In this document: in pieces, positions 1-64,000 of the stretch
How positions within the stretch are numbered: position 1 is the stretch's first letter
Layout of the letters: each line of letters opens with the position of its first letter
Origin: Oscillospiraceae bacterium
Lineage (GTDB): Bacteria > Bacillota > Clostridia > UBA1212
Assembly (NCBI GenBank): GCA_015069195.1
Contig: SVJA01000002.1
Location: forward strand, 1 to 64,000
DNA: 64,000 nt
Direction of reading: 5' to 3'
The notes under the pieces: model-generated
Told to the model about the DNA's origin: nothing
The model's database searches: none
What the model saw: the letters and a program-made list of their open reading frames with translations, nothing else
Translations under genes and position numbers: made by a program

Positions 1-235
1 AACTGTTTTTGACATCTAAGTTTCCGCTTTTCTTGTAGGTATATGCGCTGACAGAACTTGCTAAAACATCGCTGATAAGTCCTATTCCGACTGCATCATA
101 AGCAGGGATCCCCAAAAAAGTTGTTAACATAGGTCCTATAACAGCGGCAGCACTCATACCCGCAAATCCGGTTCCTATACCTGCGCCTGCTCCCGCAATA
201 AAGCACACAATTACTTTAATTAAAATATCCCCCAT
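1..235 (-). CDS. TauE/SafE-type membrane permease, N-terminal part (truncated by window edge)
   Basis: The minus strand carries an open frame from an ATG at 233-235 to the window edge, about 78 codons, beginning MGDILIKVIVCF. It is rich in Gly and Ala with hydrophobic stretches, and the segment GAGAGIGTGFAGMSAAAVIGP resembles the first repeat of TauE/SafE (DUF81) sulfite/organic-anion permeases. That family moves small sulfur compounds or organic anions across the cytoplasmic membrane. The upstream GGTG is only a weak ribosome-binding site. The rest of the gene is outside the window, so the family call rests on the N-terminus alone. It lies 83 bases after the metallophosphoesterase gene in the same direction and shows no link to the polysaccharide locus. 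Confidence 0.6.
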   Translation of the reverse strand, partial: MGDILIKVIVCFIAGAGAGIGTGFAGMSAAAVIGPMLTTFLGIPAYDAVGIGLISDVLASSVSAYTYKKSGNLDVKNS

Positions 236-318
236 AATATAACACCATTAAATTCTTTACTACGGCAATAATCTTATTCAATGAAATCACAGTATAAACT
301 CATAAAAATCCCGCGAAA

Positions 319-1173
319 TTATAAAATATCACCGACAATATTAACAAACACCATCTCAGCAGGATTGTTCACCCTTGGAATAAAAGACGATGAACCGAGA
401 CCTCTTGAAATAACCATTTTCTTTCCGTCAAAATCGTGAACACCCTCCGTATAATCAGGAAAAAAACCTTGAGTCGGAGCAAACAAACCTCCAAGATTCG
501 GAATTCTTATAAGTCCTCCGTGCAAATGCCCACACATAGCAATATCTATATCCTGTTTCATAAATTGCCACTGATACTCGGGATAATGACACAAAAGCAT
601 TTTGTAAGCATCTATGGAAGCAAATTCTTCAAGATATTCAAGCGATGGAGTTCCGTAGTCGGGATTATATGTCAACCCGCCGATCGCAATGGCATTCCCA
701 TTAATTTCGGTAAATACCGTTTCATTATCCAACACAGCAACTCCGGTTTCTTTCATAATTTCTTTTACATCTATACCTCTGTTCATAAGTGCCAATTCAT
801 GGTTTCCCAGGCAACAGCATGTCGGTGCTATGTCCTTCAAGTCGGCGAAGAACTGTTTCATCACGGAAGTATTATCAGACCGTTTATACACAATATCGCC
901 TACCACAGCAATTATATCCGGTTCAGAATCACGAATTATCCTTAAAAGTTCGCTGTTATCCTCGCCGTATTCGTGGTTGTGTAAATCAGCAATCAATGCT
1001 ACTTTTATCGGGGCAGTTATTTTTTCATCTTGTACGGTATAAGAAGTCACACCGAGGTCGTACTGACTTCTGTCCAGCTCTGCATACAATAGCACTGCAA
1101 AAAACACCAATCCGACAACGGCACACAAAAATCTTATAAGCTTTTGTTTAATAAAAAATTTCTTAACTTTCAT
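319..1173 (-). CDS. Membrane-anchored calcineurin-like metallophosphoesterase (YkuE-like)
   Basis: A 284-residue protein with one N-terminal membrane anchor (about residues 11-31) and a metallophosphoesterase domain. The metal-binding motifs appear in family order: DLHNH near residue 63, GDIVY near 92, GNHE near 122 and GHLHGG near 215. Members of this family hydrolyse phosphomonoesters or diesters, and YkuE-type proteins act at the outer face of the membrane, some on UDP-2,3-diacylglucosamine-like or cell-wall substrates. The true substrate here is unknown. The start ATG overlaps the 3' end of the upstream glycosyltransferase by 11 bases, so the two are translationally coupled and this is probably the last gene of the polysaccharide transcript. 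No terminator is obvious in the 83 bases that follow. Confidence 0.85.
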   Translation of the reverse strand: MKVKKFFIKQKLIRFLCAVVGLVFFAVLLYAELDRSQYDLGVTSYTVQDEKITAPIKVALIADLHNHEYGEDNSELLRIIRDSEPDIIAVVGDIVYKRSDNTSVMKQFFADLKDIAPTCCCLGNHELALMNRGIDVKEIMKETGVAVLDNETVFTEINGNAIAIGGLTYNPDYGTPSLEYLEEFASIDAYKMLLCHYPEYQWQFMKQDIDIAMCGHLHGGLIRIPNLGGLFAPTQGFFPDYTEGVHDFDGKKMVISRGLGSSSFIPRVNNPAEMVFVNIVGDIL

Positions 1174-2266
1174 AAATTTTTATTAACTGCTTTACTTCGC
1201 TTTCAACAGTATAGTTTTTTTCGTCAAAACGATTTTTTATTGCATCTTCGGGCGGTCTGCCTGTCTTAGAAAGGCTTTCAAGAGAAGCCGCCCACTCAGA
1301 AGCATTTTTTTCAAGACTCATATATTCCACGAGTCCGAGATTCATATCAACCTCTTTCGGAACAGCCCCCGAGCAAAGGCAAGGCGTACACGCCGCTTGT
1401 GACTCTATCGCAACATTGCCGAGTCCTTCGTATTCGGAAGGGAACACGGTCACATCAAATATTTTCATCCAAAGGAACACATCATCGCGCGGGCCGGCAA
1501 ATACAACCTTTTCTGACACAGACTTTTCTTCTGCATATATCTTAACTCTTTCAAGGGTGTCGCCGCCACCCACAAAAACAAGTTTTGCATCCGGACGAAC
1601 TTTCAGAAACTCGCAAAGTATATCAACAGCAAACTTTTGATTTTTTGAAGGCACAAATCGACCTACATTGCCGACAACAAAACAATCATTCAGTCCGAAT
1701 TCTTGTTTTAAAGCGTCCTCCTCAACCTTTGTATCGCTAAAATATTTATTTAAATCAAAAGCATTCGGAAGAACCTTAAACTCTGCATTTTTTCCGAACA
1801 AAAACACTCCGCTGTCCTTGGAAATCGCAAGTCTTTCGGTAGCGCAGGTCTTTATTAAAAATTTTCCGACAAATGACGCGATATAGTTTACAATAGAACG
1901 TCTTCCGTATGAAGTTGTGCGCGAGTGAGAAACACGCACGGGGACTTTATATTTTTTTGCGGCTGCCATCACAAAACCGCAATGATATGATGTATTTGCA
2001 TGAACGACATTATACTGTCCTTCTGCCATTATTTTTTTTAAATTTTTGTAGTGTGACAACATCCGCTTGCCGCTTGGAGGAGAAGTTTTAATGATATTCA
2101 CACCGCAAGCCTTAAGTCGCTCCTCAAAAAACTGACTTTCCGACAAATTCATCGAAAGAAAATCAATCTGAAATTTATCTCTCGGCAGGTGCTCGGCAAC
2201 GTCTGTCATTCGAGCTTCCGCACCGCCTATATTTAAAGAACTAAGCACCACAAGAACTTTTTTCAT
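1163..2266 (-). CDS. Glycosyltransferase family 4 (GT-B fold)
   Basis: A 367-residue retaining GT-B transferase. The N-terminus MKKVLVVLSSLNIGGAE has the Gly-rich GGAE loop typical of GT4. The C-terminal half has VGNVGRFVPSKNQ and an E-x7-E type site around FPSEYEGLGNVAIESQA. It should transfer a sugar from a nucleotide donor to a growing lipid-linked glycan at the cytoplasmic side; donor and acceptor cannot be read from sequence. A strong AAGGAGG lies 10 bases before the ATG. It sits between a GT2 gene (24-base gap) and the metallophosphoesterase (overlap), at the distal end of the locus. It resembles the GT4 enzyme at 27716-28858 in the early HTHTSY/HSHTT region. Confidence 0.88.
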   Translation of the reverse strand: MKKVLVVLSSLNIGGAEARMTDVAEHLPRDKFQIDFLSMNLSESQFFEERLKACGVNIIKTSPPSGKRMLSHYKNLKKIMAEGQYNVVHANTSYHCGFVMAAAKKYKVPVRVSHSRTTSYGRRSIVNYIASFVGKFLIKTCATERLAISKDSGVFLFGKNAEFKVLPNAFDLNKYFSDTKVEEDALKQEFGLNDCFVVGNVGRFVPSKNQKFAVDILCEFLKVRPDAKLVFVGGGDTLERVKIYAEEKSVSEKVVFAGPRDDVFLWMKIFDVTVFPSEYEGLGNVAIESQAACTPCLCSGAVPKEVDMNLGLVEYMSLEKNASEWAASLESLSKTGRPPEDAIKNRFDEKNYTVESEVKQLIKIYES

Positions 2267-2290
2267 CGCTCAAAACACCTCCTTGAAAAT

Positions 2291-3181
2291 TTACGGTTTT
2301 ATTGCTTTTTTCTTAGTATACTTTATATACCAGTACAACGGAACACCGACCGGAGCACAAAGAATCGCATAGCCCTTTTTGTGAGCGGTTTTTATAAAAT
2401 GCTTGTTTCCGCTCAAAAGACTTTCTGCGATGTAATGAATAGTCTCTCTGATTATGTATTTGGGTTTCTCGGAAATCTTTATCATTTCGTTTCTGTAGAA
2501 AGCAAAACCCTTTGCGCAAGACCTGTACTGTGCAACTTTGTTATTAGTCATACTGTTTTGATTGCAGTCAACAACACACACCGCCTCAGGCATCGTAAGA
2601 ATTTTATACTTAAGATCTATCAAACGATACTTATAACTTGCAGGGAAAAACTTTTCTCCCTCAAATACAGGGAACGGATTTTCACGAATAATATCAGAGC
2701 GATAAATAAGTTTTTTGTCACCTTTCATACCGTAAACATCAACAAGCTCTGTCGTAGTAGTTTCTCCGATTCCTTCAGGAAAAAGTGTGCCGATAATTTT
2801 TCCGTCAAGATCCACATCATACGCGATAAAGCCGACAACACCGTCTTTTTTATTCTTCTTCCAGAAATCCGTAATCTTTTCAACCGCATCATCAGTCATA
2901 TAATCGTCGTCATCAATAATTGTATTTATCTCAGTAGTAACGTTATCGTATGCAGTATTTCTTGCACCGTGCATACCGGCATTTTTTTGCTTTATATAAA
3001 CGATTTCAATTTTACCTTCGTCGATAAATCCTTTTATAACCTCTTCGGTATTGTCGGAAGAACCATCGTCTACAACGAGCCAGACAAAATCATCAGAAGT
3101 CTGCCTTACAAGTGAATCATATAAATTTCCTATGCAATATGCACGGTTATATGTTGTTGTTATTACGGTAAGTGTTTTCAA
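2291..3181 (-). CDS. Glycosyltransferase family 2 (GT-A fold)
   Basis: A 296-residue GT2 enzyme. It begins MKTLTVITTTYNRAYCIGNLY, then has VVDDGSSDNTEE (nucleotide-binding Asp) near residue 37 and the DxD-type metal site as IIDDDDYM near 92. The start codon is TTG, supported by AGGAGG 8 bases upstream; no ATG of similar quality lies nearby. It should add a sugar to the polysaccharide repeat unit. It is less related to the four GGVSSARN-type GT2 proteins elsewhere in the locus. Gaps of 18 bases to asnB and 24 to the next GT4 gene indicate one operon. Sugar specificity is unknown. Confidence 0.87.
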   Translation of the reverse strand: MKTLTVITTTYNRAYCIGNLYDSLVRQTSDDFVWLVVDDGSSDNTEEVIKGFIDEGKIEIVYIKQKNAGMHGARNTAYDNVTTEINTIIDDDDYMTDDAVEKITDFWKKNKKDGVVGFIAYDVDLDGKIIGTLFPEGIGETTTTELVDVYGMKGDKKLIYRSDIIRENPFPVFEGEKFFPASYKYRLIDLKYKILTMPEAVCVVDCNQNSMTNNKVAQYRSCAKGFAFYRNEMIKISEKPKYIIRETIHYIAESLLSGNKHFIKTAHKKGYAILCAPVGVPLYWYIKYTKKKAIKP

Positions 3182-3199
3182 GTCCTATACCTCCTAAAC

Positions 3200-5080
3200 T
3201 CACGCAAAATAATTCTCGTACCATTTTTCAAACACGTACAGCGACCAAAGTTCAGAAGTTCTGTCACGCTTATCCGTGAAATGTTCCTCCATTATCTGAG
3301 CAATGTAATCGTAATTGAATATTCCCTGACTGCGGATTTTTTCTTCGGCAAGGCACTTTATAAGTTCCTCTTTTAACTCATTTTTAAACCAGAACGCAAT
3401 CGGCACAGCAAAGCCCTTTTTAGAGGCCGAGAGAAGCGCAGGCGGTATGAGGTCTAAGAAAGTCTCTTTGAGAATAATCTTTTTGTTTTTAGAATTGATT
3501 TTGTACTTTATCGGAATACGGGCAGCAAGCTCCACGACCTCACGGTGAAGCATCGGAACTCTTGTCTCCAAAGAACTCAGCATACTTGCACGGTCAACCT
3601 TCGGGAGCATATCTCCTTCGAGAACTACCTTTAAATCTGTGTACAGCGCACATGACATCTCATCAATGTCATTTGCATAAGTTTCATAATAACTTCTGAT
3701 AAAGTCTGTCGTTCCTGTAATATTGAACTCCTCGCAAAGAAGTTTCGGAAGCTCAACATTCTTAAATGCAAGGCACATAAGATTTCTGCGCTGGTCAAAA
3801 ATATCCATCTGGGAGTTATCTATAACTTTTCTTGCACGTCTGGCAAGAGTATTCTGCGGCGGCATTGCGTAAACCGCCTTTTTTATACCCTTTCGCATAA
3901 ATGAAGGAATTTTATTAAATTTTTCAGCATAATAACCTATCAAATATTTTTCATATCCGCCGAAAAGTTCGTCTCCTGAGTCACCTGTCAAAATAGTTTT
4001 TACATGCTGCCTTGCAAACTTTGATACCATATAGGTAGGAATCAAAGAGGAATCGGCAAACGGCTCATCAATATTTCCTACAAGTCTTTCAAGCTCCGGA
4101 AGTGCATCATTATAATCTAACGTAAATATATGATGATTTGTTTTGTGCAGGTCTGATGTGAGTCTTGCTCTGTCACTTTCGTCATACTGCTTTTCTTTAT
4201 AACCTATCGTAAATGTGTCTATCGGCTTTGATGAAATCTTTGACATAATACCGACAATAGTAGTCGAGTCGATACCGCCGCTCAAAAATGCACCCACCGG
4301 AACATCTGACACCATACATTCTTCCACCGCATTAAACATCGCTTTCCGAAGTTCTTTTTTACACTCGTCATAGTCTGTTATAAGAGTTTTCTCACTATAT
4401 GTAACATTCCAATATGTCTTTATTTCAAAACCGCCGTTTACGTCAATTTCCATATAATTTCCAGGGCAAAGTTTGTACACATTTTCAAGAATGGTAAGCG
4501 GTGCCGGAATGTATGTAAGTTGCAAATATTGACAAAGAGCTTCTTTGCAGATTTTCTTTTCAACCATCTCTGTGGCAATAATACTTTTAAGTTCGGATGC
4601 AAATAAAAGTTTCTCGCTGCCTGCATAATAATAGAGCGGTTTTTCACCTATTCGGTCTCTTGCAACGGTTACCTTTTTATTTTTGAAATCATATATCGCA
4701 AACGCATACATACCGTTGAGCTTGTCAAGACAGCCCACACCATACTCCTCAAAACAATGGAGTACCGTCTCTGTATCACTCGTCGTAGTAAATATATGTC
4801 CTTTTTGTATCAATTCCTCTCTTAAGGACTTGTAATTGTAAACCTCTCCGTTAAGAACAATGACCAAAGACTTGTCCTCGTTATATATCGGCTGTTTACC
4901 CGTAGAAATATCAATAATCGAAAGTCTTCTCATTCCGAGACCGAGTGAATCGCATGCAAAAACGCCATCCTCGTCAGGCCCTCTGTGAATGATTTTATCA
5001 TTCATTAAATTTATCAAGCTTTCGATTTCGCCCGGATTTAAACTTTTTTCAAACTGCACATAACCGTTTATACCGCACAT
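3200..5080 (-). CDS. asnB: Asparagine synthase (glutamine-hydrolysing), AsnB type
   Basis: A 626-residue class II amidotransferase. The start is set at the ATG giving MCGINGY, because Cys2 must become the N-terminal nucleophile after Met removal; GAGGG lies about 7 bases upstream. A longer frame would start at a GTG at 5095 and bury that Cys. The N-terminal Ntn glutaminase domain has RGPDEDG and NGEVYN; the C-terminal synthetase has the PP-loop LSGGIDSTTIVG. The family makes asparagine from aspartate, ATP and glutamine. In surface-polysaccharide loci such enzymes also amidate uronic acids (for example WbpS in Pseudomonas O-antigen), which fits the TviB- and TviC-like genes in this locus. Amino-acid metabolism remains possible. 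Confidence 0.9.
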   Translation of the reverse strand: MCGINGYVQFEKSLNPGEIESLINLMNDKIIHRGPDEDGVFACDSLGLGMRRLSIIDISTGKQPIYNEDKSLVIVLNGEVYNYKSLREELIQKGHIFTTTSDTETVLHCFEEYGVGCLDKLNGMYAFAIYDFKNKKVTVARDRIGEKPLYYYAGSEKLLFASELKSIIATEMVEKKICKEALCQYLQLTYIPAPLTILENVYKLCPGNYMEIDVNGGFEIKTYWNVTYSEKTLITDYDECKKELRKAMFNAVEECMVSDVPVGAFLSGGIDSTTIVGIMSKISSKPIDTFTIGYKEKQYDESDRARLTSDLHKTNHHIFTLDYNDALPELERLVGNIDEPFADSSLIPTYMVSKFARQHVKTILTGDSGDELFGGYEKYLIGYYAEKFNKIPSFMRKGIKKAVYAMPPQNTLARRARKVIDNSQMDIFDQRRNLMCLAFKNVELPKLLCEEFNITGTTDFIRSYYETYANDIDEMSCALYTDLKVVLEGDMLPKVDRASMLSSLETRVPMLHREVVELAARIPIKYKINSKNKKIILKETFLDLIPPALLSASKKGFAVPIAFWFKNELKEELIKCLAEEKIRSQGIFNYDYIAQIMEEHFTDKRDRTSELWSLYVFEKWYENYFA

Positions 5081-5104
5081 TCTTATCGCCCTCACAAGAT
5101 TTAA

Positions 5105-6682
5105 TTAAAAAGGTAAAATTGTATTTATTTTGTAAATTGTATTAAGCAGACACTTTCGTCTGAACGTCTGGTTTTCATTGGCAACACATATATTCAGTGC
5201 CGCTAAATCCTCATTAAGATACGTTTTCATATCAAGATGATGTCTGTCGGAAATTCTGTCTGCAAGCTGAACTCTCAAAAGCAAGTCGAGAAGATTTCTG
5301 TTGTTGTACGGAATAGTTATGTCAAAACAAAATCTCATTGTACCTATATTTGTCGCACATTTTCCGCCGTGCATCATCTCCCACACAAACAAATCAGATT
5401 CGTCGTAGTTGAACAAATGCTGTTTTAACTTTGTGTCGCTAATATATTTTTCAAAGACCTTATCAGTTTTGTAAAGAAGAGTCCTTCTAAAGAAAAACAT
5501 TTTGTAAAGAGCACTGTAATGCCTCGGTTTCATATTCTTCGGCATCTTCTTTCTGCCGTAATACTTGTACGCATAAGCCCTGATAGTCTCGGATATCCAT
5601 GACTTTACTTCTATATCACAAACATTCTCCTGCATCAGGTAAATCTTTTTCCTGACATCAGGATCCTTCATTCGACCGATGTAACCGTCATTGTGAAGTA
5701 AAATTTTGCTGAAAGCATTAAAGTCCCTTATGTCTTCGTTTCGGCTCGGAACATTTATCGTCCTGTGCTCTATGCCAACCGCCTTGCTTATAACTTCAGC
5801 AGCATCGGCATCAACTCTTTCATAAGGAAGTGCCACATAACTGAAACTCTTGAATTTGTCATAAAGCCCATTTGCAGCAGCAAGTGTTGTATTACTATCG
5901 ACACCGCCTGTCAGCGAAATGCCGGCATTCGACCATTTCTTTGAAATCAGAATCATTGTATTTCGCATAATATCCGCAGCCTCATGTACGACAGCAAGAT
6001 ATTCCTGCTCATTTCTGCACATTTCAAGATTCTTTTTGGGATAGAATCTTTCTGATTCGCATCGTCCGTTAGAAAATTTCACAAATGTATTAGGTATAAT
6101 GCGATGGAGACCGACAAATCTTGTCAGGTCACCCGGAAAATAATTTCCGAAAACATATTTGTACCATTTATATTTTATAAGTTTCTCAATGTAAGGATCT
6201 TCCTTCAGGTCAAGAATATCATCAAGCAATTGCATATGCGACGCAAGGTAAATCTTTCTGTTGAAAACGCCGTAGCAGACATACTGCATACCGGATGCAT
6301 CGGTTAAAAATTCCAGATCATCACCCTTTGTGTAACCCAATACGAATATACCGGTAAGTTCATTTACTATGTTACAGAAACAAGTTTTATCGTCAAAGAA
6401 AGCATCGACAAGTTTTTCGAGAATTCTATCTTCCTCATAATCCATTGTGTACGGATTGTAGGCATGACCTATGATGAAAAATGTATACCCTTCCTTCTCC
6501 ATAAAATAATAATTCTGCAGATAGTGTACACAGAAAGTGTAGTTTCCTAATTTTTGTTGTTTCCAGTTGCCGTAAAAAGGGAATTGAGCAGACACGGCAA
6601 ACTTGTCGTTGGTTATCATAAAACCGCGGACAAATAAGTGTTTCTGCAAATCTTTTCTGTTATCAAGCAAATCTTTTAACAT
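5105..6682 (-). CDS. Asparagine-synthase-like protein lacking the glutaminase cysteine
   Basis: A 525-residue protein. The C-terminal half carries a synthetase PP-loop, SLTGGVDSNTTLAA, near residue 260, so ATP-dependent adenylation of a carboxylate is likely. The N-terminal 180 residues keep the outline of an Ntn domain (NELTGIFVLGY, FLTDASGMQYVCYG, ASHMQLLDDIL) but start MLKDLLDN, with no Cys2. It therefore cannot hydrolyse glutamine by itself. The start ATG at 6682 follows GGGGGA; a TTG at 6697 is possible. The stop is 25 bases upstream of the asnB start, so the two are co-transcribed. It may use ammonia or an amino sugar or amine as nucleophile, or pair with the full AsnB. It is an unusual companion gene; function is inferred only. 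Confidence 0.75.
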   Translation of the reverse strand: MLKDLLDNRKDLQKHLFVRGFMITNDKFAVSAQFPFYGNWKQQKLGNYTFCVHYLQNYYFMEKEGYTFFIIGHAYNPYTMDYEEDRILEKLVDAFFDDKTCFCNIVNELTGIFVLGYTKGDDLEFLTDASGMQYVCYGVFNRKIYLASHMQLLDDILDLKEDPYIEKLIKYKWYKYVFGNYFPGDLTRFVGLHRIIPNTFVKFSNGRCESERFYPKKNLEMCRNEQEYLAVVHEAADIMRNTMILISKKWSNAGISLTGGVDSNTTLAAANGLYDKFKSFSYVALPYERVDADAAEVISKAVGIEHRTINVPSRNEDIRDFNAFSKILLHNDGYIGRMKDPDVRKKIYLMQENVCDIEVKSWISETIRAYAYKYYGRKKMPKNMKPRHYSALYKMFFFRRTLLYKTDKVFEKYISDTKLKQHLFNYDESDLFVWEMMHGGKCATNIGTMRFCFDITIPYNNRNLLDLLLRVQLADRISDRHHLDMKTYLNEDLAALNICVANENQTFRRKCLLNTIYKINTILPF

Positions 6683-6728
6683 GGTATCCCCCAACAATTT
6701 ATCGTAGTATGCTGCATTTCGTCTCCGT

Positions 6729-7736
6729 CTACCTATAAAAAACAGACTCTATCTTTCTCAAAATTCTGTAAAGTAATTTATTACCGTTACGTTGCTCATA
6801 TCTTGCCGTTGTTATCCAAAATTTTATGGTGTTATTGCACCACATCGGCACCCAATGTCTCGACCTTCTGAATGCTTTTTCGTAATCCTGTTCAAAGATA
6901 TTCAATATAAAATCCTCAAGTTCTTTGTATTTCTTGTCAACATATTCCGGATCGTTAAAAGCCGGAGTTCTGAGCATCTCCATATAGAGTTCGTCGTCCT
7001 GATCCACTTTGGCAATGTATTCCGCAGCAGCCTCAAGGCTCTGAAAATCCATACAATTTATAAAGGACTTCGAATTAAAGATATTATTTATATTTTTATT
7101 TCCGAAATATATCGGAACAGTCTTTGCACCGAACGCGTGAATTATCTTCTCTGTGTAAAAATCCTCAAGTTCCGTGCTTTCAAATGCTATCGTAAACTTA
7201 CATTTATCAAGAAATTCCATTTTCTTGTCATAGTTGTCCGCCACATAACCGTCTTCTGCATTGTTCATAAAACTTCCGACCGAATCAACTTTTTTGTACT
7301 GCGAAAGCAATTCAAATATTTTTTCCCGCTCACCGTGTTCGGACTCGTGTGAAAAGATAAAGTTTGCAAAATGTGTCTTTTTCTGCAAAAAGTCATCTTT
7401 TATATCTTTGTGCTTGTCCTCTACCTGTTTTAGATAATGTCTGTACTTCAGAGCCTCCGGGAACTGTAAAAATCTGTCGAGATACTTCAAATTGTCATAA
7501 CCTATCGCATAATCAACAAGATTAAAGTCCGGTGTGTAATTTTCTCCCGAATAAAAAACCCTTATACCGTCGTAAAAACAATAATCATACAAGTCCCCGA
7601 ACACTGAACAAATTATATAATCCGGATCATCGCAGATTTCAACATTATAATGTTTTTTCAGAATATTGTATATGTGCATTTCTTCGGGTTGCAAATGTTC
7701 CCAAAAACCCACAAACTTAATTTTAACAGTACGCAT
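6729..7736 (-). CDS. Glycosyltransferase family 10 (alpha-1,3/4-fucosyltransferase-like)
   Basis: A 335-residue protein with the GT10 signature in its middle: FTIAFEST, then DFYTEKIIHAFGAKTVPIYFG, matching the family pattern F-ENS-x-YVTEK-x-A-x-TVPIY-G. An N-terminal acceptor-binding region (FYSGENYTP) is also typical. GT10 enzymes are inverting GT-B transferases that normally use GDP-L-fucose; some bacterial members use other GDP-6-deoxyhexoses or heptoses. No GDP-fucose synthesis genes are in the window, so the donor must come from elsewhere or differ. AAAGGAA precedes the ATG and overlaps the stop of the Wzt C-terminal frame, 11 bases away. Confidence 0.82.
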   Translation of the reverse strand: MRTVKIKFVGFWEHLQPEEMHIYNILKKHYNVEICDDPDYIICSVFGDLYDYCFYDGIRVFYSGENYTPDFNLVDYAIGYDNLKYLDRFLQFPEALKYRHYLKQVEDKHKDIKDDFLQKKTHFANFIFSHESEHGEREKIFELLSQYKKVDSVGSFMNNAEDGYVADNYDKKMEFLDKCKFTIAFESTELEDFYTEKIIHAFGAKTVPIYFGNKNINNIFNSKSFINCMDFQSLEAAAEYIAKVDQDDELYMEMLRTPAFNDPEYVDKKYKELEDFILNIFEQDYEKAFRRSRHWVPMWCNNTIKFWITTARYEQRNGNKLLYRILRKIESVFYR

Positions 7737-7747
7737 AACAAATTCCT

Positions 7748-8179
7748 TTACTCTTCTACATTCACGGTATCAATGCACTGAAGTCTGTTAAGTTTTACAT
7801 GACCCCAATAATTGTGTTGCCAAATAAGTGAATCCTCATTTTCTTCTTCTATATCAAAGTACACATACTGAAGCGGGTGGTCTACGCTCGAATGTGTACC
7901 AAATTCATTCATAGTAAAAGCATCTATCTTGAAGTAGTATCTGCCGGGAGCGATATTTGATATATTAAATTCAAACTCGCTGTCATAGACCTCTCCGGCT
8001 ACGGCATTTTTAAAAGCTTTCGATTCTGTCATGCCTGCAGGGGTCGAATCCGCATATAAAATTTCCAATCGGATTCTCATATCTGCAAGTGACTCATTGG
8101 CACGCCATCTCACAGCAAAACGCATTTTCTCGTTTGGCTTATAAACGCTGGTTTCTTTTTCCAAAAAAGTAAAACTCAC
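7748..8179 (-). pseudogene. Wzt C-terminal glycan-recognition domain, separated from its ATPase by an in-frame stop
   Basis: This 143-codon frame encodes a beta-sandwich Wzt_C domain (MRFAVRWRANE, FEFNISNIAPGRYYF, WGHVKLNRLQ). It matches the C-terminal part of the intact Wzt at 17590-18861, where the same domain is fused to the ATPase. It lies in the same reading frame as the ATPase at 8222-9037; the two are separated only by a TAA at 8222-8224 and 14 sense codons. The GTG at 8179 is the first possible start, but no good ribosome-binding site precedes it. The domain normally binds the modified non-reducing end of the glycan and couples it to export. It is either the 3' half of a nonsense-mutated wzt or a separately translated domain; I favour mutation. 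Confidence 0.7.
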
Positions 8180-8221
8180 AATAAAAATTTTCTTGCCAAA
8201 ACCAATATCCGGTCGTCTTGC

Positions 8222-9037
8222 TTATGTAAAATCGTGGAACACCGCAGTAGAGCCTGCACCCTGATTCATATAAACGCCTATGCCTTCCTCAACACCGCCG
8301 TCAAAAGCCACACTTCCGTGGTCAAGAACTACACATCTGTTGCAGATCTGACGAATCGTATTCATATTATGGCTGACATAAAGAACCGTTCTGCCCTCTT
8401 TGTCCGCAGCATCACCCATCTTGCCGAGACACTTCTGTTGAAATTTCATATCACCAACCGCAAGAACCTCATCCATAACGAGTATCTCCGAATCAAGATG
8501 TGCCGACACAGCAAAAGCAAGTTTTACGTACATACCGCTCGAATATCTTTTAACAGGCGTATCTATAAACTGCTCCAGCTCAGCAAATGTGACAATCTCA
8601 TCAAACTTGCAGCTTATCTCCTGCCTGGTCATACCCAAGATTGCACCATTCAGGTAAACATTTTCTCTGCCCGAAAGCTCCGGATGAAAACCCGTACCAA
8701 CCTCAAGCATACTCGCAATTCTGCCGTTCACATAAATATTACCTTTAGTAGGCGCTGTGACTCTAGAAAGCAATTTCAGTAAAGTAGACTTTCCGGCACC
8801 ATTGTGTCCGATAATACCGACAGCAGTACCCTTTTCGATTTCAAAGGAAACATCATTGAGTGCCAAAAAACGGTCTTTTCTTTTACCGCCCGTTTCACCG
8901 ATTTTAAGATTCGGGTCTTCTTTTCCTTTTATACGAGCGACCAGGCTTTGCAAATCATCACGCAAAGTACCGCCACCGATTGCACCGAGGCGATATTCTT
9001 TGTATACATTTTCAAACTTTACTGCAAAATCACTCAT
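8222..9037 (-). CDS. wzt: Polysaccharide ABC exporter ATPase, Wzt copy 1 (ends early at a stop codon)
   Basis: A 271-residue ATPase with Walker A GHNGAGKST, signature YSSGM and Walker B EILVMDEV. It energises export of a lipid-linked polysaccharide with a Wzm permease. The start at MSDFAVKF is chosen because GGAG lies 7 bases before it and copy 2 starts the same way; the longer frame has no support. The protein is closely similar to residues 1-272 of copy 2 (17590-18861), but a TAA at codon 272 falls where copy 2 has Glu273 (GAA), removing the glycan-binding domain from the product. No Wzm gene adjoins this copy. A promoter is visible at 9089-9117. The ATPase core itself looks intact. Confidence 0.9.
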   Translation of the reverse strand: MSDFAVKFENVYKEYRLGAIGGGTLRDDLQSLVARIKGKEDPNLKIGETGGKRKDRFLALNDVSFEIEKGTAVGIIGHNGAGKSTLLKLLSRVTAPTKGNIYVNGRIASMLEVGTGFHPELSGRENVYLNGAILGMTRQEISCKFDEIVTFAELEQFIDTPVKRYSSGMYVKLAFAVSAHLDSEILVMDEVLAVGDMKFQQKCLGKMGDAADKEGRTVLYVSHNMNTIRQICNRCVVLDHGSVAFDGGVEEGIGVYMNQGAGSTAVFHDFT

Positions 9038-9088
9038 AAAAAGCTCCGTAAAACTTAATGGTGTATCAAGATACAAATATGCATTTTC

Positions 9089-9117
9089 ATTATACAACTC
9101 TTCGCGAAAGTTCGCAA
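9089..9117 (-). promoter_or_regulatory. Sigma-A promoter for wzt copy 1
   Basis: On the minus strand TTGCGA (9112-9117) and TATAAT (9089-9094) are separated by 17 bases, about 50 bases before the wzt start. The -35 region overlaps the palindromic stretch TTCGCGAA, which could serve as an operator. Confidence 0.7.
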
Positions 9118-9136
9118 ATATTATATGCACTTTTTG

Positions 9137-9165
9137 TTGCCTTGAAAGCAAACGATTGGTATAAT
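9137..9165 (+). promoter_or_regulatory. Sigma-A promoter for the plus-strand GT2 gene
   Basis: TTGCCT (9137-9142), a 17-base spacer and TATAAT (9160-9165) preceded by TGG, giving an extended -10. The GT2 start codon is 34 bases downstream. It stands back to back with the wzt copy 1 promoter. Confidence 0.75.
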
Positions 9166-9198
9166 TACAAAAAACAGTGTTTTGTAGGAGAAGCTGAA

Positions 9199-10209
9199 AT
9201 GGTAAGTATTATAGTTCCGGTTTACAACGGAGAAAAATATATAATAAATTGCGCCGACGCTCTTATTTCACAATCATACAAAGATATCGAAATCATTTTT
9301 GTAAATGACGGTTCTGCCGACAGCACACAAGACATACTCAACGAATTAAAGAATAAAGACCAAAGAATAAAAGTTTTCCACACAAAAAACGGCGGTGTAA
9401 GTTCTGCACGAAACAGAGGGCTTTCAGAAAGTTCCGGTGAGTACATTATGTTTTGTGACATTGACGATACACCTCATAAAGATTGGTGCAAAGAATTATT
9501 TGAATGCACAAAAAAATTCCCAAACAGTCTTCCGATTTGTGCCGCCCGCAAAGTTGTAGCAAACAACACTTCAGTGAACATGTTATACACTCTACAGCAA
9601 AACAAACTAATTGGGAAACACACATATTTTCCAAAGCAATACTTTTTTACATTATGCAAAGCTGGCTTATTAGACACCGTTTGGAATAAGATTTTTTCCG
9701 CCGGACTTATAAAAACTAACAAAATTTATTTTGACGAAACAATATCAAATGGGGAGGATAATCTATTTATTTATAAATACCTTGCTGCTACCCAAGGAAA
9801 TACAGTATTTCTAAATGAAATACTGTATACATATATTGAACAAAACCCTAACTCACTCAGCAAACAATTACCCTATAATAAAATACTTACTGGCGAAACC
9901 ATATTTGACGCACAAAAAGAGTTGTTGAAAAAATTAGACCTGTTTAACAACTTGGATAAGTCAGATTTTTACAATTTCCATTTAAACAACTTTTTGCTAC
10001 ATCTTTCAAATGTTATAACTAACAACAATTATAGCCGCAAAGAACGTCTAAAAAAAAGCAATGTAGCCCTAAATCTTCCCGGATTTAGGGAATGTCTTTT
10101 TGCGGTAGTTCCAAAAACCAGTTGCCAAGGGAAACTTGTAAGAATCTACAGGTCAAAAATACTTAGATGGCTGTATAACTTTAGACTTATTTATTTGACA
10201 ATTATTTAA
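9199..10209 (+). CDS. Glycosyltransferase family 2
   Basis: A 336-residue GT2 protein starting MVSIIVPVYNGEKYI; the ATG at 9199 follows TAGGAGAAGC. A longer frame back to 9058 is not used because it runs through the promoter. Motifs: FVNDGSADST, GGVSSARN and YIMFCDIDD with the DxD-type site. It belongs to a set of four closely related GT2 genes in this locus (others at 12937, 16417 and the truncated 24103). It is on the plus strand against the direction of most of the locus, with its own promoter, and its stop overlaps by 8 bases the convergent DHHW gene. It probably transfers a hexose or hexosamine to the repeat unit. Confidence 0.88.
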   Translation: MVSIIVPVYNGEKYIINCADALISQSYKDIEIIFVNDGSADSTQDILNELKNKDQRIKVFHTKNGGVSSARNRGLSESSGEYIMFCDIDDTPHKDWCKELFECTKKFPNSLPICAARKVVANNTSVNMLYTLQQNKLIGKHTYFPKQYFFTLCKAGLLDTVWNKIFSAGLIKTNKIYFDETISNGEDNLFIYKYLAATQGNTVFLNEILYTYIEQNPNSLSKQLPYNKILTGETIFDAQKELLKKLDLFNNLDKSDFYNFHLNNFLLHLSNVITNNNYSRKERLKKSNVALNLPGFRECLFAVVPKTSCQGKLVRIYRSKILRWLYNFRLIYLTII

Positions 10210-11419
10210 AGTTATATCTCCCGGCCACATCAGATAATTTAGCAGAGTACTGATACAGAACAATAACATAATTCGGTTTAATTTCTTCTATATAATCATA
10301 AACATTTATTTTATCACCAACATACCACTCACGATCCCGTATATCAACGATATGAAGTTCAGCAGTTTGCAGAGACAAAAACGGAGTAACGGCACAGGCG
10401 AAAGAATCACGAACAATCAAAATCTTTTTCCCGTTAGGATTTAAATCATTTTTTATTATCTGTAATCTAAAATCCCCACCGCTGTATGCAGCGTATGAAT
10501 TCAAATTGTAATAATCTTTCCTGTTCACATTATTCATATCCATAACGGTTTCTTCAAAAGAACCTGTTTTAATCTGATTTTTGATGGGTTGTTTTTCCGT
10601 CAAATTTGTTTCAAACTTTGGTGTTATAATATCAAAATCATCCGCACCGACATAGCTTTCTCCCACTTTCTTACCATATGAACCTAAAAACCATTCATTG
10701 TACATTTTTATGTTATAATTCTTTATATCAATATATTCCGTATTATAATCAAATCCATATTCAGATTTTAACTTCTGGCAAATAATACCGGTTGCTTCAA
10801 AAGCCACACGAGGAGTCCAATGATGGTCTGTTTTGAAAAATATCTCTTCTGGAAGTTTTCCATCAACCAAAAACTCATTTTTCAAGTCAAGAACACAAAC
10901 ATCTTTACTTCGCATTCCCTCTATGAAATTATCATAGTTTTGTTCACTATAGTCCTTTACATTTTTCGGCAACGCTGCATCATAACCTTTTCCGGTCATC
11001 GCTACATACAAGAATCTCGCCGAATTCTGTTGTGAAAATTTTTGCAAATCATAAACAGCATCTACAGTTTCATGAATCCATTCATCCGGCAAAACATATT
11101 CCTGTGGTTCTACTAAAGAATCATTATCTGTTTTGACTAATACGGTATCTTCTTTCTCAATAATTCTGGTATTCGAGATACGTTTCTTTAATGAGTCTAT
11201 GTTCATCAACGAATCATGATATCGTAACGACTCGGTAGAAATAGAATCAATGCTCCCGGTAAAATTAGAAATACTATCCGATTTACTGGCATAAACACTT
11301 TTGCATAGTCCTTTCACAGCAACCTTAATTTCAGTAAAATAATCATTGTTAAATCCCCAAATTATAAAAATCATGACTGCTATAAACACAATTATATTCG
11401 AATTAAACTTTTTCATCAT
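10202..11419 (-). CDS. DHHW-family protein (AlgJ/AlgX-like polysaccharide O-acetylation partner)
   Basis: A 405-residue protein with one N-terminal membrane segment (about residues 8-23) and an exported catalytic region carrying the DHHW motif at residues 198-201 (FKTDHHWTPRVAF). This motif marks the AlgJ/AlgX-type SGNH-like acetyltransferases that take acetyl groups from an MBOAT protein and place them on polysaccharide outside the membrane. The late segment VRDSFACAVTPFLS supplies the expected nucleophile Ser context. It follows the MBOAT gene after 11 bases and is certainly its partner. GGAG lies 5 bases from the ATG. The acceptor is presumably the locus glycan. A Ser/Asp-rich stretch (residues 45-75) separates the anchor from the domain. 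Confidence 0.85.
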   Translation of the reverse strand: MMKKFNSNIIVFIAVMIFIIWGFNNDYFTEIKVAVKGLCKSVYASKSDSISNFTGSIDSISTESLRYHDSLMNIDSLKKRISNTRIIEKEDTVLVKTDNDSLVEPQEYVLPDEWIHETVDAVYDLQKFSQQNSARFLYVAMTGKGYDAALPKNVKDYSEQNYDNFIEGMRSKDVCVLDLKNEFLVDGKLPEEIFFKTDHHWTPRVAFEATGIICQKLKSEYGFDYNTEYIDIKNYNIKMYNEWFLGSYGKKVGESYVGADDFDIITPKFETNLTEKQPIKNQIKTGSFEETVMDMNNVNRKDYYNLNSYAAYSGGDFRLQIIKNDLNPNGKKILIVRDSFACAVTPFLSLQTAELHIVDIRDREWYVGDKINVYDYIEEIKPNYVIVLYQYSAKLSDVAGRYNFK

Positions 11420-11430
11420 TCATTCTCCAG

Positions 11431-12849
11431 TTAAAAATTAAAATAAATAAAAGGATTATATGAACTGCTTACAAGACTCGAAACAGATAATACAAATAAG
11501 CCGATAACAAACAAAACACGCGCAATATCAAAAACAACATTATTCTTGAATCGTTCGTTTAATATATTAAATATGGGGGTGCACAAAACAGTTCCGATAA
11601 TAATCAGTAATAGATTCTGCATAAAATATCCCGTAAATAAACCATCAGATAAATAGTTGTTACCAATGCCAAACATGCTCTTCATATACAAAACGGCCGA
11701 GCCAAGAGAATCTGCACGGAATATAACCCATCCGATAATCACGAAAAACATCGTATATATCCATTTAAACGGCGTTATAAATTTGCCATTCTTTTTATCA
11801 AACCCTGTAAGTTTTTCTGCTGCAATCAGAACAAAATACATAAGTCCCCACACTGCAAAAGTGAAATTTGCGCCATGCCACACTCCCGTAAGAAACCATA
11901 CTACAAACAAATTGAAAATCAAACGAAGACGACTTACACGGCTTCCGCCCAATGGGAAATACACATAATCTCTAAACCATGTACCTAAAGATATATGCCA
12001 TCTGCGCCAAAATTCAGAAATTGATGTCGATATATACGGATAATCAAAATTTTCAAGAAAGTGAAAACCGAACATCCTGCCTAAACCTATAGCCATATCA
12101 CTGTATCCACTGAAGTCAAAAAAAATCTGCATTGTGTACGCAATTGCTCCTAACCAACAAAAAGCCACAGAAACATCTTCTTGTGCACCTACTGAATCAA
12201 ACGCCTTATCGGCTAATATCGCAAAACTATTTGACAGTAAAACTTTTTTTGCAAGACCTACAATGAACCGAGCAAAACCATCAAAGAAATCATCTACCGT
12301 TTCTTTTCTGTTTTGTATCTCCTCTGCAACTGTTTCATATCTCACAATCGGTCCCGCAATCAATTGTGGAAAAAATGAAATATACAAACCCACATTTAAG
12401 ATATTTTTCTGCACATTGCCGTTCCCACGATACACATCAATAACATACGACATAGCTTGGAATGTAAAAAACGAAATTCCGATAGGAAGTGCCAACTTTA
12501 AGAACTCTAAATCAGTATCAAAAATTGTACCTATTATGCTGCCCGCAAAACCAAGATATTTAAAAACAAATAAATTTGCCAAATTGACCGTAACGCAAAT
12601 TGCTATAATACCTTTGCTTATCACGCTATTTGTACGGTGCTTATCTACTAACAAACCCATTATCCAATTGAAAACAATTGAAGCTATCATAACCAAAACA
12701 AACTTTGGTTCACCCCAAGCATAAAAAAACAAACTTACAATCAATAAAAAAACATTTTGCAATTTTCTGCTTCTTTTAAAAAGCACATAATAGCCAAACA
12801 ATACAATCGGTAAAAACAGATATATAAAAGTTGTACTTGAAAATAACAT
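11431..12849 (-). CDS. MBOAT-family O-acyltransferase (AlgI/DltB-like)
   Basis: A 472-residue polytopic protein beginning MLFSSTTFIYLFLPIV, the usual AlgI-type start. It has FWRRWHISLGTWFRDYVYFPLGG and, later, VWHGANFTFAVWG with the catalytic His of MBOAT enzymes. The family carries acyl groups, usually acetyl, across the membrane for polysaccharide O-acylation. The frame could extend upstream to 12984 but would run over the promoter region, so the ATG at 12849 is taken. With the DHHW gene it makes a two-gene minus-strand unit driven by the promoter at 12895-12923. D-alanylation is unlikely because no dltA, dltC or dltD is present. Confidence 0.92.
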   Translation of the reverse strand: MLFSSTTFIYLFLPIVLFGYYVLFKRSRKLQNVFLLIVSLFFYAWGEPKFVLVMIASIVFNWIMGLLVDKHRTNSVISKGIIAICVTVNLANLFVFKYLGFAGSIIGTIFDTDLEFLKLALPIGISFFTFQAMSYVIDVYRGNGNVQKNILNVGLYISFFPQLIAGPIVRYETVAEEIQNRKETVDDFFDGFARFIVGLAKKVLLSNSFAILADKAFDSVGAQEDVSVAFCWLGAIAYTMQIFFDFSGYSDMAIGLGRMFGFHFLENFDYPYISTSISEFWRRWHISLGTWFRDYVYFPLGGSRVSRLRLIFNLFVVWFLTGVWHGANFTFAVWGLMYFVLIAAEKLTGFDKKNGKFITPFKWIYTMFFVIIGWVIFRADSLGSAVLYMKSMFGIGNNYLSDGLFTGYFMQNLLLIIIGTVLCTPIFNILNERFKNNVVFDIARVLFVIGLFVLSVSSLVSSSYNPFIYFNF

Positions 12850-12894
12850 TCCACGCCACCGACACTCATCAAAGATTGATTTTTTACGATCTTT

Positions 12895-12923
12895 ATAATA
12901 AACTATAATAGGATGTTTTACAA
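12895..12923 (-). promoter_or_regulatory. Sigma-A promoter for the MBOAT-DHHW unit
   Basis: Minus-strand TTGTAA (12918-12923) and TATTAT (12895-12900) with a 17-base spacer, 46 bases before the MBOAT start. The opposite strand must also hold a promoter for the GT2 gene at 12937; TATAAT boxes exist there (12894 and 12904) but no well-spaced -35 was found. Confidence 0.65.
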
Positions 12924-12936
12924 TAGGAGGTTGTTC

Positions 12937-13941
12937 ATGATATCTGTCATCATTCCTGTTTACAATGCAGAAAAATATATACAAGATTGTTGCGCCGCAC
13001 TAGTGAATCAAACATATAAAAACATAGAAATAATTTTTATAAATGATGGTTCTTCCGATAATTCAGGAAATATTCTGGATGAGTTAAAAGCTAGCGACAG
13101 CCGCATTATTGTAGTTCATAAAACAAATGGCGGTGTTAGTTCTGCAAGAAATGCGGGGCTTGAGATTTGTCGCGGAAAATATATTATGTTTTGCGATGCT
13201 GACGACATTCCGGACTGCACATGGTGTGAGGAAATGCGAAATGCCATTGAGCGATATCCTGACAGATTGCCGGTTTGTTTGATCACTGTCAGGGGCACAG
13301 ATTTGTCCAGCTACAAAGAAGTCTTGGGATTAACAGAAAACATCGACGGTACTCTTTTTCAAGCAGAAAAAGAATATCTTATAAAACTGGAAATAAATGG
13401 TCTTCTATACTCACCTTGTAATAAAATTTTTCTCACTGATACCATTCGAAAAAACAACATACTCTTCGACCAAACGGAACATATAGGAGAAGATGCTGAT
13501 TTTAACTTTAAATACTTAAAGTGTGTTAACGGCAAAACTGTCACGGTAAACAAATCGCTGTACAACTATGTAATGCAAAATGAAAACAGTGCTACCAAGA
13601 CATCGGAAATAGCTTGGCTTCATGCTCTAGAGTTCATATTTACAAACTTTGAAAAACTTTACTCCGATTTAAATATACAAGACAATGCTTCATTAAATTT
13701 ATTTTATGTTCATTATTGGGATAAGTATATTCATTTGTTAACATCAATGTTAACAAACAAAGCCTTTTCAAGAAATTGCAGATTTAAGCAAGGATTGACC
13801 TCTATCAAATCCTACGGTTTTCAATCTTGCCTAAAAAATGCACCACTTGATATCGTAGGAAACAAAAAGCTTATAAATATATTAAGTAACCGCACCTCAA
13901 CGTACCTTTATTTGTTCAAAAAAATCTTTATAAACAAATAA
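12937..13941 (+). CDS. Glycosyltransferase family 2
   Basis: A 334-residue GT2 protein starting MISVIIPVYNAEKYI. The ATG at 12937 is fixed by AGGAGG six bases upstream. Motifs: FINDGSSDNS, GGVSSARN, YIMFCDADD and TWCEE. It belongs to the same paralogous set as the genes at 9199, 16417 and 24103. The C-terminal third contains SIKSYGFQSC, shared in style with GFSSC of the gene at 16417. It heads a plus-strand unit with the pyruvyl transferase (36-base gap) and the FrhB-like gene. Donor and acceptor are unknown. Confidence 0.88.
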   Translation: MISVIIPVYNAEKYIQDCCAALVNQTYKNIEIIFINDGSSDNSGNILDELKASDSRIIVVHKTNGGVSSARNAGLEICRGKYIMFCDADDIPDCTWCEEMRNAIERYPDRLPVCLITVRGTDLSSYKEVLGLTENIDGTLFQAEKEYLIKLEINGLLYSPCNKIFLTDTIRKNNILFDQTEHIGEDADFNFKYLKCVNGKTVTVNKSLYNYVMQNENSATKTSEIAWLHALEFIFTNFEKLYSDLNIQDNASLNLFYVHYWDKYIHLLTSMLTNKAFSRNCRFKQGLTSIKSYGFQSCLKNAPLDIVGNKKLINILSNRTSTYLYLFKKIFINK

Positions 13942-13977
13942 ACTCTATTAGCAATTCTGTTATTTGGAGGAAATTTT

Positions 13978-15066
13978 ATGAAAATAGGACTAGTTACCAT
14001 TTCGCAAGGAGAAAACTACGGAAATAGATTACAGAATTATGCAATGCAAGAAGTATTCAAAAAGCTCGGGCACTCTGTTGAAACTATTTCATACGGAGAA
14101 GATGTTCGCGTTTCTGCAAAACGCCTACTCATACATTTTTTCAAAGCCAATATTTTAAAACAAAAAATTCACAAACTTATTAAGCATGATCGATTTTATC
14201 TGTTTAATAAAAGAATGATAAATTTCAGCAGTACAAGATATATTTGCGGCAAAGAATTCGATACATCTGCATACGATTTGTTCGTTGCCGGTTCCGACCA
14301 AATTTGGAACTTGTATTTCAAAGACATAGAGGAATTCAGAGATTTTATGTTCTTGACATTTGTTCCCAAAGGCAAAAAAATCGCTTATTCTTCAAGCCTC
14401 GGTACAAATAATGTGCCGAAGCAGTACGAGAAATTCTTCAAAGATGCTATAAAAGAATTTGACAATATCTCCGTACGTGAATCAGCAGGAGCAAATGCTA
14501 TAAAAGAATATTGTGGCATAGATGTTATGACAACCGTTGATCCAACGCTTATGCTTAGCTACAAAGAATGGGATAGTTTTTCGAAAAAGCCAAAAGAACT
14601 TCCGAAAAAAAATTATCTAGTCGTTTATTTTATTTCAGAGATATCCGATACAGTTAAAGATTATATTGACCGTGTATCAAAAGAACATAACCTTGAAGTT
14701 GTCATACTTAAAGCAGGTAGCGAGTTATGGATTCAAATACCGGACGAAAGATATTTTTGTGCAGACCCTAAAGAATTTGTTTACTACATTGCACATTCAA
14801 AACTCGTAATCACAGACTCATTCCATGCAAGTGTTTTTTCAATAATCTTTAAAAGACCTTTCAGAATTTTCGAAAGAAAAGATCTTGATATGAGTAGCAG
14901 AACAAAAGAATTATTCAATAAAATAAACATAGGCAAATGGTGCATAGGTGACGCTAATTTACCACTTAACCAAGCGTTTGAATGCGATTATTCAGGGGTT
15001 GACGAAGCAATAAAAAAAGAACAAAAAAAAGCCTTTGACTATCTAAAAAAAGCGCTCAAAACATAA
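13978..15066 (+). CDS. Polysaccharide pyruvyl transferase family protein
   Basis: A 362-residue protein of the PS_pyruv_trans (CsaB/WcaK) family. It begins MKIGLVTISQGENYGNRLQNYA and contains FVAGSDQIWN and VITDSFHASVFSIIF, both typical of this GT-B-like family. Such enzymes transfer pyruvate from phosphoenolpyruvate as a ketal onto a sugar, adding negative charge and often an anchoring point for S-layer proteins. TTTGGAGG precedes the ATG by about 7 bases. It is followed after 22 bases by an FrhB-like ferredoxin-domain gene, a pairing common in anaerobe polysaccharide loci. Some members near FrhB-like genes may catalyse a different reaction. Confidence 0.88.
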   Translation: MKIGLVTISQGENYGNRLQNYAMQEVFKKLGHSVETISYGEDVRVSAKRLLIHFFKANILKQKIHKLIKHDRFYLFNKRMINFSSTRYICGKEFDTSAYDLFVAGSDQIWNLYFKDIEEFRDFMFLTFVPKGKKIAYSSSLGTNNVPKQYEKFFKDAIKEFDNISVRESAGANAIKEYCGIDVMTTVDPTLMLSYKEWDSFSKKPKELPKKNYLVVYFISEISDTVKDYIDRVSKEHNLEVVILKAGSELWIQIPDERYFCADPKEFVYYIAHSKLVITDSFHASVFSIIFKRPFRIFERKDLDMSSRTKELFNKINIGKWCIGDANLPLNQAFECDYSGVDEAIKKEQKKAFDYLKKALKT

Positions 15067-15088
15067 TCCCAAAGGAGTGTTATCCGCT

Positions 15089-16234
15089 ATGGTCGACACA
15101 GTAATAAAAGAAAAAAGTAAATGCTGCGGTTGCGGAGTTTGTTCAAATGTATGCGAATTTAATGCAATACAAATGGAACAAGACTCCGAAGGTTTTTTAT
15201 ATCCCGAAGTAGATTACACTTTGTGCAAAAAATGTCGTAAATGCGTGACAAAATGCCCCTCGCTTCAAGATAAAAAGGCAGAATGTGAACTTGATTGTTA
15301 TGCAATATCCTCAAAAAACGACCAAGCAAAACTTGCAAGTTCAAGCGGCGGCTGTTTTCATTTGTTGGCAAAACATATCCTTGATAACGGAGGAGTTGTT
15401 TGCGGAGCTGCTTTTGATAAAGATTGGAATGTAGAACATATACTCGTTGACAACATAAAAGGTCTGCAAAAAATTCAAACAAGCAAATATCTTCAAAGTA
15501 AATCTTATGAAATTTTCCCGGAAGCGAAAAAAGTAGCAGAAGAAGGTCGTCTTTTATTATTCTCCGGAACACCGTGCCAGGTAAACGGTTTCCGTTTATA
15601 CCTTGGAAAAGATCATGAGAACGTAATTCTCATTGATATAATTTGTCATGGAGTGCCTTCTCCTATGGTTTGGCAAAAATATTTAAAAAGTATTGCAGGA
15701 AATGAAATAGTTACACATGTAAACTTTCGAGATAAAAGCAATGGTTGGCAAACATTTTCAATGCGTATTGACTCACAAAACAAATCGTATTGCAATATTT
15801 TTCCGAGTGACAACTATATGTATCTGTTCCTAAATAATCTTATATTAAGACCGTCGTGTTATGACTGCTCAAACAAAGACTTTAACCGACTTGCAGATAT
15901 CAGCATCGGAGATTTCTGGGGAATAAATAATTATCACCCAGAACTTAATGACAACACTGGAATTTCAGCACTTATCGCGTATACCGAAAAAGGAAAAAAG
16001 CTGTTTGAGGTAATAAAAAACTCTGCCGTATATGAAAAAACGGAGTTCAAAAATATAACTGCCGGTAATAGTGCATATTACTGTTCGGTCGCAAAGCCAA
16101 AAAACAGAGATAAAACTATGCTCAAACTCTCGAAAAAGAATAAAATCAACTTTGATAAGCTGGTCATCAATTGCAAAAAAACACCATTTTTACTAAAAGC
16201 AAAAAGAAAAATCAAGAAACTTTTAAGTCGTTGA
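15089..16234 (+). CDS. Coenzyme F420 hydrogenase/dehydrogenase beta-subunit-like protein with 2x[4Fe-4S] ferredoxin domain
   Basis: A 381-residue protein. The N-terminus has two cluster motifs, CCGCGVCSNVC and CKKCRKCVTKC, of a bacterial-type ferredoxin domain (residues 10-58). The remainder is an FrhB-like domain (SSGGCFHLLA, FSGTPCQVNGFR, ICHGVPSPMVW, FNRLADISIGDFWG). FrhB proper binds flavin and passes electrons to F420. Homologues in polysaccharide loci of anaerobes that lack F420 are thought to reduce or rearrange a sugar or pyruvyl group, but the reaction is not settled. The start is the ATG at 15089, 11 bases after AAAGGAG; a GTG at 15077 overlaps that site. It is last in the plus-strand unit. 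Confidence 0.85.
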   Translation: MVDTVIKEKSKCCGCGVCSNVCEFNAIQMEQDSEGFLYPEVDYTLCKKCRKCVTKCPSLQDKKAECELDCYAISSKNDQAKLASSSGGCFHLLAKHILDNGGVVCGAAFDKDWNVEHILVDNIKGLQKIQTSKYLQSKSYEIFPEAKKVAEEGRLLLFSGTPCQVNGFRLYLGKDHENVILIDIICHGVPSPMVWQKYLKSIAGNEIVTHVNFRDKSNGWQTFSMRIDSQNKSYCNIFPSDNYMYLFLNNLILRPSCYDCSNKDFNRLADISIGDFWGINNYHPELNDNTGISALIAYTEKGKKLFEVIKNSAVYEKTEFKNITAGNSAYYCSVAKPKNRDKTMLKLSKKNKINFDKLVINCKKTPFLLKAKRKIKKLLSR

Positions 16235-16236
16235 TT

Positions 16237-16410
16237 TATGCCGAAGGTAAAAGTTTCAAGACCGTTTTTAAACAGAGCTGCCATACCCAACATTACAGCA
16301 CTGTGAAACCTTTTCTGTAAATTGTCTTTTATTATAATTTTTCGCAAGCGAGGAGACAGATTCTGTTATAATAATCACTGGATACTGTATAACAAAATGA
16401 AATTGCATCA
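16237..16410 (-). pseudogene. Possible degenerate coding remnant (family not recognised)
   Basis: Between the FrhB-like gene and the minus-strand GT2 gene the minus strand has protein-like segments in two frames. Around 16410-16325 it reads DYYNRICLLACEKL, then two stops; in another frame around 16347-16240 it reads NLQKRFHSAVMLGMAALFKNG. Together they look like the C-terminal end of a frameshifted gene, but I cannot name a family and the region could be non-coding. It lies at a strand switch, where remnants of past rearrangement would be expected. Confidence 0.25.
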
Positions 16411-16416
16411 ATATCA

Positions 16417-17412
16417 CTAGAATGTTCTTACAATTTTTAAATATATATATAATAAGAATAACATTCTATTTTGCGACATTCTCCATAATCGTCTACTATA
16501 TACACGCATCGGCGACACTTTGCCCACACAAGAAGAAAATCCTTTACTATAGATAATACGCCTACAATATTTCATCCGAATAACTTTATTAATATTCGTA
16601 TCCTTGCGACAGTTATCCAAAGCATCAATATATTTTTGATAAAAACAAGCATATAATTCTTCTTCAAACACGCCATTCAAAAGACCAATTTTTTTGTACA
16701 TATCCACAAAGCCATAGTACGCACTTTCAACGGCATTTAACTCATGCGATTTTCTTGTCATCAAACTGTTATTATTTTGTCTAATATATCTGTACAGATA
16801 TTTATTTATTGTTACAATTCTACCATTCAGGAAAGATAAATATTGAAAGTTAAACAAACTATCTTCACCCATATTTAAATTTTCTTTAAATAACAATTTA
16901 TTTTCGCGAATTATTTCGGCATTGTATATTTTGCTAACCGGATTGTCAAGAATTCCAGTATAATACAATTTCATTATATCTTCTTTATTATGCTTCGTAT
17001 AAAGCCTGTCACTCTCAGCATCCTCTTTTGCAACATAATCACAGTTGTCTCCACCGACCATCTTTACCCAACAAATCGGCAAACGATCTGTGTATCGTTC
17101 TGCACAATCAAGAAGTTCTTCACACCAAGTTGGCTCTACCACGTCATCGCAATCACAAAACATGATATACTTACCTTTTGCCAAATTTATACCATTATTT
17201 CGTGCAACACTAACCCCTTGATTTTTTTGATGGTATACAAATATGCGATCATCTACATCTTTTAAGTTGTCTATAATCTCCGCAGTATTATCTTGGGAAC
17301 CATCATTCACTAAAATTATCTCAATCTCAGAGCATGTCTGATTGAGCAAAGAATATATACAGTCCTTAATAAACTTTTCACCATTATAAATAGGGACAAT
17401 TATACTTATCAT
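16417..17412 (-). CDS. Glycosyltransferase family 2
   Basis: A 331-residue GT2 enzyme starting MISIIVPIYNGEKFI; GGTGAT lies six bases before the ATG at 17412. Motifs: LVNDGSQDNT, GVSVARN, YIMFCDCDD, TWCEELLDCAERY and RLPICWVKM. It is the closest full-length relative of the truncated gene at 24103-24486, which stops at the equivalent of ICWVK. It stands alone on the minus strand, downstream of the intact wzt after a 177-base AT-rich gap, and no gene follows in the same direction until 12849. It should transfer a sugar to the repeat unit; specificity unknown. Confidence 0.88.
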   Translation of the reverse strand: MISIIVPIYNGEKFIKDCIYSLLNQTCSEIEIILVNDGSQDNTAEIIDNLKDVDDRIFVYHQKNQGVSVARNNGINLAKGKYIMFCDCDDVVEPTWCEELLDCAERYTDRLPICWVKMVGGDNCDYVAKEDAESDRLYTKHNKEDIMKLYYTGILDNPVSKIYNAEIIRENKLLFKENLNMGEDSLFNFQYLSFLNGRIVTINKYLYRYIRQNNNSLMTRKSHELNAVESAYYGFVDMYKKIGLLNGVFEEELYACFYQKYIDALDNCRKDTNINKVIRMKYCRRIIYSKGFSSCVGKVSPMRVYSRRLWRMSQNRMLFLLYIYLKIVRTF

Positions 17413-17589
17413 AAATATCACCATTTAAAACAAATATTTAAAAATCAAAATATAACCAATAAAACTCCATTATGTGTAATTGTTTACAAATTGTTGAAAG
17501 CACAAACTTTAATAAGATTGCTTCAAAATTTATATATTTCAGAAAACTGTTTACTACAACCATACGTTTTAAATTAATTTCATACACCA
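17413..17589. other. AT-rich intergenic stretch between wzt copy 2 and a GT2 gene
   Basis: These 177 bases hold no open frame with coding character. I see no clear hairpin after the wzt stop and no well-spaced promoter, although the gene at 17412 needs either readthrough or a promoter here. Confidence 0.5.
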
Positions 17590-18861
17590 TTAATCCAAAG
17601 GCACTACATCGTTAAACTGTACATGCCCCCAACCCCTTGAATTCCAAATAATATTGTCATTTGGAAGAACCTGGAAATTAAATGCAGGAGCTACTGCGTC
17701 AATATCTGCACAAGTCTTAAATTCGTTTTGTTCAAACATTATCAACAATACTTTATATATACCAACCTGCAAGTTGGAAGTATCTAGTTCGAAAGTCTGC
17801 TCGACCGTCTCTCCCGCCATGCAATGTTTAATCGGCGGAGACACAAATACACCTACAGGTGAATCGTCGATATGCTTTATGTGGAATCGCAAGAATGCAT
17901 CGTCTGTAAGACCTCTTTTAGATTTCCATTTAATTTTAATTCTTATCTTGCTACCCTGTTTAATGATAGCGTTTTCCATACCTAATATCTCGGTACTCAT
18001 AAGCTTTGTATTGTAGTCCGGAACAAGATGCTTCATTCTCTTTTCGGAAATATCCTGATATGAATTCAAATCAACTGTTGCGTTTTTCATATAAAGGTCT
18101 ATTGCCGGCTCAACTTCTCCGTTATATATAACCTGTCCTTTTTCCAAAACAACACACGAAGAACAAAGTTGTCTGATTGTATTCATATTATGGCTTACGT
18201 AAAGAACCGTACGACCTTCTTTGTCAGCAACATCGCCCATCTTACCGAGACACTTTTGTTGGAACTTCATATCACCTACGGCAAGAACCTCATCCATTAC
18301 GAGAATTTCAGAATCAAGATGAGCGGCAACGGCAAAGGCAAGTTTTACGTACATACCGCTTGAATATCTTTTTACCGGTGTGTCAATAAACTTCGTCATC
18401 TCGGCAAACTCTACTATCTCGTCAAATTTGGACTTAATCTCCGCATTTGTCATGCCGAGAATAGCTCCGTTTAAGAATATATTTTCTCTTCCTGTAAGCT
18501 CTGCATGGAAACCTGTTCCTACTTCGAGCATACTTGCTACTCTTCCATCAATATAAATATTACCTTTTGTCGGAGCTGTAACTCTCGAAAGCAACTTAAG
18601 GAGAGTAGATTTTCCGGCACCGTTGTGCCCTATGATACCAACAGCCCGCCCTTTAGGAACATCAAAAGAAACATCAGTAAGAGCCAAAAACTTTTCATTC
18701 TTCTTATAGCCATCAGTAGCTCCTATTTTAAGGTTCGGGTCTTCCTTTCCGCGGATACGAGCCATCAATGTTTGAAGATCACCGCGCAATGTTCCTCCTC
18801 CAATAGCACCGAGACGATATTCTTTATATACATTCTCAAATTTTACTGCGATATCACTCAT
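17590..18861 (-). CDS. wzt: Polysaccharide ABC exporter ATPase with C-terminal glycan-recognition domain, Wzt copy 2
   Basis: A 423-residue protein. Residues 1-255 form the ATPase (Walker A GHNGAGKST at 78-86, signature YSSGM at 166, Walker B EILVMDEV at 185-192); residues about 275-423 form the Wzt_C beta-sandwich that reads the finished glycan end. The start MSDIAVKF at 18861 matches copy 1 and leaves a 16-base gap after the permease stop. With Wzm it pumps lipid-linked polysaccharide across the membrane. It is intact, unlike copy 1, and adjoins wzm, so it is probably the working exporter subunit. DNA identity between the copies looks to be roughly 80 percent over the ATPase by eye. Confidence 0.95.
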   Translation of the reverse strand: MSDIAVKFENVYKEYRLGAIGGGTLRGDLQTLMARIRGKEDPNLKIGATDGYKKNEKFLALTDVSFDVPKGRAVGIIGHNGAGKSTLLKLLSRVTAPTKGNIYIDGRVASMLEVGTGFHAELTGRENIFLNGAILGMTNAEIKSKFDEIVEFAEMTKFIDTPVKRYSSGMYVKLAFAVAAHLDSEILVMDEVLAVGDMKFQQKCLGKMGDVADKEGRTVLYVSHNMNTIRQLCSSCVVLEKGQVIYNGEVEPAIDLYMKNATVDLNSYQDISEKRMKHLVPDYNTKLMSTEILGMENAIIKQGSKIRIKIKWKSKRGLTDDAFLRFHIKHIDDSPVGVFVSPPIKHCMAGETVEQTFELDTSNLQVGIYKVLLIMFEQNEFKTCADIDAVAPAFNFQVLPNDNIIWNSRGWGHVQFNDVVPLD

Positions 18862-18877
18862 ATCAAAGCACCACCCA

Positions 18878-19744
18878 TCATACCGTATCCATAAAGCTCT
18901 TTTCGACACGATTGAACAAGATCACACCGACAAATAATACAATCAATGTAATTGCCCAACTAATCAAGATATATGAAATATCAACCGAACCGGTTCCCAA
19001 GAAAGCATTTCGGAAAGACTCTATAAGAGGAGTCATCGGATTAAGCATATATAATCCCATATATTTCGACAAAGAAGAAGAATTAGCAATCAATGATGTA
19101 GAATAGGCAACCGGAGTCGCATACATCCAAAGTTGTATTCCGAAAGACACAAGCATCGACAAATCTCTGTACTTTGTTGTCACTGAAGAAACAATTATAC
19201 CGAATCCCAGTCCAAGTATAGCCATCTGGAGAAGCATCAAAGGAAGTAAAGCAATCGTCCAGTTAGGCTGAATAGCAGAACTGGTAAAAAGGTAATATAT
19301 CCAGAAACAGAGGAAAAATATCAGTTGTATAAAGAACGATATCAAATTCGTTAACACAACTGAAATAGGGATTACCATTCGCGGAAAATATACTTTACCG
19401 AAAATACCAGCATTTCCCGTAAAAGTATTAGCCGTCGATGTAAAGCACTGTGAGAAATATCCCCATGCAATGTTACCACACATATAGAATATGAATGACG
19501 GAACACCGCCTGTATCAAGTTTTGCGATTCCTCCGAATACCAAAGTGAACACTACTGTGGTAAGGAACGGCTGTATAATCGCCCATAACGGACCTAAGAT
19601 TGTCTGTTTATAAAGTGAAGTAAAGTTTCTTTTTACAAACAGAAAAATCAAATCCTTGTAATGGAACAATTCTCTTAAATTTAATTCAAACCAACCGGTC
19701 TGAGGTTTTATGACAGCGGTCCACTGTTTCTCTTCATTTTGCAT
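18878..19744 (-). CDS. wzm: Polysaccharide ABC exporter permease, Wzm
   Basis: A 288-residue ABC-2 type membrane protein with about six transmembrane segments. The amphipathic N-terminus WFELNLRELFHYKDLIFLFVKRNF and the segment YKQTILGPLWAIIQPFL are hallmarks of the Wzm/TagG/RfbA group. Together with Wzt it forms the export channel for undecaprenyl-linked glycans. It is followed by wzt after 16 bases and preceded by the acetyltransferase after 12 bases, so it is co-transcribed with the sialic-acid-like module. It is the only Wzm in the window, though there are two Wzt copies. Confidence 0.94.
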   Translation of the reverse strand: MQNEEKQWTAVIKPQTGWFELNLRELFHYKDLIFLFVKRNFTSLYKQTILGPLWAIIQPFLTTVVFTLVFGGIAKLDTGGVPSFIFYMCGNIAWGYFSQCFTSTANTFTGNAGIFGKVYFPRMVIPISVVLTNLISFFIQLIFFLCFWIYYLFTSSAIQPNWTIALLPLMLLQMAILGLGFGIIVSSVTTKYRDLSMLVSFGIQLWMYATPVAYSTSLIANSSSLSKYMGLYMLNPMTPLIESFRNAFLGTGSVDISYILISWAITLIVLFVGVILFNRVEKSFMDTV

Positions 19745-19756
19745 TACTTTTCACCC

Positions 19757-20440
19757 CTATTGCATCTTTTCCAAATCCCAAAATGCCGCAAATTTTTCTT
19801 TCATAACATCTTCAGGATACTTTTTTATAACCAAATTCGGAGAAGTTCCGAAAACTATACAATTATCAGGAATATCTTCATCTTTTATATATGTACATGC
19901 AGAAACAATTACATTGTTTCCGATATTACAATCGCCCAGAATTGTAGCGTTTGCATAGAGAAGTACGTTATTCCCCATCTTCGGATATACGCGTTTATTT
20001 GCACCAACAGTACAACCCTGATATACAAAAAAACCATTACCATACTTTGCTCTGCCTAAAACAGATCCGACAGGATGCTCTACACCGAACACATCAGGAA
20101 GATCAATTTCGTAATACCATTCTACGCCATTGAGTACCTTATTCAAATAGTATATCTTTGTAGCGAGAGCACTGTTTCCGCCTTTGTGTGCAGCATTTGC
20201 CAGATAATATAAGAAAACAGAATACTGACCCGAATGGAACGGTGAAAAATGACTGATGCCGTCAGCATTTTTATAATATTTGTTCTGTGTCGCTGAAAAA
20301 CATTTCTCGGTGCGTTTTATAGCAACATCATAATATTCGCCCAATTTCGAAACATCTGCCTTGAAACAAAATATATTTGAAAGCTGGTTATTTACATAAT
20401 TTATAAATTCTTCTCTTGTAAACTCTGTGAGCATATCCAA
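19757..20440 (-). CDS. Hexapeptide-repeat acyltransferase (serine-acetyltransferase-like)
   Basis: A 227-residue protein with an alpha-helical N-terminal half and a left-handed beta-helix C-terminal half. The region GVEHPVGSVLGRAKYGNGFFVYQGCTVG, through LLYANATILGDCNIGNNVIVSACTYI, has the spaced hexapeptide pattern and resembles CysE-type acetyltransferases. It lies directly after neuB, so O-acetylation of the nonulosonic acid or of the glycan is more likely than cysteine synthesis. The start may be TTG at 20440, six bases after GGGGG, or ATG at 20434. It is co-transcribed with neuB and wzm (16- and 12-base gaps). Confidence 0.8.
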   Translation of the reverse strand: MDMLTEFTREEFINYVNNQLSNIFCFKADVSKLGEYYDVAIKRTEKCFSATQNKYYKNADGISHFSPFHSGQYSVFLYYLANAAHKGGNSALATKIYYLNKVLNGVEWYYEIDLPDVFGVEHPVGSVLGRAKYGNGFFVYQGCTVGANKRVYPKMGNNVLLYANATILGDCNIGNNVIVSACTYIKDEDIPDNCIVFGTSPNLVIKKYPEDVMKEKFAAFWDLEKMQ

Positions 20441-20456
20441 AAGTTACCCCCGAATA

Positions 20457-21944
20457 TTACCAATCAGTAAGAATTGTCTTTCTCTCCATGATATCAAGAG
20501 AAGAAATCTTGTCATCATCGTAGTAAGAGTCATTCTTTACATGAGTTGTAGAAACTTCCTCAAAGATACAACCGTTCACAGAAGAGAACGCATGGGGAAC
20601 ACCTCTCTCAACAGTTGCAACCTCTCCGGCTTTCATATGTCTGACTTCACCGTCAAGTACAAGAGTCATATCGCCGTAAAGAACCTGGAATGTTTCTTCT
20701 TTTATTTTATGATAGTGCATCGGATGCTGCTGTCCGGGAAGTATTACAAGCAATTTCTTGCAATACTCTCTGTTTATTACATTTATGATAGTTGCTCCGT
20801 AATGTCTGAAATGCTGCATTCCGTAATGATGAGAAAGTTCAAGTTCAAACTCATTTCCTACAACGATTTTTGCCTCGTAAAGCATACCTTTCACATCATG
20901 AATAATGCTTCTGGTATCTTTTATGAGCGATACAATAGGTTTCTCCATGATAGCTTCGCGAGGCTCATAATCTTTTGTCGCGACCATAGCAGGTGAGAAC
21001 TGACCGCTTGTTGTCTGCTCTCTTCCGCAAGGCATTGCAAAGAATACATCTTCGCGTTTTATAGTGTCGCCTTTCTTTATAGCCACAGCTGCATAACAAC
21101 CTCTGGCAAGTTCGTCCATAGAAATAAGCTCGCTCTGAGGGATATTTTTTACATTCTTCTGGCCGCAAATCTTTCTTGCAGACAAGATAGCTTCTATCCA
21201 TCCGTCTACATCATCCGCATTTGTAGAATACGCATTAAGCTTTATAGTATCAGTAGCAAGACCTACATGTCTTTCTACAATATCAGCACCCTTTGCAATA
21301 GCCATTTTTACAATGCTGAAATCCTTAGGATCTTCGTGACCTGAATAACCGACAGCAATATCAGGATAACGATTTTTCATACGATCCATACAGTCAAGCT
21401 GTACATCCTCGTCTTTTACAGGGTACATACCTACACAATGCAGCATAGCAAAATCAGTATGTCTGTGAGTAAAGAAACTGTATATCTTGTCTATATCAGA
21501 AAAAGACTTTCCGCCGGTAGACACTATAACAGGCTTTTTACTCTCTGCAATTTTTTCAAGAAGCGGCCAATCCATAGCACTACAACTTGCAATTTTTATA
21601 ATGTCTATACCGTGATCCATACACAAATCGACAGACACCTCATCAAAAGGAGTACACATAGTCTGCATGCCGGCATCTCTGACAGCCTGTACCATTGTAA
21701 AGAACTCATCAGCCGAAAGTCGTGTAGATAAAAATCTCGGTATGTGTTTCACGTCAGGTCTGCCTATGAAGTCCGGATGAATCATAGTATCAAGATCTCT
21801 GTACTGAAATTTTACAGCAGCATTTATACCGTATTTATGTACCGCTGCACCAAGTTTCTCAATTATCTTGAGACCATGCGAAACATTGCCTTGGTGATTG
21901 TTAGCCATTTCAAAAATAATTAAATCCTTAAATCTCTCGTTCAT
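20457..21944 (-). CDS. neuB: NeuB-family nonulosonic acid synthase with SAF and C-terminal cupin domains
   Basis: A 495-residue three-part protein. Residues 1-270 form the NeuB TIM barrel (FEMANNHQGN, KFQYRD, STGG, GYSGHE, ERHVGL). A SAF/antifreeze-like domain follows (AVAIKKGDTIKREDVFFAMPC), then a cupin barrel at about 375-485 (PGQQHPMHYHKIKEETFQVLYG and GEVATVERGVPHAF). NeuB condenses phosphoenolpyruvate with ManNAc or a related amino sugar to a sialic-acid-type product. The usual EKHFTLD motif is replaced by ERHVGLATD, so the substrate may differ from ManNAc. The cupin could isomerise or epimerise the sugar precursor. TAAAGGAG precedes the ATG. It lies between neuA-HAD and the acetyltransferase. 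Confidence 0.88.
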   Translation of the reverse strand: MNERFKDLIIFEMANNHQGNVSHGLKIIEKLGAAVHKYGINAAVKFQYRDLDTMIHPDFIGRPDVKHIPRFLSTRLSADEFFTMVQAVRDAGMQTMCTPFDEVSVDLCMDHGIDIIKIASCSAMDWPLLEKIAESKKPVIVSTGGKSFSDIDKIYSFFTHRHTDFAMLHCVGMYPVKDEDVQLDCMDRMKNRYPDIAVGYSGHEDPKDFSIVKMAIAKGADIVERHVGLATDTIKLNAYSTNADDVDGWIEAILSARKICGQKNVKNIPQSELISMDELARGCYAAVAIKKGDTIKREDVFFAMPCGREQTTSGQFSPAMVATKDYEPREAIMEKPIVSLIKDTRSIIHDVKGMLYEAKIVVGNEFELELSHHYGMQHFRHYGATIINVINREYCKKLLVILPGQQHPMHYHKIKEETFQVLYGDMTLVLDGEVRHMKAGEVATVERGVPHAFSSVNGCIFEEVSTTHVKNDSYYDDDKISSLDIMERKTILTDW

Positions 21945-21980
21945 AATTTGTTTTCTCCTTTACTAAGTCTGTCAGTAGCA

Positions 21981-23006
21981 TCAAAGTGTTTCCAATGCCG
22001 CTATATCGTAAAATCTGTCATCTATATAAATGTCCGCATTTGGTTTTCCAAACTTAAGTTCATGATATTTCAGTCCCCAATCAGCCATCTGCTTTTTTGT
22101 AACTTCTGACCAATCAATACCTGTCACATACCCCCTCGCGGTGTGTAAAACTATCTTGTGACCCTTATCGTACATCTTATTTATTATATCAATATTATGT
22201 TTAATTGGAAAGGCTTTTGCATAATTATTTTCCGCTGTTTTTCCCGCTATGACCCCATCAATATCACACACAATTGTGAGTTTTTTGTCAGAGTCCATGC
22301 AAGACTTAAGAAAAATATGTTGCTCTGCTCTCAGAAAATCTGCCTCGGTATCGATGTCAAAATCATAATTCATCGGATAACCTAAAATTTTTCCACCTGT
22401 CATAGAAGACTTTTCACCGATTGTACTGCTTCTTATGACATCTATACATGCATTCTGCATATAAGCTTTCGGAAGTATCTGGCGCGGCGCATTGTACGCT
22501 TCTTTGACATCACATATTGCAACAGGTGAAAGAGTATTTTCTTCACCGACCAGCCACATTTTATACGGAGTCTGAGCCGCAGGGGACAAACTTCTTACAG
22601 CATCTGCCTCCTCGTCATTTATCAAAAGTTCAATCATTGCGTCAATATCCTTTACATCTCTTATAGGATGCGTAGGTCTCAGGTGCACAAAAATATCCGG
22701 TACATAGTTTTCATTTTCCTTCAGCCAAGAAAGAGCATGTTTGAACACGTCTATATCAAGCGAAAAATCTCCTGAAATTTCGGCAGGTCTCAAAAAAGGT
22801 ACCTCTGCACCGTATTCTTCCGCAATTTTTTTATATTCTTCGCTGTCAGTACTGACAATAACGCGGTCAATGTGTTTTGATGCAAGCGCTTGCTCAATAG
22901 AATATGCAATCATAGGCTTGCCGTTCATCACACGAATATTCTTATCTTTAACTGATTTCGATCCGCTCCTGGCAGGTATTATTGCAACAATTTTTTTTGC
23001 ATTCAT
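21981..23006 (-). CDS. neuA: CMP-nonulosonate cytidylyltransferase (NeuA) fused to a HAD-like phosphatase domain
   Basis: A 341-residue protein. Residues 1-235 are an acylneuraminate cytidylyltransferase (IPARSGSKSVKDKNIR, GKPMIAYSIEQAL, STDSEEY, RPTHPIRDVKDID). Residues 240-341 are a small HAD-type domain (IVCDIDGVIAG, VLHTARGY, FGKPNADIYIDDRF). NeuA activates the NeuB product as a CMP-sugar. The HAD part could remove a 9-phosphate from the NeuB product first, as KdsC-like enzymes do. It follows the GT52-like gene by 2 bases and precedes neuB by 36 bases. No NeuC epimerase is in the window. Confidence 0.9.
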   Translation of the reverse strand: MNAKKIVAIIPARSGSKSVKDKNIRVMNGKPMIAYSIEQALASKHIDRVIVSTDSEEYKKIAEEYGAEVPFLRPAEISGDFSLDIDVFKHALSWLKENENYVPDIFVHLRPTHPIRDVKDIDAMIELLINDEEADAVRSLSPAAQTPYKMWLVGEENTLSPVAICDVKEAYNAPRQILPKAYMQNACIDVIRSSTIGEKSSMTGGKILGYPMNYDFDIDTEADFLRAEQHIFLKSCMDSDKKLTIVCDIDGVIAGKTAENNYAKAFPIKHNIDIINKMYDKGHKIVLHTARGYVTGIDWSEVTKKQMADWGLKYHELKFGKPNADIYIDDRFYDIAALETL

Positions 23007-23008
23007 AA

Positions 23009-24109
23009 TTACACTCTTCCTTGTTTTGTATTTTTCAACATTTCCCGAAGTTCTTCAACATTCTCCGGTATCATAAATTTTTCTTTGTTTTTATAAGAAT
23101 TTTTCACACCATGAATGAATTCCATAGTTCTCTCTTTTTCCGCAATATCCTTTTCGGAATCAGTATATATGTAAGGCAAATACAATTTCATCACACATAT
23201 CACATATGGCTCTTTATCACACAACAGTTTCGAATAAAAGACCGAACCGGAACACATTGAAATCAGAACTTTATTATCAATATCTTCGTCAACAAGTGCA
23301 ATTATTTCCCACGGAGTATTGGTTATAACCGCATTACTTCCATACACATTCGCTTCAGAACGCGGATGAAGTTTTACCGTCAAATCACTTTCTTCAAGTA
23401 CATCCCTTACAGTATCATATATTTCTTTTTCTATCCGAGGGCATTCTGTCTGAATGGGTAATGCATCAAACATCTGCGCAAAGTACACAAATCGGTTGAA
23501 GTGAACTTTTTCCTCTCCGCACGGAAAACATTGAAACAATGTTTTTGGCATCGTCTCTTTTTTCAGAAGAGGCAATTTTTCTATCGGCACTCTTGCACGT
23601 TTTTTGAACAATTGCGGAGTAACCAAATATCGTGATCCGAGTTTTTTCTCAATGGACTTAATACTATTAGGATATTCCGAACCCTCATCCAAAAAATCAC
23701 TATAAAGATAATCACCTATTCCGTCTTCAATAAAAGAAACTTTCACATCATCGGTGTAAAGAGGTGAAAATATATTAAAACTTGTTTCCGATCTAGAAGC
23801 CAAAACCTCGTTAAACTTATATTTTAAATTCATATTTGGAATGTAAAATTTTATTACATTTTTGCGTCCATATCGTATCTTATAAAGAATCCTTTTGCCG
23901 ATCCCCGGCAAAACATACGACTTACCATCAAAAATATACACATCTTTTATAAAATCTTCTTTAATACCATTAACATTTAAATCACGTGCAAGTCTCTTAG
24001 ATTTTTCTTCAACAAATTTAATAAAAAGAACACATTCTTTACAATCATTCTTTATCAAATTTAGACCATTTATCATTTGATATGGTGTTTCTACTATCAA
24101 CGCTACCAT
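23009..24109 (-). CDS. Glycosyltransferase family 52-like (candidate sialyl/nonulosonyl transferase)
   Basis: A 366-residue GT-B protein. The N-terminus MVALIVETPYQMINGLN, the acidic motif SFIEDGIGDYLYSD and the later KLHPRSE plus ITNTPWEI match the GT52/polysialyltransferase-like clan that uses CMP-sugars. It is followed by neuA and neuB, which supports transfer of the nonulosonic acid made there. Its start overlaps the truncated GT2 frame by 7 bases, and its ribosome-binding site (AAGGAT) lies inside that remnant. Acceptor and linkage cannot be told. The exact family (GT52 against PF07388) needs a profile search. Confidence 0.7.
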   Translation of the reverse strand: MVALIVETPYQMINGLNLIKNDCKECVLFIKFVEEKSKRLARDLNVNGIKEDFIKDVYIFDGKSYVLPGIGKRILYKIRYGRKNVIKFYIPNMNLKYKFNEVLASRSETSFNIFSPLYTDDVKVSFIEDGIGDYLYSDFLDEGSEYPNSIKSIEKKLGSRYLVTPQLFKKRARVPIEKLPLLKKETMPKTLFQCFPCGEEKVHFNRFVYFAQMFDALPIQTECPRIEKEIYDTVRDVLEESDLTVKLHPRSEANVYGSNAVITNTPWEIIALVDEDIDNKVLISMCSGSVFYSKLLCDKEPYVICVMKLYLPYIYTDSEKDIAEKERTMEFIHGVKNSYKNKEKFMIPENVEELREMLKNTKQGRV

Positions 24110-24486
24110 ATATACATATCCTTCACTTTCTTAGTTTTAACCCAGCAAATAGGAAGACTGCCTGCATATAGTTGGATACTTTTACATAACTGTTCGCACC
24201 AATCAATCTCTACGATATTATCACAATCACAAAACATTATATATTTACCACCAGCAACTTCTATGCCTAAATTTCGAGCGGAACTTACACCACCGTTTTC
24301 TTTGTGAATAACGCGAATACGATTATCTTCATCCGTAATTTTATCTAATATTGTGGCAGTATTGTCAGTTGAACCATCATTAACAAGAAGTATTTCTATA
24401 TCCTTATATGTCTGATTTACCAAAGAATTTACACACTCTTTTATATATTTTTCCCAATTATATATAGGAACTATTATACTTACCAT
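24103..24486 (-). pseudogene. Truncated glycosyltransferase family 2 fragment
   Basis: Only 127 codons remain of a GT2 gene whose relatives here have 331-336. It begins MVSIIVPIYNWEKYI with a proper AGGTGA site and keeps LVNDGSTDNT, GGVSSARN and YIMFCD. The DxD-type site has become CDCDN, and the frame ends after LPICWVKTKKVKDMYIW. The gene at 16417 continues past LPICWVKM, so the break lies at about 24140. The acceptor-binding half is missing and activity is not expected. The break abuts the GT52-like start and marks a probable recombination junction. Confidence 0.8.
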
Positions 24487-24495
24487 ACGAATCAC

Positions 24496-25467
24496 CTACT
24501 TCTTTATTATTATAAAATATAATTTGGGAAGTATTGCACAAATACTGTACAAAATTTTCTGTTTGTTTGGAATTTCTGGACAGCAAGAAACATCCCTTAT
24601 GTATTTTCGCATAATCTTGCTACACTTTTTCACAGAATTATGATTGTTACGAACAGTTTTTATAATACGAAAAGAAATATCCACCAAGGAATACAAACAC
24701 ACATTCATCAGCTCTGGGAAATGCATCTTAGCAGTTTTCATAATTTCATCACGAATAACTAGTTCGGTTACATCGCTTTCAGACATTAAATTTGATGCGC
24801 TATTTGGATGAACAACATAAAAATATAACTCATCTGGAATATAGAGAATTTTATCTAGTCGCACAGAAAGTTGTTGCATAAAAAGCAAATCTTCGGAAGG
24901 AATTTTCTCCTCAACGTACTTCATCCCCCTTATTTTATCACGTTTTATAAGCTTATTCCAAGTATATCCGCAAATTACACTATCAATCGACACAACCATT
25001 TCAAAAAACTTATTACACGTCCATTCTGTAACTTGCTCAGGAAGAGAAATCTGTGAACAGCGATTTATTTTTTCCACTGTGTTTCCATCTTCATCAATTC
25101 TCTTATAATTAAATACTACCATATCTGCATGATATTTAATACATGCACTAACAAGCTTTTGGCATACCTCCAACGAAACATAATCATCCGGATCAAAAAT
25201 AGTCAAGTAATCTCCTGTAGCAATATCCATGCCTGCATTTCTCGCACTTCCAATACCACCATTCTGCTTATGTATAACTTTTATGCGTGAATCTTTTTCT
25301 GCATATTCGTCACAGATAGCAGGACAGTTGTCCTGAGAGCCGTCATCAACAAGTATAATTTCAAGGTTTGTGTAAGTCTGATTTACTACACAGTCCAAAC
25401 TTCTTCTTATATATTTTTCAACATTATATACCGGCATAATAATACTTATCAGTGGGTCATTATTCAT
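24496..25467 (-). CDS. Glycosyltransferase family 2
   Basis: A 323-residue GT2 enzyme starting MNNDPLISIIMPVYNVEKYI, with LVDDGSQDNC, GGIGSARN and FDPDDY at the DxD-type site. It resembles EpsJ-type transferases of Gram-positive exopolysaccharide loci. GAGGGGCGG precedes the ATG, which overlaps the stop of the upstream GT2 gene by 4 bases (coupled translation). It is followed after 9 bases by the truncated GT2 gene. The C-terminus is hydrophobic and could associate with the membrane. Sugar specificity unknown. Confidence 0.88.
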   Translation of the reverse strand: MNNDPLISIIMPVYNVEKYIRRSLDCVVNQTYTNLEIILVDDGSQDNCPAICDEYAEKDSRIKVIHKQNGGIGSARNAGMDIATGDYLTIFDPDDYVSLEVCQKLVSACIKYHADMVVFNYKRIDEDGNTVEKINRCSQISLPEQVTEWTCNKFFEMVVSIDSVICGYTWNKLIKRDKIRGMKYVEEKIPSEDLLFMQQLSVRLDKILYIPDELYFYVVHPNSASNLMSESDVTELVIRDEIMKTAKMHFPELMNVCLYSLVDISFRIIKTVRNNHNSVKKCSKIMRKYIRDVSCCPEIPNKQKILYSICAILPKLYFIIIKK

Positions 25468-26462
25468 CTTCCGCCCCTCAACTTTCTTTTAGTGTTTATC
25501 AAAAAATACTGCACTCCGGTCATTCTGCATTTGACAAGTACAAGAACAAGCTGTTTGAACGTCGGAAGCCCCTTTAATGTTATCGCAGCCATAGCATCGG
25601 AATTTTTATATAAAACACGCTGTCTTTCACGAAACTCTTTTAAAGTTTTCGGCAATCGCTCAATTATATAGCAGCATACATATTTTGTTATCTGGCGGTC
25701 GGTTATATCGCCCTTCGAAAGACGCGCATCCTTTTTTTGCAAAAGTTTTTTCAGGCGCAACTGAATTACTATCTGTGAATAATAGTCCACCGTCATCGTG
25801 TTAGAACTGCTCTGCGGATATTGAAGATAATTGAATGACTTTTTGTCAGAAAAATAAAATTTCTCTGCCTTATCGTACACACGAAGGAAAAAGTCCAGAT
25901 CCTCTGCGAGCTTTATATTTGTGTCAAATTCTATGCTATTTTCGGCGATCACGGTTCTTTTAACAAGTTTATTCGTAACAAATCCAAAGAAGCCTGTTTC
26001 GGCCTGTTTTTCGGCCAATATCGCATAGAACGTATCCTCACCACAGCTACCGCTTTCAACCGGCGACTCACACGATTTAAAAATCTTGTCAGAGTCATTT
26101 ATATAATCAAACGGTGTGAAAATAATGTCCGGATCCGCATCTGAAATAATCCTATCAAACTCTTCAAAAAGCCCCTCTTTCATTGTATCGTCGGCATCAA
26201 GAAACATCACGTACTCACCGCACGCTTTTGAAAGTGCAAAGTTTCGGGCATTTGAAACACCTTTATTCTCTATTGAGAAAACTTTTATACGAGAGTCCTC
26301 TTCGGCAAGTCGATTTAATATTGCAAGGCCATCATCTTTTGACTCATCATCTACTGCAATAATTTCCCAATCCACAGAAGACTGACCGACCACCGAGCGG
26401 ATAGTTTTTTCAACATATTCAGCTTTATTGTATACAGGCATTATTATGCTGTACCTGACCAT
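25464..26462 (-). CDS. Glycosyltransferase family 2
   Basis: A 332-residue GT2 enzyme starting MVRYSIIMPVYNKAEYV, with VDDESKDDG, NKGVSNARN and MFLDADDTM. It is more divergent than the GGVSSARN set. It follows a GT4 gene by 5 bases and overlaps the next GT2 gene by 4, so the three are co-translated. GAGGAAT lies just before the ATG. The role is presumably one step of repeat-unit assembly at the cytoplasmic membrane face. Confidence 0.88.
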   Translation of the reverse strand: MVRYSIIMPVYNKAEYVEKTIRSVVGQSSVDWEIIAVDDESKDDGLAILNRLAEEDSRIKVFSIENKGVSNARNFALSKACGEYVMFLDADDTMKEGLFEEFDRIISDADPDIIFTPFDYINDSDKIFKSCESPVESGSCGEDTFYAILAEKQAETGFFGFVTNKLVKRTVIAENSIEFDTNIKLAEDLDFFLRVYDKAEKFYFSDKKSFNYLQYPQSSSNTMTVDYYSQIVIQLRLKKLLQKKDARLSKGDITDRQITKYVCCYIIERLPKTLKEFRERQRVLYKNSDAMAAITLKGLPTFKQLVLVLVKCRMTGVQYFLINTKRKLRGGR

Positions 26463-26467
26463 ATTCC

Positions 26468-27682
26468 TCAGTCCTCCATCAAATCGTAAAGCTTCTCTAC
26501 CTCACTCTTTCCCGAATAATCGGTTATCGACATTTCACGACAAATCTTTTTCTGCAATTCTTTATTATGCACGAATGCAACAAGCTCTCTTGCAAATTCT
26601 TTAGTTTTCTGAGAAAGTATTACACCATCAACACCATTTCTAATCTGACTCGGAGCAGTATCATAATCCGCAATCACAGTCTGTTTCTGCAAAAGAAGCG
26701 ACTCACATACAGTAACGGCTTTGCCTTCAAATCTTGACGGCTGAACATAATAATCACATTTTGCAAGATACGGATAAGGGTTTGCCTTTTTACCCAGAAT
26801 TATCACATACTCATCCATATCAAACTCTTTTATTTTTGATCGTATAAGAACCTCTTCAGGACCAAAACCTATAAGATACCATTTTGCATCAACACCCATT
26901 TCTCTCACAAGTTTACACATCTCAGGAACGTTATCAAAGTTTTTTGCAAAACAAAATCTGCCGATGGACAGAAAGTTCACGCCGCCGGATCTTTTTGGCA
27001 TCATATCCTCTGCAACCAAAGACTCTAACGACTCTGCCTGAGAATATATAAATTCTCTGGGGATTATGTGTTCTATTACAGTTATTTTTTGCTCGAGTGT
27101 GGGAAATTTTGTCAAAAAGCCTTTTGTAACACTATCTGAAATCGATATTACACGATCGTATGCATCCCACATTTTAAGTTCAGAGTCTGTATCAATATTC
27201 ATCCTTGTATAGTCTGTATGTATCCATGCAATTTTTTTCTTTGCATTTACCTTCTGTGCAACTATATAATGCGGTGTTATAAAGCTTACGGCAAGGTCAT
27301 ACTCAACTTCGGGATTTATCATAGGAAGATACTTTACCGTATACTTGTGACTATACTCAAGTTCTACTCCACTTGTTTGTCTGTAACAATGTTTCTTGTT
27401 AAACCTTTTTGCAGCAGACTTAGCTTTTATACGCCCCCAGGCTGCTGCGAAATTGTGTCTTTTTATAACAGAGCTTAATGGTCTGGCATAAATACTAAAG
27501 CGTTTGTCACGCGGCAGAATATTTACTCTTTCGTCAATATGTCCCATAAGTTCGCCTCTGCGACTGAGCAAAAACAAATCCACCGAGTACTTTTCATAAT
27601 CAATAGCACTCAGTAAACCAAGCAATGCTCTCTCCGCTCCGCCTATATTCATACCGCTCATAACAAACAGCATTTTCTTCAC
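26468..27682 (-). CDS. Glycosyltransferase family 4
   Basis: A 404-residue GT-B enzyme starting MKKMLFVMSGMNIGGAERALLG. The start is GTG at 27682 after AGAGGTG; an ATG three codons on is the alternative. Motifs: AWIHTDYTR, SIGRFCFAKNFDN and the donor site VQPSRFEGKAVTVCESLLL. It should transfer a nucleotide-activated sugar with retention. It is one of two neighbouring GT4 genes (the next upstream ends 33 bases away) separated by a perfect 12-base palindrome at 27698-27709. Confidence 0.88.
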   Translation of the reverse strand: MKKMLFVMSGMNIGGAERALLGLLSAIDYEKYSVDLFLLSRRGELMGHIDERVNILPRDKRFSIYARPLSSVIKRHNFAAAWGRIKAKSAAKRFNKKHCYRQTSGVELEYSHKYTVKYLPMINPEVEYDLAVSFITPHYIVAQKVNAKKKIAWIHTDYTRMNIDTDSELKMWDAYDRVISISDSVTKGFLTKFPTLEQKITVIEHIIPREFIYSQAESLESLVAEDMMPKRSGGVNFLSIGRFCFAKNFDNVPEMCKLVREMGVDAKWYLIGFGPEEVLIRSKIKEFDMDEYVIILGKKANPYPYLAKCDYYVQPSRFEGKAVTVCESLLLQKQTVIADYDTAPSQIRNGVDGVILSQKTKEFARELVAFVHNKELQKKICREMSITDYSGKSEVEKLYDLMED

Positions 27683-27715
27683 AATACACCTCTAGACCGG
27701 ACTAGTCCGTTTCCC

Positions 27716-28858
27716 TTACTCTACACCATATATTTTGTAAAAATCGTTCACAACTTTTTCAAGTTTAAACGAACTGTTTTCAATACTCTCTTTTATGTAC
27801 TCTCTGTCGGTTACTTTTGAATTTATCTGCAGATGAACCTCATCAGCCCAAGCTTCTGCACCATCTGAAAGATTTATCCAATGTACCATATCAATTCCGA
27901 GGTCCGCCTCCGGTTGTATATTTTCGGATACCACGCAATTAAGGCCGGCAGCCTGTGCCTCCAAAAGAACTATACCCAATCCCTCATAAACAGACGGAAA
28001 TACAAACACATCCATTGCACCCATTATAACAGGCACATCGCCTCTGACACCGGTAAAAATCACTTTATCCGATAATTCGTATTCTTTTACTTTTTCTTCG
28101 ACGGCCGCTCTTACTTTTTTGTCCCCGTCTCCGACGAATATCATGTACGAGTCGTTGTCATATTTTTCTGTATATTCTTTGAATACATCCACGGCAAACG
28201 AGTGATTTTTTGATTTACCGAAACGACCCACGTGCCCTAATACTTTCGCATCTTCCGGAATTCCGAACTCTTTGCGCACATTTGCGATTTCTTCATCGGT
28301 AACAGCAAAATATTTTGTAAAGTCCACGGAATTACCCATGAATTTATATTTTTTCTCAATAGCCTCAGGGGTAAACATAACCTCTGCAGCAGCCTTACTG
28401 CAAGCACAACACATTGTCATCTTACGGTTTATGACAGAGCGCATCAGTTTGTTATAAATCTTATTTTTAAGCGAAGCCGACAAATCTTTTTTGGTAGTAT
28501 GCGAATGAGTTATTCTTATCGGGACATTTTCTTTTTTTGCCGCAATCATAGCAAATCCGCTGTTGTACATCGTGTGAGCATGAACCGCATCGTATTTTGC
28601 TTTTTTTAAAACTTTACGAAGATTTTTTACAATTCCTCCGTAACCCATTTCACTGATGGAAGGCAGTTTATGAACTCTGCCGCCGAGAGAAATTATCTCA
28701 TCCTCGTAATAGTCCTTCTCTCCGATTCTTCCGTATGTGAGAAAATCAAACTGCAACTTTTCCCGATCAATATTTCTGTAAATATTCATAAGGTATGTTT
28801 CCGTACCACCCATATTCATATTTCCTACAATATGCAAAACACGTTTCATAAAATTCAT
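27716..28858 (-). CDS. Glycosyltransferase family 4
   Basis: A 380-residue GT-B enzyme starting MNFMKRVLHIVGNMNMGGTETYLMN; AAGGTGG supports the first ATG. It has AHTMYNSGFAMIAA and ITHSHTT in the N-half, GHVGRFGKSKNHSF mid-protein and the donor site FPSVYEGLGIVLLEAQAAG. It closely resembles EpsF-type transferases of Gram-positive exopolysaccharide loci. It follows the EpsG-like polymerase gene by 8 bases; epsF-epsG neighbours are common in such loci. Donor unknown. Confidence 0.88.
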   Translation of the reverse strand: MNFMKRVLHIVGNMNMGGTETYLMNIYRNIDREKLQFDFLTYGRIGEKDYYEDEIISLGGRVHKLPSISEMGYGGIVKNLRKVLKKAKYDAVHAHTMYNSGFAMIAAKKENVPIRITHSHTTKKDLSASLKNKIYNKLMRSVINRKMTMCCACSKAAAEVMFTPEAIEKKYKFMGNSVDFTKYFAVTDEEIANVRKEFGIPEDAKVLGHVGRFGKSKNHSFAVDVFKEYTEKYDNDSYMIFVGDGDKKVRAAVEEKVKEYELSDKVIFTGVRGDVPVIMGAMDVFVFPSVYEGLGIVLLEAQAAGLNCVVSENIQPEADLGIDMVHWINLSDGAEAWADEVHLQINSKVTDREYIKESIENSSFKLEKVVNDFYKIYGVE

Positions 28859-28866
28859 TGACCACC

Positions 28867-30024
28867 TTATTTAAAAAGATCCATAATTGACGCATGGTGA
28901 AAAAAGTCATCCCATCCCGCATCAATATATATCTTAAAATATGTATAAAAATACACAAGATATGCCGCACCCATTATGAGTACCATTACATATCGGTTTG
29001 TTTTTTTGGTGCATCTGAAAACCATATAGCATACAGTCACCAAAGAGAACGGCAGGAAGTAGTTACCCATTCTTCCAAAAAGCACCGGATTTCCAAACAA
29101 CGCTATAAACATAAAAGCAAATCCAATAAGAGAAAAGTTACAACACAGATTTAACATCCGATCATTTTGTTTCTTTACATAACTTCGGCAAAGCCATGAG
29201 AGACCTACCGGCACAAAGAAGACGACTACACGATATAAACTAACACCGTCTCCAACAAGCAGATCAGCAGAGTAACTATCATTAATAGCACCCAATATCT
29301 TAAGAAATACTCCGATAAAGCTATTAAACAACACACCTATTGTCACAGATCCAAACAAAACCGTGTATGACCACTTACCCCAGGCACTTCGAACAAAAAA
29401 TGGTGTCACTACAAAGACAAATGCATATGCATGTATAGATACAGCTACTACGAATATCATATAAAACCGAATCCACTTTTTTTCTACGGCAAATGTAAAC
29501 GCTATCATCATCAGTGCTGTAGCAAGAGTTTGCTTTACTGCAGCAAAACCAAACATATACACGCACGATGTCATATATAAGAATACCGATGCGCCGACAT
29601 TTATCGAATATTCTTTTATAAATTGAATATTGAGATATATGGTGATAGTTGCACATATAAGTATAAGCCACTGCGGATTGTCTGAAATAAATCTTTTTAT
29701 AAATATCTGCAAAAGCGTAAACCCCGGATTTTCTGATATGCTAAGATCCACACTACTCAAACTTGTGTCTAAATTAATAAAATTACTCATATATATCCAA
29801 GTATCATTGAAACTCGTTCTGAGTCCGCAATACAGTGACAAAATAATCGTTATCGCATATATTATCAAATCCAGCTGTATCGATACTTTTCTTTTTAATG
29901 CATCGTGACCCTCTGACATCAAGATAGGTTCGTATGAGCGGAGAATATTGTTATAGATAAATCCAAGCATAGTTACAATACCAACGAGACAAAACAATTC
30001 TATTATTGATCGCGGTATAAACAT
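28867..30024 (-). CDS. EpsG-family membrane protein (candidate Wzy-type polysaccharide polymerase)
   Basis: A 385-residue protein with about ten hydrophobic segments. It contains YCGLRTSFNDTWIYMSNF and a central FAAVKQTLATALMMIAF, both typical of EpsG (PF14897), where the Arg/Asp loops probably serve glycan polymerisation. It is the only polymerase candidate in the window. AAAGGAG lies before the ATG. It heads a run of tightly packed transferase genes and is separated from the dehydrogenase gene by 121 bases that contain an inverted repeat. The pairing with ABC-type export is unusual. Confidence 0.85.
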   Translation of the reverse strand: MFIPRSIIELFCLVGIVTMLGFIYNNILRSYEPILMSEGHDALKRKVSIQLDLIIYAITIILSLYCGLRTSFNDTWIYMSNFINLDTSLSSVDLSISENPGFTLLQIFIKRFISDNPQWLILICATITIYLNIQFIKEYSINVGASVFLYMTSCVYMFGFAAVKQTLATALMMIAFTFAVEKKWIRFYMIFVVAVSIHAYAFVFVVTPFFVRSAWGKWSYTVLFGSVTIGVLFNSFIGVFLKILGAINDSYSADLLVGDGVSLYRVVVFFVPVGLSWLCRSYVKKQNDRMLNLCCNFSLIGFAFMFIALFGNPVLFGRMGNYFLPFSLVTVCYMVFRCTKKTNRYVMVLIMGAAYLVYFYTYFKIYIDAGWDDFFHHASIMDLFK

Positions 30025-30084
30025 AACAAAACACTCCTTTCACGAAAAGTTAAAACCTTTATTGGATTCTTCAGAAAATGCAAA

Positions 30085-30127
30085 ATACTGATGCGCCTTA
30101 ACTTATTACGAAAAGACGCAACAGTAT
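30085..30127 (-). terminator. Inverted repeat between the dehydrogenase and EpsG genes; possible terminator or attenuator
   Basis: On the minus strand ATACTGTTGCGTC pairs with GGCGCATCAGTAT (one T-T mismatch, one G-U) around a 17-base loop, followed by TTTGCATTTTC. Direction note: transcription here runs from higher to lower coordinates, so this element lies after the dehydrogenase gene at 30146 and before the EpsG start at 30024. The T tract is short, so it may only weaken readthrough. Confidence 0.45.
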
Positions 30128-30145
30128 CCTAAAAATCAATATAAA

Positions 30146-31465
30146 TCAGAGACACCAATAAGTGTAGCCTGCATCCTCGTAGGCTTTACGATTAAGAACA
30201 CCTTTTACATCGATGATTACTTTTCTGTCGTTCCCGACAGACTTAAAGAACCTGTCAATAGCTACCATATCCATACCCAAAAATTCTTCGTGAGCAACGG
30301 CAAAGATAATAGCATCAACGTCTTTTACATCGTTTATATCGAGGAACTCTATTCCGTACTCATGCTTTGCCTCATCCACAGAAGCCACAGGATCTGCAAT
30401 AACAGGGGTAATATTGTACTCACCGAGTTCTTTTACAATATCAATAACCTTTGTATTTCTTGTATCAGGACAGTTTTCCTTGAATGTAAAACCTAAAATA
30501 GCAACCTTTGCATTTTTTACCGGAATATCTGCCTTAATAAGATTTTTAACAAGGTTCTCGGCCACGTATTTACCCATAGAGTCATTTATTTTTCTACCAG
30601 CAAGTATAATTCTGGAATGATATCCGAGCTGTTCTGCCTTAAATGTAAGATAGTACGGGTCAACACCTATACAGTGACCACCTACCAATCCCGGTGAGAA
30701 CGGAAGGAAATTCCATTTCGTACCTGCTGCTTTAAGTACTGAGCGAGTATCAATACCCATTCTGTTGAATATGATAGAAAGCTCATTCATGAAAGCAATA
30801 TTTATATCACGCTGACTGTTTTCGATAACTTTTGCGGCCTCTGCAACTTTTATACTTTCAGCCTTATGCACGCCAGCATTTACAACTATACGATAAACAT
30901 CGGCAACAATATCAAGTGTTTCTTCGTCCATACCGGAAACAATTTTTACGATAGTTTCCAAACGATGGTTTTTGTCACCGGGATTTATTCTCTCCGGAGA
31001 ATAACCTATTTTAAAGTCAACACCGCATTTGAGGCCGGACTCTTTTTCCAGAATCGGAACACATACATCCTCAGTAACGCCGGGATATACGGTGGACTCG
31101 TATACTACGATAGAACCTTTTGTAAGATTTCTTCCGAGTATCCTGCTCGCACCTTCTACAGGCGAAAGATCAGGAATGTTATTTTCATCAACAGGCGTCG
31201 GAACCGCTACGATGTGGAATTTCGCATCACGGAGTTTTGTCTCATCGCTTGTAAAGTCCACACTGCAAGCTTTTATAGCATCATCGCCGACTTCTCTTGT
31301 CGGATCCTTTCCCTGCTTATAAAGATCGATTTTCTTACTGTTCAGGTCAAAACCGATAACATCTATATGCTTTGAGAAAGCAACTGCGATAGGCATACCC
31401 ACATAACCTAATCCAACCAATGAAAGCTTTTCTTCTCTTGCTATAAGTTTTTCGTAAAGATTCAT
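30146..31465 (-). CDS. UDP-N-acetyl-hexosamine 6-dehydrogenase (TviB/WbpO type)
   Basis: A 439-residue nucleotide-sugar dehydrogenase. The NAD-binding site [13 protein letters not shown] is N-terminal, [16 protein letters not shown] and [11 protein letters not shown] follow, and [19 protein letters not shown] holds the catalytic Cys. These segments match the TviB/WbpO branch, which oxidises UDP-GlcNAc or UDP-GalNAc to the uronic acid, better than the plain UDP-glucose branch. The ATG at 31465 follows AGGTGG. Together with the WbpP/TviC-type epimerase at 38279 it can supply UDP-GalNAcA. It is transcribed with the upstream PglA-like gene (46-base gap). Confidence 0.88.
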
Positions 31466-31511
31466 ACATACCACCTACTGTTTTATTCTCAATACTTTCA
31501 TATTATAACGC

Positions 31512-32615
31512 TTAAATCTTCATAAGTAAAAGCATTTCTGCATTAACTTTTCGTACATCAAACCGTTCTTCGCACAATTTATATGATTTTTGTCCCATTT
31601 CAGGAATTTTCTCAGAATTTTCTATGTACCATATCATTTTTTCTGCCAGGGAATCTGCATCTTTTACCGGTACCAGCCAACCGTTTTCACCTTCTGTAAC
31701 AGTCTGCCTGCAGCCGGGCGCATCTGTTGTAAGTATCGGCCTTCCCATCGACATAGCTTCAAGAACGGTTCTCGGAGTACCTTCTCTGTACGACGGCAGG
31801 CAATAGACACTGCTCTGTGCAAAATACGGGGTCACATCGGTAGTTTCTCCGTAATAATCGATAACTCCGCTTTCGACATATTTCATTACTTCTTCACGTT
31901 TAAGTGAATCCTGAATAGATTCAATCGCTCCGAGCAGCATAAATCTTGCGTCGGGGTAAAGTTTTTTGACTTTTTCGGCAGCTGCGAGATATTCGAGAGC
32001 GCCTTTACTGTACATAACACGACTTAACATAAAAAATGTTGTTTTTTCAGGAAACGGCATAATTTTGTACTTTTCCATATTTACACCGGAACCGTACACG
32101 CAGTGGCATTTGTTTTCTTTTACAAGTTTGTTTGAAATAAAATCATTTTTATCATCGGGATTCTGAAAAATTACATTGTTACAACAAGCAAGACCGATTT
32201 TGTATAAAGTGAACGCAAAGAGTCTTATTATTTTTGCTTTCAAAGTCTTCGAAGCAAAAACATAACCTCCGCCTGTTATCATTGAATTTATATTTTTCAC
32301 CTTGCACATTTTCGCAGCCATCGCTCCGTAAATGGAAGGCTTTATCGTGTAACCGAGTGTAACATCAGGTTTTTCCTGCTTTATGACTTTTCTAAGGTTA
32401 TTTAAATATTTAAGATCGGAAAATACATTCACACTGTTTTTTTTCAGCGGAACTTCCACAAATTTCACACCGAGTGCTTCCACACGGTCAATATTCTCCC
32501 TATCGGGGCCTGTTACAACAACCTCGTAACCTTTTGACTGTATTTCTTTTATCAAATCGCCTCTAAAATTATACACACTTCTATTCTTGGGCGATATCAA
32601 TAAAAATTTCTTCAT
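31512..32615 (-). CDS. Glycosyltransferase family 4 (PglA-like)
   Basis: A 367-residue GT-B enzyme starting MKKFLLISPKNRSVYNFRGDLI. GYTIKPSIYGAMAA, GGGYVF, SGVNMEKY, YSKGALEYL and SYREGTPRTVLEAMSMGRPI match the PglA/WbpX-like group that adds the second sugar, often GalNAc, to an undecaprenyl-diphosphate sugar. That fits its place next to a PglC-like phosphoglycosyl transferase two genes upstream. The start ATG at 32615 follows AAAGGGA; the longer frame to 32675 overlaps the aldolase gene and is not used. Confidence 0.88.
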   Translation of the reverse strand: MKKFLLISPKNRSVYNFRGDLIKEIQSKGYEVVVTGPDRENIDRVEALGVKFVEVPLKKNSVNVFSDLKYLNNLRKVIKQEKPDVTLGYTIKPSIYGAMAAKMCKVKNINSMITGGGYVFASKTLKAKIIRLFAFTLYKIGLACCNNVIFQNPDDKNDFISNKLVKENKCHCVYGSGVNMEKYKIMPFPEKTTFFMLSRVMYSKGALEYLAAAEKVKKLYPDARFMLLGAIESIQDSLKREEVMKYVESGVIDYYGETTDVTPYFAQSSVYCLPSYREGTPRTVLEAMSMGRPILTTDAPGCRQTVTEGENGWLVPVKDADSLAEKMIWYIENSEKIPEMGQKSYKLCEERFDVRKVNAEMLLLMKI

Positions 32616-32631
32616 AAAACTAATTTCCCTT

Positions 32632-33465
32632 TTATTTCTTTGAGCGAATCTGTTCAACGATTCTATCGATTTCATTCACGGCTATTTGCCTGTTTTCCTC
32701 AAAAAATGCATCCGGCTTTGTTTCAAGCGCGTCCTCATATTTATAAATTTCTGCGAGTCCGTCACGGAATATATCTTTTATTTCCTTTACATTCACACAA
32801 TTTGCGGCATTACAGAAACTTCTGGACAAAATCGCCATTTCAGAACCTAGTCTGTAATGCTCTGCAATAACGTGTTCTGCGGGGAGCATACCTTTTCCGA
32901 TCCTGGCAATACCGCCGAAACCGTAAGGAATGCCTTTTTCACGAATTTTCTTTCCTATTTTCTCCACGGTACCGTCAGCAAGAAGCTCAAACATAAAATC
33001 CATTCCGTATGACAAATGCAAATCGTTAAGTCCGATATGCATCATATCAATACCGGAAATATTTAATATATCGTCAAGATGCTCAACAGCCTCCGCAGTT
33101 TCTACCAAAAGACAAGTCTTTGCCCTTCCGTTTACAAATTTTATAAACTTACGAACCTCGTCACCACTTTTAAAATACGGTAACATCAAAATATCTGCAC
33201 CGCGGTTTATGCATTCGTCTATTTCTCTTTCAGAAGCTGAATATATCGGATTTACGCGCACAAGCAACTCGGCATTTTTCAGGATAGCTTTTATCTTTGA
33301 TATGTCATCAATGGAATGTCTCGAAATAACCGTATCCATATTTGCCTGTCGATCCTCTTTTCCGACAATTTCGAGGTCGATAAAAATCCGATCAACCCCG
33401 CACTCGTCCGCAAGCGCCGCGACATCAGTTCTATTTGTTATGTACATTAATTTCAAAAAAGCCAT
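32632..33465 (-). CDS. HpcH/HpaI aldolase / citrate-lyase-family protein
   Basis: A 277-residue TIM-barrel protein. VETAEAVEHLDDIL supplies a metal-binding Glu and GIDMMHIGLNDLHLSYG the second metal-binding region of the HpcH/HpaI class II aldolase family. The family cleaves or forms carbon-carbon bonds with pyruvate or oxaloacetate and an aldehyde. Its role in a polysaccharide locus is not established; it could build or degrade a ketoacid-derived sugar or substituent. The start ATG at 33465 follows GAAAGAG. Gaps of 55 bases to the phosphoglycosyl transferase and 16 to the PglA-like gene place it in the operon. Confidence 0.82.
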   Translation of the reverse strand: MAFLKLMYITNRTDVAALADECGVDRIFIDLEIVGKEDRQANMDTVISRHSIDDISKIKAILKNAELLVRVNPIYSASEREIDECINRGADILMLPYFKSGDEVRKFIKFVNGRAKTCLLVETAEAVEHLDDILNISGIDMMHIGLNDLHLSYGMDFMFELLADGTVEKIGKKIREKGIPYGFGGIARIGKGMLPAEHVIAEHYRLGSEMAILSRSFCNAANCVNVKEIKDIFRDGLAEIYKYEDALETKPDAFFEENRQIAVNEIDRIVEQIRSKK

Positions 33466-33520
33466 ACAAAACACTCTTTCAAATAATCAATAACTATGCG
33501 TATCTTTACAAGTGAAAATT

Positions 33521-34159
33521 TTAACTTCCGCTACCCTCTGCAACAGTTTCTTCTGCGTCAATAACAGCAGTCTTCTGTGTATTCTCATTATTCTCCGTAC
33601 CTAGAACAGTACTTATAGTCTTAAAAAAAACTTTTACATCAAAAGCAAACGAAAGATTTTCAACATATTCCACGTCATATCTTATACGATCCGGCCATAA
33701 TGTTGTCTTTCTGCCATTTACCTGTGCCCAACCCGTAATGCCGGGGCGAACCGAAAAACGCTTTAGTTGTTCCGGAGTATACTTGTCATAAGTCATAGGA
33801 TGATATGTAAGAACAGGTCTTGGTCCGATAAGACTCATATCACCTTTTATAACATTTAAAAACTGCGGAAGCTCGTCCAAACTTGTTTTTCTTATGAACT
33901 TACCGACTTTCGTAACACGAGAATCCCCTTTGTACGAATATACACCACTACCTTGGTGCTCGGCATTTTTTATCATAGAACGAAACTTATAAAGTTTAAA
34001 CACTTTTCCGTTTTTTCCGACTCGCTCTTGCTTAAAAATCACCTCGTCACCGGACTCTATCATAATAGCAATCGCAACCGCCAACATAACCGGCCAAAGT
34101 AAAAGAAGTCCGAGTACAGATATGAAAATATCAAGAAATCTTTTTATACCTTTATACAT
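33521..34159 (-). CDS. Undecaprenyl-phosphate phosphoglycosyl transferase (PglC/WbaP C-terminal type)
   Basis: A 212-residue monotopic phosphoglycosyl transferase. A single N-terminal hydrophobic hairpin (about residues 9-33) precedes FKQERVGKNGKVFKLYKFRSM, TSLDELPQFLNVIKGDMSLIGPRP and PGITGWAQVNGR, all family signatures. It transfers a sugar phosphate (GlcNAc-, GalNAc- or a modified hexose-1-phosphate) from UDP-sugar to undecaprenyl phosphate, the first step of repeat-unit assembly. It is the only initiating enzyme in the window. The ATG at 34159 follows AGAGG; an extension to 34225 would overlap the regulator gene and is rejected. Confidence 0.93.
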   Translation of the reverse strand: MYKGIKRFLDIFISVLGLLLLWPVMLAVAIAIMIESGDEVIFKQERVGKNGKVFKLYKFRSMIKNAEHQGSGVYSYKGDSRVTKVGKFIRKTSLDELPQFLNVIKGDMSLIGPRPVLTYHPMTYDKYTPEQLKRFSVRPGITGWAQVNGRKTTLWPDRIRYDVEYVENLSFAFDVKVFFKTISTVLGTENNENTQKTAVIDAEETVAEGSGS

Positions 34160-34199
34160 AAACACTAACCTCTTTGATCCTATGTAATACCGCAGAGTC

Positions 34200-34499
34200 T
34201 CAATCTTCCGTATTATCGGCATCATCTTTTCCGAACAACAACCAATTTACCTTTACGCCAAGAGCTTTAGACAGAGCTACAAGCTCAAAATCAGTCACTG
34301 CACGCAAACCTGTCTCTATACGACAAATCGCCAATCTGTCACATTCTACGCCGAGACTCTGAAGACGTTCTGCAAGTTCTGTCTGTGTCATTTTTCGACC
34401 GTTCGCCTTACGAGTCTGCTCTCTTATCATCCTTACACGGTATCCGCAAATATTTTTATTGTCTACCATAAAGTTCTCAGGCAATTCGTATGTATTCAT
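34200..34499 (-). CDS. XRE-family helix-turn-helix regulator
   Basis: A 99-residue protein. Residues about 18-90 form an XRE/Cro-type helix-turn-helix domain (MTQTELAERLQSLG, ICRIETGLRAVTDFELVALSKALG, VNWLLFG). The ATG at 34499 is chosen because GAGGTGA lies six bases upstream. It is the first gene after the promoter at 34620-34649 and is followed after 40 bases by the phosphoglycosyl transferase, so it probably regulates its own operon. No sensing domain is present. Its operator is not identified. Confidence 0.85.
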   Translation of the reverse strand: MNTYELPENFMVDNKNICGYRVRMIREQTRKANGRKMTQTELAERLQSLGVECDRLAICRIETGLRAVTDFELVALSKALGVKVNWLLFGKDDADNTED

Positions 34500-34619
34500 T
34501 ATATTCACCTCAAAATTCATCAGTATAACAAATATCCGAACAAATACACCCCCTCAATTAGGGAATGAATCAGTACGATATAGCTAAATTCTTATATAAC
34601 GTTTTTTCGACTTTTTTCC

Positions 34620-34649
34620 ATTATATCACATCACTAAGTAATAATGCAA
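34620..34649 (-). promoter_or_regulatory. Sigma-A promoter of the regulator / polysaccharide operon
   Basis: Minus-strand TTGCAT (34644-34649), an 18-base spacer and TATAAT (34620-34625) preceded by TGA, giving an extended -10. About 120 bases of leader separate it from the regulator start. It can drive the genes from the XRE regulator down to the dehydrogenase or beyond. Confidence 0.8.
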
Positions 34650-34709
34650 TATTTTTTAGTTGCAAATAAGAACAAATTATCATACGCTTATAAAAAACAA
34701 TAATTCTAA

Positions 34710-35939
34710 TCAAAACCGTTCATAAACTGTTAAAAATTTTTTCGCATATTCCGCAACAGATTGTGGTTCGCAGGCTTCAAGTACGCCCGATTTGGTATGC
34801 CCACTATCCTCACAAAAAGCTATTTTCGCAATACAATTAACAATTTGTTCATAACAATTATCGTTCCCGACGACATACCCGCGGTTATACTTCCTCACAA
34901 TGTCACCTTCAGCATATCCTTCACGAGAAATCACTGCAAGGTCACAAGCCATTGCTTCCGAAATACTTAAACCGTAGCTCTCACCTTTCGAAAGCGATAC
35001 AAACACATCGGATGAACGATATTCGTCAGCCAAAGTGTCAGTTGAAAGAGTTCCTAAAAGGTTAATACCGGCATCTTCCAATCTCTTCCTTGTGGCAAAA
35101 GAAATCTTATCCAAAGAACCGGCAAGACTTATTTGGACACGGTCACCGAATCGGTTTTTACAAATTTCTCCTAATGTAACAAATTCATTTATTCCCTTGT
35201 ACTCACTCCACTCGGACGCAGCACTTATTATTCTGCAAGGTCCCTTTGCGCAACAACTGATTTTGTTATCTGCGTAAAATATTGTATCATCGATAGGATT
35301 CGGAATGCACGTGCAATTTCTGCCACCGAAAACATTTGAACATCTTGCATCTTCTGTAATTTTTTCCGAAACTCCAACAACAGTAAGATTTTTCACTTTA
35401 TCAAACAACGCTTTTTTTTCACAAAGCATTGTTCCTGTCTTATCAAAAGTCCACGAAGGAATGTCTTTTTTCAGTTTCGGACAATTTCCGCAATTTTTCT
35501 TCCAACCAAAACAATTCTCATCAATGTAATTTGTACATTTTCCCGTAAAAAACCAACAGTCGTGAAGAACTACTACAAGCGGAATATTTTTATCGGCGAT
35601 ATAGTTCAATAACAAACTTAAATTTACAAAATTTGCATGAATATTTGCGAGCTGAATCACATCCGGTTGAATTCTTTCTATAAACTTTATTATTTTTCTT
35701 GTACTCGCAGAGGCTATATTGTTTTGATTTCCGAACACTCTTGCATGCAGGGCAGAAAGTTTTATCGAAAATTTCCCGCACGGAATGAATATGTTGTCAT
35801 CAATCTTTACATCGTTTTCTACAACAGTTGTCACTACAAAACTTTCGTGCCCGAATTCTTTTAACTTTTCGTGGAGAAGCTTCGTAACGCGACCGGTACT
35901 GCCGATACCGTATGTTGCATTTATCTGCAATACTTTCAT
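34710..35939 (-). CDS. Glycosyltransferase family 4 (WcaC-like, cysteine-rich insert)
   Basis: A 409-residue GT-B enzyme starting MKVLQINATYGIGSTGRV. An insert DCWFFTGKC followed by CFGWKKNCGNCPKL has the spaced cysteines seen in a subset of colanic-acid-type GT4 transferases. The donor site reads SLSKGESYGLSISEAMAC. It overlaps the upstream gene by 4 bases and is the last gene of the wzz-cpsD-cpsB unit; the next promoter starts about 60 bases further on. Donor and acceptor unknown. Confidence 0.87.
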   Translation of the reverse strand: MKVLQINATYGIGSTGRVTKLLHEKLKEFGHESFVVTTVVENDVKIDDNIFIPCGKFSIKLSALHARVFGNQNNIASASTRKIIKFIERIQPDVIQLANIHANFVNLSLLLNYIADKNIPLVVVLHDCWFFTGKCTNYIDENCFGWKKNCGNCPKLKKDIPSWTFDKTGTMLCEKKALFDKVKNLTVVGVSEKITEDARCSNVFGGRNCTCIPNPIDDTIFYADNKISCCAKGPCRIISAASEWSEYKGINEFVTLGEICKNRFGDRVQISLAGSLDKISFATRKRLEDAGINLLGTLSTDTLADEYRSSDVFVSLSKGESYGLSISEAMACDLAVISREGYAEGDIVRKYNRGYVVGNDNCYEQIVNCIAKIAFCEDSGHTKSGVLEACEPQSVAEYAKKFLTVYERF

Positions 35940-37228
35940 ATCGGCTCGCCTCTCTTTCCTGCAAAACTTAAAATATCACTTTTCAAAATTTTCTGAATCT
36001 CAGCTTTGTTAAAATCATTTTCAGCGCATTCACGAGCATTTTTAATCAAATTCAAATCATCTTTCATTGACGCTTTTACCGCCGTAGCTATGTCACATCT
36101 CTGCGTAGCAACTATTGCAGCATTATGGTCTGATAAATATTTTATTATTTCTATTTTATCAGAACCCACTGCCAGAATTAACTTTCCGTTTAAAAGATAG
36201 GTCGGTATTTTTGTACTTACAGAATATTTCGTAAGTGATGCAGACATTTTATCAAAACCTTCTGCGTATAAAAGCACATCGGCATTTGCACATTCTAAAG
36301 AGGCAACATCCGAACGGACTGCACCCCTGAAATCAATACCACTCTTTTCAAAAATTTTCCCGATTCTTTTTGTAACAGGTGTGGCAGAAAAAACACGAAG
36401 TACTCCGCCGTTTTGAGATACGCTCCGTCCGACTTGGACAACAGTTTTCCACCTTTTGGTGCCCAAATTTCCGGCATATACAAAAATTCTTTTATTACTA
36501 TCCTTTTCCGCACTCAATGCCACAGAAATGTCTTCTGCAGGTTTTACCAAAACTTTACAAAGCTTTCCGAAAATCTTTTCATACTCATTCTTTTGACTTT
36601 CACAAGCGACATAAAGCATATCGCACATTGAAATTGATCGTCGCAAAGTACGTCTTTTGAACAATCTGTCAACAGCATAAAGCGGCGAACAAATAAATTT
36701 CTCCGTTCTGTATATATCATCGGAAATGTAGGCAATAACCGGCACATTCGCAGTCTTTATGACAACCTGCAAAATTCTGTTTGTGTGGAACATATAGTAC
36801 ATCGGTGTAAAAATAATGTCAGGTTTGAATTCATTTACAAAATCGATTATCGCCGACATATCTTTCAAACCTTTTTTCCACACAAGGTCACGCGCCCACA
36901 ACGAAAGTTGCAATCTTCTTTTTTTTATATTTTTATATTTATTTGACTCCGCACAATCCAAGCATAAAGCATTTTCCACAGCATTCTCAGCATCGAAAAT
37001 ACAACACATTTCGTCTTTTTTATTTCTAAGTCGGGCAATAATGGATTTCTCGGTTATCTGGCAATACTTCGTTACACAGTTGTTTTCCGGTACACCGTAA
37101 TTACAATAAATATTTGCAAATTCAAATATATCATCAAGTCCGTCAAAAAGAGCGTTGTAAGTAATGCCGAAACTGTTTTGATTTGACCAAGCGGTATTTG
37201 AAACGGTAAGCACTTTGATTTTTTTCAT
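35936..37228 (-). CDS. Glycosyltransferase, GT-B fold, divergent
   Basis: A 430-residue protein starting MKKIKVLTVSNTAWSNQNSFG. It has TPMYYMFHTNRI and AYISDDIYR in the N-terminal half and FVYAGNLGTKRWK plus ALLYAEGF-like donor-side segments. Its overall plan fits a GT4-like transferase, but the classical E-x7-E site is weak. AAGGAGG lies six bases before the ATG at 37228. It overlaps the upstream GT2 stop and the downstream GT4 start by 4 bases each, so translation of the three is coupled. Specificity unknown. Confidence 0.75.
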   Translation of the reverse strand: MKKIKVLTVSNTAWSNQNSFGITYNALFDGLDDIFEFANIYCNYGVPENNCVTKYCQITEKSIIARLRNKKDEMCCIFDAENAVENALCLDCAESNKYKNIKKRRLQLSLWARDLVWKKGLKDMSAIIDFVNEFKPDIIFTPMYYMFHTNRILQVVIKTANVPVIAYISDDIYRTEKFICSPLYAVDRLFKRRTLRRSISMCDMLYVACESQKNEYEKIFGKLCKVLVKPAEDISVALSAEKDSNKRIFVYAGNLGTKRWKTVVQVGRSVSQNGGVLRVFSATPVTKRIGKIFEKSGIDFRGAVRSDVASLECANADVLLYAEGFDKMSASLTKYSVSTKIPTYLLNGKLILAVGSDKIEIIKYLSDHNAAIVATQRCDIATAVKASMKDDLNLIKNARECAENDFNKAEIQKILKSDILSFAGKRGEPI

Positions 37229-38274
37229 CGGCGCCTCCTTTTCGATGCAACACGCGCAACGAAACAAGCGGCTGTGTAAAGTCGCATTTTTATCAACGAA
37301 TACATTATTACAAAAAACATTCTGTATGTTTTCTTTTCAAAATACGGAACGCTTAGTTTTGAAGAGAACGCTTTTTTTACAACTTCTTCTGAAAGCAACT
37401 TTTTCACTTCTGACGATTTTGCAAAAAATCCTTCTGAAGGATTCATATCCGACATAATATTGGTTATATAAACCGCAATACTTCTCGACAGAAGCGATGA
37501 GCTTTTCTTTCTGACATCTGCCTGATTGTGGCCGGTTTCGATTAAAAACTTTATTGCAGTATCATAAATAAAAAACAGATTATCTTTAAAATCCTGATTA
37601 TAACTTACCGTTATACTGTTTTTTCTTTTCAGTTTACATTCCGTCGCACCGTTATAAAAAGCAATCTTTCCTGCACATTTCAAAAACGCTAAATTAAATA
37701 CAATATCTTCCGCCGTTATACCGTCTGTGAATGTCAAATTGTTTTTTTCAAGAGTTTCACGGCGATATAAAAATGCTGTCGCACCCCACGCACAACATTT
37801 TTCAATCATTATATCAGCAGCAAATCTAACCGGAACCTCTGAAAAATCCTTTTCGTCAAAATATGACTTTATGACAGGCTCGCTGTCATTTTGGTATACA
37901 CGCACATATTTCTTCGGATATACCGCGTCTGAATTGCTGTTTTCCATTATTTCAACCATATCCGATATAACATTTTTCAGAAGTGTGTCATCAGAATCAA
38001 GAAACAGAACATACTCACCCGTTGTATGAATAAGACCTGTGTTTCGCGCAGCGGATAGTCCTCTGTTTTTCTCATGAGAATATAAAAATACATTGTCGTA
38101 ACCATCTGCAAGACTACGGCAAATATTAAAAGAACCGTCAGGAGATGCATCTACTATCAGAAGCACCTCCAGCGGCTTATATGATTGATTTAAGACTGAA
38201 AAAACTGTTTCTCTGACATATTTTTCCGTATTGTAAACGGGTATTATCACAGAAACCAACGGATTGTCTTTCAT
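37225..38274 (-). CDS. Glycosyltransferase family 2
   Basis: A 349-residue GT2 enzyme starting MKDNPLVSVIIPVYNTEKYV, with LIVDASPDGS, NRGLSAARN and YVLFLDSDDT. The C-terminal end has a short hydrophobic stretch and a basic tail (VASKRRRR). The start at 38274 lies 4 bases after the epimerase stop; the longer frame to 38328 overlaps that gene. It is the first transferase of the wzz-proximal set. Donor unknown; the adjacent epimerase suggests a GalNAc/GalNAcA-type donor somewhere in this set. Confidence 0.88.
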   Translation of the reverse strand: MKDNPLVSVIIPVYNTEKYVRETVFSVLNQSYKPLEVLLIVDASPDGSFNICRSLADGYDNVFLYSHEKNRGLSAARNTGLIHTTGEYVLFLDSDDTLLKNVISDMVEIMENSNSDAVYPKKYVRVYQNDSEPVIKSYFDEKDFSEVPVRFAADIMIEKCCAWGATAFLYRRETLEKNNLTFTDGITAEDIVFNLAFLKCAGKIAFYNGATECKLKRKNSITVSYNQDFKDNLFFIYDTAIKFLIETGHNQADVRKKSSSLLSRSIAVYITNIMSDMNPSEGFFAKSSEVKKLLSEEVVKKAFSSKLSVPYFEKKTYRMFFVIMYSLIKMRLYTAACFVARVASKRRRR

Positions 38275-38278
38275 TTGA

Positions 38279-39253
38279 TCACAGATTCTCCTTATACCAG
38301 TCCATTGCAAGTCTGATACCGTCTTCAAAATTGTAATCGGGATCGTATCCCAAAAGTCTACGTGCTTTGCTTATGTCAGCATTGGAATGTTTTATATCGC
38401 CGGCTCTGTCAGGACCGTACTCAGGTTCTACAGTCACGCCAAGGCCCTTACAAATAGCGTTATAAACATCTATAAGATATTCTCTTCCGCCATAAGCGAT
38501 ATTGTATGCCTCTCCGGCTGCCTCGGAAGGAGCTACACACGCTTTGAGGTTTGCTTCGACAACATTCATAATATATGTGAAATCTCTCGACTGCTTACCA
38601 TCACCGTTTATTCTCGGGCGTTCACCTTTCATTAGTTGCTTTATAAATTTCGGAATAACCGCAGCATACGCTCCGTCAGAATCCTGTCTGCGACCGAATA
38701 CATTAAAGTAACGAAGCCCGACGGTTTCAAGTCCGTAAAGTCTTGTATACAAACTTCCGTACTCCTCGTCAACATATTTTGTAACAGCATACGGAGAAAG
38801 ACGTTTTCCCTCCTGTCCTTCGGTTTTCGGAAGAACCGGATGATCACCATATACAGAAGAACTGGATGCATACACGAAACGCTTCACACCGCATCTTCGA
38901 GCTGCTTCCATCATATTGAGAGTACCTCTTATATTAATTTCCTCATAAAGCAACGGATATTCTATACTTCTCGGAACACTTCCCCATGCAGCCTGGTGAA
39001 GAACGTAATTTACACCGTAACAAGCTTTAAGACAAGTATCCAGATCTCTTATATCACCTTTTATGAATGTGTAGTTAGGATGATTTGCAAACAGGTCAAC
39101 ATTCGCCTGTTTTCCGGTAGAAAGGTCATCAAGACATCTTACCTCAAATCCGAGTTCAAGAATTGTCTGACACAAATTCGAACCGATAAATCCGGCGCCG
39201 CCGGTAACAAGGAAAACAGAACCTTCATCAAATTTTATACCGTCAAATCCCAT
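38279..39253 (-). CDS. NAD-dependent UDP-N-acetylhexosamine(-uronic acid) 4-epimerase (WbpP/TviC type)
   Basis: A 324-residue extended short-chain dehydrogenase. It has the GGAGFIGSNL nucleotide-binding loop, HQAAWGSVPRSI (the WbpP/TviC-branch signature, usually HQAALGSVPRSI), SSSSVYGD and the catalytic SPYAVTKY. The branch epimerises C4 of UDP-GlcNAc or UDP-GlcNAcA. With the TviB-like dehydrogenase at 30146 it completes a route to UDP-GalNAcA as used in Vi antigen and Pseudomonas O-antigens. It follows cpsB by 1 base. Confidence 0.9.
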   Translation of the reverse strand: MGFDGIKFDEGSVFLVTGGAGFIGSNLCQTILELGFEVRCLDDLSTGKQANVDLFANHPNYTFIKGDIRDLDTCLKACYGVNYVLHQAAWGSVPRSIEYPLLYEEINIRGTLNMMEAARRCGVKRFVYASSSSVYGDHPVLPKTEGQEGKRLSPYAVTKYVDEEYGSLYTRLYGLETVGLRYFNVFGRRQDSDGAYAAVIPKFIKQLMKGERPRINGDGKQSRDFTYIMNVVEANLKACVAPSEAAGEAYNIAYGGREYLIDVYNAICKGLGVTVEPEYGPDRAGDIKHSNADISKARRLLGYDPDYNFEDGIRLAMDWYKENL

Positions 39254-39254
39254 A

Positions 39255-39983
39255 TCATTTCATCTCCGCTATTATATTTGCACTCATATCTTTAAAATAC
39301 TCAAAACCTTCTTTGCCGAGCTTCTTAGAAAGTATCCTGAGTCCGTCCTCGTAATCGGGGGCTCGGGACTTAGTATCGTGGCAATCGCTTCCCATAACAA
39401 GAGGTATTCCCGACTCAAGTGCGGTAAAAATCAATTTTCTGAGTTTTCTGTCCTTCAACGAAGATGCATTGAATTGAAAAATCGCATCCGGGAATTCGAA
39501 CAATTCTCTGTAATCATCTCGTTTGTAAAGTGAAAAATATCTTTCAAAATGAGCAATCATCGGCATAAGTTTATGCGTATATCTTATATTCGCAACAACA
39601 TCATAAAGCCACGGCTTGTACGGGAGAAAAGGCATCTCGAGCATTATAATATCTGAATTTCCCATAACAAGCTTGCTGAGACTGTCACATTCCGTAATCT
39701 CACGGTTAAGCGCTACCTCGCTGCCGAGAACAATGTTTTTACACTTTTCCGGAGCAACCTTTTTTAGCGACTCAAATGCTTCTGCCCTGTCAGAAACAAA
39801 ACTTTCTACAACTGCATCATCAGCTTCATGTGTTTTAAAATGAGGCGTCGCAACAACACAATGAGTCCCATCCGTTAAGGAGGAACCCATCATATCAAGT
39901 ATTCTGAGACTTTCTTCTGTATTTCGTGCCCCATCATCAATGCCGGGAAGTATATGCGAATGAAAATCAGCAGTTAAAATCAT
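39255..39983 (-). CDS. cpsB: Protein-tyrosine phosphatase CpsB/YwqE (PHP fold)
   Basis: A 242-residue PHP-family phosphatase. The metal ligands appear as DFHSHILPGIDDG at the N-terminus, ATPHF, a Glu in LGSEV, IAHFERY and MGSDCHD. It removes phosphate from the C-terminal tyrosine cluster of the CpsD kinase and so controls polysaccharide synthesis. It overlaps cpsD by 4 bases. The family is characteristic of Gram-positive capsule loci, which supports the Firmicute assignment. Confidence 0.93.
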   Translation of the reverse strand: MILTADFHSHILPGIDDGARNTEESLRILDMMGSSLTDGTHCVVATPHFKTHEADDAVVESFVSDRAEAFESLKKVAPEKCKNIVLGSEVALNREITECDSLSKLVMGNSDIIMLEMPFLPYKPWLYDVVANIRYTHKLMPMIAHFERYFSLYKRDDYRELFEFPDAIFQFNASSLKDRKLRKLIFTALESGIPLVMGSDCHDTKSRAPDYEDGLRILSKKLGKEGFEYFKDMSANIIAEMK

Positions 39984-40870
39984 TTGTTATCTTCACCTAT
40001 AATAGAATCAACATCAATATTTTCGCTTCTTACCGGCTCACTATGTGACGAAGATCCAGAATCACCGTTCCTATGACTTGAACTTCTTCGTTTAGAACCA
40101 TGACGCGAACCTGCAGTATAATATTCATAATACTTGTATGAATATTTTCTGTTCGAATAATAGCTGTATCCGCCTGAATAACGGCTGAACGGTTTGTACT
40201 TTTCTTTAACACCGGTAAGAACTACACCGAGGACACGTACCCTGACAGTTTTCAGAGCCTCAACCGTTTGCCTGAGCATCTTTATCGTAGTATTGTTCTG
40301 CCTTGCAACCAAAACTACTCCGCTCACTTTTTTAGAAAGAACTACAGCATCCGTAACAACGTTTATCGGCGGAGTATCTATTATTACATAGTCATAGTGT
40401 TCCTGTACTTTGTTAAGAAACACAGTCATATTTTTACTTCCGAGAAGCTCCGACGGGTTCGGAGGGATGGTACCTGCTGTCATAACATCAAGGCCAGGAA
40501 CAACATCCCTGTTTATCGACTTGACCAAAGGCTCAAATCCGCCCAGAAAAAGTGAAAGTCCGTGGGAGTTGTCAAGGCCGAAAATCTTGTGCATAACCGG
40601 TTTTCTCATATCCGCGTCTATCAAAAGAACTTTAGAATTTTGAGCAAATGTAACCGCAAGGTTTGAAGAAGTCGTACTCTTGCCTTCACCCGGAAGTGCA
40701 GACGATACGAGCATAACTTTTCCGTTTATAGGGTGCAGTGCATACTGAAGATTTGTACGAACATTTTTGTATGCCTCATTTACCTGGGAAGGAGTATCAT
40801 CGTTTAGAAGGTTCTGCTTCATGAGCTGAACACTATGAAGAGGTTTGTTTTTTATTCTGAATCCGAACAT
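39980..40870 (-). CDS. cpsD: Bacterial tyrosine autokinase CpsD/YwqD
   Basis: A 296-residue BY-kinase. Walker A is LPGEGKST (59-66), Walker A' VLLIDADMRKP (81-91) and Walker B VIIDTPP (162-168). A cluster of 11 tyrosines lies between residues 225 and 251 and is the autophosphorylation tail. The last 40 residues are Ser/Arg-rich. The kinase needs the membrane protein CpsC/Wzz for activation and adjusts chain length or flux. It follows wzz by 3 bases and overlaps cpsB by 4. Confidence 0.94.
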   Translation of the reverse strand: MFGFRIKNKPLHSVQLMKQNLLNDDTPSQVNEAYKNVRTNLQYALHPINGKVMLVSSALPGEGKSTTSSNLAVTFAQNSKVLLIDADMRKPVMHKIFGLDNSHGLSLFLGGFEPLVKSINRDVVPGLDVMTAGTIPPNPSELLGSKNMTVFLNKVQEHYDYVIIDTPPINVVTDAVVLSKKVSGVVLVARQNNTTIKMLRQTVEALKTVRVRVLGVVLTGVKEKYKPFSRYSGGYSYYSNRKYSYKYYEYYTAGSRHGSKRRSSSHRNGDSGSSSHSEPVRSENIDVDSIIGEDNK

Positions 40871-40873
40871 AGC

Positions 40874-41761
40874 TTACTCCTCCTTTTCCTTATATGAATA
40901 TTTCGAATTTTTATAATGATAATATCTGTACGAGGTTTTCCTTACATCGATAAGATCCGGAATTTCTCCCAGCGGAAGTACACCCATGGACTCTTTTATG
41001 TCAGCTTCGCACTTAACGGTATTGTCAACATACGCTGCAATAAAGAATGCTACAGCAACAAGTGCAAAGCCGGCTACAGCACCGATCAATACCTTACTCA
41101 TATATGTAGGAGTAGATCTGTACGGTGCATGCGGCGATTCAATAACGTGTACAGAACCGACGTCATAGTTCTCATTTATAATTGCCTGAATTTGATTTTT
41201 AATCGCCTTGGAAATAGCTTCGGTTTTTCTATAGTCGGTAGTTGTAACATTTACCTGAAAAACTTCGGTTTCTCCGACCGGGGCCATATAAATGCTCGCA
41301 CCTACTTCCCAAGTACCCATATGCTTGTACCAATCATCATCGGTAAATATCTCATCATCCTCTACAGGCTTATATGTCAGCTCATCCGTATAACCTGCAT
41401 TCGCCTTTATATCATCTACAACCATTTTCAATGAATCTTCTGTCTTTATAATGACCATATATGTCTCTATAAGGCTCTTGGATGCACTTATGGCAGATGT
41501 GGAAATAATATAACTGTAGTCCTGTTTCTCTTTATCCGAATCTTCCCCATCTTCACTGTCAACAAAAGGATTGCCGGCCCCATCACGAATAGAAAAATTT
41601 CTTACAAGAAGCTTCAGTGAAGACGTATATGTGGTAATGGCTGTATTACTCGAATATCCGTACATAACTACACCGCCCAATATAGCAGCCAACACCAACC
41701 ATACAATATTTTTCAACAATATATTAAGTAAAAAGTAAAAATTTATACTTCCTTCTTTCAA
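40874..41761 (-). CDS. cpsC: Wzz/CpsC-type chain-length regulator and kinase activator
   Basis: A 295-residue protein with two membrane segments (about residues 16-36 and 225-246) around an extracellular domain, the polysaccharide co-polymerase plan. The cytoplasmic tail is Tyr- and Lys-rich (TSYRYYHYKNSKYSY). It partners CpsD, encoded 3 bases downstream, and controls chain length. The start is a TTG at 41759-41761 after AGGAGGCGG, with no nearby ATG upstream of the first membrane segment. It is the first gene of the operon driven by 41812-41840. Confidence 0.9.
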   Translation of the reverse strand: MKEGSINFYFLLNILLKNIVWLVLAAILGGVVMYGYSSNTAITTYTSSLKLLVRNFSIRDGAGNPFVDSEDGEDSDKEKQDYSYIISTSAISASKSLIETYMVIIKTEDSLKMVVDDIKANAGYTDELTYKPVEDDEIFTDDDWYKHMGTWEVGASIYMAPVGETEVFQVNVTTTDYRKTEAISKAIKNQIQAIINENYDVGSVHVIESPHAPYRSTPTYMSKVLIGAVAGFALVAVAFFIAAYVDNTVKCEADIKESMGVLPLGEIPDLIDVRKTSYRYYHYKNSKYSYKEKEE

Positions 41762-41811
41762 TTTATAACCGCCTCCTAAACGTTATGAAAAACTTATTAT
41801 AAATCACATTA

Positions 41812-41840
41812 ATTATAATGACCTTGATCGTAATAGTCAA
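41812..41840 (-). promoter_or_regulatory. Sigma-A promoter of the cpsC-cpsD-cpsB operon
   Basis: Minus-strand TTGACT (41835-41840) and TATAAT (41812-41817) with a 17-base spacer, about 50 bases before the TTG start of cpsC. It is near consensus and the best promoter in the locus. Confidence 0.85.
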
Positions 41841-41864
41841 CCGGAAAGAAATAGTGAGTTCTAA

Positions 41865-41893
41865 TTGTAATTTTGATATAAATTTAATATAAT
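41865..41893 (+). promoter_or_regulatory. Sigma-A promoter of the lipoprotein esterase
   Basis: TTGTAA (41865-41870), a 17-base spacer and TATAAT (41888-41893), 47 bases before the esterase ATG. It is divergent from the cpsC promoter, the two -35 boxes being only 24 bases apart. Confidence 0.8.
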
Positions 41894-41939
41894 AGATATC
41901 AATACCACAGTACACATTGCTGTTAAGGAGGCATTTAAT

Positions 41940-43082
41940 ATGAAAACAAAACATTTCAGTATTTTGAAGGTTTTAACCCTCTTGCTTGCGCTCACACTTC
42001 TGACAGGTTGCGGCGGCGGGGACAAACCCAAAAATGGAAGCACGGTATCACCGGCAGAGTCACAGACTCCCGCAGTTACACCGGATGCTACTGCTACAAC
42101 AGAAACAACCGAAACACCGGTCGCTACCGCTACAGCAGAGTCAACCGAAACACCGGATGCCACTGCTACGACAGAGCCTACAAAGTCACCTGCTCCGACC
42201 GAAACACCGAAACCCAAGGACAAAACTGCAAAAATCATAATTCTTGCAGGACAGTCAAATGCAGTAGGTGCTACATTGAAAGCTCCCCTCAAAACTACTG
42301 TAGGTACCAGCCGCAACAGAGCTTTCACAAAAGGATATGAAAATATCAAAATTGCATATTTTGCAGAAGCAGGCGGTGCAAACGGTGCAGCAGGTACATT
42401 CCGTACCAATATTGATTACACAGCAGGCAAAACACAGCCTCTCAACAAAGTTTTTGTAAAAACAAATCTTGCAAACAGCTGGACAACTCAGATGTTCGGA
42501 CCTGAAATAGGTATCGCAGAATATCTCAACGAAAAGTATCCGGGCGAAACATTCTACATTGTAAAAGTTGCAAAAGGCGGTGTGTCTGTAGCAAATTCTT
42601 GGAAAAACACAGGTTATTGCTACAAAAAATTAAAAGAAACTATGGAGATTTGTTGCACATCGCTCAAAGCAGAAGGATACACACCTGAACTTTTCTCAAT
42701 ATGCTGGCTTCAGGGAGAAAATGAAGCACTCAACAAAACAGAAGCCGACAAATACGATACAATAGTTGCCGGAGTAGCAGAAAGAATGCGTAACGACTTT
42801 GCAAAATATTCTACTACCGGCAAAATTGCCTTTATCGACGGCGGCATATCAGATTCACCTATGTGGACGTACTATAAAGAAGTAAATGCCGGAAAGAAAA
42901 AGTTCGCTGAAACATCCGACCTTAACTATTATTTCGGAGTTATCGAAAACGGACTTGAGTACAAAAATGAGCCTGCAGGCAACCCGGATCTTGCTCACTA
43001 TGACAGTGCAAGTGTTGTAAAGCTCGGTAATATTTTGGGTGAATATATTGATACCGCTTACAAAGCAATATTGAAAAAATAA
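41940..43082 (+). CDS. Lipoprotein SGNH carbohydrate acetylesterase (sialate O-acetylesterase-like)
   Basis: A 380-residue exported lipoprotein. The signal peptide ends with LLTGC (Cys24). A Thr/Pro/Glu-rich linker of about 65 residues with near repeats (ETTETPVATATAE, ESTETPDATATTE) follows. The catalytic domain begins with the nucleophile motif LAGQSNAVG (104-107), has the WLQGENEA block and ends with DLAHYDS carrying the Asp-His pair, as in the SASA/CE6 acetylesterase family. It probably removes O-acetyl groups from sugars outside the cell. AAGGAGG precedes the ATG. It is divergent from the polysaccharide operon, which encodes O-acetylating enzymes. A strong terminator follows. Confidence 0.85.
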   Translation: MKTKHFSILKVLTLLLALTLLTGCGGGDKPKNGSTVSPAESQTPAVTPDATATTETTETPVATATAESTETPDATATTEPTKSPAPTETPKPKDKTAKIIILAGQSNAVGATLKAPLKTTVGTSRNRAFTKGYENIKIAYFAEAGGANGAAGTFRTNIDYTAGKTQPLNKVFVKTNLANSWTTQMFGPEIGIAEYLNEKYPGETFYIVKVAKGGVSVANSWKNTGYCYKKLKETMEICCTSLKAEGYTPELFSICWLQGENEALNKTEADKYDTIVAGVAERMRNDFAKYSTTGKIAFIDGGISDSPMWTYYKEVNAGKKKFAETSDLNYYFGVIENGLEYKNEPAGNPDLAHYDSASVVKLGNILGEYIDTAYKAILKK

Positions 43083-43113
43083 TTTTTCCGAAAATTTTCA
43101 CCGAAAACAATTA

Positions 43114-43152
43114 CCGCCGTCTCCGGCTATGCCGGAGACGGCGGTTTCTTTT
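43114..43152 (+). terminator. Intrinsic terminator after the esterase gene
   Basis: A perfect 14-base stem CCGCCGTCTCCGGC / GCCGGAGACGGCGG with loop TAT (43114-43144), then TTTCTTTT. It stands between the convergent esterase and plsC genes and may stop transcription both ways. Confidence 0.9.
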
Positions 43153-43171
43153 CAAAAAATCCAATCGGCAA

Positions 43172-43888
43172 TCAGAGTACCTTGCGTGCGTCGAGGGCAG
43201 ATTGGATTTTACCTTTTACAAGATCGCAAACGTCCGCAGGACGCATATTTTTATAATCATCAAAAGGAATGACATCCAGAAAATGAACTTCGGTAGTGAC
43301 TTTTCTGAGAGAATTTATTGAGAACGGTTTATATGAGTCGTAGATCATTACCGGAACAATAGGTCTTTCGGATTTCAATGATGATCTGAAACAACCGCCG
43401 AAAAATTCCTGTAAATTATTTCCGTTTTTGTCATACTTTCCTTCGGGGAATATAATGTAACGTCTGCCGTCCTTTACTTCTTCACTGATTTCATTAAATA
43501 CCTGTATCTGCTTTCTCATATCAGTAGGATTTAATCGCTTCGCATTGATAAAATCTATAAACTGATTGGCAATTGGCATTTTCGATCGAATTTCGTTCAT
43601 AAGTACCGTGCACGGCTTTTCGTGAGCGTACATTATTCCCAGCGCGTCATATTTGCCCTGGTGGTTTGAATACATAATATAGCCACCGTCTTCGGGAAGA
43701 TTTTCGGTTCCGAACACTTTCGTCTCTATCCTGCCGCGTTTTTTTATGTGATTTACCATTTTTTGAGTAACAACATAACGCTCGGCTTCAGTATGGTCTT
43801 CAGGATGTTTCGACCAGTTTACCATTTTAGGCATATAATACAATATCAAACCTGTACAGACAATAATTACGTAAATAAACCTCAGCAT
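43172..43888 (-). CDS. plsC: 1-acyl-sn-glycerol-3-phosphate acyltransferase (PlsC family)
   Basis: A 238-residue membrane-associated acyltransferase with one N-terminal hydrophobic segment. The catalytic motif is SNHQGKYDALG (H-x4-D) and the glycerol-phosphate motif FPEGKY, with VPVMIYDSY later. It makes phosphatidic acid, a phospholipid precursor. It has its own near-consensus promoter at 43921-43949 and shares the terminator with the esterase, so it is a single-gene unit. GAGAGGATTC lies before the ATG. Confidence 0.88.
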   Translation of the reverse strand: MLRFIYVIIVCTGLILYYMPKMVNWSKHPEDHTEAERYVVTQKMVNHIKKRGRIETKVFGTENLPEDGGYIMYSNHQGKYDALGIMYAHEKPCTVLMNEIRSKMPIANQFIDFINAKRLNPTDMRKQIQVFNEISEEVKDGRRYIIFPEGKYDKNGNNLQEFFGGCFRSSLKSERPIVPVMIYDSYKPFSINSLRKVTTEVHFLDVIPFDDYKNMRPADVCDLVKGKIQSALDARKVL

Positions 43889-43920
43889 AGAATCCTCTCT
43901 TTTGAAATTTTGTTTATATT

Positions 43921-43949
43921 ATTTTATCCGTACTCGGCTTATATGTCAA
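43921..43949 (-). promoter_or_regulatory. Sigma-A promoter of plsC
   Basis: Minus-strand TTGACA (43944-43949), a 17-base spacer and TAAAAT (43921-43926), 33 bases before the plsC start. The perfect inverted repeat ATCTGTTT-C-AAACAGAT (43958-43974) just upstream may be the spoIIR terminator stem or an operator. Confidence 0.85.
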
Positions 43950-43991
43950 AGAAATTAATCTGTTTCAAACAGATAACAGCCTGTTAACACT

Positions 43992-44693
43992 TCAATTAAA
44001 GAACTTCGTTATCTTTTTAAAGAATTCAACTATTTTAAATTTGTAACTGACTTTTATACCGTTGTTTATTCCCGACTTTTCCGATATTTCATTTTCATTC
44101 ATATCATTTTTCATTTCGCCGTTTACTGTATCAAATGCTTCTTCCGATAAATTTTCGCGCATCCTTTGCTCTGCATCCGAACTTACACTTACGGCATTTT
44201 CACTTATATAGCAAAGAGGAGGGAACAAGACACACCACCAATTTCTTCCTTCTGCTCCGCCGATTTCAATCCGTAATGCTTGATATTCTCCATCTGGGAA
44301 ACAGTATTTTCCGTAACTTTTAGCCGGGAACTCACACTTTCCCACCGAGACACGGGCTTCATACCCACTACCTTCCCTTTTAAGGCAATCTTCGGCAACA
44401 GACTTTATGTTTTCCATATCTCTTTCCAGCAACAAAAGTACATCTTGTTGACTTTCACAATTTTTCAAAGCCTCGCCGGAATACTCTACCACGGCGTCAC
44501 GTACTTTCAATTTGAGTTGCTGGTCGTATTCACTGTTGCTGTTTGCGATAACATGCAATCTGACAACATTACTTGAAATGTCATCGAAAACCTTTTCGGA
44601 ATATACTCCGCCTGCTGTCACTATGCCCACTGCCGACACAAGCAAAGTAAGAACCACTCTTTTTACTATTCTTTTTATTTTTTTGTTTTTCAT
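43992..44693 (-). CDS. spoIIR: Stage II sporulation protein R
   Basis: A 233-residue protein with one N-terminal membrane segment (about residues 11-30). The family core is seen in VVRLHVIANSNSEYDQQLKLKVRDAVVEY and in WWCVLFPPLCY. SpoIIR is secreted from the forespore and triggers SpoIIGA processing of pro-sigma-E in the mother cell. Its presence indicates an endospore-forming lineage. The C-terminal tail (residues 190-233) is longer and charged. GAGGGGC precedes the ATG. A sigma-F-like sequence lies upstream at 44757-44784. Confidence 0.92.
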   Translation of the reverse strand: MKNKKIKRIVKRVVLTLLVSAVGIVTAGGVYSEKVFDDISSNVVRLHVIANSNSEYDQQLKLKVRDAVVEYSGEALKNCESQQDVLLLLERDMENIKSVAEDCLKREGSGYEARVSVGKCEFPAKSYGKYCFPDGEYQALRIEIGGAEGRNWWCVLFPPLCYISENAVSVSSDAEQRMRENLSEEAFDTVNGEMKNDMNENEISEKSGINNGIKVSYKFKIVEFFKKITKFFN

Positions 44694-44729
44694 TTTATGC
44701 CCCTCGAATCAATTATGTATTCTGCAAGG

Positions 44730-44743
44730 ACATTCCGGAATGT
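44730..44743. repeat. Perfect 14-base palindrome in the spoIIR leader
   Basis: ACATTCCGGAATGT reads the same on both strands, 37 bases upstream of the spoIIR start and downstream of the putative sigma-F promoter. It could be an operator or a small hairpin in the leader. Confidence 0.5.
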
Positions 44744-44756
44744 TTTGCGCATTTAG

Positions 44757-44784
44757 ATTATTGACGGTTAAAAAATTTTTATAC
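44757..44784 (-). promoter_or_regulatory. Possible sigma-F-type promoter of spoIIR
   Basis: Minus-strand GTATA (44780-44784), a 14-base spacer and GTCAATAAT (44757-44765) resemble the sigma-F consensus GYATA / GGnnAnAnT, with a spacer one base shorter than usual. The known sigma-F dependence of spoIIR makes it plausible. Confidence 0.35.
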
Positions 44785-44797
44785 ACATTAAACGTAC

Positions 44798-44821
44798 GCG
44801 GCGCCGACAAAACGGCGCCGC
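44798..44821 (-). terminator. GC-rich hairpin after enolase, probable terminator
   Basis: GCGGCGCCG / CGGCGCCGC with a six-base loop, 22 bases after the enolase stop. On the minus strand the first T-rich run comes 14 bases later, so termination may not be purely intrinsic. Confidence 0.5.
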
Positions 44822-44832
44822 ATTAATCATGT

Positions 44833-44857
44833 GCGATTTTCGCTCAGCGAAAATCGC
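44833..44857 (-). other. Hairpin holding the enolase stop codon in its loop
   Basis: GCGATTTTCGC and GCGAAAATCGC form a perfect 11-base stem with loop TCA on the plus strand (TGA in the mRNA, the enolase stop). It may protect the 3' end or, with the hairpin at 44798, assist termination. Confidence 0.6.
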
Positions 44858-46109
44858 GTTCAATTTGCAGTAATCGATTATATTTTGCAGTGCGTTCCGC
44901 CCGGCAAGGCGCACCGCTTTTGATAAACTTTGTCGATAAGCCGACCGCAAGGTCGGCAATCATTGTATCCTCTGTTTCTCCGGAGCGATGTGACATTATA
45001 GATGTAAATCCGTTTCGGTGCGCTTCATTCACCGTTTCAATCGTTTCCGTTATTGTTCCTATCTGGTTAGGTTTTATGAGGATGCTGTTGGCGTAATTTT
45101 CAGATATTCCCCGGTGCAATCGTACCTTGTTTGTAACGAAAAGATCATCTCCAACGAGCATTACTTCCTTCCCTATTTCAGCAGTAATCGCTTTCCAACC
45201 GTTTATATCGTCTTCAGAAAGCGGATCTTCTATTGAAATAATCGGATAGTGTTTTGCCAGACCTTTCATATACACGGAAAGACTTTCCGATGTGTGCTCT
45301 GCACTATGTTTAGGCAGAACATATTTGTCAGGAGAATCCACTCCCGTCCATTCGGAAGACGCTACATCTAAAGCAAGCATAAAATCTCCGGGAGCAGTAT
45401 ACCCTGCCGCATCTATGGCCTCCAGAATAAGTTCCAGTGCTTCTGTATCATTTTCGAGGTTCGGTGCAAAACCGCCCTCATCACCGACCGCAACCATAAG
45501 TCCTCGGTCGGATAAAATTCTTTTCAGCGAATGATAAACCTCCGTACTTTTCCTTAATCCCTCAGAAAAAAGAGTTGATCCGACAGGGACTATCATAAAT
45601 TCCTGTATCTCTATATTGTTTTTTGCATGTGCGCCGCCATTGATTATATTCATCATCGGTATCGGAAGGTTATACGATGAAATTCCGCCTATATAGCGGT
45701 ACAAAGGTATCTGTAAAGACTTTGCCGCAGCCTTCATACAGGCAGAAGATACGGCAAGCATGGCGTTAGCTCCGATGCGCGATTTGTTCTCCGTCCCGTC
45801 GGTCTCCGTCATTATGCGGTCAATCATACATTGTTCTTCGGCATTTTTGCCTTTTAAGGTCTTTAAAAGCACCGTATTCACGTTATCGACCGCTCGCAAT
45901 ACGCCTTTTCCGTTAAATCTCAAATCATCATTATCACGCATTTCAAGCGCCTCGTGGCTTCCTGTCGAAGCACCGCTCGGGGCTATACCGGAAGCACTCA
46001 CTCCGTTTTCCAACACGACCGTAGCCATAACGGTAGGATTTCCGCGCGAATCGATTATTTCACTTCCGTAAATCATTGATATTGACATGCCACGCTTACA
46101 TATATACAT
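44844..46109 (-). CDS. eno: Enolase
   Basis: A 421-residue enolase converting 2-phosphoglycerate to phosphoenolpyruvate in glycolysis. Motifs: IIDSRGNPTV, PSGASTGSHEA, GDEGGFAPN, ALDVASSEW, SIEDPLSEDD, VGDDLFVTN, ILIKPNQIGT and SHRSGETED. The start is the first ATG (46109), five bases after GGAGG, giving a short MYICKRG extension before the usual MS. Its Shine-Dalgarno lies inside the 3' arm of a hairpin at 46112-46149. It is co-directional with the GT-C genes upstream. Phosphoenolpyruvate also feeds NeuB, the pyruvyl transferase and MurA, all in this window. Confidence 0.95.
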   Translation of the reverse strand: MYICKRGMSISMIYGSEIIDSRGNPTVMATVVLENGVSASGIAPSGASTGSHEALEMRDNDDLRFNGKGVLRAVDNVNTVLLKTLKGKNAEEQCMIDRIMTETDGTENKSRIGANAMLAVSSACMKAAAKSLQIPLYRYIGGISSYNLPIPMMNIINGGAHAKNNIEIQEFMIVPVGSTLFSEGLRKSTEVYHSLKRILSDRGLMVAVGDEGGFAPNLENDTEALELILEAIDAAGYTAPGDFMLALDVASSEWTGVDSPDKYVLPKHSAEHTSESLSVYMKGLAKHYPIISIEDPLSEDDINGWKAITAEIGKEVMLVGDDLFVTNKVRLHRGISENYANSILIKPNQIGTITETIETVNEAHRNGFTSIMSHRSGETEDTMIADLAVGLSTKFIKSGAPCRAERTAKYNRLLQIERDFR

Positions 46110-46111
46110 AA

Positions 46112-46149
46112 AAATCCTCCAATCATATTTTACTATGATCAGAGGATTT
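46112..46149 (-). terminator. Hairpin that covers the enolase ribosome-binding site; terminator-like
   Basis: On the minus strand AAATCCTC pairs with GAGGATTT, then after two mismatches ATCATA pairs with TATGAT around a six-base loop. The 3' arm contains the enolase GGAGG (46116-46120), and TTTTT runs directly into the enolase ATG. It lies 28 bases after the PMT gene stop. It can end the PMT transcript or occlude enolase translation. Confidence 0.65.
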
Positions 46150-46176
46150 CCTTTTTTTACTTCAAATATTCAATTA

Positions 46177-48678
46177 TCAGAAATACCACGACGAGAAAAG
46201 TCTGAGCTTTTCTACATACTCGGTAGATACAGGAAGACCCGTGAGCACCGGATAATACAGAGCAAACACTATTGCAACAAGTGCCATATAAATCCACAAC
46301 ACATACTTCGGAATTATATTCTTCTCTATCAGGTTTTTGAAGAAGTACACTATCATAAAGACTATAAACGGCACCGATGTAAAGAAGTGATATATAAAGC
46401 AAACTCGGTCAATGAGTATCCACGGAGCGTACTGAAGCACCAACGCCACATAGAATATGAGCATGCTCTTGTCTTTGTTTCTCCAAGCAAAATATCCGGA
46501 ACCTATAGCACACGGTATACCTACCCACCATATAAGCGGATTTCCGAGCGATACTATCGTAGAACGCATACCATCGCCCAAATCAGGTCCGATGTAGTAC
46601 CAGATCGGTCTTCCGATAACAGGCCATGACCACCACTGCGAACCGTAAGGATGTGTCGCATCAAGTCCACTGTGATAATTAAACATATAGTCCTGATTAG
46701 CAAGCACTATTTCAATAAGTGACTTATCGGGATTTGACGCCATATAAGGAATGTACGAAAGGACATATATTCCTGCCGGTATCAGAACGAAGAACAGCAC
46801 ACACATTCCGCATGTCGGGAGAAAATTCTTTACGAACCAAGGAAGTTCGCCCTCTTGTCGCTCTTTTCGACCGAATCCGTAGTCAAAGCCTTCCATAAGT
46901 TTCGCAAGGAAGAATATTATTGCAAGACCTCCGCCGGTGTACATACATACCCATTTACTTGCAGCACCAAGACCGAACATTATTCCGCAAAGAAAAAGCG
47001 GTCTGAGAGACCTTGTAAATCTGAGGTCATACGATTTTATCGCAAAGTAGTCATACATAAAGTAGTACATCGCAACAGCAAAGAAAACCGCATAAGAATC
47101 TATTGTAGCCAGCCTTGTCTGTGCAAGTCGCATACATTCAAATGTCATCAAAAATCCCGTCAGGAATGCATACGTACGTTTTTTAAATACCTTTAATGCA
47201 AAGAGATACATAAGCGGAACAAGCATTACTCCGAACAACGTTCCGGCAAATCTCCAACCGAATGGATTCATTCCGAAAATCTTTATGCCGAGCGACATAA
47301 ATACTTTCCCCATCGGCGGATGTGTTTTTTCATATATGCTCAGACCGTTTAAATGTTCGTACGCAGTACGCGGGAAATAAATCTCGTCAAAATATGTTCC
47401 GTTCATATATGTCATATAATCCGGAATCGTATCCTGCTCATCAAACAGGTTCTCAGCGCGGCCGCTCAATTCGGTTTTCTCATACTTTGCTTTGAGACTT
47501 TTTTCTGATATCGGTACAAGTTTTTTCGCAAATTTGCCTACGGAAACTTCATCATTATAGAAAAATCCGATTTCATTTATCCATTGACCGGCGCTTGCCG
47601 CAACAACCTTTACTTTTGAAGCAGTAAACTCAACATCATTGTATTTCCACTTATAGAACTCGATATCGCTTGAGGGAATACTGTAAACTTCCTGCCATTC
47701 ACCCGCTGCATCTTCGTAGTAAACTTTTGTTGTTCCGTTGCTTGAAGGAATTCCGCCCGAATATACGATGCTGTTTACCGTATATTCTTTGTCAAAAGTC
47801 ACAACAATTTCCTCTTCGCTGTTTTCTGCCTTCCAATAGCTCGATGCACATTCCGTTCCGCCGAGGTTCGCAAACGACATTATCGCACAGGTCACGGTAA
47901 GAACTGCAATCAACAACAAATCATATTTATTTCGTTTCGGAAGTTCCTCGGAAAGAGATACCCCCTCTTTTGCTTTTTGCTTATCTGAGCGAAGAGCAAG
48001 AAAGAAACAATATGCCAAAAGTGATATTATGACAAGAACAAACAAAAGCTTAAATCCTATACCGACAGAAGCATCATCTGAATCACTTTTTTTAGCCTTA
48101 AATACAACCGACTCTGCACCTTCAGGGATTTCAGCAACTTTTTTTATGCTGAGATTATCAAAATATGCTACACCCTGTGACATACTTCCGAATCCGCCGA
48201 GACCCAGACTAAGTTTCAACGACTTCTGATTTTTCTCCGTTTTGAGGTATACAGTGTGCTCTTTCCAACCGTCTGTTGTATTGAATACGCCTGACGAAGT
48301 TCCGTCGCAATCATAAGCCGAAATATTCGCGCCGGCACCGCCCATAACATTTTCGGTCTTTATCATTACCGAAATTTTATAAATGCTGTTGGCTTTAACA
48401 CTTACACTTTGATATACTCGCGCATCGTTTTTATCTTTATTTTCTATCCTGAGTGAATTGCCTTTCCAACCGTCTTTTACAACCTTAAATGTTGTGCATT
48501 CGTAATCACTTTTATATTCTGAGTTATAATTATATTTTGTCCAACCCGGAATCTTTCTGTCATTTCCGGCTGAAGAAAATCCGCTGTTACTCAAATCACC
48601 CGAACACGATGTAACGACTGTCAAAACAGTCACTATCAAAAGCAACAATAATACAATTTTAGAAAACTTACTTTTCAT
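46177..48678 (-). CDS. PMT-family (GT39) protein mannosyltransferase with N-terminal carbohydrate-binding-like module
   Basis: An 833-residue membrane protein. It starts with a lipoprotein-like signal (LTVVTSC, Cys25). A beta-sandwich module at about 45-190 follows (NDARVYQSVSVKANSIYKI, VAYFDNLSIKKV), then a membrane segment, a second discoidin-like beta region (TYFDEKY-less; WQEVYSIPSSDIEFYKW) and a PMT GT-C core. GTYFDEIYFPRTAYE has the PMT catalytic Asp-Glu and KTHPPMGKVFMSLG the next conserved loop. PMTs transfer mannose from a polyprenyl phosphate to Ser/Thr of exported proteins. It overlaps the upstream GT-C gene by 11 bases. Glycosylation of exported proteins is likely; the acceptor is unknown. 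Confidence 0.85.
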   Translation of the reverse strand: MKSKFSKIVLLLLLIVTVLTVVTSCSGDLSNSGFSSAGNDRKIPGWTKYNYNSEYKSDYECTTFKVVKDGWKGNSLRIENKDKNDARVYQSVSVKANSIYKISVMIKTENVMGGAGANISAYDCDGTSSGVFNTTDGWKEHTVYLKTEKNQKSLKLSLGLGGFGSMSQGVAYFDNLSIKKVAEIPEGAESVVFKAKKSDSDDASVGIGFKLLFVLVIISLLAYCFFLALRSDKQKAKEGVSLSEELPKRNKYDLLLIAVLTVTCAIMSFANLGGTECASSYWKAENSEEEIVVTFDKEYTVNSIVYSGGIPSSNGTTKVYYEDAAGEWQEVYSIPSSDIEFYKWKYNDVEFTASKVKVVAASAGQWINEIGFFYNDEVSVGKFAKKLVPISEKSLKAKYEKTELSGRAENLFDEQDTIPDYMTYMNGTYFDEIYFPRTAYEHLNGLSIYEKTHPPMGKVFMSLGIKIFGMNPFGWRFAGTLFGVMLVPLMYLFALKVFKKRTYAFLTGFLMTFECMRLAQTRLATIDSYAVFFAVAMYYFMYDYFAIKSYDLRFTRSLRPLFLCGIMFGLGAASKWVCMYTGGGLAIIFFLAKLMEGFDYGFGRKERQEGELPWFVKNFLPTCGMCVLFFVLIPAGIYVLSYIPYMASNPDKSLIEIVLANQDYMFNYHSGLDATHPYGSQWWSWPVIGRPIWYYIGPDLGDGMRSTIVSLGNPLIWWVGIPCAIGSGYFAWRNKDKSMLIFYVALVLQYAPWILIDRVCFIYHFFTSVPFIVFMIVYFFKNLIEKNIIPKYVLWIYMALVAIVFALYYPVLTGLPVSTEYVEKLRLFSSWYF

Positions 48679-50893
48679 GCGACAATTCTCCTTTGTTGTC
48701 TTTTGATTCGTGTAACTTCCAGATAACGTCCGAATCAGAATCTTTGCCAATAACATTCAGCGCAAAAAGTATAGCAAGTGTAACTGCGGCAATTGCCGTA
48801 AACACCATAGCTATTGCTATAAAATTCCTGTACGTAGAAACACCCACCCACAAATAATGAGCATATCTGCTATATTCCGCACCTGTGTCCTCAAGATACC
48901 GTCCCACCTCAAGATCCAAAAGAACCTCGGCAACCGTCAAGAATCCGAAAGCACTCAGAGCAGTGTAAATCCACAACCATATACGGTTGTTCGAAAGTAT
49001 ATACGCTACGGCAAAAAACGCTACCGCAGGGAAGAAATATCTCTCGTGCATTCTGGGTCCGAACATTGTTACACAAAGATATAAAACTCCCGCAAAAACG
49101 TATGGCATATAGTTTTTATTCCTATATTTAAGGTAGAACACCCAGATGATAACACATATTATTACAATAGCTGCCATGCCCCATGTAAGAAGTGATATAT
49201 TCCAGATTTCTTCAGAATCTTTAACCCAGTTTTTACCAAGCAAATACCAGAAGTTAAGCGAGTTTACAGACGCATACGAGTAATGGTTTGCGGTTCCTAT
49301 AAATAGCGACAATATCCACGGAACATTAAATGTTTTACTAAAAAGCTCTGTCTGAACCGATCCCATCTTAAACATAAACGGTAGACAAGGCACAACGGTA
49401 CCCGTTATAAAACCTAAAACAGTATATCCGAGACATGCAGCTTTTTTAGCTACAGCATCTTTCTCTTCGATAAAATACTTAAGCAACATAAAGAATATTA
49501 TCGGAGATATTATTATTGCCTGCGGTTTGAGCATAACGCCTAAGCCGAACCACAATCCTGAAACAAAGAATTTTTTCTTTAATCCGTAATAAAGCGTAAG
49601 CAATACAAACAAAGTCAGCACGGAATCGACCTGTCCCCATACTGCAGAGTCTATTATTACTATAGGATTGAACATCCACGAAGCAACGGCAAACGCACGC
49701 CACTCAGGACTCATCTTTTTGTCGCAGAATTTATATAACATAACTCCGATAATACAGTCCGCAATAATCGGTGTAAGTTTCAGTAAAAATGAATATATTA
49801 TTCCTTGGTACGCAAACCAACCAAATAAATCTTTTATCGATGAAGCCAGGAAAAGCACATATACATAAAGCGGCGGATAATCTATGCTATCCCTCAAAGT
49901 GTTGTAAGTTTCGGTAAAACCGCCTGCAACGATCTGATCTCCCCAATATTTAAAAATATTTACATCAACACTACACTGAAGCGGTGTAAGCGCCAATACA
50001 ATTCTGACAATCACGCCTATTGTGAATATAGCAATCAATGCTTTCGCAACTGACATTTTTTCTCCGCACGGAGTGCTGAGCGGCTTTTTTCTTCCAAAGC
50101 CATCATATGCCCTTGCAAATCTGTAGGCAATAACAAATGCAAGCAACACAAACACCGAGAGTATTACAACAACCTTAGTCAGATCGTTGTAAAAATTCTC
50201 ATCAAGAGCAAATTCGTCTGATTCTTCCGTATCGCCGGATGAGGAATTAAGTGTTTCCTTAAAATCAAGGCATACCGCATCCTCGGGAAGTTTTGATACC
50301 TGCGAAACTGCCACATCATCAAACCAAGCAGTACCTACATTATCTCCGCTATAGAATCCGACACGCAAAGCAAGTGCTAAAGAACTCTGATTTTTCGCAG
50401 TCTGTCCGTAATACTCTATGTATGTCCAATCCTGCGTTCCGTAAACAAACTCATACTCTTCAAAGTTATTTAAAATAGATATATTTGCACCGCGAACATT
50501 CTCTGTCTCTTCAATACCTTCGGTTTTTATCCAACCTGAAATTTTGTAATATGAATTCTCCTCCACATCAAGAGAGATTTCATATCGTGCATCGTTTTTA
50601 CCAAAATTTGAAACCCTCAGACATCCGGAATTTTCACGTCCGTCTATAGGCGTATATCCGAATGTAGTGTTATCATTGTCCCAGGCACTTGTTACAAAAC
50701 CGCAGTCGTCTTTATCAAAATCTGCAGTCAATATAATCTTGTCCTCCCCTGTCTTCGGAGCTGCAGATTCCGATGCATTTTTCAGCAGAAAAACAATACC
50801 CACCGAACTGCCGACTATAATCAGGCACAATACACATATGACAATGATGAATATTTTTTTGTTGTTTATAACTTTTTCTATTAACTTATTCAC
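48668..50893 (-). CDS. GT-C membrane glycosyltransferase with N-terminal carbohydrate-binding-like module
   Basis: A protein of about 741 residues. One membrane anchor (about residues 14-37), an exported beta-sandwich module to about residue 205 (NDARYEISLDVEENSYYKI, GTAWFDDVAVSQV), a second membrane segment, then a polytopic GT-C core of about ten segments. FKYWGDQIVAGG and YPPLYVYVLF match GT-C loops near the acidic catalytic residue, and VWGQVDSVL and GPRMHERYFFP occur further on. Its module is clearly homologous to that of the PMT gene downstream. The start is taken as GTG at 50893 after GAAGGT; TTG at 50908 is the alternative. Donor is probably a polyprenyl-phosphate sugar; acceptor unknown. 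Confidence 0.8.
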   Translation of the reverse strand: MNKLIEKVINNKKIFIIVICVLCLIIVGSSVGIVFLLKNASESAAPKTGEDKIILTADFDKDDCGFVTSAWDNDNTTFGYTPIDGRENSGCLRVSNFGKNDARYEISLDVEENSYYKISGWIKTEGIEETENVRGANISILNNFEEYEFVYGTQDWTYIEYYGQTAKNQSSLALALRVGFYSGDNVGTAWFDDVAVSQVSKLPEDAVCLDFKETLNSSSGDTEESDEFALDENFYNDLTKVVVILSVFVLLAFVIAYRFARAYDGFGRKKPLSTPCGEKMSVAKALIAIFTIGVIVRIVLALTPLQCSVDVNIFKYWGDQIVAGGFTETYNTLRDSIDYPPLYVYVLFLASSIKDLFGWFAYQGIIYSFLLKLTPIIADCIIGVMLYKFCDKKMSPEWRAFAVASWMFNPIVIIDSAVWGQVDSVLTLFVLLTLYYGLKKKFFVSGLWFGLGVMLKPQAIIISPIIFFMLLKYFIEEKDAVAKKAACLGYTVLGFITGTVVPCLPFMFKMGSVQTELFSKTFNVPWILSLFIGTANHYSYASVNSLNFWYLLGKNWVKDSEEIWNISLLTWGMAAIVIICVIIWVFYLKYRNKNYMPYVFAGVLYLCVTMFGPRMHERYFFPAVAFFAVAYILSNNRIWLWIYTALSAFGFLTVAEVLLDLEVGRYLEDTGAEYSRYAHYLWVGVSTYRNFIAIAMVFTAIAAVTLAILFALNVIGKDSDSDVIWKLHESKDNKGELSHEK

Positions 50894-50912
50894 TTTACTT
50901 ACCTTCAAACCA

Positions 50913-51674
50913 TTAAATTTTTACTATCTTCTCAACATACGCATCAGGAGAAATCTCAGCGTCTCCACGGCATTCCAAAACTCCGATGTTGCAACCTTTT
51001 CCGATAACGCAACTATCACACATAAGTAAATCTATTTTTGAATATTCGATTTCCGCTTTGTCGCAATCGACCTCGTCACAAACCAATATGTAAGAACCTT
51101 CCGCCGGTTTGCCGACAGCGGTTACATTGTCGGCAATCAAACGTTTTATCATAGATCTTGAGTTTGATTTAAACTTTATATCCATACCCTTTACGATATT
51201 TGTCGAAATAAGACTCCCGCTTATGTGGCACTTATCAAACGACAGTTTGTGCAGACAACTCATATAACCGCTGACACTTACACTCAGAGCATTTACTCGG
51301 CTGTTTGCCTTTAACTTGCCCTCGACAATCAGCACATCCGCATTTATCTTTCCGTTTACACTTGTACCGCCGCTGACAACAATACTTTCTGCCAAAAGCT
51401 CGTCTTTGAAAACCGCAGAACCGGACACATTGAGGTCATCACATGTTGTAAATGTTTTAAATTCTGCAACACCAGTAACTATCAACGAGTCGGAGTCTAC
51501 CATCTCCATAAATCTTACATCACCTATGACCTTGGTATCAGTCGTACATATAGCTTCGTTTACTATCTGCTCTCCATCTAAAACAATTCCATCAAAGCTG
51601 TACGAAGATTCCGGGTTGCCGTCAAAGAAATCAAGTGATGACCTGTATATTTTTTTTGTTTTATCAAAAGGCAT
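50913..51674 (-). CDS. Polymer-forming bactofilin-like (DUF583) protein
   Basis: A 253-residue protein made mostly of short repeating beta strands (LNVSGSAVF, SIVVSGGTSVNGKINADVLIVEGKL, CHISGSLIS) in the right-handed beta-helix pattern of bactofilins. Bactofilins polymerise under the membrane and organise cell-wall or polysaccharide machinery. It is unusually rich in Cys, with pairs such as CDSC in the C-terminal third. GGAGGG precedes the ATG. It lies 15 bases after pepF and a few bases before the GT-C gene, suggesting that it may position those transferases. Confidence 0.78.
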   Translation of the reverse strand: MPFDKTKKIYRSSLDFFDGNPESSYSFDGIVLDGEQIVNEAICTTDTKVIGDVRFMEMVDSDSLIVTGVAEFKTFTTCDDLNVSGSAVFKDELLAESIVVSGGTSVNGKINADVLIVEGKLKANSRVNALSVSVSGYMSCLHKLSFDKCHISGSLISTNIVKGMDIKFKSNSRSMIKRLIADNVTAVGKPAEGSYILVCDEVDCDKAEIEYSKIDLLMCDSCVIGKGCNIGVLECRGDAEISPDAYVEKIVKI

Positions 51675-51689
51675 AAAAACCCTCCCAAA

Positions 51690-53486
51690 TCAGTTTATAT
51701 ACTGTTTGAACTCTTCGAGCATATCTTTAAAAAGCGCCATAGCGGCATTTACTGCATCCGGCTTTCTGAGATCAACTCCGGCTTTCCTTAAAAGCTCTAT
51801 CGGATAATCACTTCCGCCACTCTTCAAAAACTCAAGGTAACAATCTTTCAGCTGCACATCACAGCTCAGTACATTGTCCGAAAGCTTTACCGCCGCAGAA
51901 AAACCTATCGCGTATTTGTAAACATAAAAAGAATTATAGAAATGAGGAATTCGCGCCCATTCCATTTCTATCTCTTTGTCTACCTTTACACCCCTGCCGA
52001 AATATTTCAAATTCAGTTCGTAGTAAATATTGCAAAGGGTTTCACAGGTCAGCGACTCCCCTGCTTCGCACATAGCATGAACAATTTTCTCAAACTCAGC
52101 AAACATCACCTGTCTGATTATCGTAAGTCTTATGGATTCAAGGTAATGGTTTATGAGATACGCTTTTTCTTCTCTGTCCGCGGACTTTGCAAGCAAATAT
52201 TTTATAAGCAAATTCTCGTTTACGGTAGAAGCAACCTCCGCCACGAAGATTTTGTAGCCCGCATAAATATACGGCTGGGTCTTATTACTGTAATACGTGT
52301 GCATCGCGTGACCGAGCTCATGCGCTAATGTAAACACATCATCTACCGTACCTTGCCAATTAAGGAGAACGTATGGGTGTGTGCCGTAACAACCCCACGA
52401 ATAAGCGCCCGAAGTTTTGCCGGCATTCTCGTATACATCTATCCACTTATTTTGGTAAGACTCCTCGAGTACAGAACAATACTCATCACCCAAAGGTCTC
52501 ATCGCTTCAAGTACAATCTGCTTTGCCTCGTCAAATGTATATTTCTTCTCAGGAAGCTTTACCATAGGCACATACATATCATAAAGATGTAACTGTTTTA
52601 CGCCGAGAACTTTTTTCCTGACTTTAAAATACTCGTGAAGTGTTTTGAAATTTTTATGTGTAGCCTCTATCAAACTGTCATATATTTCAGTCGGTACATT
52701 ATCCGAATCAAGAGCCGCCGCCAGACTTCCTTCAAATTTACGAACTTTTGCATAGAAACAATCAGCTTTAACACTTCCGGCATAACAAGACGCCAAAGTA
52801 TTTTTGTAAGCCGTGTAAGTCTTATAAAGAGCTTTGAATGCACTTTTTCTGACGCCGCGATCTGAAGAATCCATAAAAACAGAAAATCTGCCCTTTGTAA
52901 GTTCAACTTTTTTACCATCTGCACCTTTTATAGCAGGGAACTTTATGTCGGCATCATTAAACATACTGAAGACATCATCGGCTGTTCCGAGAGCTTCCGA
53001 TGCCATTGCAAGCAGTTTTTCCTCTTTGTCGGACAATACGTGTTCCTTTTGTCTTATATGCTCTTCTATTGCAAAAGAATATAAATCCATGCCCGGAATA
53101 TTTTTTACATAATCTCTGAGAGTTTCGTCAGGGATCGATGTCATTTCAGGTTCGAAGAAAGACATCTTTGCAGAAATCTCCGCAGCCAGATATTCAACGC
53201 GAAGCAACATATCCTGATATTTAGCATTTGCATTATCTTCATCGCGTCTCATATGTGCATAGACATACATTTTTTCGAGCTTACAATTTATATAAGCGCT
53301 GGCCTCAAGAGCCTCGAGCAACGTCTCTCCGCTCTCACCCAATCGACCTGAATACAGAGTAAATGCATCAGCCTTTTTCGAAAGTTCCTTGTAATCAGCT
53401 TCCCACAAATCGTTATCAGCATATATATCCTCAAGTTGCCACTTGAATTTATCATCAACCTGGTTTCTCTCCGGTAATTTTTCCAT
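51690..53486 (-). CDS. pepF: Oligoendopeptidase F (M3B metallopeptidase)
   Basis: A 598-residue cytoplasmic zinc peptidase. The active site is TLAHELGHAMHTYYS (HExxH) with the third ligand Glu in VAEVASTVNENLL. It cleaves short peptides of about 7-17 residues. Length and motif spacing are normal for PepF. AGGAG precedes the ATG and an extended -10 promoter lies at 53521-53548. It heads the unit with the bactofilin-like and GT-C genes. Confidence 0.95.
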   Translation of the reverse strand: MEKLPERNQVDDKFKWQLEDIYADNDLWEADYKELSKKADAFTLYSGRLGESGETLLEALEASAYINCKLEKMYVYAHMRRDEDNANAKYQDMLLRVEYLAAEISAKMSFFEPEMTSIPDETLRDYVKNIPGMDLYSFAIEEHIRQKEHVLSDKEEKLLAMASEALGTADDVFSMFNDADIKFPAIKGADGKKVELTKGRFSVFMDSSDRGVRKSAFKALYKTYTAYKNTLASCYAGSVKADCFYAKVRKFEGSLAAALDSDNVPTEIYDSLIEATHKNFKTLHEYFKVRKKVLGVKQLHLYDMYVPMVKLPEKKYTFDEAKQIVLEAMRPLGDEYCSVLEESYQNKWIDVYENAGKTSGAYSWGCYGTHPYVLLNWQGTVDDVFTLAHELGHAMHTYYSNKTQPYIYAGYKIFVAEVASTVNENLLIKYLLAKSADREEKAYLINHYLESIRLTIIRQVMFAEFEKIVHAMCEAGESLTCETLCNIYYELNLKYFGRGVKVDKEIEMEWARIPHFYNSFYVYKYAIGFSAAVKLSDNVLSCDVQLKDCYLEFLKSGGSDYPIELLRKAGVDLRKPDAVNAAMALFKDMLEEFKQYIN

Positions 53487-53520
53487 TTTCCGAATACTCC
53501 TAAAAATAATTATACATTTT

Positions 53521-53548
53521 ATTATAACATATTTCCCGATTATTTAAA
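53521..53548 (-). promoter_or_regulatory. Promoter of pepF
   Basis: Minus-strand TATAAT (53521-53526) preceded by TGT (extended -10), with TTTAAA (53543-53548) 16 bases upstream as a weak -35. It lies 35 bases before the pepF start. Confidence 0.6.
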
Positions 53549-53589
53549 CAGTATGTTTTTCAACAAATTTACGATAATAATAACACAGT

Positions 53590-53617
53590 GGGCGGTACGT
53601 CCTAAAACGCACCGCCC
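53590..53617 (-). terminator. Hairpin after the prsA-like gene, probable terminator
   Basis: GGGCGGTACGT / ACGCACCGCCC with one mismatch and a six-base loop, 34 bases after the prsA-like stop. The following minus-strand sequence is AT-rich but lacks a clean T run. Confidence 0.6.
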
Positions 53618-53650
53618 GCAATTATTAGATATTAAATATAATCGATTTTA

Positions 53651-55132
53651 TCAATTCCAACTTACAGCTTTTGCAATCTTATTGATTTCTGCCTGCTTTT
53701 TAGATTTTACAGCAAATTTCTTGCCTGCATTCTCTACCATCTTGTCAAGCGCCTCTGTAGCTTTATCCTCGTAAAGATCTCTTCTTACAGTATCTTTTAC
53801 ACTGTCTTCAGCACCCGCTGAAGATTCTTTGGAATTATCAAAGTCTTCAATTCCTGTACAACGTACAATGTAGAGATAGTTGTCATCACCAATCCCGACA
53901 TACTGTGTATATGTGATACCGTCAACTGTCTCACCACCGTTATATGCCGTATCTTCAGTTTTATCCTTTATGCATACGATAGTATCACGTTTTTCGTCTT
54001 TCCACTGCATCTGAAGAGCAAGTTCGTCAAGAACATCCTGACCGCACTCTGACAAAGCATTTATAACAACTTTACCTTTGTCCTCAGCAAATAGAGCGCC
54101 CTCTTTTGAGGCAATGTCTGCAAGTGTAGCATCCTTATATACATAGTTACTGTCTGCATCTGTCTTCTTGTCAGTACTTTCTGTAGTAGCATCCTTATTA
54201 GCCTCGTCATTTGTCTCGGAAGTCTTTTCTTTTTCCTCGGTATACTTTCCGTCAGCCTTAAGAGCAGCAAGAATCTTGTCGCGTCTTTCCTCAAGTTTCT
54301 TCAATTCAGCATCATACTCGGCCTTTTCTTCTTCGTACTTTTCATAAGCCTTAACATCATCCTGATATGCAGCCCAATCTGCAGCACTCATATTGTTTTC
54401 AGCTTTCTTTGTACCGTCTTCCTTAGTATCGGAAGGCTTTGTCACTTCAGCAGGCTTTGTAGGCTTCTGGAGTGCAAGTACGGACAATGTAATTTTACGG
54501 AAATCATCCGGGTTCTCATTATAAATATTCTTCAACTCTTCGTCTGTTGCACTGTATGCCTTTTTCATATCCTCTTTGTATGCTGAAATAGCGGCAGACT
54601 GTATAGCTATAGTCTGATAATCTTTGAGATCCATACCGAGATATGCTTTTACATACTCGTCATAGCTATAATACTGTGAATACTGTGAATATGATGAATA
54701 AATCTGATATTCGATATTCTGCTTGTATTCGTTTCTTTCCTTGTAACCCAAAGAGAATCCCTTATCGTCTGCAAGGATATACTGTGCTTTCCATTTTTTA
54801 GCCTCATCGAGAGCTTTGTCTGCAGCTTCTTTTTTCTTTGCGTCGGTCCAGAACTTTGCTATTGCAGCAGCATCAGCATCTTCTTTTAATGTGCCTTCCT
54901 CTATAGCATCATCTTTCATTTCCTGCATAGTATTTGTAAGGAAGTATTCGTATTCGAATTTCATAATACGCTCTCCGTCAACTTTCGCAACGTAACTGCC
55001 TGTATAAGAAATTATACAGATAGCCGCTACTATGACTGCCAATGCAGCACCTACAGATGCAGCTATAATCATAATAAGCTTGTCATCATAATTTGATCTT
55101 TTTTTCTTTTTGTTTTTGACATTCTTTGCCAT
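53651..55132 (-). CDS. prsA: PrsA/SurA-like foldase, membrane-anchored, with a long charged insert
   Basis: A 493-residue exported protein. A basic N-terminus and one membrane segment (about residues 19-43) precede a SurA_N-type region (VAKVDGERIMKFEYEYFL, helical, Tyr-rich around YSSYSQYSQYYSYDEY). A parvulin-like fold is suggested by DFRKITLSVLALQKP and, after the insert, GALFAEDKGKVVINALSECGQDVLDEL, but these halves are separated by about 100 residues of Lys/Glu/Thr-rich sequence (about 225-330). There is no lipobox Cys, unlike typical PrsA. Such proteins help exported proteins fold. It follows mfd, the usual clostridial place for prsA, but has its own promoter. Confidence 0.72.
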   Translation of the reverse strand: MAKNVKNKKKKRSNYDDKLIMIIAASVGAALAVIVAAICIISYTGSYVAKVDGERIMKFEYEYFLTNTMQEMKDDAIEEGTLKEDADAAAIAKFWTDAKKKEAADKALDEAKKWKAQYILADDKGFSLGYKERNEYKQNIEYQIYSSYSQYSQYYSYDEYVKAYLGMDLKDYQTIAIQSAAISAYKEDMKKAYSATDEELKNIYNENPDDFRKITLSVLALQKPTKPAEVTKPSDTKEDGTKKAENNMSAADWAAYQDDVKAYEKYEEEKAEYDAELKKLEERRDKILAALKADGKYTEEKEKTSETNDEANKDATTESTDKKTDADSNYVYKDATLADIASKEGALFAEDKGKVVINALSECGQDVLDELALQMQWKDEKRDTIVCIKDKTEDTAYNGGETVDGITYTQYVGIGDDNYLYIVRCTGIEDFDNSKESSAGAEDSVKDTVRRDLYEDKATEALDKMVENAGKKFAVKSKKQAEINKIAKAVSWN

Positions 55133-55195
55133 AAATCAAAACCGCCTTTGTATTTTAATAACATTTATTTTATATCCGTTAGATACACATTTGTC

Positions 55196-55224
55196 ATTAT
55201 ACGACATATAACGCATTTTTACAA
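55196..55224 (-). promoter_or_regulatory. Sigma-A promoter of the prsA-like gene
   Basis: Minus-strand TTGTAA (55219-55224), a 17-base spacer and TATAAT (55196-55201), 64 bases before the ATG. Confidence 0.75.
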
Positions 55225-55262
55225 ATCAAAATTTTATTACAAACTTTTACAGATATTTAAAA

Positions 55263-58200
55263 TCAATGTGCTTCTTCCGTTGCCGTAATTATTACCTGCA
55301 AGAACTTTTCAATCTCTGTCATAACTTCACGGGCGTAATCATCGTCGCTCTGCGAAAAGCTTCGTTCAAACTCAATTTTGATAGCGATGTACGGTTCCGA
55401 GCCTGTGTTCACAGTTATTCTCTTTGCATAACCGGCAGACATTTTTTCTTTGGAAAAGGGCTCCGCAAATTTTGCAAGACTGATATTCGGCGCAGGTACA
55501 AATACTATGCGTTTCGGTTGTTGGATGATTGATGCAAATCCGCACTTTTCTGCCATACTTCTTATCTTTGCAACAGACATAAGATTTATTACATTTTCCG
55601 GTACATCTCCGTATCTGTCGAGCAACTCATCTGTCAACTCACTGATATCATCATCGTTTGTCACATTTGCTATTTTTCTGTACATCTCGAGGCGCGCAGC
55701 TTCATCCTCTATATAGTCTGATGAGATAAAAGAGTTGAGTCTTATCTCGATATTTACAAATGTCTCTGTTTCGACAATCTCGCCTTTTTCTTCGGCAACC
55801 ACTTCTCCCAAAAGTCTGCAATATGCATCATAACCTACCACGGCAAGCTGTCCGTGTTGGCGTTCGCCCAAAACGCTTCCGGCACCTCTTATTTCAAGGT
55901 CGCGCATTGCTATTTTGAAACCTGAACCGAATTCGGTAAATTCTTTTATCGTTCTCAAACGTTTTTCGGCGTCTTCGGTCAAAGACTTTCCTCCGTCATA
56001 AAGCACATAGGCATATGCCAATCTGTTTGAACGACCTACACGCCCTCTTATCTGGTAAAGCTGTGCGAGTCCGAGTCTGTCTCCGTCCTCTATTATCATT
56101 GTGTTTACATTGGGCATATCGATTCCCGATTCGATAATGGTTGTACAGAGTAACATATCGTACTCACCCGCTAAAAATGCCGCAATTATGTCCTCAAGTT
56201 CCCTCTCCGACATCTGACCGTGAGCTACAGCTATGCGGGCTTCCGGTATGAGTAATTCAAGTTCATACCTTTTTTCTTCTATTGTCCTCACACGATTATA
56301 AAGATAAAACACCTGTCCGTGACGTGCCATCTCTCTGTATACAGCATTCTTTATAAGCGCAGGATCCTTCGCAGTAACATACGTCTGCACAGGAAGTCTT
56401 TCCCCGGGAGGTTCTGACAATACACTGATATCGCGTATGCCTGAAAGTGACATATGGAGTGTTCGCGGAATAGGCGTCGCCGAAAGCGACAATATATCTA
56501 TCTCCGGCCATCTCGTTTTAAGTTTCTCCTTGTGCATTACGCCGAAACGCTGTTCCTCGTCAATTATAAGCAAGCCTAAATTTTTAAAATCTATTCCCTT
56601 TTGAAGAATGCTGTGCGTTCCCACAAGCAAATCAATCTTGCCGAGTTTTACTTTCTCTTTCACCGCTTCTCTTTGTTTCGCGGTTTTAAATCTGCACAGA
56701 TAATCAATACTTACCGGGAAATCTTTAAATCTCTCTACAAAATTTTTGTAATGTTGCATTGCAAGTACAGTTGTAGGAACTAAAAATGCAACCTGTTTTC
56801 CGTCACATATTGCCTTGAATGCCGCGCGAAGTGCGACCTCGGTTTTACCGAAGCCTACATCTCCGCAAAGAAGTCTTTCCATAGGACGAGGTTGTTCCAT
56901 ATCGGCTTTTATTTCCTCTGAACATTTCACTTGATCATCGGTTTCTTCGTACATAAAACCATCTTCAAATTCTTTTTGCCAAACCGTATCCTCTGAAAAA
57001 GCAAATCCCTTCAATTTTGAACGTTTTGCATACAATTCAACAAGCTCCGCCGCATAGGTACGGAGAGATTCTTTTACTTTTGCTTTTATACGGTTCCATT
57101 CGGCGCCACCGAGCTTATTTATCTTCGGAGTATTACCTTCGGGACCGATATACTTTTCAACACTTCCGAGCTGATACGTCGGAACATATAAAACACCGTT
57201 ATCTTTGTATGAAATTTTTATGAAATCTTTTTTTATACCCTCAACTTCGATCTTTTCAACACCGTCAAAACGACCTATACCATGAATATCATGAACAACG
57301 TAGTCACCGGGTTTTACATCAGCAAAAAAATTAATAGTTTTGACCGATTTCTTTTTGGATTTCTTCTTAGTTTTATCTCCGGAAAACCATTTATCACCCA
57401 TAACGATAATCTTTAAATCGTGGCTGATGAAATCATTCTTTACACCACCTACCAAAAACTCGCACTTTGCATCAGGAAATTGTTCCTTTGCATATGATGA
57501 GAGTTTTTCAAGGCGCTGACTATTTGCTGCAAACATATAAATTGTATAACCGGCTTTTGTCTTTTCATTCAAAGCGGTACGCTGAAGCTCTCTGTTTCCG
57601 TCGTAATCACTGAAATCAGTGAGTTTTACCGAATAATCGAAATCCAAGGCAAACTCATCGTATATAATCGAATTATCCGCACCTTTTACGGCAGAATCAA
57701 ACTCCTCAGGAGTCATAAACATATTTACCGTTTCCTCAAGAAGCGGCGAAGTCTCCGAAACAGTCTCACAAATCCTCGTATGCTCATCAAGTACGGTATT
57801 CAACGTCACAATTATTTTCTGCGGTTCGTCAAGTATCACCACGTAATTATCAAAATAATCCGCAAGCGAATACTTTCTCTCCGTTATAAACGGAATGTAT
57901 CTGTCCATTCCTGGGAAGCGCCCCGTACGAATCTTTTCAATATCGGATGTAACTCTTTTTTCCGTTTTCTCCGCAAGAGAATCAAATTTTCTGTTACGAA
58001 GCAAGATCAATTTATTTTCCAGCGCATCAATAATTCTGGATTTAATTAAAATTTCTTCTTTATCATCAGCGATGCAAAACTCATTTCTTGGAAATATTTC
58101 TATACCTTCAACGCTTTCGATTGTTCGCTGTGTCGTCACATCAAAATATCTTACCGTATCAATTTCGTTGTCGAAAAATTCAATTCTCGCCGGATTTAAT

Positions 58201-58790
58201 TCATTCGAAGCAAATATATCCAAAATATCTCCGCGAAGAGCAAACTGTCCTTTTCCGTCCACCTGAGAAACTCGTTCATATCCCACTGAAATCAATCTGT
58301 CTGTAAGCTCATACGGCTCATATACGTCGCCTGACTCAATTTTTATGAAACATTTTTTTATTTTTTCCGGTGACGGCATGTACTGAATAAAGGCCGCAGG
58401 AGATGTAACCGCAACACAGAAATCTTTTTTTACTATTCTGTCTATCGCAGTCATTCTGCGGAATTCAACATCGGCGCTTTTTGCAAACGCATCATACAAC
58501 ATGTATTCATACGGTTCTACCAAAACCGCACGACCGTTTGTCATCGAATCAAATTCCTCATAAATCTTTCTCGCCTCAAGGTCATTGGGCGCTATGTACA
58601 GACAACCTCTCTCTTTATCATCCGAAAGCATATTTAAAAGGGCTCGCGAAAAGAAAGCCTTACCCGAAGATGAAATACCTCCTATTTTTACGGAAGCGCC
58701 TTTCTTAGATAAGACTTTTTTTAAAGAATTCGCATCTTTCCAATTTTCAATTGACCGAAATAATTTGTCCTCGGTTTTCTCTGTCGCCAT
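55263..58790 (-). CDS. mfd: Transcription-repair coupling factor Mfd
   Basis: A 1175-residue protein of normal length. The UvrB-like N-terminal part is followed by the RNA-polymerase-interacting domain (GDYVVHDIHGIGRFDGVEKI) and a RecG-like translocase (Walker A GDVGFGKTE, box II DEEQRFGV, LSATPIPRTLHMS, and the QIRGRVGRS motif VI). Mfd displaces stalled RNA polymerase and recruits UvrA. The ATG at 58790 follows AAAGGG; a TTG one codon earlier is less likely. It lies 16 bases after pth in the conserved pth-mfd-prsA order of Firmicutes. Confidence 0.97.
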   Translation of the reverse strand: MATEKTEDKLFRSIENWKDANSLKKVLSKKGASVKIGGISSSGKAFFSRALLNMLSDDKERGCLYIAPNDLEARKIYEEFDSMTNGRAVLVEPYEYMLYDAFAKSADVEFRRMTAIDRIVKKDFCVAVTSPAAFIQYMPSPEKIKKCFIKIESGDVYEPYELTDRLISVGYERVSQVDGKGQFALRGDILDIFASNELNPARIEFFDNEIDTVRYFDVTTQRTIESVEGIEIFPRNEFCIADDKEEILIKSRIIDALENKLILLRNRKFDSLAEKTEKRVTSDIEKIRTGRFPGMDRYIPFITERKYSLADYFDNYVVILDEPQKIIVTLNTVLDEHTRICETVSETSPLLEETVNMFMTPEEFDSAVKGADNSIIYDEFALDFDYSVKLTDFSDYDGNRELQRTALNEKTKAGYTIYMFAANSQRLEKLSSYAKEQFPDAKCEFLVGGVKNDFISHDLKIIVMGDKWFSGDKTKKKSKKKSVKTINFFADVKPGDYVVHDIHGIGRFDGVEKIEVEGIKKDFIKISYKDNGVLYVPTYQLGSVEKYIGPEGNTPKINKLGGAEWNRIKAKVKESLRTYAAELVELYAKRSKLKGFAFSEDTVWQKEFEDGFMYEETDDQVKCSEEIKADMEQPRPMERLLCGDVGFGKTEVALRAAFKAICDGKQVAFLVPTTVLAMQHYKNFVERFKDFPVSIDYLCRFKTAKQREAVKEKVKLGKIDLLVGTHSILQKGIDFKNLGLLIIDEEQRFGVMHKEKLKTRWPEIDILSLSATPIPRTLHMSLSGIRDISVLSEPPGERLPVQTYVTAKDPALIKNAVYREMARHGQVFYLYNRVRTIEEKRYELELLIPEARIAVAHGQMSERELEDIIAAFLAGEYDMLLCTTIIESGIDMPNVNTMIIEDGDRLGLAQLYQIRGRVGRSNRLAYAYVLYDGGKSLTEDAEKRLRTIKEFTEFGSGFKIAMRDLEIRGAGSVLGERQHGQLAVVGYDAYCRLLGEVVAEEKGEIVETETFVNIEIRLNSFISSDYIEDEAARLEMYRKIANVTNDDDISELTDELLDRYGDVPENVINLMSVAKIRSMAEKCGFASIIQQPKRIVFVPAPNISLAKFAEPFSKEKMSAGYAKRITVNTGSEPYIAIKIEFERSFSQSDDDYAREVMTEIEKFLQVIITATEEAH

Positions 58791-58806
58791 CAATTACCCT
58801 TTCAAC

Positions 58807-59418
58807 TTAAAATTTTTTACCGTTGTACTCACTCATTGCCCGTTCGGCACCTTTATTTATAATACACCAGCTCGCATCCGCCGCTGCCGCAAATGATTTG
58901 CCCATAATTTTCATATCATCTTCAGAAAAATGGCTGAGAACATATGACGCCAAATCCATCCTTTCAGGTTTCTTACCGATACCTACGCGGACTCTCGGAA
59001 AACCCTCATCTGCAAGATATTTTATAATCGACTTCATACCGTTGTGACTTCCGGCACTGCCTTTCGGGCGCACTCTTATCGCACCCGGCTCTAAATCAAT
59101 GTCGTCATAAATAACTATAAGATGTGCGCTGTCGGTTTTATACCAATTAACAGCCTGCTCGATGGATTCGCCGCTGTTGTTCATATATGTGAAAGGTTTG
59201 AGCAACACGATTTTTACCTCTTTACCGTTTATATCTGCCTTTCCTTCCCCATAATAAGCTTTAAATTTTTTCTTGTTTAAGGAAATATTTAATTTTTCCG
59301 ACAACTTGTCGACGGAAAGAAATCCGCAATTATGCCGTGTATCCTCATATTCCGGTCCCGGATTTCCAAGCCCTGCAATTATCCATACTTCTTGTGTGTT
59401 CTTTTTCTTGAAAAACAT
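58807..59418 (-). CDS. pth: Peptidyl-tRNA hydrolase
   Basis: A 203-residue hydrolase that frees tRNA from stalled peptidyl-tRNA. Motifs: GLGNPGPEYEDTRHNCGF with the catalytic His, FTYMNNSGE, YDDIDLEPG and GSAGSHNGMKSI. An N-terminal extension MFFKKKNTQE precedes the usual start. AAGGGTGCG lies before the ATG. It is followed by mfd (16 bases) and preceded by murA (61 bases). The Bacillus homologue is spoVC. Confidence 0.96.
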   Translation of the reverse strand: MFFKKKNTQEVWIIAGLGNPGPEYEDTRHNCGFLSVDKLSEKLNISLNKKKFKAYYGEGKADINGKEVKIVLLKPFTYMNNSGESIEQAVNWYKTDSAHLIVIYDDIDLEPGAIRVRPKGSAGSHNGMKSIIKYLADEGFPRVRVGIGKKPERMDLASYVLSHFSEDDMKIMGKSFAAAADASWCIINKGAERAMSEYNGKKF

Positions 59419-59479
59419 TTTAAGCGCACCCTTTTTACTTTATGTGGGTTGTTATTATCGCACTTAACATATTGAAAAG

Positions 59480-60766
59480 TCAACACTCACGATATGATAT
59501 TATATCTGCGCCAAGCAACGAAAGTTTCCCCGCAAGGTCGCTGTAACCCCTTTCAATAAATTCCGTATTACAAACCCGCGTCTCACCCTTTGCCGAAAGT
59601 GCCGCAATCACAAGCGCCGCGCCGCCCCTTAAATCGGTTGCTTCAACGGCAGTTCCCGTCAAAAAAGGCTTTTCCTTTTTTTCGACTCCGCTGACCACAG
59701 CAGTTCGTTCATTCAACTTTATAACAGCTCCCAGCCTATTTAATTCTCCTACATACTGAAAACGATTTTCAAATATTGTTTCAGTTATGAGACTTGTGCC
59801 GTTTGCCTGCGTAAGAAGCGCCGTCATCTGCGCCTGCATATCCGTAGGAAATCCCGGATATGGAAGCGTTCTTATATCGATCGGTCTGACACTTCCTCTC
59901 CCGCCTGATATAACCCTTACAAAATCACTACCCTCTTCAACTGTTATACCGGCTTCGCGAAGTTTTAATGTCACCGGTTCAAGGTGCACTGGATTAACTT
60001 TTTTAACGGTAATGTCGCCGCCGACTGCGCCGGCGGCTGCCATAAACGTTCCCGCTTCTATTCGGTCCGGAACAATATTGTATATTGTTCCGCGCAATTG
60101 CTTTTTTCCTTTTATTTCAATTGTATCAGAACCCGCGCCGACAATGTCGGCGCCCATTTCACAAAGATAATTTGCCAGATCAACTATTTCCGGCTCCGCC
60201 GCCGCATTCTTTATCGTCGTCTTACCCGCGGCGGCAGTCGCCGCAATCATTATATTCTCTGTAGCACCTACACTCGGAAAATCAAGATACACTTCGGCGC
60301 CGTGTAGCCCCATTGGAGCATTAAGTGTCACAAATCCGCCGTCTTTCACAGCTTCCGCGCCCATTAAATTAAATCCTTTTAAATGCAAATCTATCGGTCT
60401 CAGTCCTATATCACATCCACCCGGCATTGCAATTTTTACATATCCGTTTACCGCAAGCAACGCACCTGCAAACAGAAACGAAGCACGCAGTTTTGCCGCA
60501 AGATTGTACCCTATTTCAGAATTTATTATTTTTGAAGTTTCAATTCTTACAATGGAATTCGTAATATCGCAGTCAAAATTGCTTCCTATGTGCCCGGCTA
60601 TCAATAGCATATTGTCAACATCTTTCAGCTTGGGCATATTTCCTAACAAACACACATCTTTGGTCAGAAGCGATGCTGCTATAATAGGCAGTGCCGCATT
60701 CTTGGCTCCGTCAATTTCCACAGAGCCTCGAAGTGTTCTGCCTCCGTTAATTTTATATATATTCAT
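59480..60766 (-). CDS. murA: UDP-N-acetylglucosamine 1-carboxyvinyltransferase (MurA)
   Basis: A 428-residue enzyme for the first committed step of peptidoglycan synthesis, joining phosphoenolpyruvate to UDP-GlcNAc. The N-terminus MNIYKINGGRTLRGSVEIDGAKN and the active-site loop PGGCDIGLRP, with the fosfomycin-binding Cys, are clear. The ATG at 60766 follows GGTGAT; an extension to 60787 lacks a site. It lies between prs (a terminator intervenes) and pth. Its promoter was not recognised. Confidence 0.96.
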   Translation of the reverse strand: MNIYKINGGRTLRGSVEIDGAKNAALPIIAASLLTKDVCLLGNMPKLKDVDNMLLIAGHIGSNFDCDITNSIVRIETSKIINSEIGYNLAAKLRASFLFAGALLAVNGYVKIAMPGGCDIGLRPIDLHLKGFNLMGAEAVKDGGFVTLNAPMGLHGAEVYLDFPSVGATENIMIAATAAAGKTTIKNAAAEPEIVDLANYLCEMGADIVGAGSDTIEIKGKKQLRGTIYNIVPDRIEAGTFMAAAGAVGGDITVKKVNPVHLEPVTLKLREAGITVEEGSDFVRVISGGRGSVRPIDIRTLPYPGFPTDMQAQMTALLTQANGTSLITETIFENRFQYVGELNRLGAVIKLNERTAVVSGVEKKEKPFLTGTAVEATDLRGGAALVIAALSAKGETRVCNTEFIERGYSDLAGKLSLLGADIISYREC

Positions 60767-60810
60767 AATAATCACCGTTAAACTCAATTAAATCTGCCGA
60801 TTTTTCACAA

Positions 60811-60847
60811 AAAAATACAGCTATCCGCAACATTCGGATAACTGTAT
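60811..60847 (-). terminator. Intrinsic terminator after prs
   Basis: On the minus strand ATACAGTTATCCG pairs with CGGATAGCTGTAT (one mismatch) around AATGTTG, followed by a run of T. It lies between prs and murA. Confidence 0.85.
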
Positions 60848-60910
60848 TATTCTTATTTAAAATCAATTTTATGACAGCCAGAAATTTCTATAAAATTTCT
60901 TAAAAACTTA

Positions 60911-62068
60911 TCAGAGTTCTTCACCTTTTTTAACTCTTTCCATAAGGTCGATAACTCTCTGCGCCGGATTTATAAGACCTGCCAATGACTCATCATAGTT
61001 AAGTGAATCAATAATCTTCGCAACATATTTTGTCATATCCGCCTCAATAAACCACTCTCTGTCAGCAAGTTCTGGACGACGGTATGTAAGGTTTGTAGAA
61101 ATAACTCTGTCGATAATACCATCCTCATAGCACTTATCGAACTTCTCCACACCGTTTGTGAACAAAGGATATGTAACCATTGAGAAAATTCTTCTCGCAT
61201 TACGGCGCTTAAGCTCGTAAGCGATATCGAGCATAGACTCACCTGATGAAAGAATGTCGTCTACAACGATAATATCTTTTCCGGCAACGTCACCGCCGAT
61301 GTACTCGTGCGCTTTTATCGGATTTCTGCCGTTCTCTATTCTGGAGTAATCTCTTACCTTGTAGAATACACCGAGATCAAGTCCGAAGATGGAAGCATAG
61401 AAAAGGTTTCTGTGAATAGCACCTTCGTCGGGGCTTACGATAACCATATTCTGCTTATCAAACTTTATGTCGGGAATGTTTTTGAGCATAGCCTTTATGA
61501 ACTGATAGTATGCCGCACCGTTCTCAAATCCCATATGAGGAATAGCATTCTGTACTCTCGCATCGTGTGCGTCAAATGTAACGATGTTCTCAACTCCAAG
61601 GTTAGCAAGCTCTCTGAGTGATTCTGCACAGTCGAGTGACTCTCTTACCATTCTCTTGTGCTGTCTGCCGTTGTAAAGAAGAGGCATAATGACATTTATC
61701 CTCTTAGCCTTACCGCTGGCTGCACATATGATTCTTTTAAGATCCTGGTAATGATCGTCAGGAGACATATGGTTTGTCATACCGACGATAGGATATGTTA
61801 CGCTGTAATTGCCCACGTCTGTGAGAATATAAAGATCTTTACCTCTGACCGTTTCGTCAATAATACCTTTTCCCTCTCCGTTTGCAAATCTCGGGCAACG
61901 GCTCTTAAGAATAAATGTATCGGGAGCTGTTCCGAAATTCTCCTTATGAAAATCTATAAGCCATTTATCAACCTGGTTTGCGAAATCCTCGAAACCTTTC
62001 ATGGCGACAAGTGCCAAAGAACCTATCGGAAATGATTCTTCAGACATATGAACTCTGTCAGCGCTCAT
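60911..62068 (-). CDS. prs: Ribose-phosphate pyrophosphokinase (long clostridial form)
   Basis: A 385-residue PRPP synthetase, longer than the usual 315. The PRPP-binding loop VVDDILSSGESMLDIA is conserved, as are RFANGEGKGIIDETVRGKDLYI and FDAHDARVQNAIP. The segment corresponding to RQDRK in classical enzymes reads YNGRQHKRMVRES. Such long divergent forms are common in Clostridia. PRPP feeds nucleotide, His and Trp synthesis. AGGAGG precedes the ATG; promoter at 62141-62169 and terminator at 60811-60847 make it a single-gene unit. Confidence 0.9.
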   Translation of the reverse strand: MSADRVHMSEESFPIGSLALVAMKGFEDFANQVDKWLIDFHKENFGTAPDTFILKSRCPRFANGEGKGIIDETVRGKDLYILTDVGNYSVTYPIVGMTNHMSPDDHYQDLKRIICAASGKAKRINVIMPLLYNGRQHKRMVRESLDCAESLRELANLGVENIVTFDAHDARVQNAIPHMGFENGAAYYQFIKAMLKNIPDIKFDKQNMVIVSPDEGAIHRNLFYASIFGLDLGVFYKVRDYSRIENGRNPIKAHEYIGGDVAGKDIIVVDDILSSGESMLDIAYELKRRNARRIFSMVTYPLFTNGVEKFDKCYEDGIIDRVISTNLTYRRPELADREWFIEADMTKYVAKIIDSLNYDESLAGLINPAQRVIDLMERVKKGEEL

Positions 62069-62140
62069 AAATTACCTCCTGGTATCTATATAAAAAATCT
62101 TGTATAATCGTTCTCTTTTGTAAATTCCAAAGACAAGGAT

Positions 62141-62169
62141 ATTGTACCATTATCTGCCGTTTCATTCAA
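62141..62169 (-). promoter_or_regulatory. Sigma-A promoter of prs
   Basis: Minus-strand TTGAAT (62164-62169), a 17-base spacer and TACAAT (62141-62146) preceded by TGG (extended -10), with about a 65-base leader. Confidence 0.75.
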
Positions 62170-62212
62170 TAAGCGTATTGACAATTTTGTAAAATTTTTC
62201 TTGATTCGGTAC

Positions 62213-62254
62213 GAAAAAATTGCAGATGAATTATTTTAGTATTTCCCCTGCAAT
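62213..62254 (-). terminator. Probable terminator after the lone acetyltransferase
   Basis: Minus-strand ATTGCAG and CTGCAAT (62248-62254 / 62219-62225) enclose 22 bases and are followed by a run of T (62213-62218). The long loop lowers certainty, but position and T run fit a terminator of the metG-acetyltransferase unit. Confidence 0.6.
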
Positions 62255-62264
62255 TAAATAGAAC

Positions 62265-62804
62265 TTATGCTTTTTTGAACTTATCTTCATTTGCTAATAA
62301 GTATTTTTTCTTTTCTTCAAAGGACATGCCCCATGTATTTAAACAATACTTTTTATTTTTTTCTCTTAATTCATCTACAGTGCAAATCTTTTTAGCAGGA
62401 TTACCGGCTATAACAGAATTCGGTTCCATAAAACTTTTTGTAACAACACTTCCAGCACCCACTATACAGTTATCAGCAATAGTGACACCTGGCAATATAA
62501 TAGCATGCATTCCTATAAAACAATTATTTCCAATATTTATTCTACCAAACAAATCACTCGCACCTTCAACATAATAACTCAATGAAGCATCATGTGCAGT
62601 AAAGCTTACAGCACCAGAAATCATAACATGATCTCCTATCGTTATTAGATATGCCTCTCGCTCACCTAAATCATCAGAAAATATCCAACAATTATCACCA
62701 ATTGTCATACCCATTTTACGATAATTCGCTATCCTTATTTCATGCTGACGCATTTTCAATATCCTTTTCTGATAAAAATTCTTAAGAAAACTTCTCACAC
62801 CCAC
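62265..62804 (-). CDS. Hexapeptide-repeat O-acetyltransferase (CatB/MaaT-like)
   Basis: A 179-residue left-handed beta-helix acyltransferase. The repeats run through IGDNCWIFSDD, INIGNNCFIGMHAIILPGVTIADNCIVGAGSVVTKSF and end with IAGNPAKKI, the classic C-terminal signature. The start is GTG at 62804, eight bases after AGGAGG. It lies 38 bases after metG and before prs, away from the polysaccharide locus, and its base composition looks more AT-rich than that of its neighbours. It may acetylate a cell-surface sugar; the substrate is unknown. Confidence 0.85.
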   Translation of the reverse strand: MGVRSFLKNFYQKRILKMRQHEIRIANYRKMGMTIGDNCWIFSDDLGEREAYLITIGDHVMISGAVSFTAHDASLSYYVEGASDLFGRINIGNNCFIGMHAIILPGVTIADNCIVGAGSVVTKSFMEPNSVIAGNPAKKICTVDELREKNKKYCLNTWGMSFEEKKKYLLANEDKFKKA

Positions 62805-62842
62805 TTGTATCGCCTCCTAGAAAACACATTTATATGAAACAT

Positions 62843-64000
62843 TTACGAAATCTTACTTCCCGCCGGTAGGTCACCATCGATTGTGAGCAAGCTGAGCTTT
62901 TTGCCCTTTGTCGCCGCCAGAATCATTCCCTGAGACTCTACTCCGCAAAGAACGGCAGGCTTTAAGTTTGCAACGAATACAACCTTTTTGCCTATCATAT
63001 CCTCAGGTGAATAGAACTTTGCTATACCTGAAACAACCTGCTTTGTTTCGTTGCCTACATTTAACTGCATTTTGAGAAGCTTTTCGGAATTTTCAACACG
63101 CTCTGCCTCAATAACTTCTGCAACCACGAGTTTTACTTTACAGAAATCATCAATCGTTATCAATCCGTCTTCGTTAATCTCTGTTGCGGATTTCGGTTCT
63201 TCCTTCTTATCTGCAGCAACCTTTGCAGCTTCGGCAGCAGCCTTCTTTGCGGCATCAATTTTAGCAAGTTCTTCTAATTCTTTTACGGCATCAATACGGG
63301 GAAATATCGGATCACCTTTTACAACAGTTGTACCGTCTTTATAAAGTCCCCATGTAAATGCACTCTGCCATGAAGTGACATCCTCATCACCCGATATACC
63401 GAGCTGTGCCCAGATTTTTTCGGGAGTCTTAGGCATAAAGGGCTGCAGGAGCACGGATACAATTCTGATACCCTCAATAAGCACATACATCACCTGAGCC
63501 AAACGATTCTTTGAAGCTTCGTCTTTTGAAAGAATCCACGGAGCAGTCTCGTCGATGTATTTGTTAAGTCTTGAAACACACTTCCAGATTTCAACTAGTG
63601 CGTTCGGGAACTGCATTGCATCAAGATATTCGGATGCGGTCGTTGCGATTGACGAAAGCATAGAAATCACTTCATTGTCAAGCTCTTCCGACTCTCTGTC
63701 AGCCTTAGCGGGCATTGCGCCGCCGAAATATTTGAGCTGCATTGCTACAGTTCTTGAAACAAGGTTTCCGAGGTCATTTGCAAGGTCGGCATTTATACGG
63801 TTTATGAGAGCTTCATTGCTGAAGAAACCATCTGAACCAAACGGAACTTCTCTCAAAAGGAAGTATCTTATCGCGTCAGAACCGTATTTGTCGATAAGTA
63901 CAACGGGATCTACGACGTTACCCTTTGACTTTGACATCTTACCGCCGTCAAGGAGAAGCCAACCGTGTCCGTAAACTTTTTCCGGAAGCGGAAGATCAAG
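62843..64000 (-). CDS. metG: Methionyl-tRNA synthetase, C-terminal part (truncated by window edge)
   Basis: The open frame runs through the window edge, 385 codons. It contains KMSKSKGNVVDP (the ATP-binding KMSKS loop), the anticodon-binding helical domain and a C-terminal EMAP-II-like tRNA-binding domain (FCKVKLVVAEVIEAERV, AKFYSPEDMIGKKVVFVANL, MILAA). A Lys/Ala/Glu-rich linker (AAKKAAAEAAKVAADKKEE) joins the two. The enzyme charges tRNA with methionine. The N-terminal Rossmann domain lies outside the window. The acetyltransferase follows after 38 bases. Confidence 0.96.
   Translation of the reverse strand, partial: LDLPLPEKVYGHGWLLLDGGKMSKSKGNVVDPVVLIDKYGSDAIRYFLLREVPFGSDGFFSNEALINRINADLANDLGNLVSRTVAMQLKYFGGAMPAKADRESEELDNEVISMLSSIATTASEYLDAMQFPNALVEIWKCVSRLNKYIDETAPWILSKDEASKNRLAQVMYVLIEGIRIVSVLLQPFMPKTPEKIWAQLGISGDEDVTSWQSAFTWGLYKDGTTVVKGDPIFPRIDAVKELEELAKIDAAKKAAAEAAKVAADKKEEPKSATEINEDGLITIDDFCKVKLVVAEVIEAERVENSEKLLKMQLNVGNETKQVVSGIAKFYSPEDMIGKKVVFVANLKPAVLCGVESQGMILAATKGKKLSLLTIDGDLPAGSKIS

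Follow-up and report, generated by a model that had tools for sequence, protein, structure and literature searches.

Reports of O-glycosylation in clostridial cellulosomes go back to 1989, according to the reference list of PMC5604425. In Caldicellulosiruptor bescii, deletion of the GT39 gene Cbes_1864 abolished detectable glycosylation of exported proteins; a resemblance of the enzyme's loop-1 region to a general CBM was noted, and in the passages found the gene next to it is not described as encoding a GT-C enzyme (PMC6151902). CelA carries galactose disaccharides (PMC7142884), which differs from its discussion under mannosylation elsewhere (PMC12757957). In actinobacteria, GT39 adds the first mannose on proteins and GT87 (PimE) extends it (PMC12757957). 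In Pmt1-Pmt2, O-mannosyl peptides are bound by the MIR domains, which also affect processivity (PMC7759382), and how bacterial PMTs compensate for absent MIR domains was posed as an open question for the Mycobacterium tuberculosis enzyme (PMC12331936). A GT136 enzyme has a CBM that bound its acceptor glycan but could be dispensed with (PMC11127046). Within an incomplete coverage of the literature, no paper naming an enzyme that adds the second sugar to clostridial cellulase O-glycans was found and, beyond the C. bescii paper, no described GT39-GT87 fusion or CBM-bearing clostridial PMT.

Here, a window of 64,000 nucleotides from an Oscillospiraceae bacterium (GenBank assembly GCA_015069195.1, contig SVJA01000002.1, positions 1 to 64,000) was analysed, in which a preliminary description had pointed to tandem GT-C membrane transferases, each fused to an exported carbohydrate-binding-like module. 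The pair is best read as a two-enzyme extracytoplasmic protein O-glycosylation unit, in which a coupled initiator and extender would act on Thr-rich exported proteins and N-terminal modules (heads) likely bind the glycosylated acceptor; the probability of this reading is put at about 0.68. The computational analysis showed how all the parts are related and fold, their topology and conservation, the operonic coupling, the fusion in relatives and the co-occurrence with Thr-Pro repeats. The finding is wider than the preliminary description, namely a widespread coupled or fused pair of putative initiator and extender and not just two GT-C enzymes with heads.

Gene layout and the two GT-C enzymes

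The genes of the locus lie on the minus strand in the order M3-family oligopeptidase (53486-51690; PF01432, E 9e-81), bactofilin-like gene (51674-50913), GT87/ALG6-like glycosyltransferase (50893-48668), PMT (48678-46177) and enolase. Both GT-C genes previously assigned to 46177-50893 are present; the GT87-like protein (P0002) has 741 residues counted from a GTG at 50893, and the PMT (GT39-type; P0001) has 833 counted from an ATG at 48678. This ATG is preceded by a GGAG site. As it overlaps the stop of the GT87-like gene by 11 nt (ATGAAAAGTAA), the two genes are probably translationally coupled. The ATG is not the first of its frame, and its use places Cys25 within a lipobox (VTSC, 48604..48615, minus strand). 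The Cys residue, to which attention had already been drawn, is conserved in 14 of 14 PMT orthologues of the order and in none of the outgroup rows. With a signal peptide and a conserved lipobox Cys, the PMTs of the order classify as bacterial lipoproteins, their lipidation being predicted from sequence. The motifs quoted previously were recovered at NDAR 84, YKI 100, AYFDN 171 and VTSC 22-25 of the PMT, and at NDAR 105, YKI 121 and AWFDD 194 of the GT87-like protein, where the numbering is that of a TTG-started frame.

The PMT exceeded the cut-offs of PF02366 (52.0 bits; cut-off 22.7) and PF16192 (68.8 bits; cut-off 32.4), and its residues 248-833 matched Pmt4 (9i5k) with a Z score of 33.6 and an rmsd of 2.7 over 420 residues, compared with only 24.7 for ArnT. 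The catalytic core (46180..47397, minus strand) contains the motifs FDE (430-432) and THP (452-454), of which Asp431, Glu432, His453 and Pro454 are invariant across 26 relatives. The profile scores, together with a Pmt4-type fold that carries DE in external loop 1 and the HP motif, place the protein in GT39/PMT. It lies outside the equivalog of characterised bacterial PMT (NCBIfam NF058602), with 87.7 bits against a cut-off of 800. A MIR beta-trefoil was not found in external loop 4, where no MIR profile matched and the model shows only two short strands (692-710). Transfer of sugar to Ser/Thr of proteins is a strongly suggested prediction for this enzyme, with genetic evidence confined to its relative Cbes_1864 (PMC6151902).

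The GT87-like protein exceeded two Pfam cut-offs, those of PF09594 (32.9 bits; cut-off 25) and PF03155 (Alg6_Alg8; 30.2 bits; cut-off 25), and PF09594 matched 14 of its 22 relatives at E 0.01. Its membrane core (residues 287-726; 48731..50050, minus strand) folds like ALG6 (6snh, Z 27.8), GPI-MT I (Z 24.0) and PimE (Z 21.1), with ALG3 also matched. Invariant in the 22 relatives are Asp315, a catalytic-type residue just past the first core helix, Trp424-Gly425-Gln426, Lys461-Pro462 and Met620-His621-Glu622-Arg623-Tyr624. The GT87 profile is thus matched above its cut-off; given that the Alg6_Alg8 (GT57, ALG6/ALG8) profile is also exceeded and that ALG6 gives a higher Z score than PimE, "GT87-like" serves as a label and not as a CAZy assignment.

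AlphaFold2 models were built from alignments of 26 relatives of the PMT and 22 of the GT87-like protein, with mean pLDDT values of 84.8 and 81.2, respectively. In each model, an extra helix leads back to a Lys/Arg-rich inside loop ahead of the first core helix. In the PMT, this helix (residues 202-238; 47965..48075, minus strand) leads back into the cytoplasm, which lets GT-C TM1 (251-269) begin on the inner side, the Lys/Arg-rich loop lying between the helices. The predicted topology therefore implies that all heads and both catalytic loops lie on the outer face, in agreement with the earlier placement of the heads outside the membrane.

The external modules

The PMT head (residues 43-192; 48103..48552, minus strand) and the head of the GT87-like protein (residues 57-204 of P0002; 50297..50740, minus strand) share 39% identity over 136 residues (BLASTP, 71 bits, E 4e-21). 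Both were predicted with good confidence as beta-sandwiches, the latter with pLDDT values of 70-95, and 4d0q, the hyaluronan-binding module of a hyaluronate lyase, was the best solved match to both (Z 16.1 and 15.8, respectively). Among the best 50 matches listed, those next in rank included CBM4-2 (Z 13.8) for the PMT head and CBM16, CBM22 and CBM4 (Z 12-14) for that of its partner. On the models, both heads therefore belong to the CBM4/9/16/22 fold group. Neither reaches the curated cut-off of a CBM4/9 Pfam family, the PMT head scoring just below with CBM_4_9_1 (PF22637; E 2.5e-5, 25.0 bits, cut-off 27) and the partner head below with CBM_4_9 (PF02018; E 0.095, 13.5 bits, cut-off 25.9); the module of one relative (L050) scores 27.7 with the CBM4/9 profile. 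The homology of the two heads, proposed from their shared motifs, was upheld by the identity and the common best match, and the fold searches, in which unrelated or non-CBM folds would have told against the proposal, returned CBM-like folds for both.

Chance similarity of the heads was rejected on the BLASTP E value of 4e-21 and the two fold searches. Besides the PMT itself, a search of the source genome with P0001 matched only the head of the GT87-like partner. Among 58 modules placed on a tree, the heads of the GT87-like proteins of the order formed one clade (98/96) separate from the PMT heads; duplication of the head therefore predates the radiation of the order, and recent gene conversion between the two heads within the order was discarded on the same evidence.

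A second external module of the PMT, absent from the preliminary description, is a beta-sandwich of F5/8 type C (discoidin)-like type inserted in external loop 1 between TM1 and the catalytic DE motif (residues ∼279-394; 47497..47844, minus strand). Its strands (290-394) were modelled with pLDDT mostly 82-93. With PF00754 it scored 25.0 bits (E 2.2e-5), below the cut-off of 28.2 and so outside the Pfam family; the corresponding module of L050 exceeds it (29.1 bits).

Carbohydrate binding is a prediction for both heads. Their role is the weakest link of the two-enzyme reading, and by analogy with described enzymes an MIR-like contribution to processivity and a GT136-like dispensability are both possible. 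Acetivibrio mesophilus and its relatives also have stand-alone exported proteins of the same CBM-like module, encoded immediately ahead of the PMT gene (L050:5776-6621; also L065, L070 and L077), that of L050 carrying a C-terminal TM; heads can therefore be separate subunits.

Conservation and fusion in relatives

Within the order, nearly every PMT-bearing genome has the PMT adjoining a GT87-like gene, mostly with both heads. The unit is widespread in Clostridia, and the pair, its heads and the PMT lipobox are kept across the order. The fusion of such modules to the enzymes is not peculiar to the source genome. An M3 oligopeptidase occupies the same position in 11 loci of the order, and a bactofilin-like gene lies upstream of the pair in 12 of the 13 loci with enough flank. 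The bactofilin-like gene of the window scores below the Pfam cut-off (PF04519, 20.6 bits against 27.9), and the gene is absent from the outgroup loci, in which the units keep their modules. Of the earlier suggestion of a localised unit, the conserved neighbour therefore stands and the localising role is unsupported; a direct role of the gene in the unit was set aside in view of its absence from the outgroup loci.

These neighbours bear on whether the heads serve to anchor the enzymes in place on the cell wall or matrix, possibly with help in localisation from the bactofilin-like protein, and are not clamps that bind the acceptor. The lipobox and the bactofilin-like gene are conserved in the order and CBM folds often target enzymes to polymers, all of which would suit anchoring. 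The models set against this the position of the heads on the catalytic face of each enzyme, one module lying inside loop 1 just ahead of the catalytic motif, and outgroup units retain modules where there is no bactofilin-like gene to assist; we consider anchoring doubtful, and acceptor binding by the heads is the preferred reading.

More unusual than the fusion of modules is that the two GT-C enzymes are themselves fused in many relatives. In a class-wide sample of 291 genomes, 103 matched (positive), and 48 of these, spread over about 17 families by our reading of the match table and including single-contig genomes, encode GT87 and PMT as a single open frame. The spread over families and the single-contig cases rule out assembly artefacts as the source of the fusions. 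Thirty loci checked with purpose-built profiles showed a usual fused order of GT87 core, F5/8C-like module and PMT core in proteins of about 1,000-1,170 residues. The N-terminal module is missing from 25 of 27 fused proteins, and the head is therefore not needed for core function; the fused proteins L053, L061 and L095 carry a CBM-like head in front of the GT87 core.

After dereplication, 68 PMT loci were divided into 35 with adjacent genes, 27 fused and 6 with a PMT lacking an adjacent GT87-like gene, some of these 6 owing to an incomplete locus. On a PMT tree of the 68 rows, the fused state requires four changes and occurs in deep branches, the midpoint root leaving the direction of change unfixed. 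Two species of one genus show both states (L095:3730-7548, fused; L096:3156-7176, split) and form a pair useful for studying fusion or fission; in both, GT2 and GtrA-type genes come next. Two otherwise fused-type units were treated cautiously because of a single in-frame stop, at the junction in L082 (near 2722) and inside the match in G039:C28:13980-16643; split genes, recoding or errors could account for either.

Fusion of GT87 and PMT in many Clostridia suggests that both enzymes work together. That they instead use different acceptors and are merely co-regulated, the GT87-like enzyme not extending the PMT product, would accord with the 6 of 68 loci without an adjacent partner and with the intervening genes in some loci. 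A single polypeptide across many families, paralogous heads on both enzymes and the actinobacterial precedent of GT39 followed by GT87 make such independence improbable, and joint action on one acceptor is favoured.

Among other lineages, many loci have GT2 after the PMT and several have GtrA ahead of the pair; the source genome has two GT2 genes (42% and 38% identity) on other contigs. GT2 and GtrA-type proteins are makers and flippases of polyprenyl-phosphate sugars. An unusual fusion was seen at G000:C17:227564-227923 (L092:3505-5433, minus strand), where a GtrA-type TM domain lies within a 643-residue frame with a GT-C-like N-terminal part; this frame adjoins a second similar ORF of 452 residues.

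A phylum-wide search recovered three genomes of one genus with a ∼570-residue PMT beside a GT87-like gene. The two of these that were read show a cellulase locus with the order GH9-CBM3-GH5, PMT, GT87-like, WG-repeat propeller, PPIase and GH74-CBM3, and the PMT carries the loop-1 module. The gene order fits the C. bescii cluster Cbes_1864-1861 (GT39 and three close genes in the same orientation), from which we infer that the genomes are Caldicellulosiruptor. The GT-C gene next to this PMT (L093:10846-12300 and L097:6763-8253, both minus strand) is followed by the WG-repeat propeller and a SurA/PrsA-like PPIase. Pfam gave no match in the L093 gene, whereas the profile built in this analysis matched with E 9e-51; the silence of Pfam may explain why the gene was not discussed for C. 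bescii. This gene is a candidate for the missing extender of cellulase O-glycans.

Acceptors, mechanism and comparison with known systems

(ThrPro)4-coding repeats were found in 69 of 103 system-positive and 26 of 188 system-negative genomes (odds ratio 12.6, p 3.5e-20, related genomes not being independent), and a reversed repeat pattern used as control showed no association (odds ratio 1.05). Counted by family, the association was 25/9/8/31 (p 6e-6), 8 of 33 Thr-Pro-positive families being without the system and 9 of 34 system-positive families without the repeat. Lifestyle and shared ancestry may contribute to this co-occurrence. The strict repeat is absent from the source genome, whose own linkers are looser; in the 848 kb of it that was read, Thr-rich 30-mers occurred in 21 of 194 exported-type and 5 of 457 other ORFs, the exported-type call being a crude hydrophobicity rule. 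Exported proteins are generally richer in such Thr-rich linkers.

Several of the Thr-rich 30-mers sit directly after a lipobox, including that of a SASA-type esterase lipoprotein with a Thr/Pro/Glu-rich linker (41940..43082, plus strand; PF03629, 58.4 bits). The esterase is the only ORF of the window with at least 14 Ser/Thr/Pro in a 30-mer and lies ∼3 kb from the PMT gene, and it is a candidate natural acceptor of the PMT.

The nature of the acceptor is where a different function would enter. The pair might decorate a surface polysaccharide and not proteins, its CBM-like heads binding polysaccharide as in EmbC, AftD and GT136 ORF12. In favour of this, some GT-C enzymes with a CBM do use glycans as acceptors (PMC11127046), both heads resemble polysaccharide-binding CBMs, and several GT2-like genes occur in the window, as does a chain-length/kinase-type pair (39980-41761). 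These points are outweighed by a PMT core nearest to true protein O-mannosyltransferases in the fold search, by the requirement for the Caldicellulosiruptor relative in protein glycosylation (PMC6151902), by Thr-Pro repeats that track the system and by conserved neighbours in relatives (peptidase, bactofilin-like, GT2 and GtrA) that make up no polysaccharide cluster, so that polysaccharide decoration appears quite unlikely. The PMT fold, the Caldicellulosiruptor locus and the Thr-Pro co-occurrence together point strongly to a role in protein glycosylation, as first proposed.

For protein glycosylation, the requirement for GT39 in C. bescii, the disaccharides of CelA and the actinobacterial succession of GT39 and GT87 lead to a two-step model. 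The PMT (GT39) would start the glycan, taking a sugar from a polyprenyl-phosphate donor and placing it on Thr/Ser within the low-complexity linkers of exported proteins; the sugar that follows, from a donor of similar type, would be attached by the GT87/ALG6-like partner, the product of the coupled upstream gene. Outside the membrane, each enzyme is predicted to hold a CBM4/9/16/22-like head, to which the PMT adds an F5/8C-like one in external loop 1. The growing glycopeptide is the most likely ligand of the heads, and its binding would allow many adjacent sites to be modified per encounter, a role also proposed for the MIR domain of eukaryotic PMTs. The order of the steps, the sugars, the ligand of the heads and the physical association of the two proteins in the source organism are what we infer within this model. 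A bolder version, offered tentatively and at somewhat less than even odds, is that throughout Clostridia initiator and extender are obligately joined in one machine, often as a single chain whose two GT-C sites hand over the glycopeptide, the heads being a processivity clamp and the bacterial answer to MIR. If true, one protein chain whose two GT-C active sites catalyse successive steps on protein would be uncommon, and of use as a part in glycoengineering. The tandem and fused GT87-PMT units provide a candidate for the enzyme that adds the next sugar to clostridial cellulase and cellulosome O-glycans, and the cellulase-glycosylating GT39 of C. bescii thereby gains a candidate partner.

The system is of a known kind, that of actinobacterial GT39 and GT87 glycosylation and of C. 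bescii GT39; its CBM-like heads and physical coupling are undescribed in the papers found. Cbes_1864 and its cluster share the PMT core, the CBM/F5-8C-like loop-1 module, the adjacent GT87-like gene (in Caldicellulosiruptor-type loci) and the requirement in cellulase glycosylation, but have no N-terminal CBM-like head, lipobox or bactofilin. Actinobacterial PMT (GT39) with PimE or other GT87 likewise combines an initiating GT39 and an elongating GT87 that use polyprenyl-phosphate sugars on exported proteins; in actinobacteria, the two are not known to share an operon or to be fused. The M. tuberculosis PMT is without MIR, and its structural paper mentions no carbohydrate-binding module (PMC12331936); the heads bear on how bacterial PMTs compensate for missing MIR, the question left open there. 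EmbC, AftD and GT136 ORF12 are also GT-C membrane enzymes with an external beta-sandwich CBM, but they act on glycans, are not of PMT type and are not paired or fused with a second, different GT-C enzyme. Eukaryotic Pmt1, Pmt2 and Pmt4 share the catalytic fold, the DE motif and an accessory sugar-binding-type domain on the luminal side; there, by contrast, the accessory domain is an MIR beta-trefoil in loop 4 and the partner is another PMT, not an enzyme of GT87/ALG6 type.
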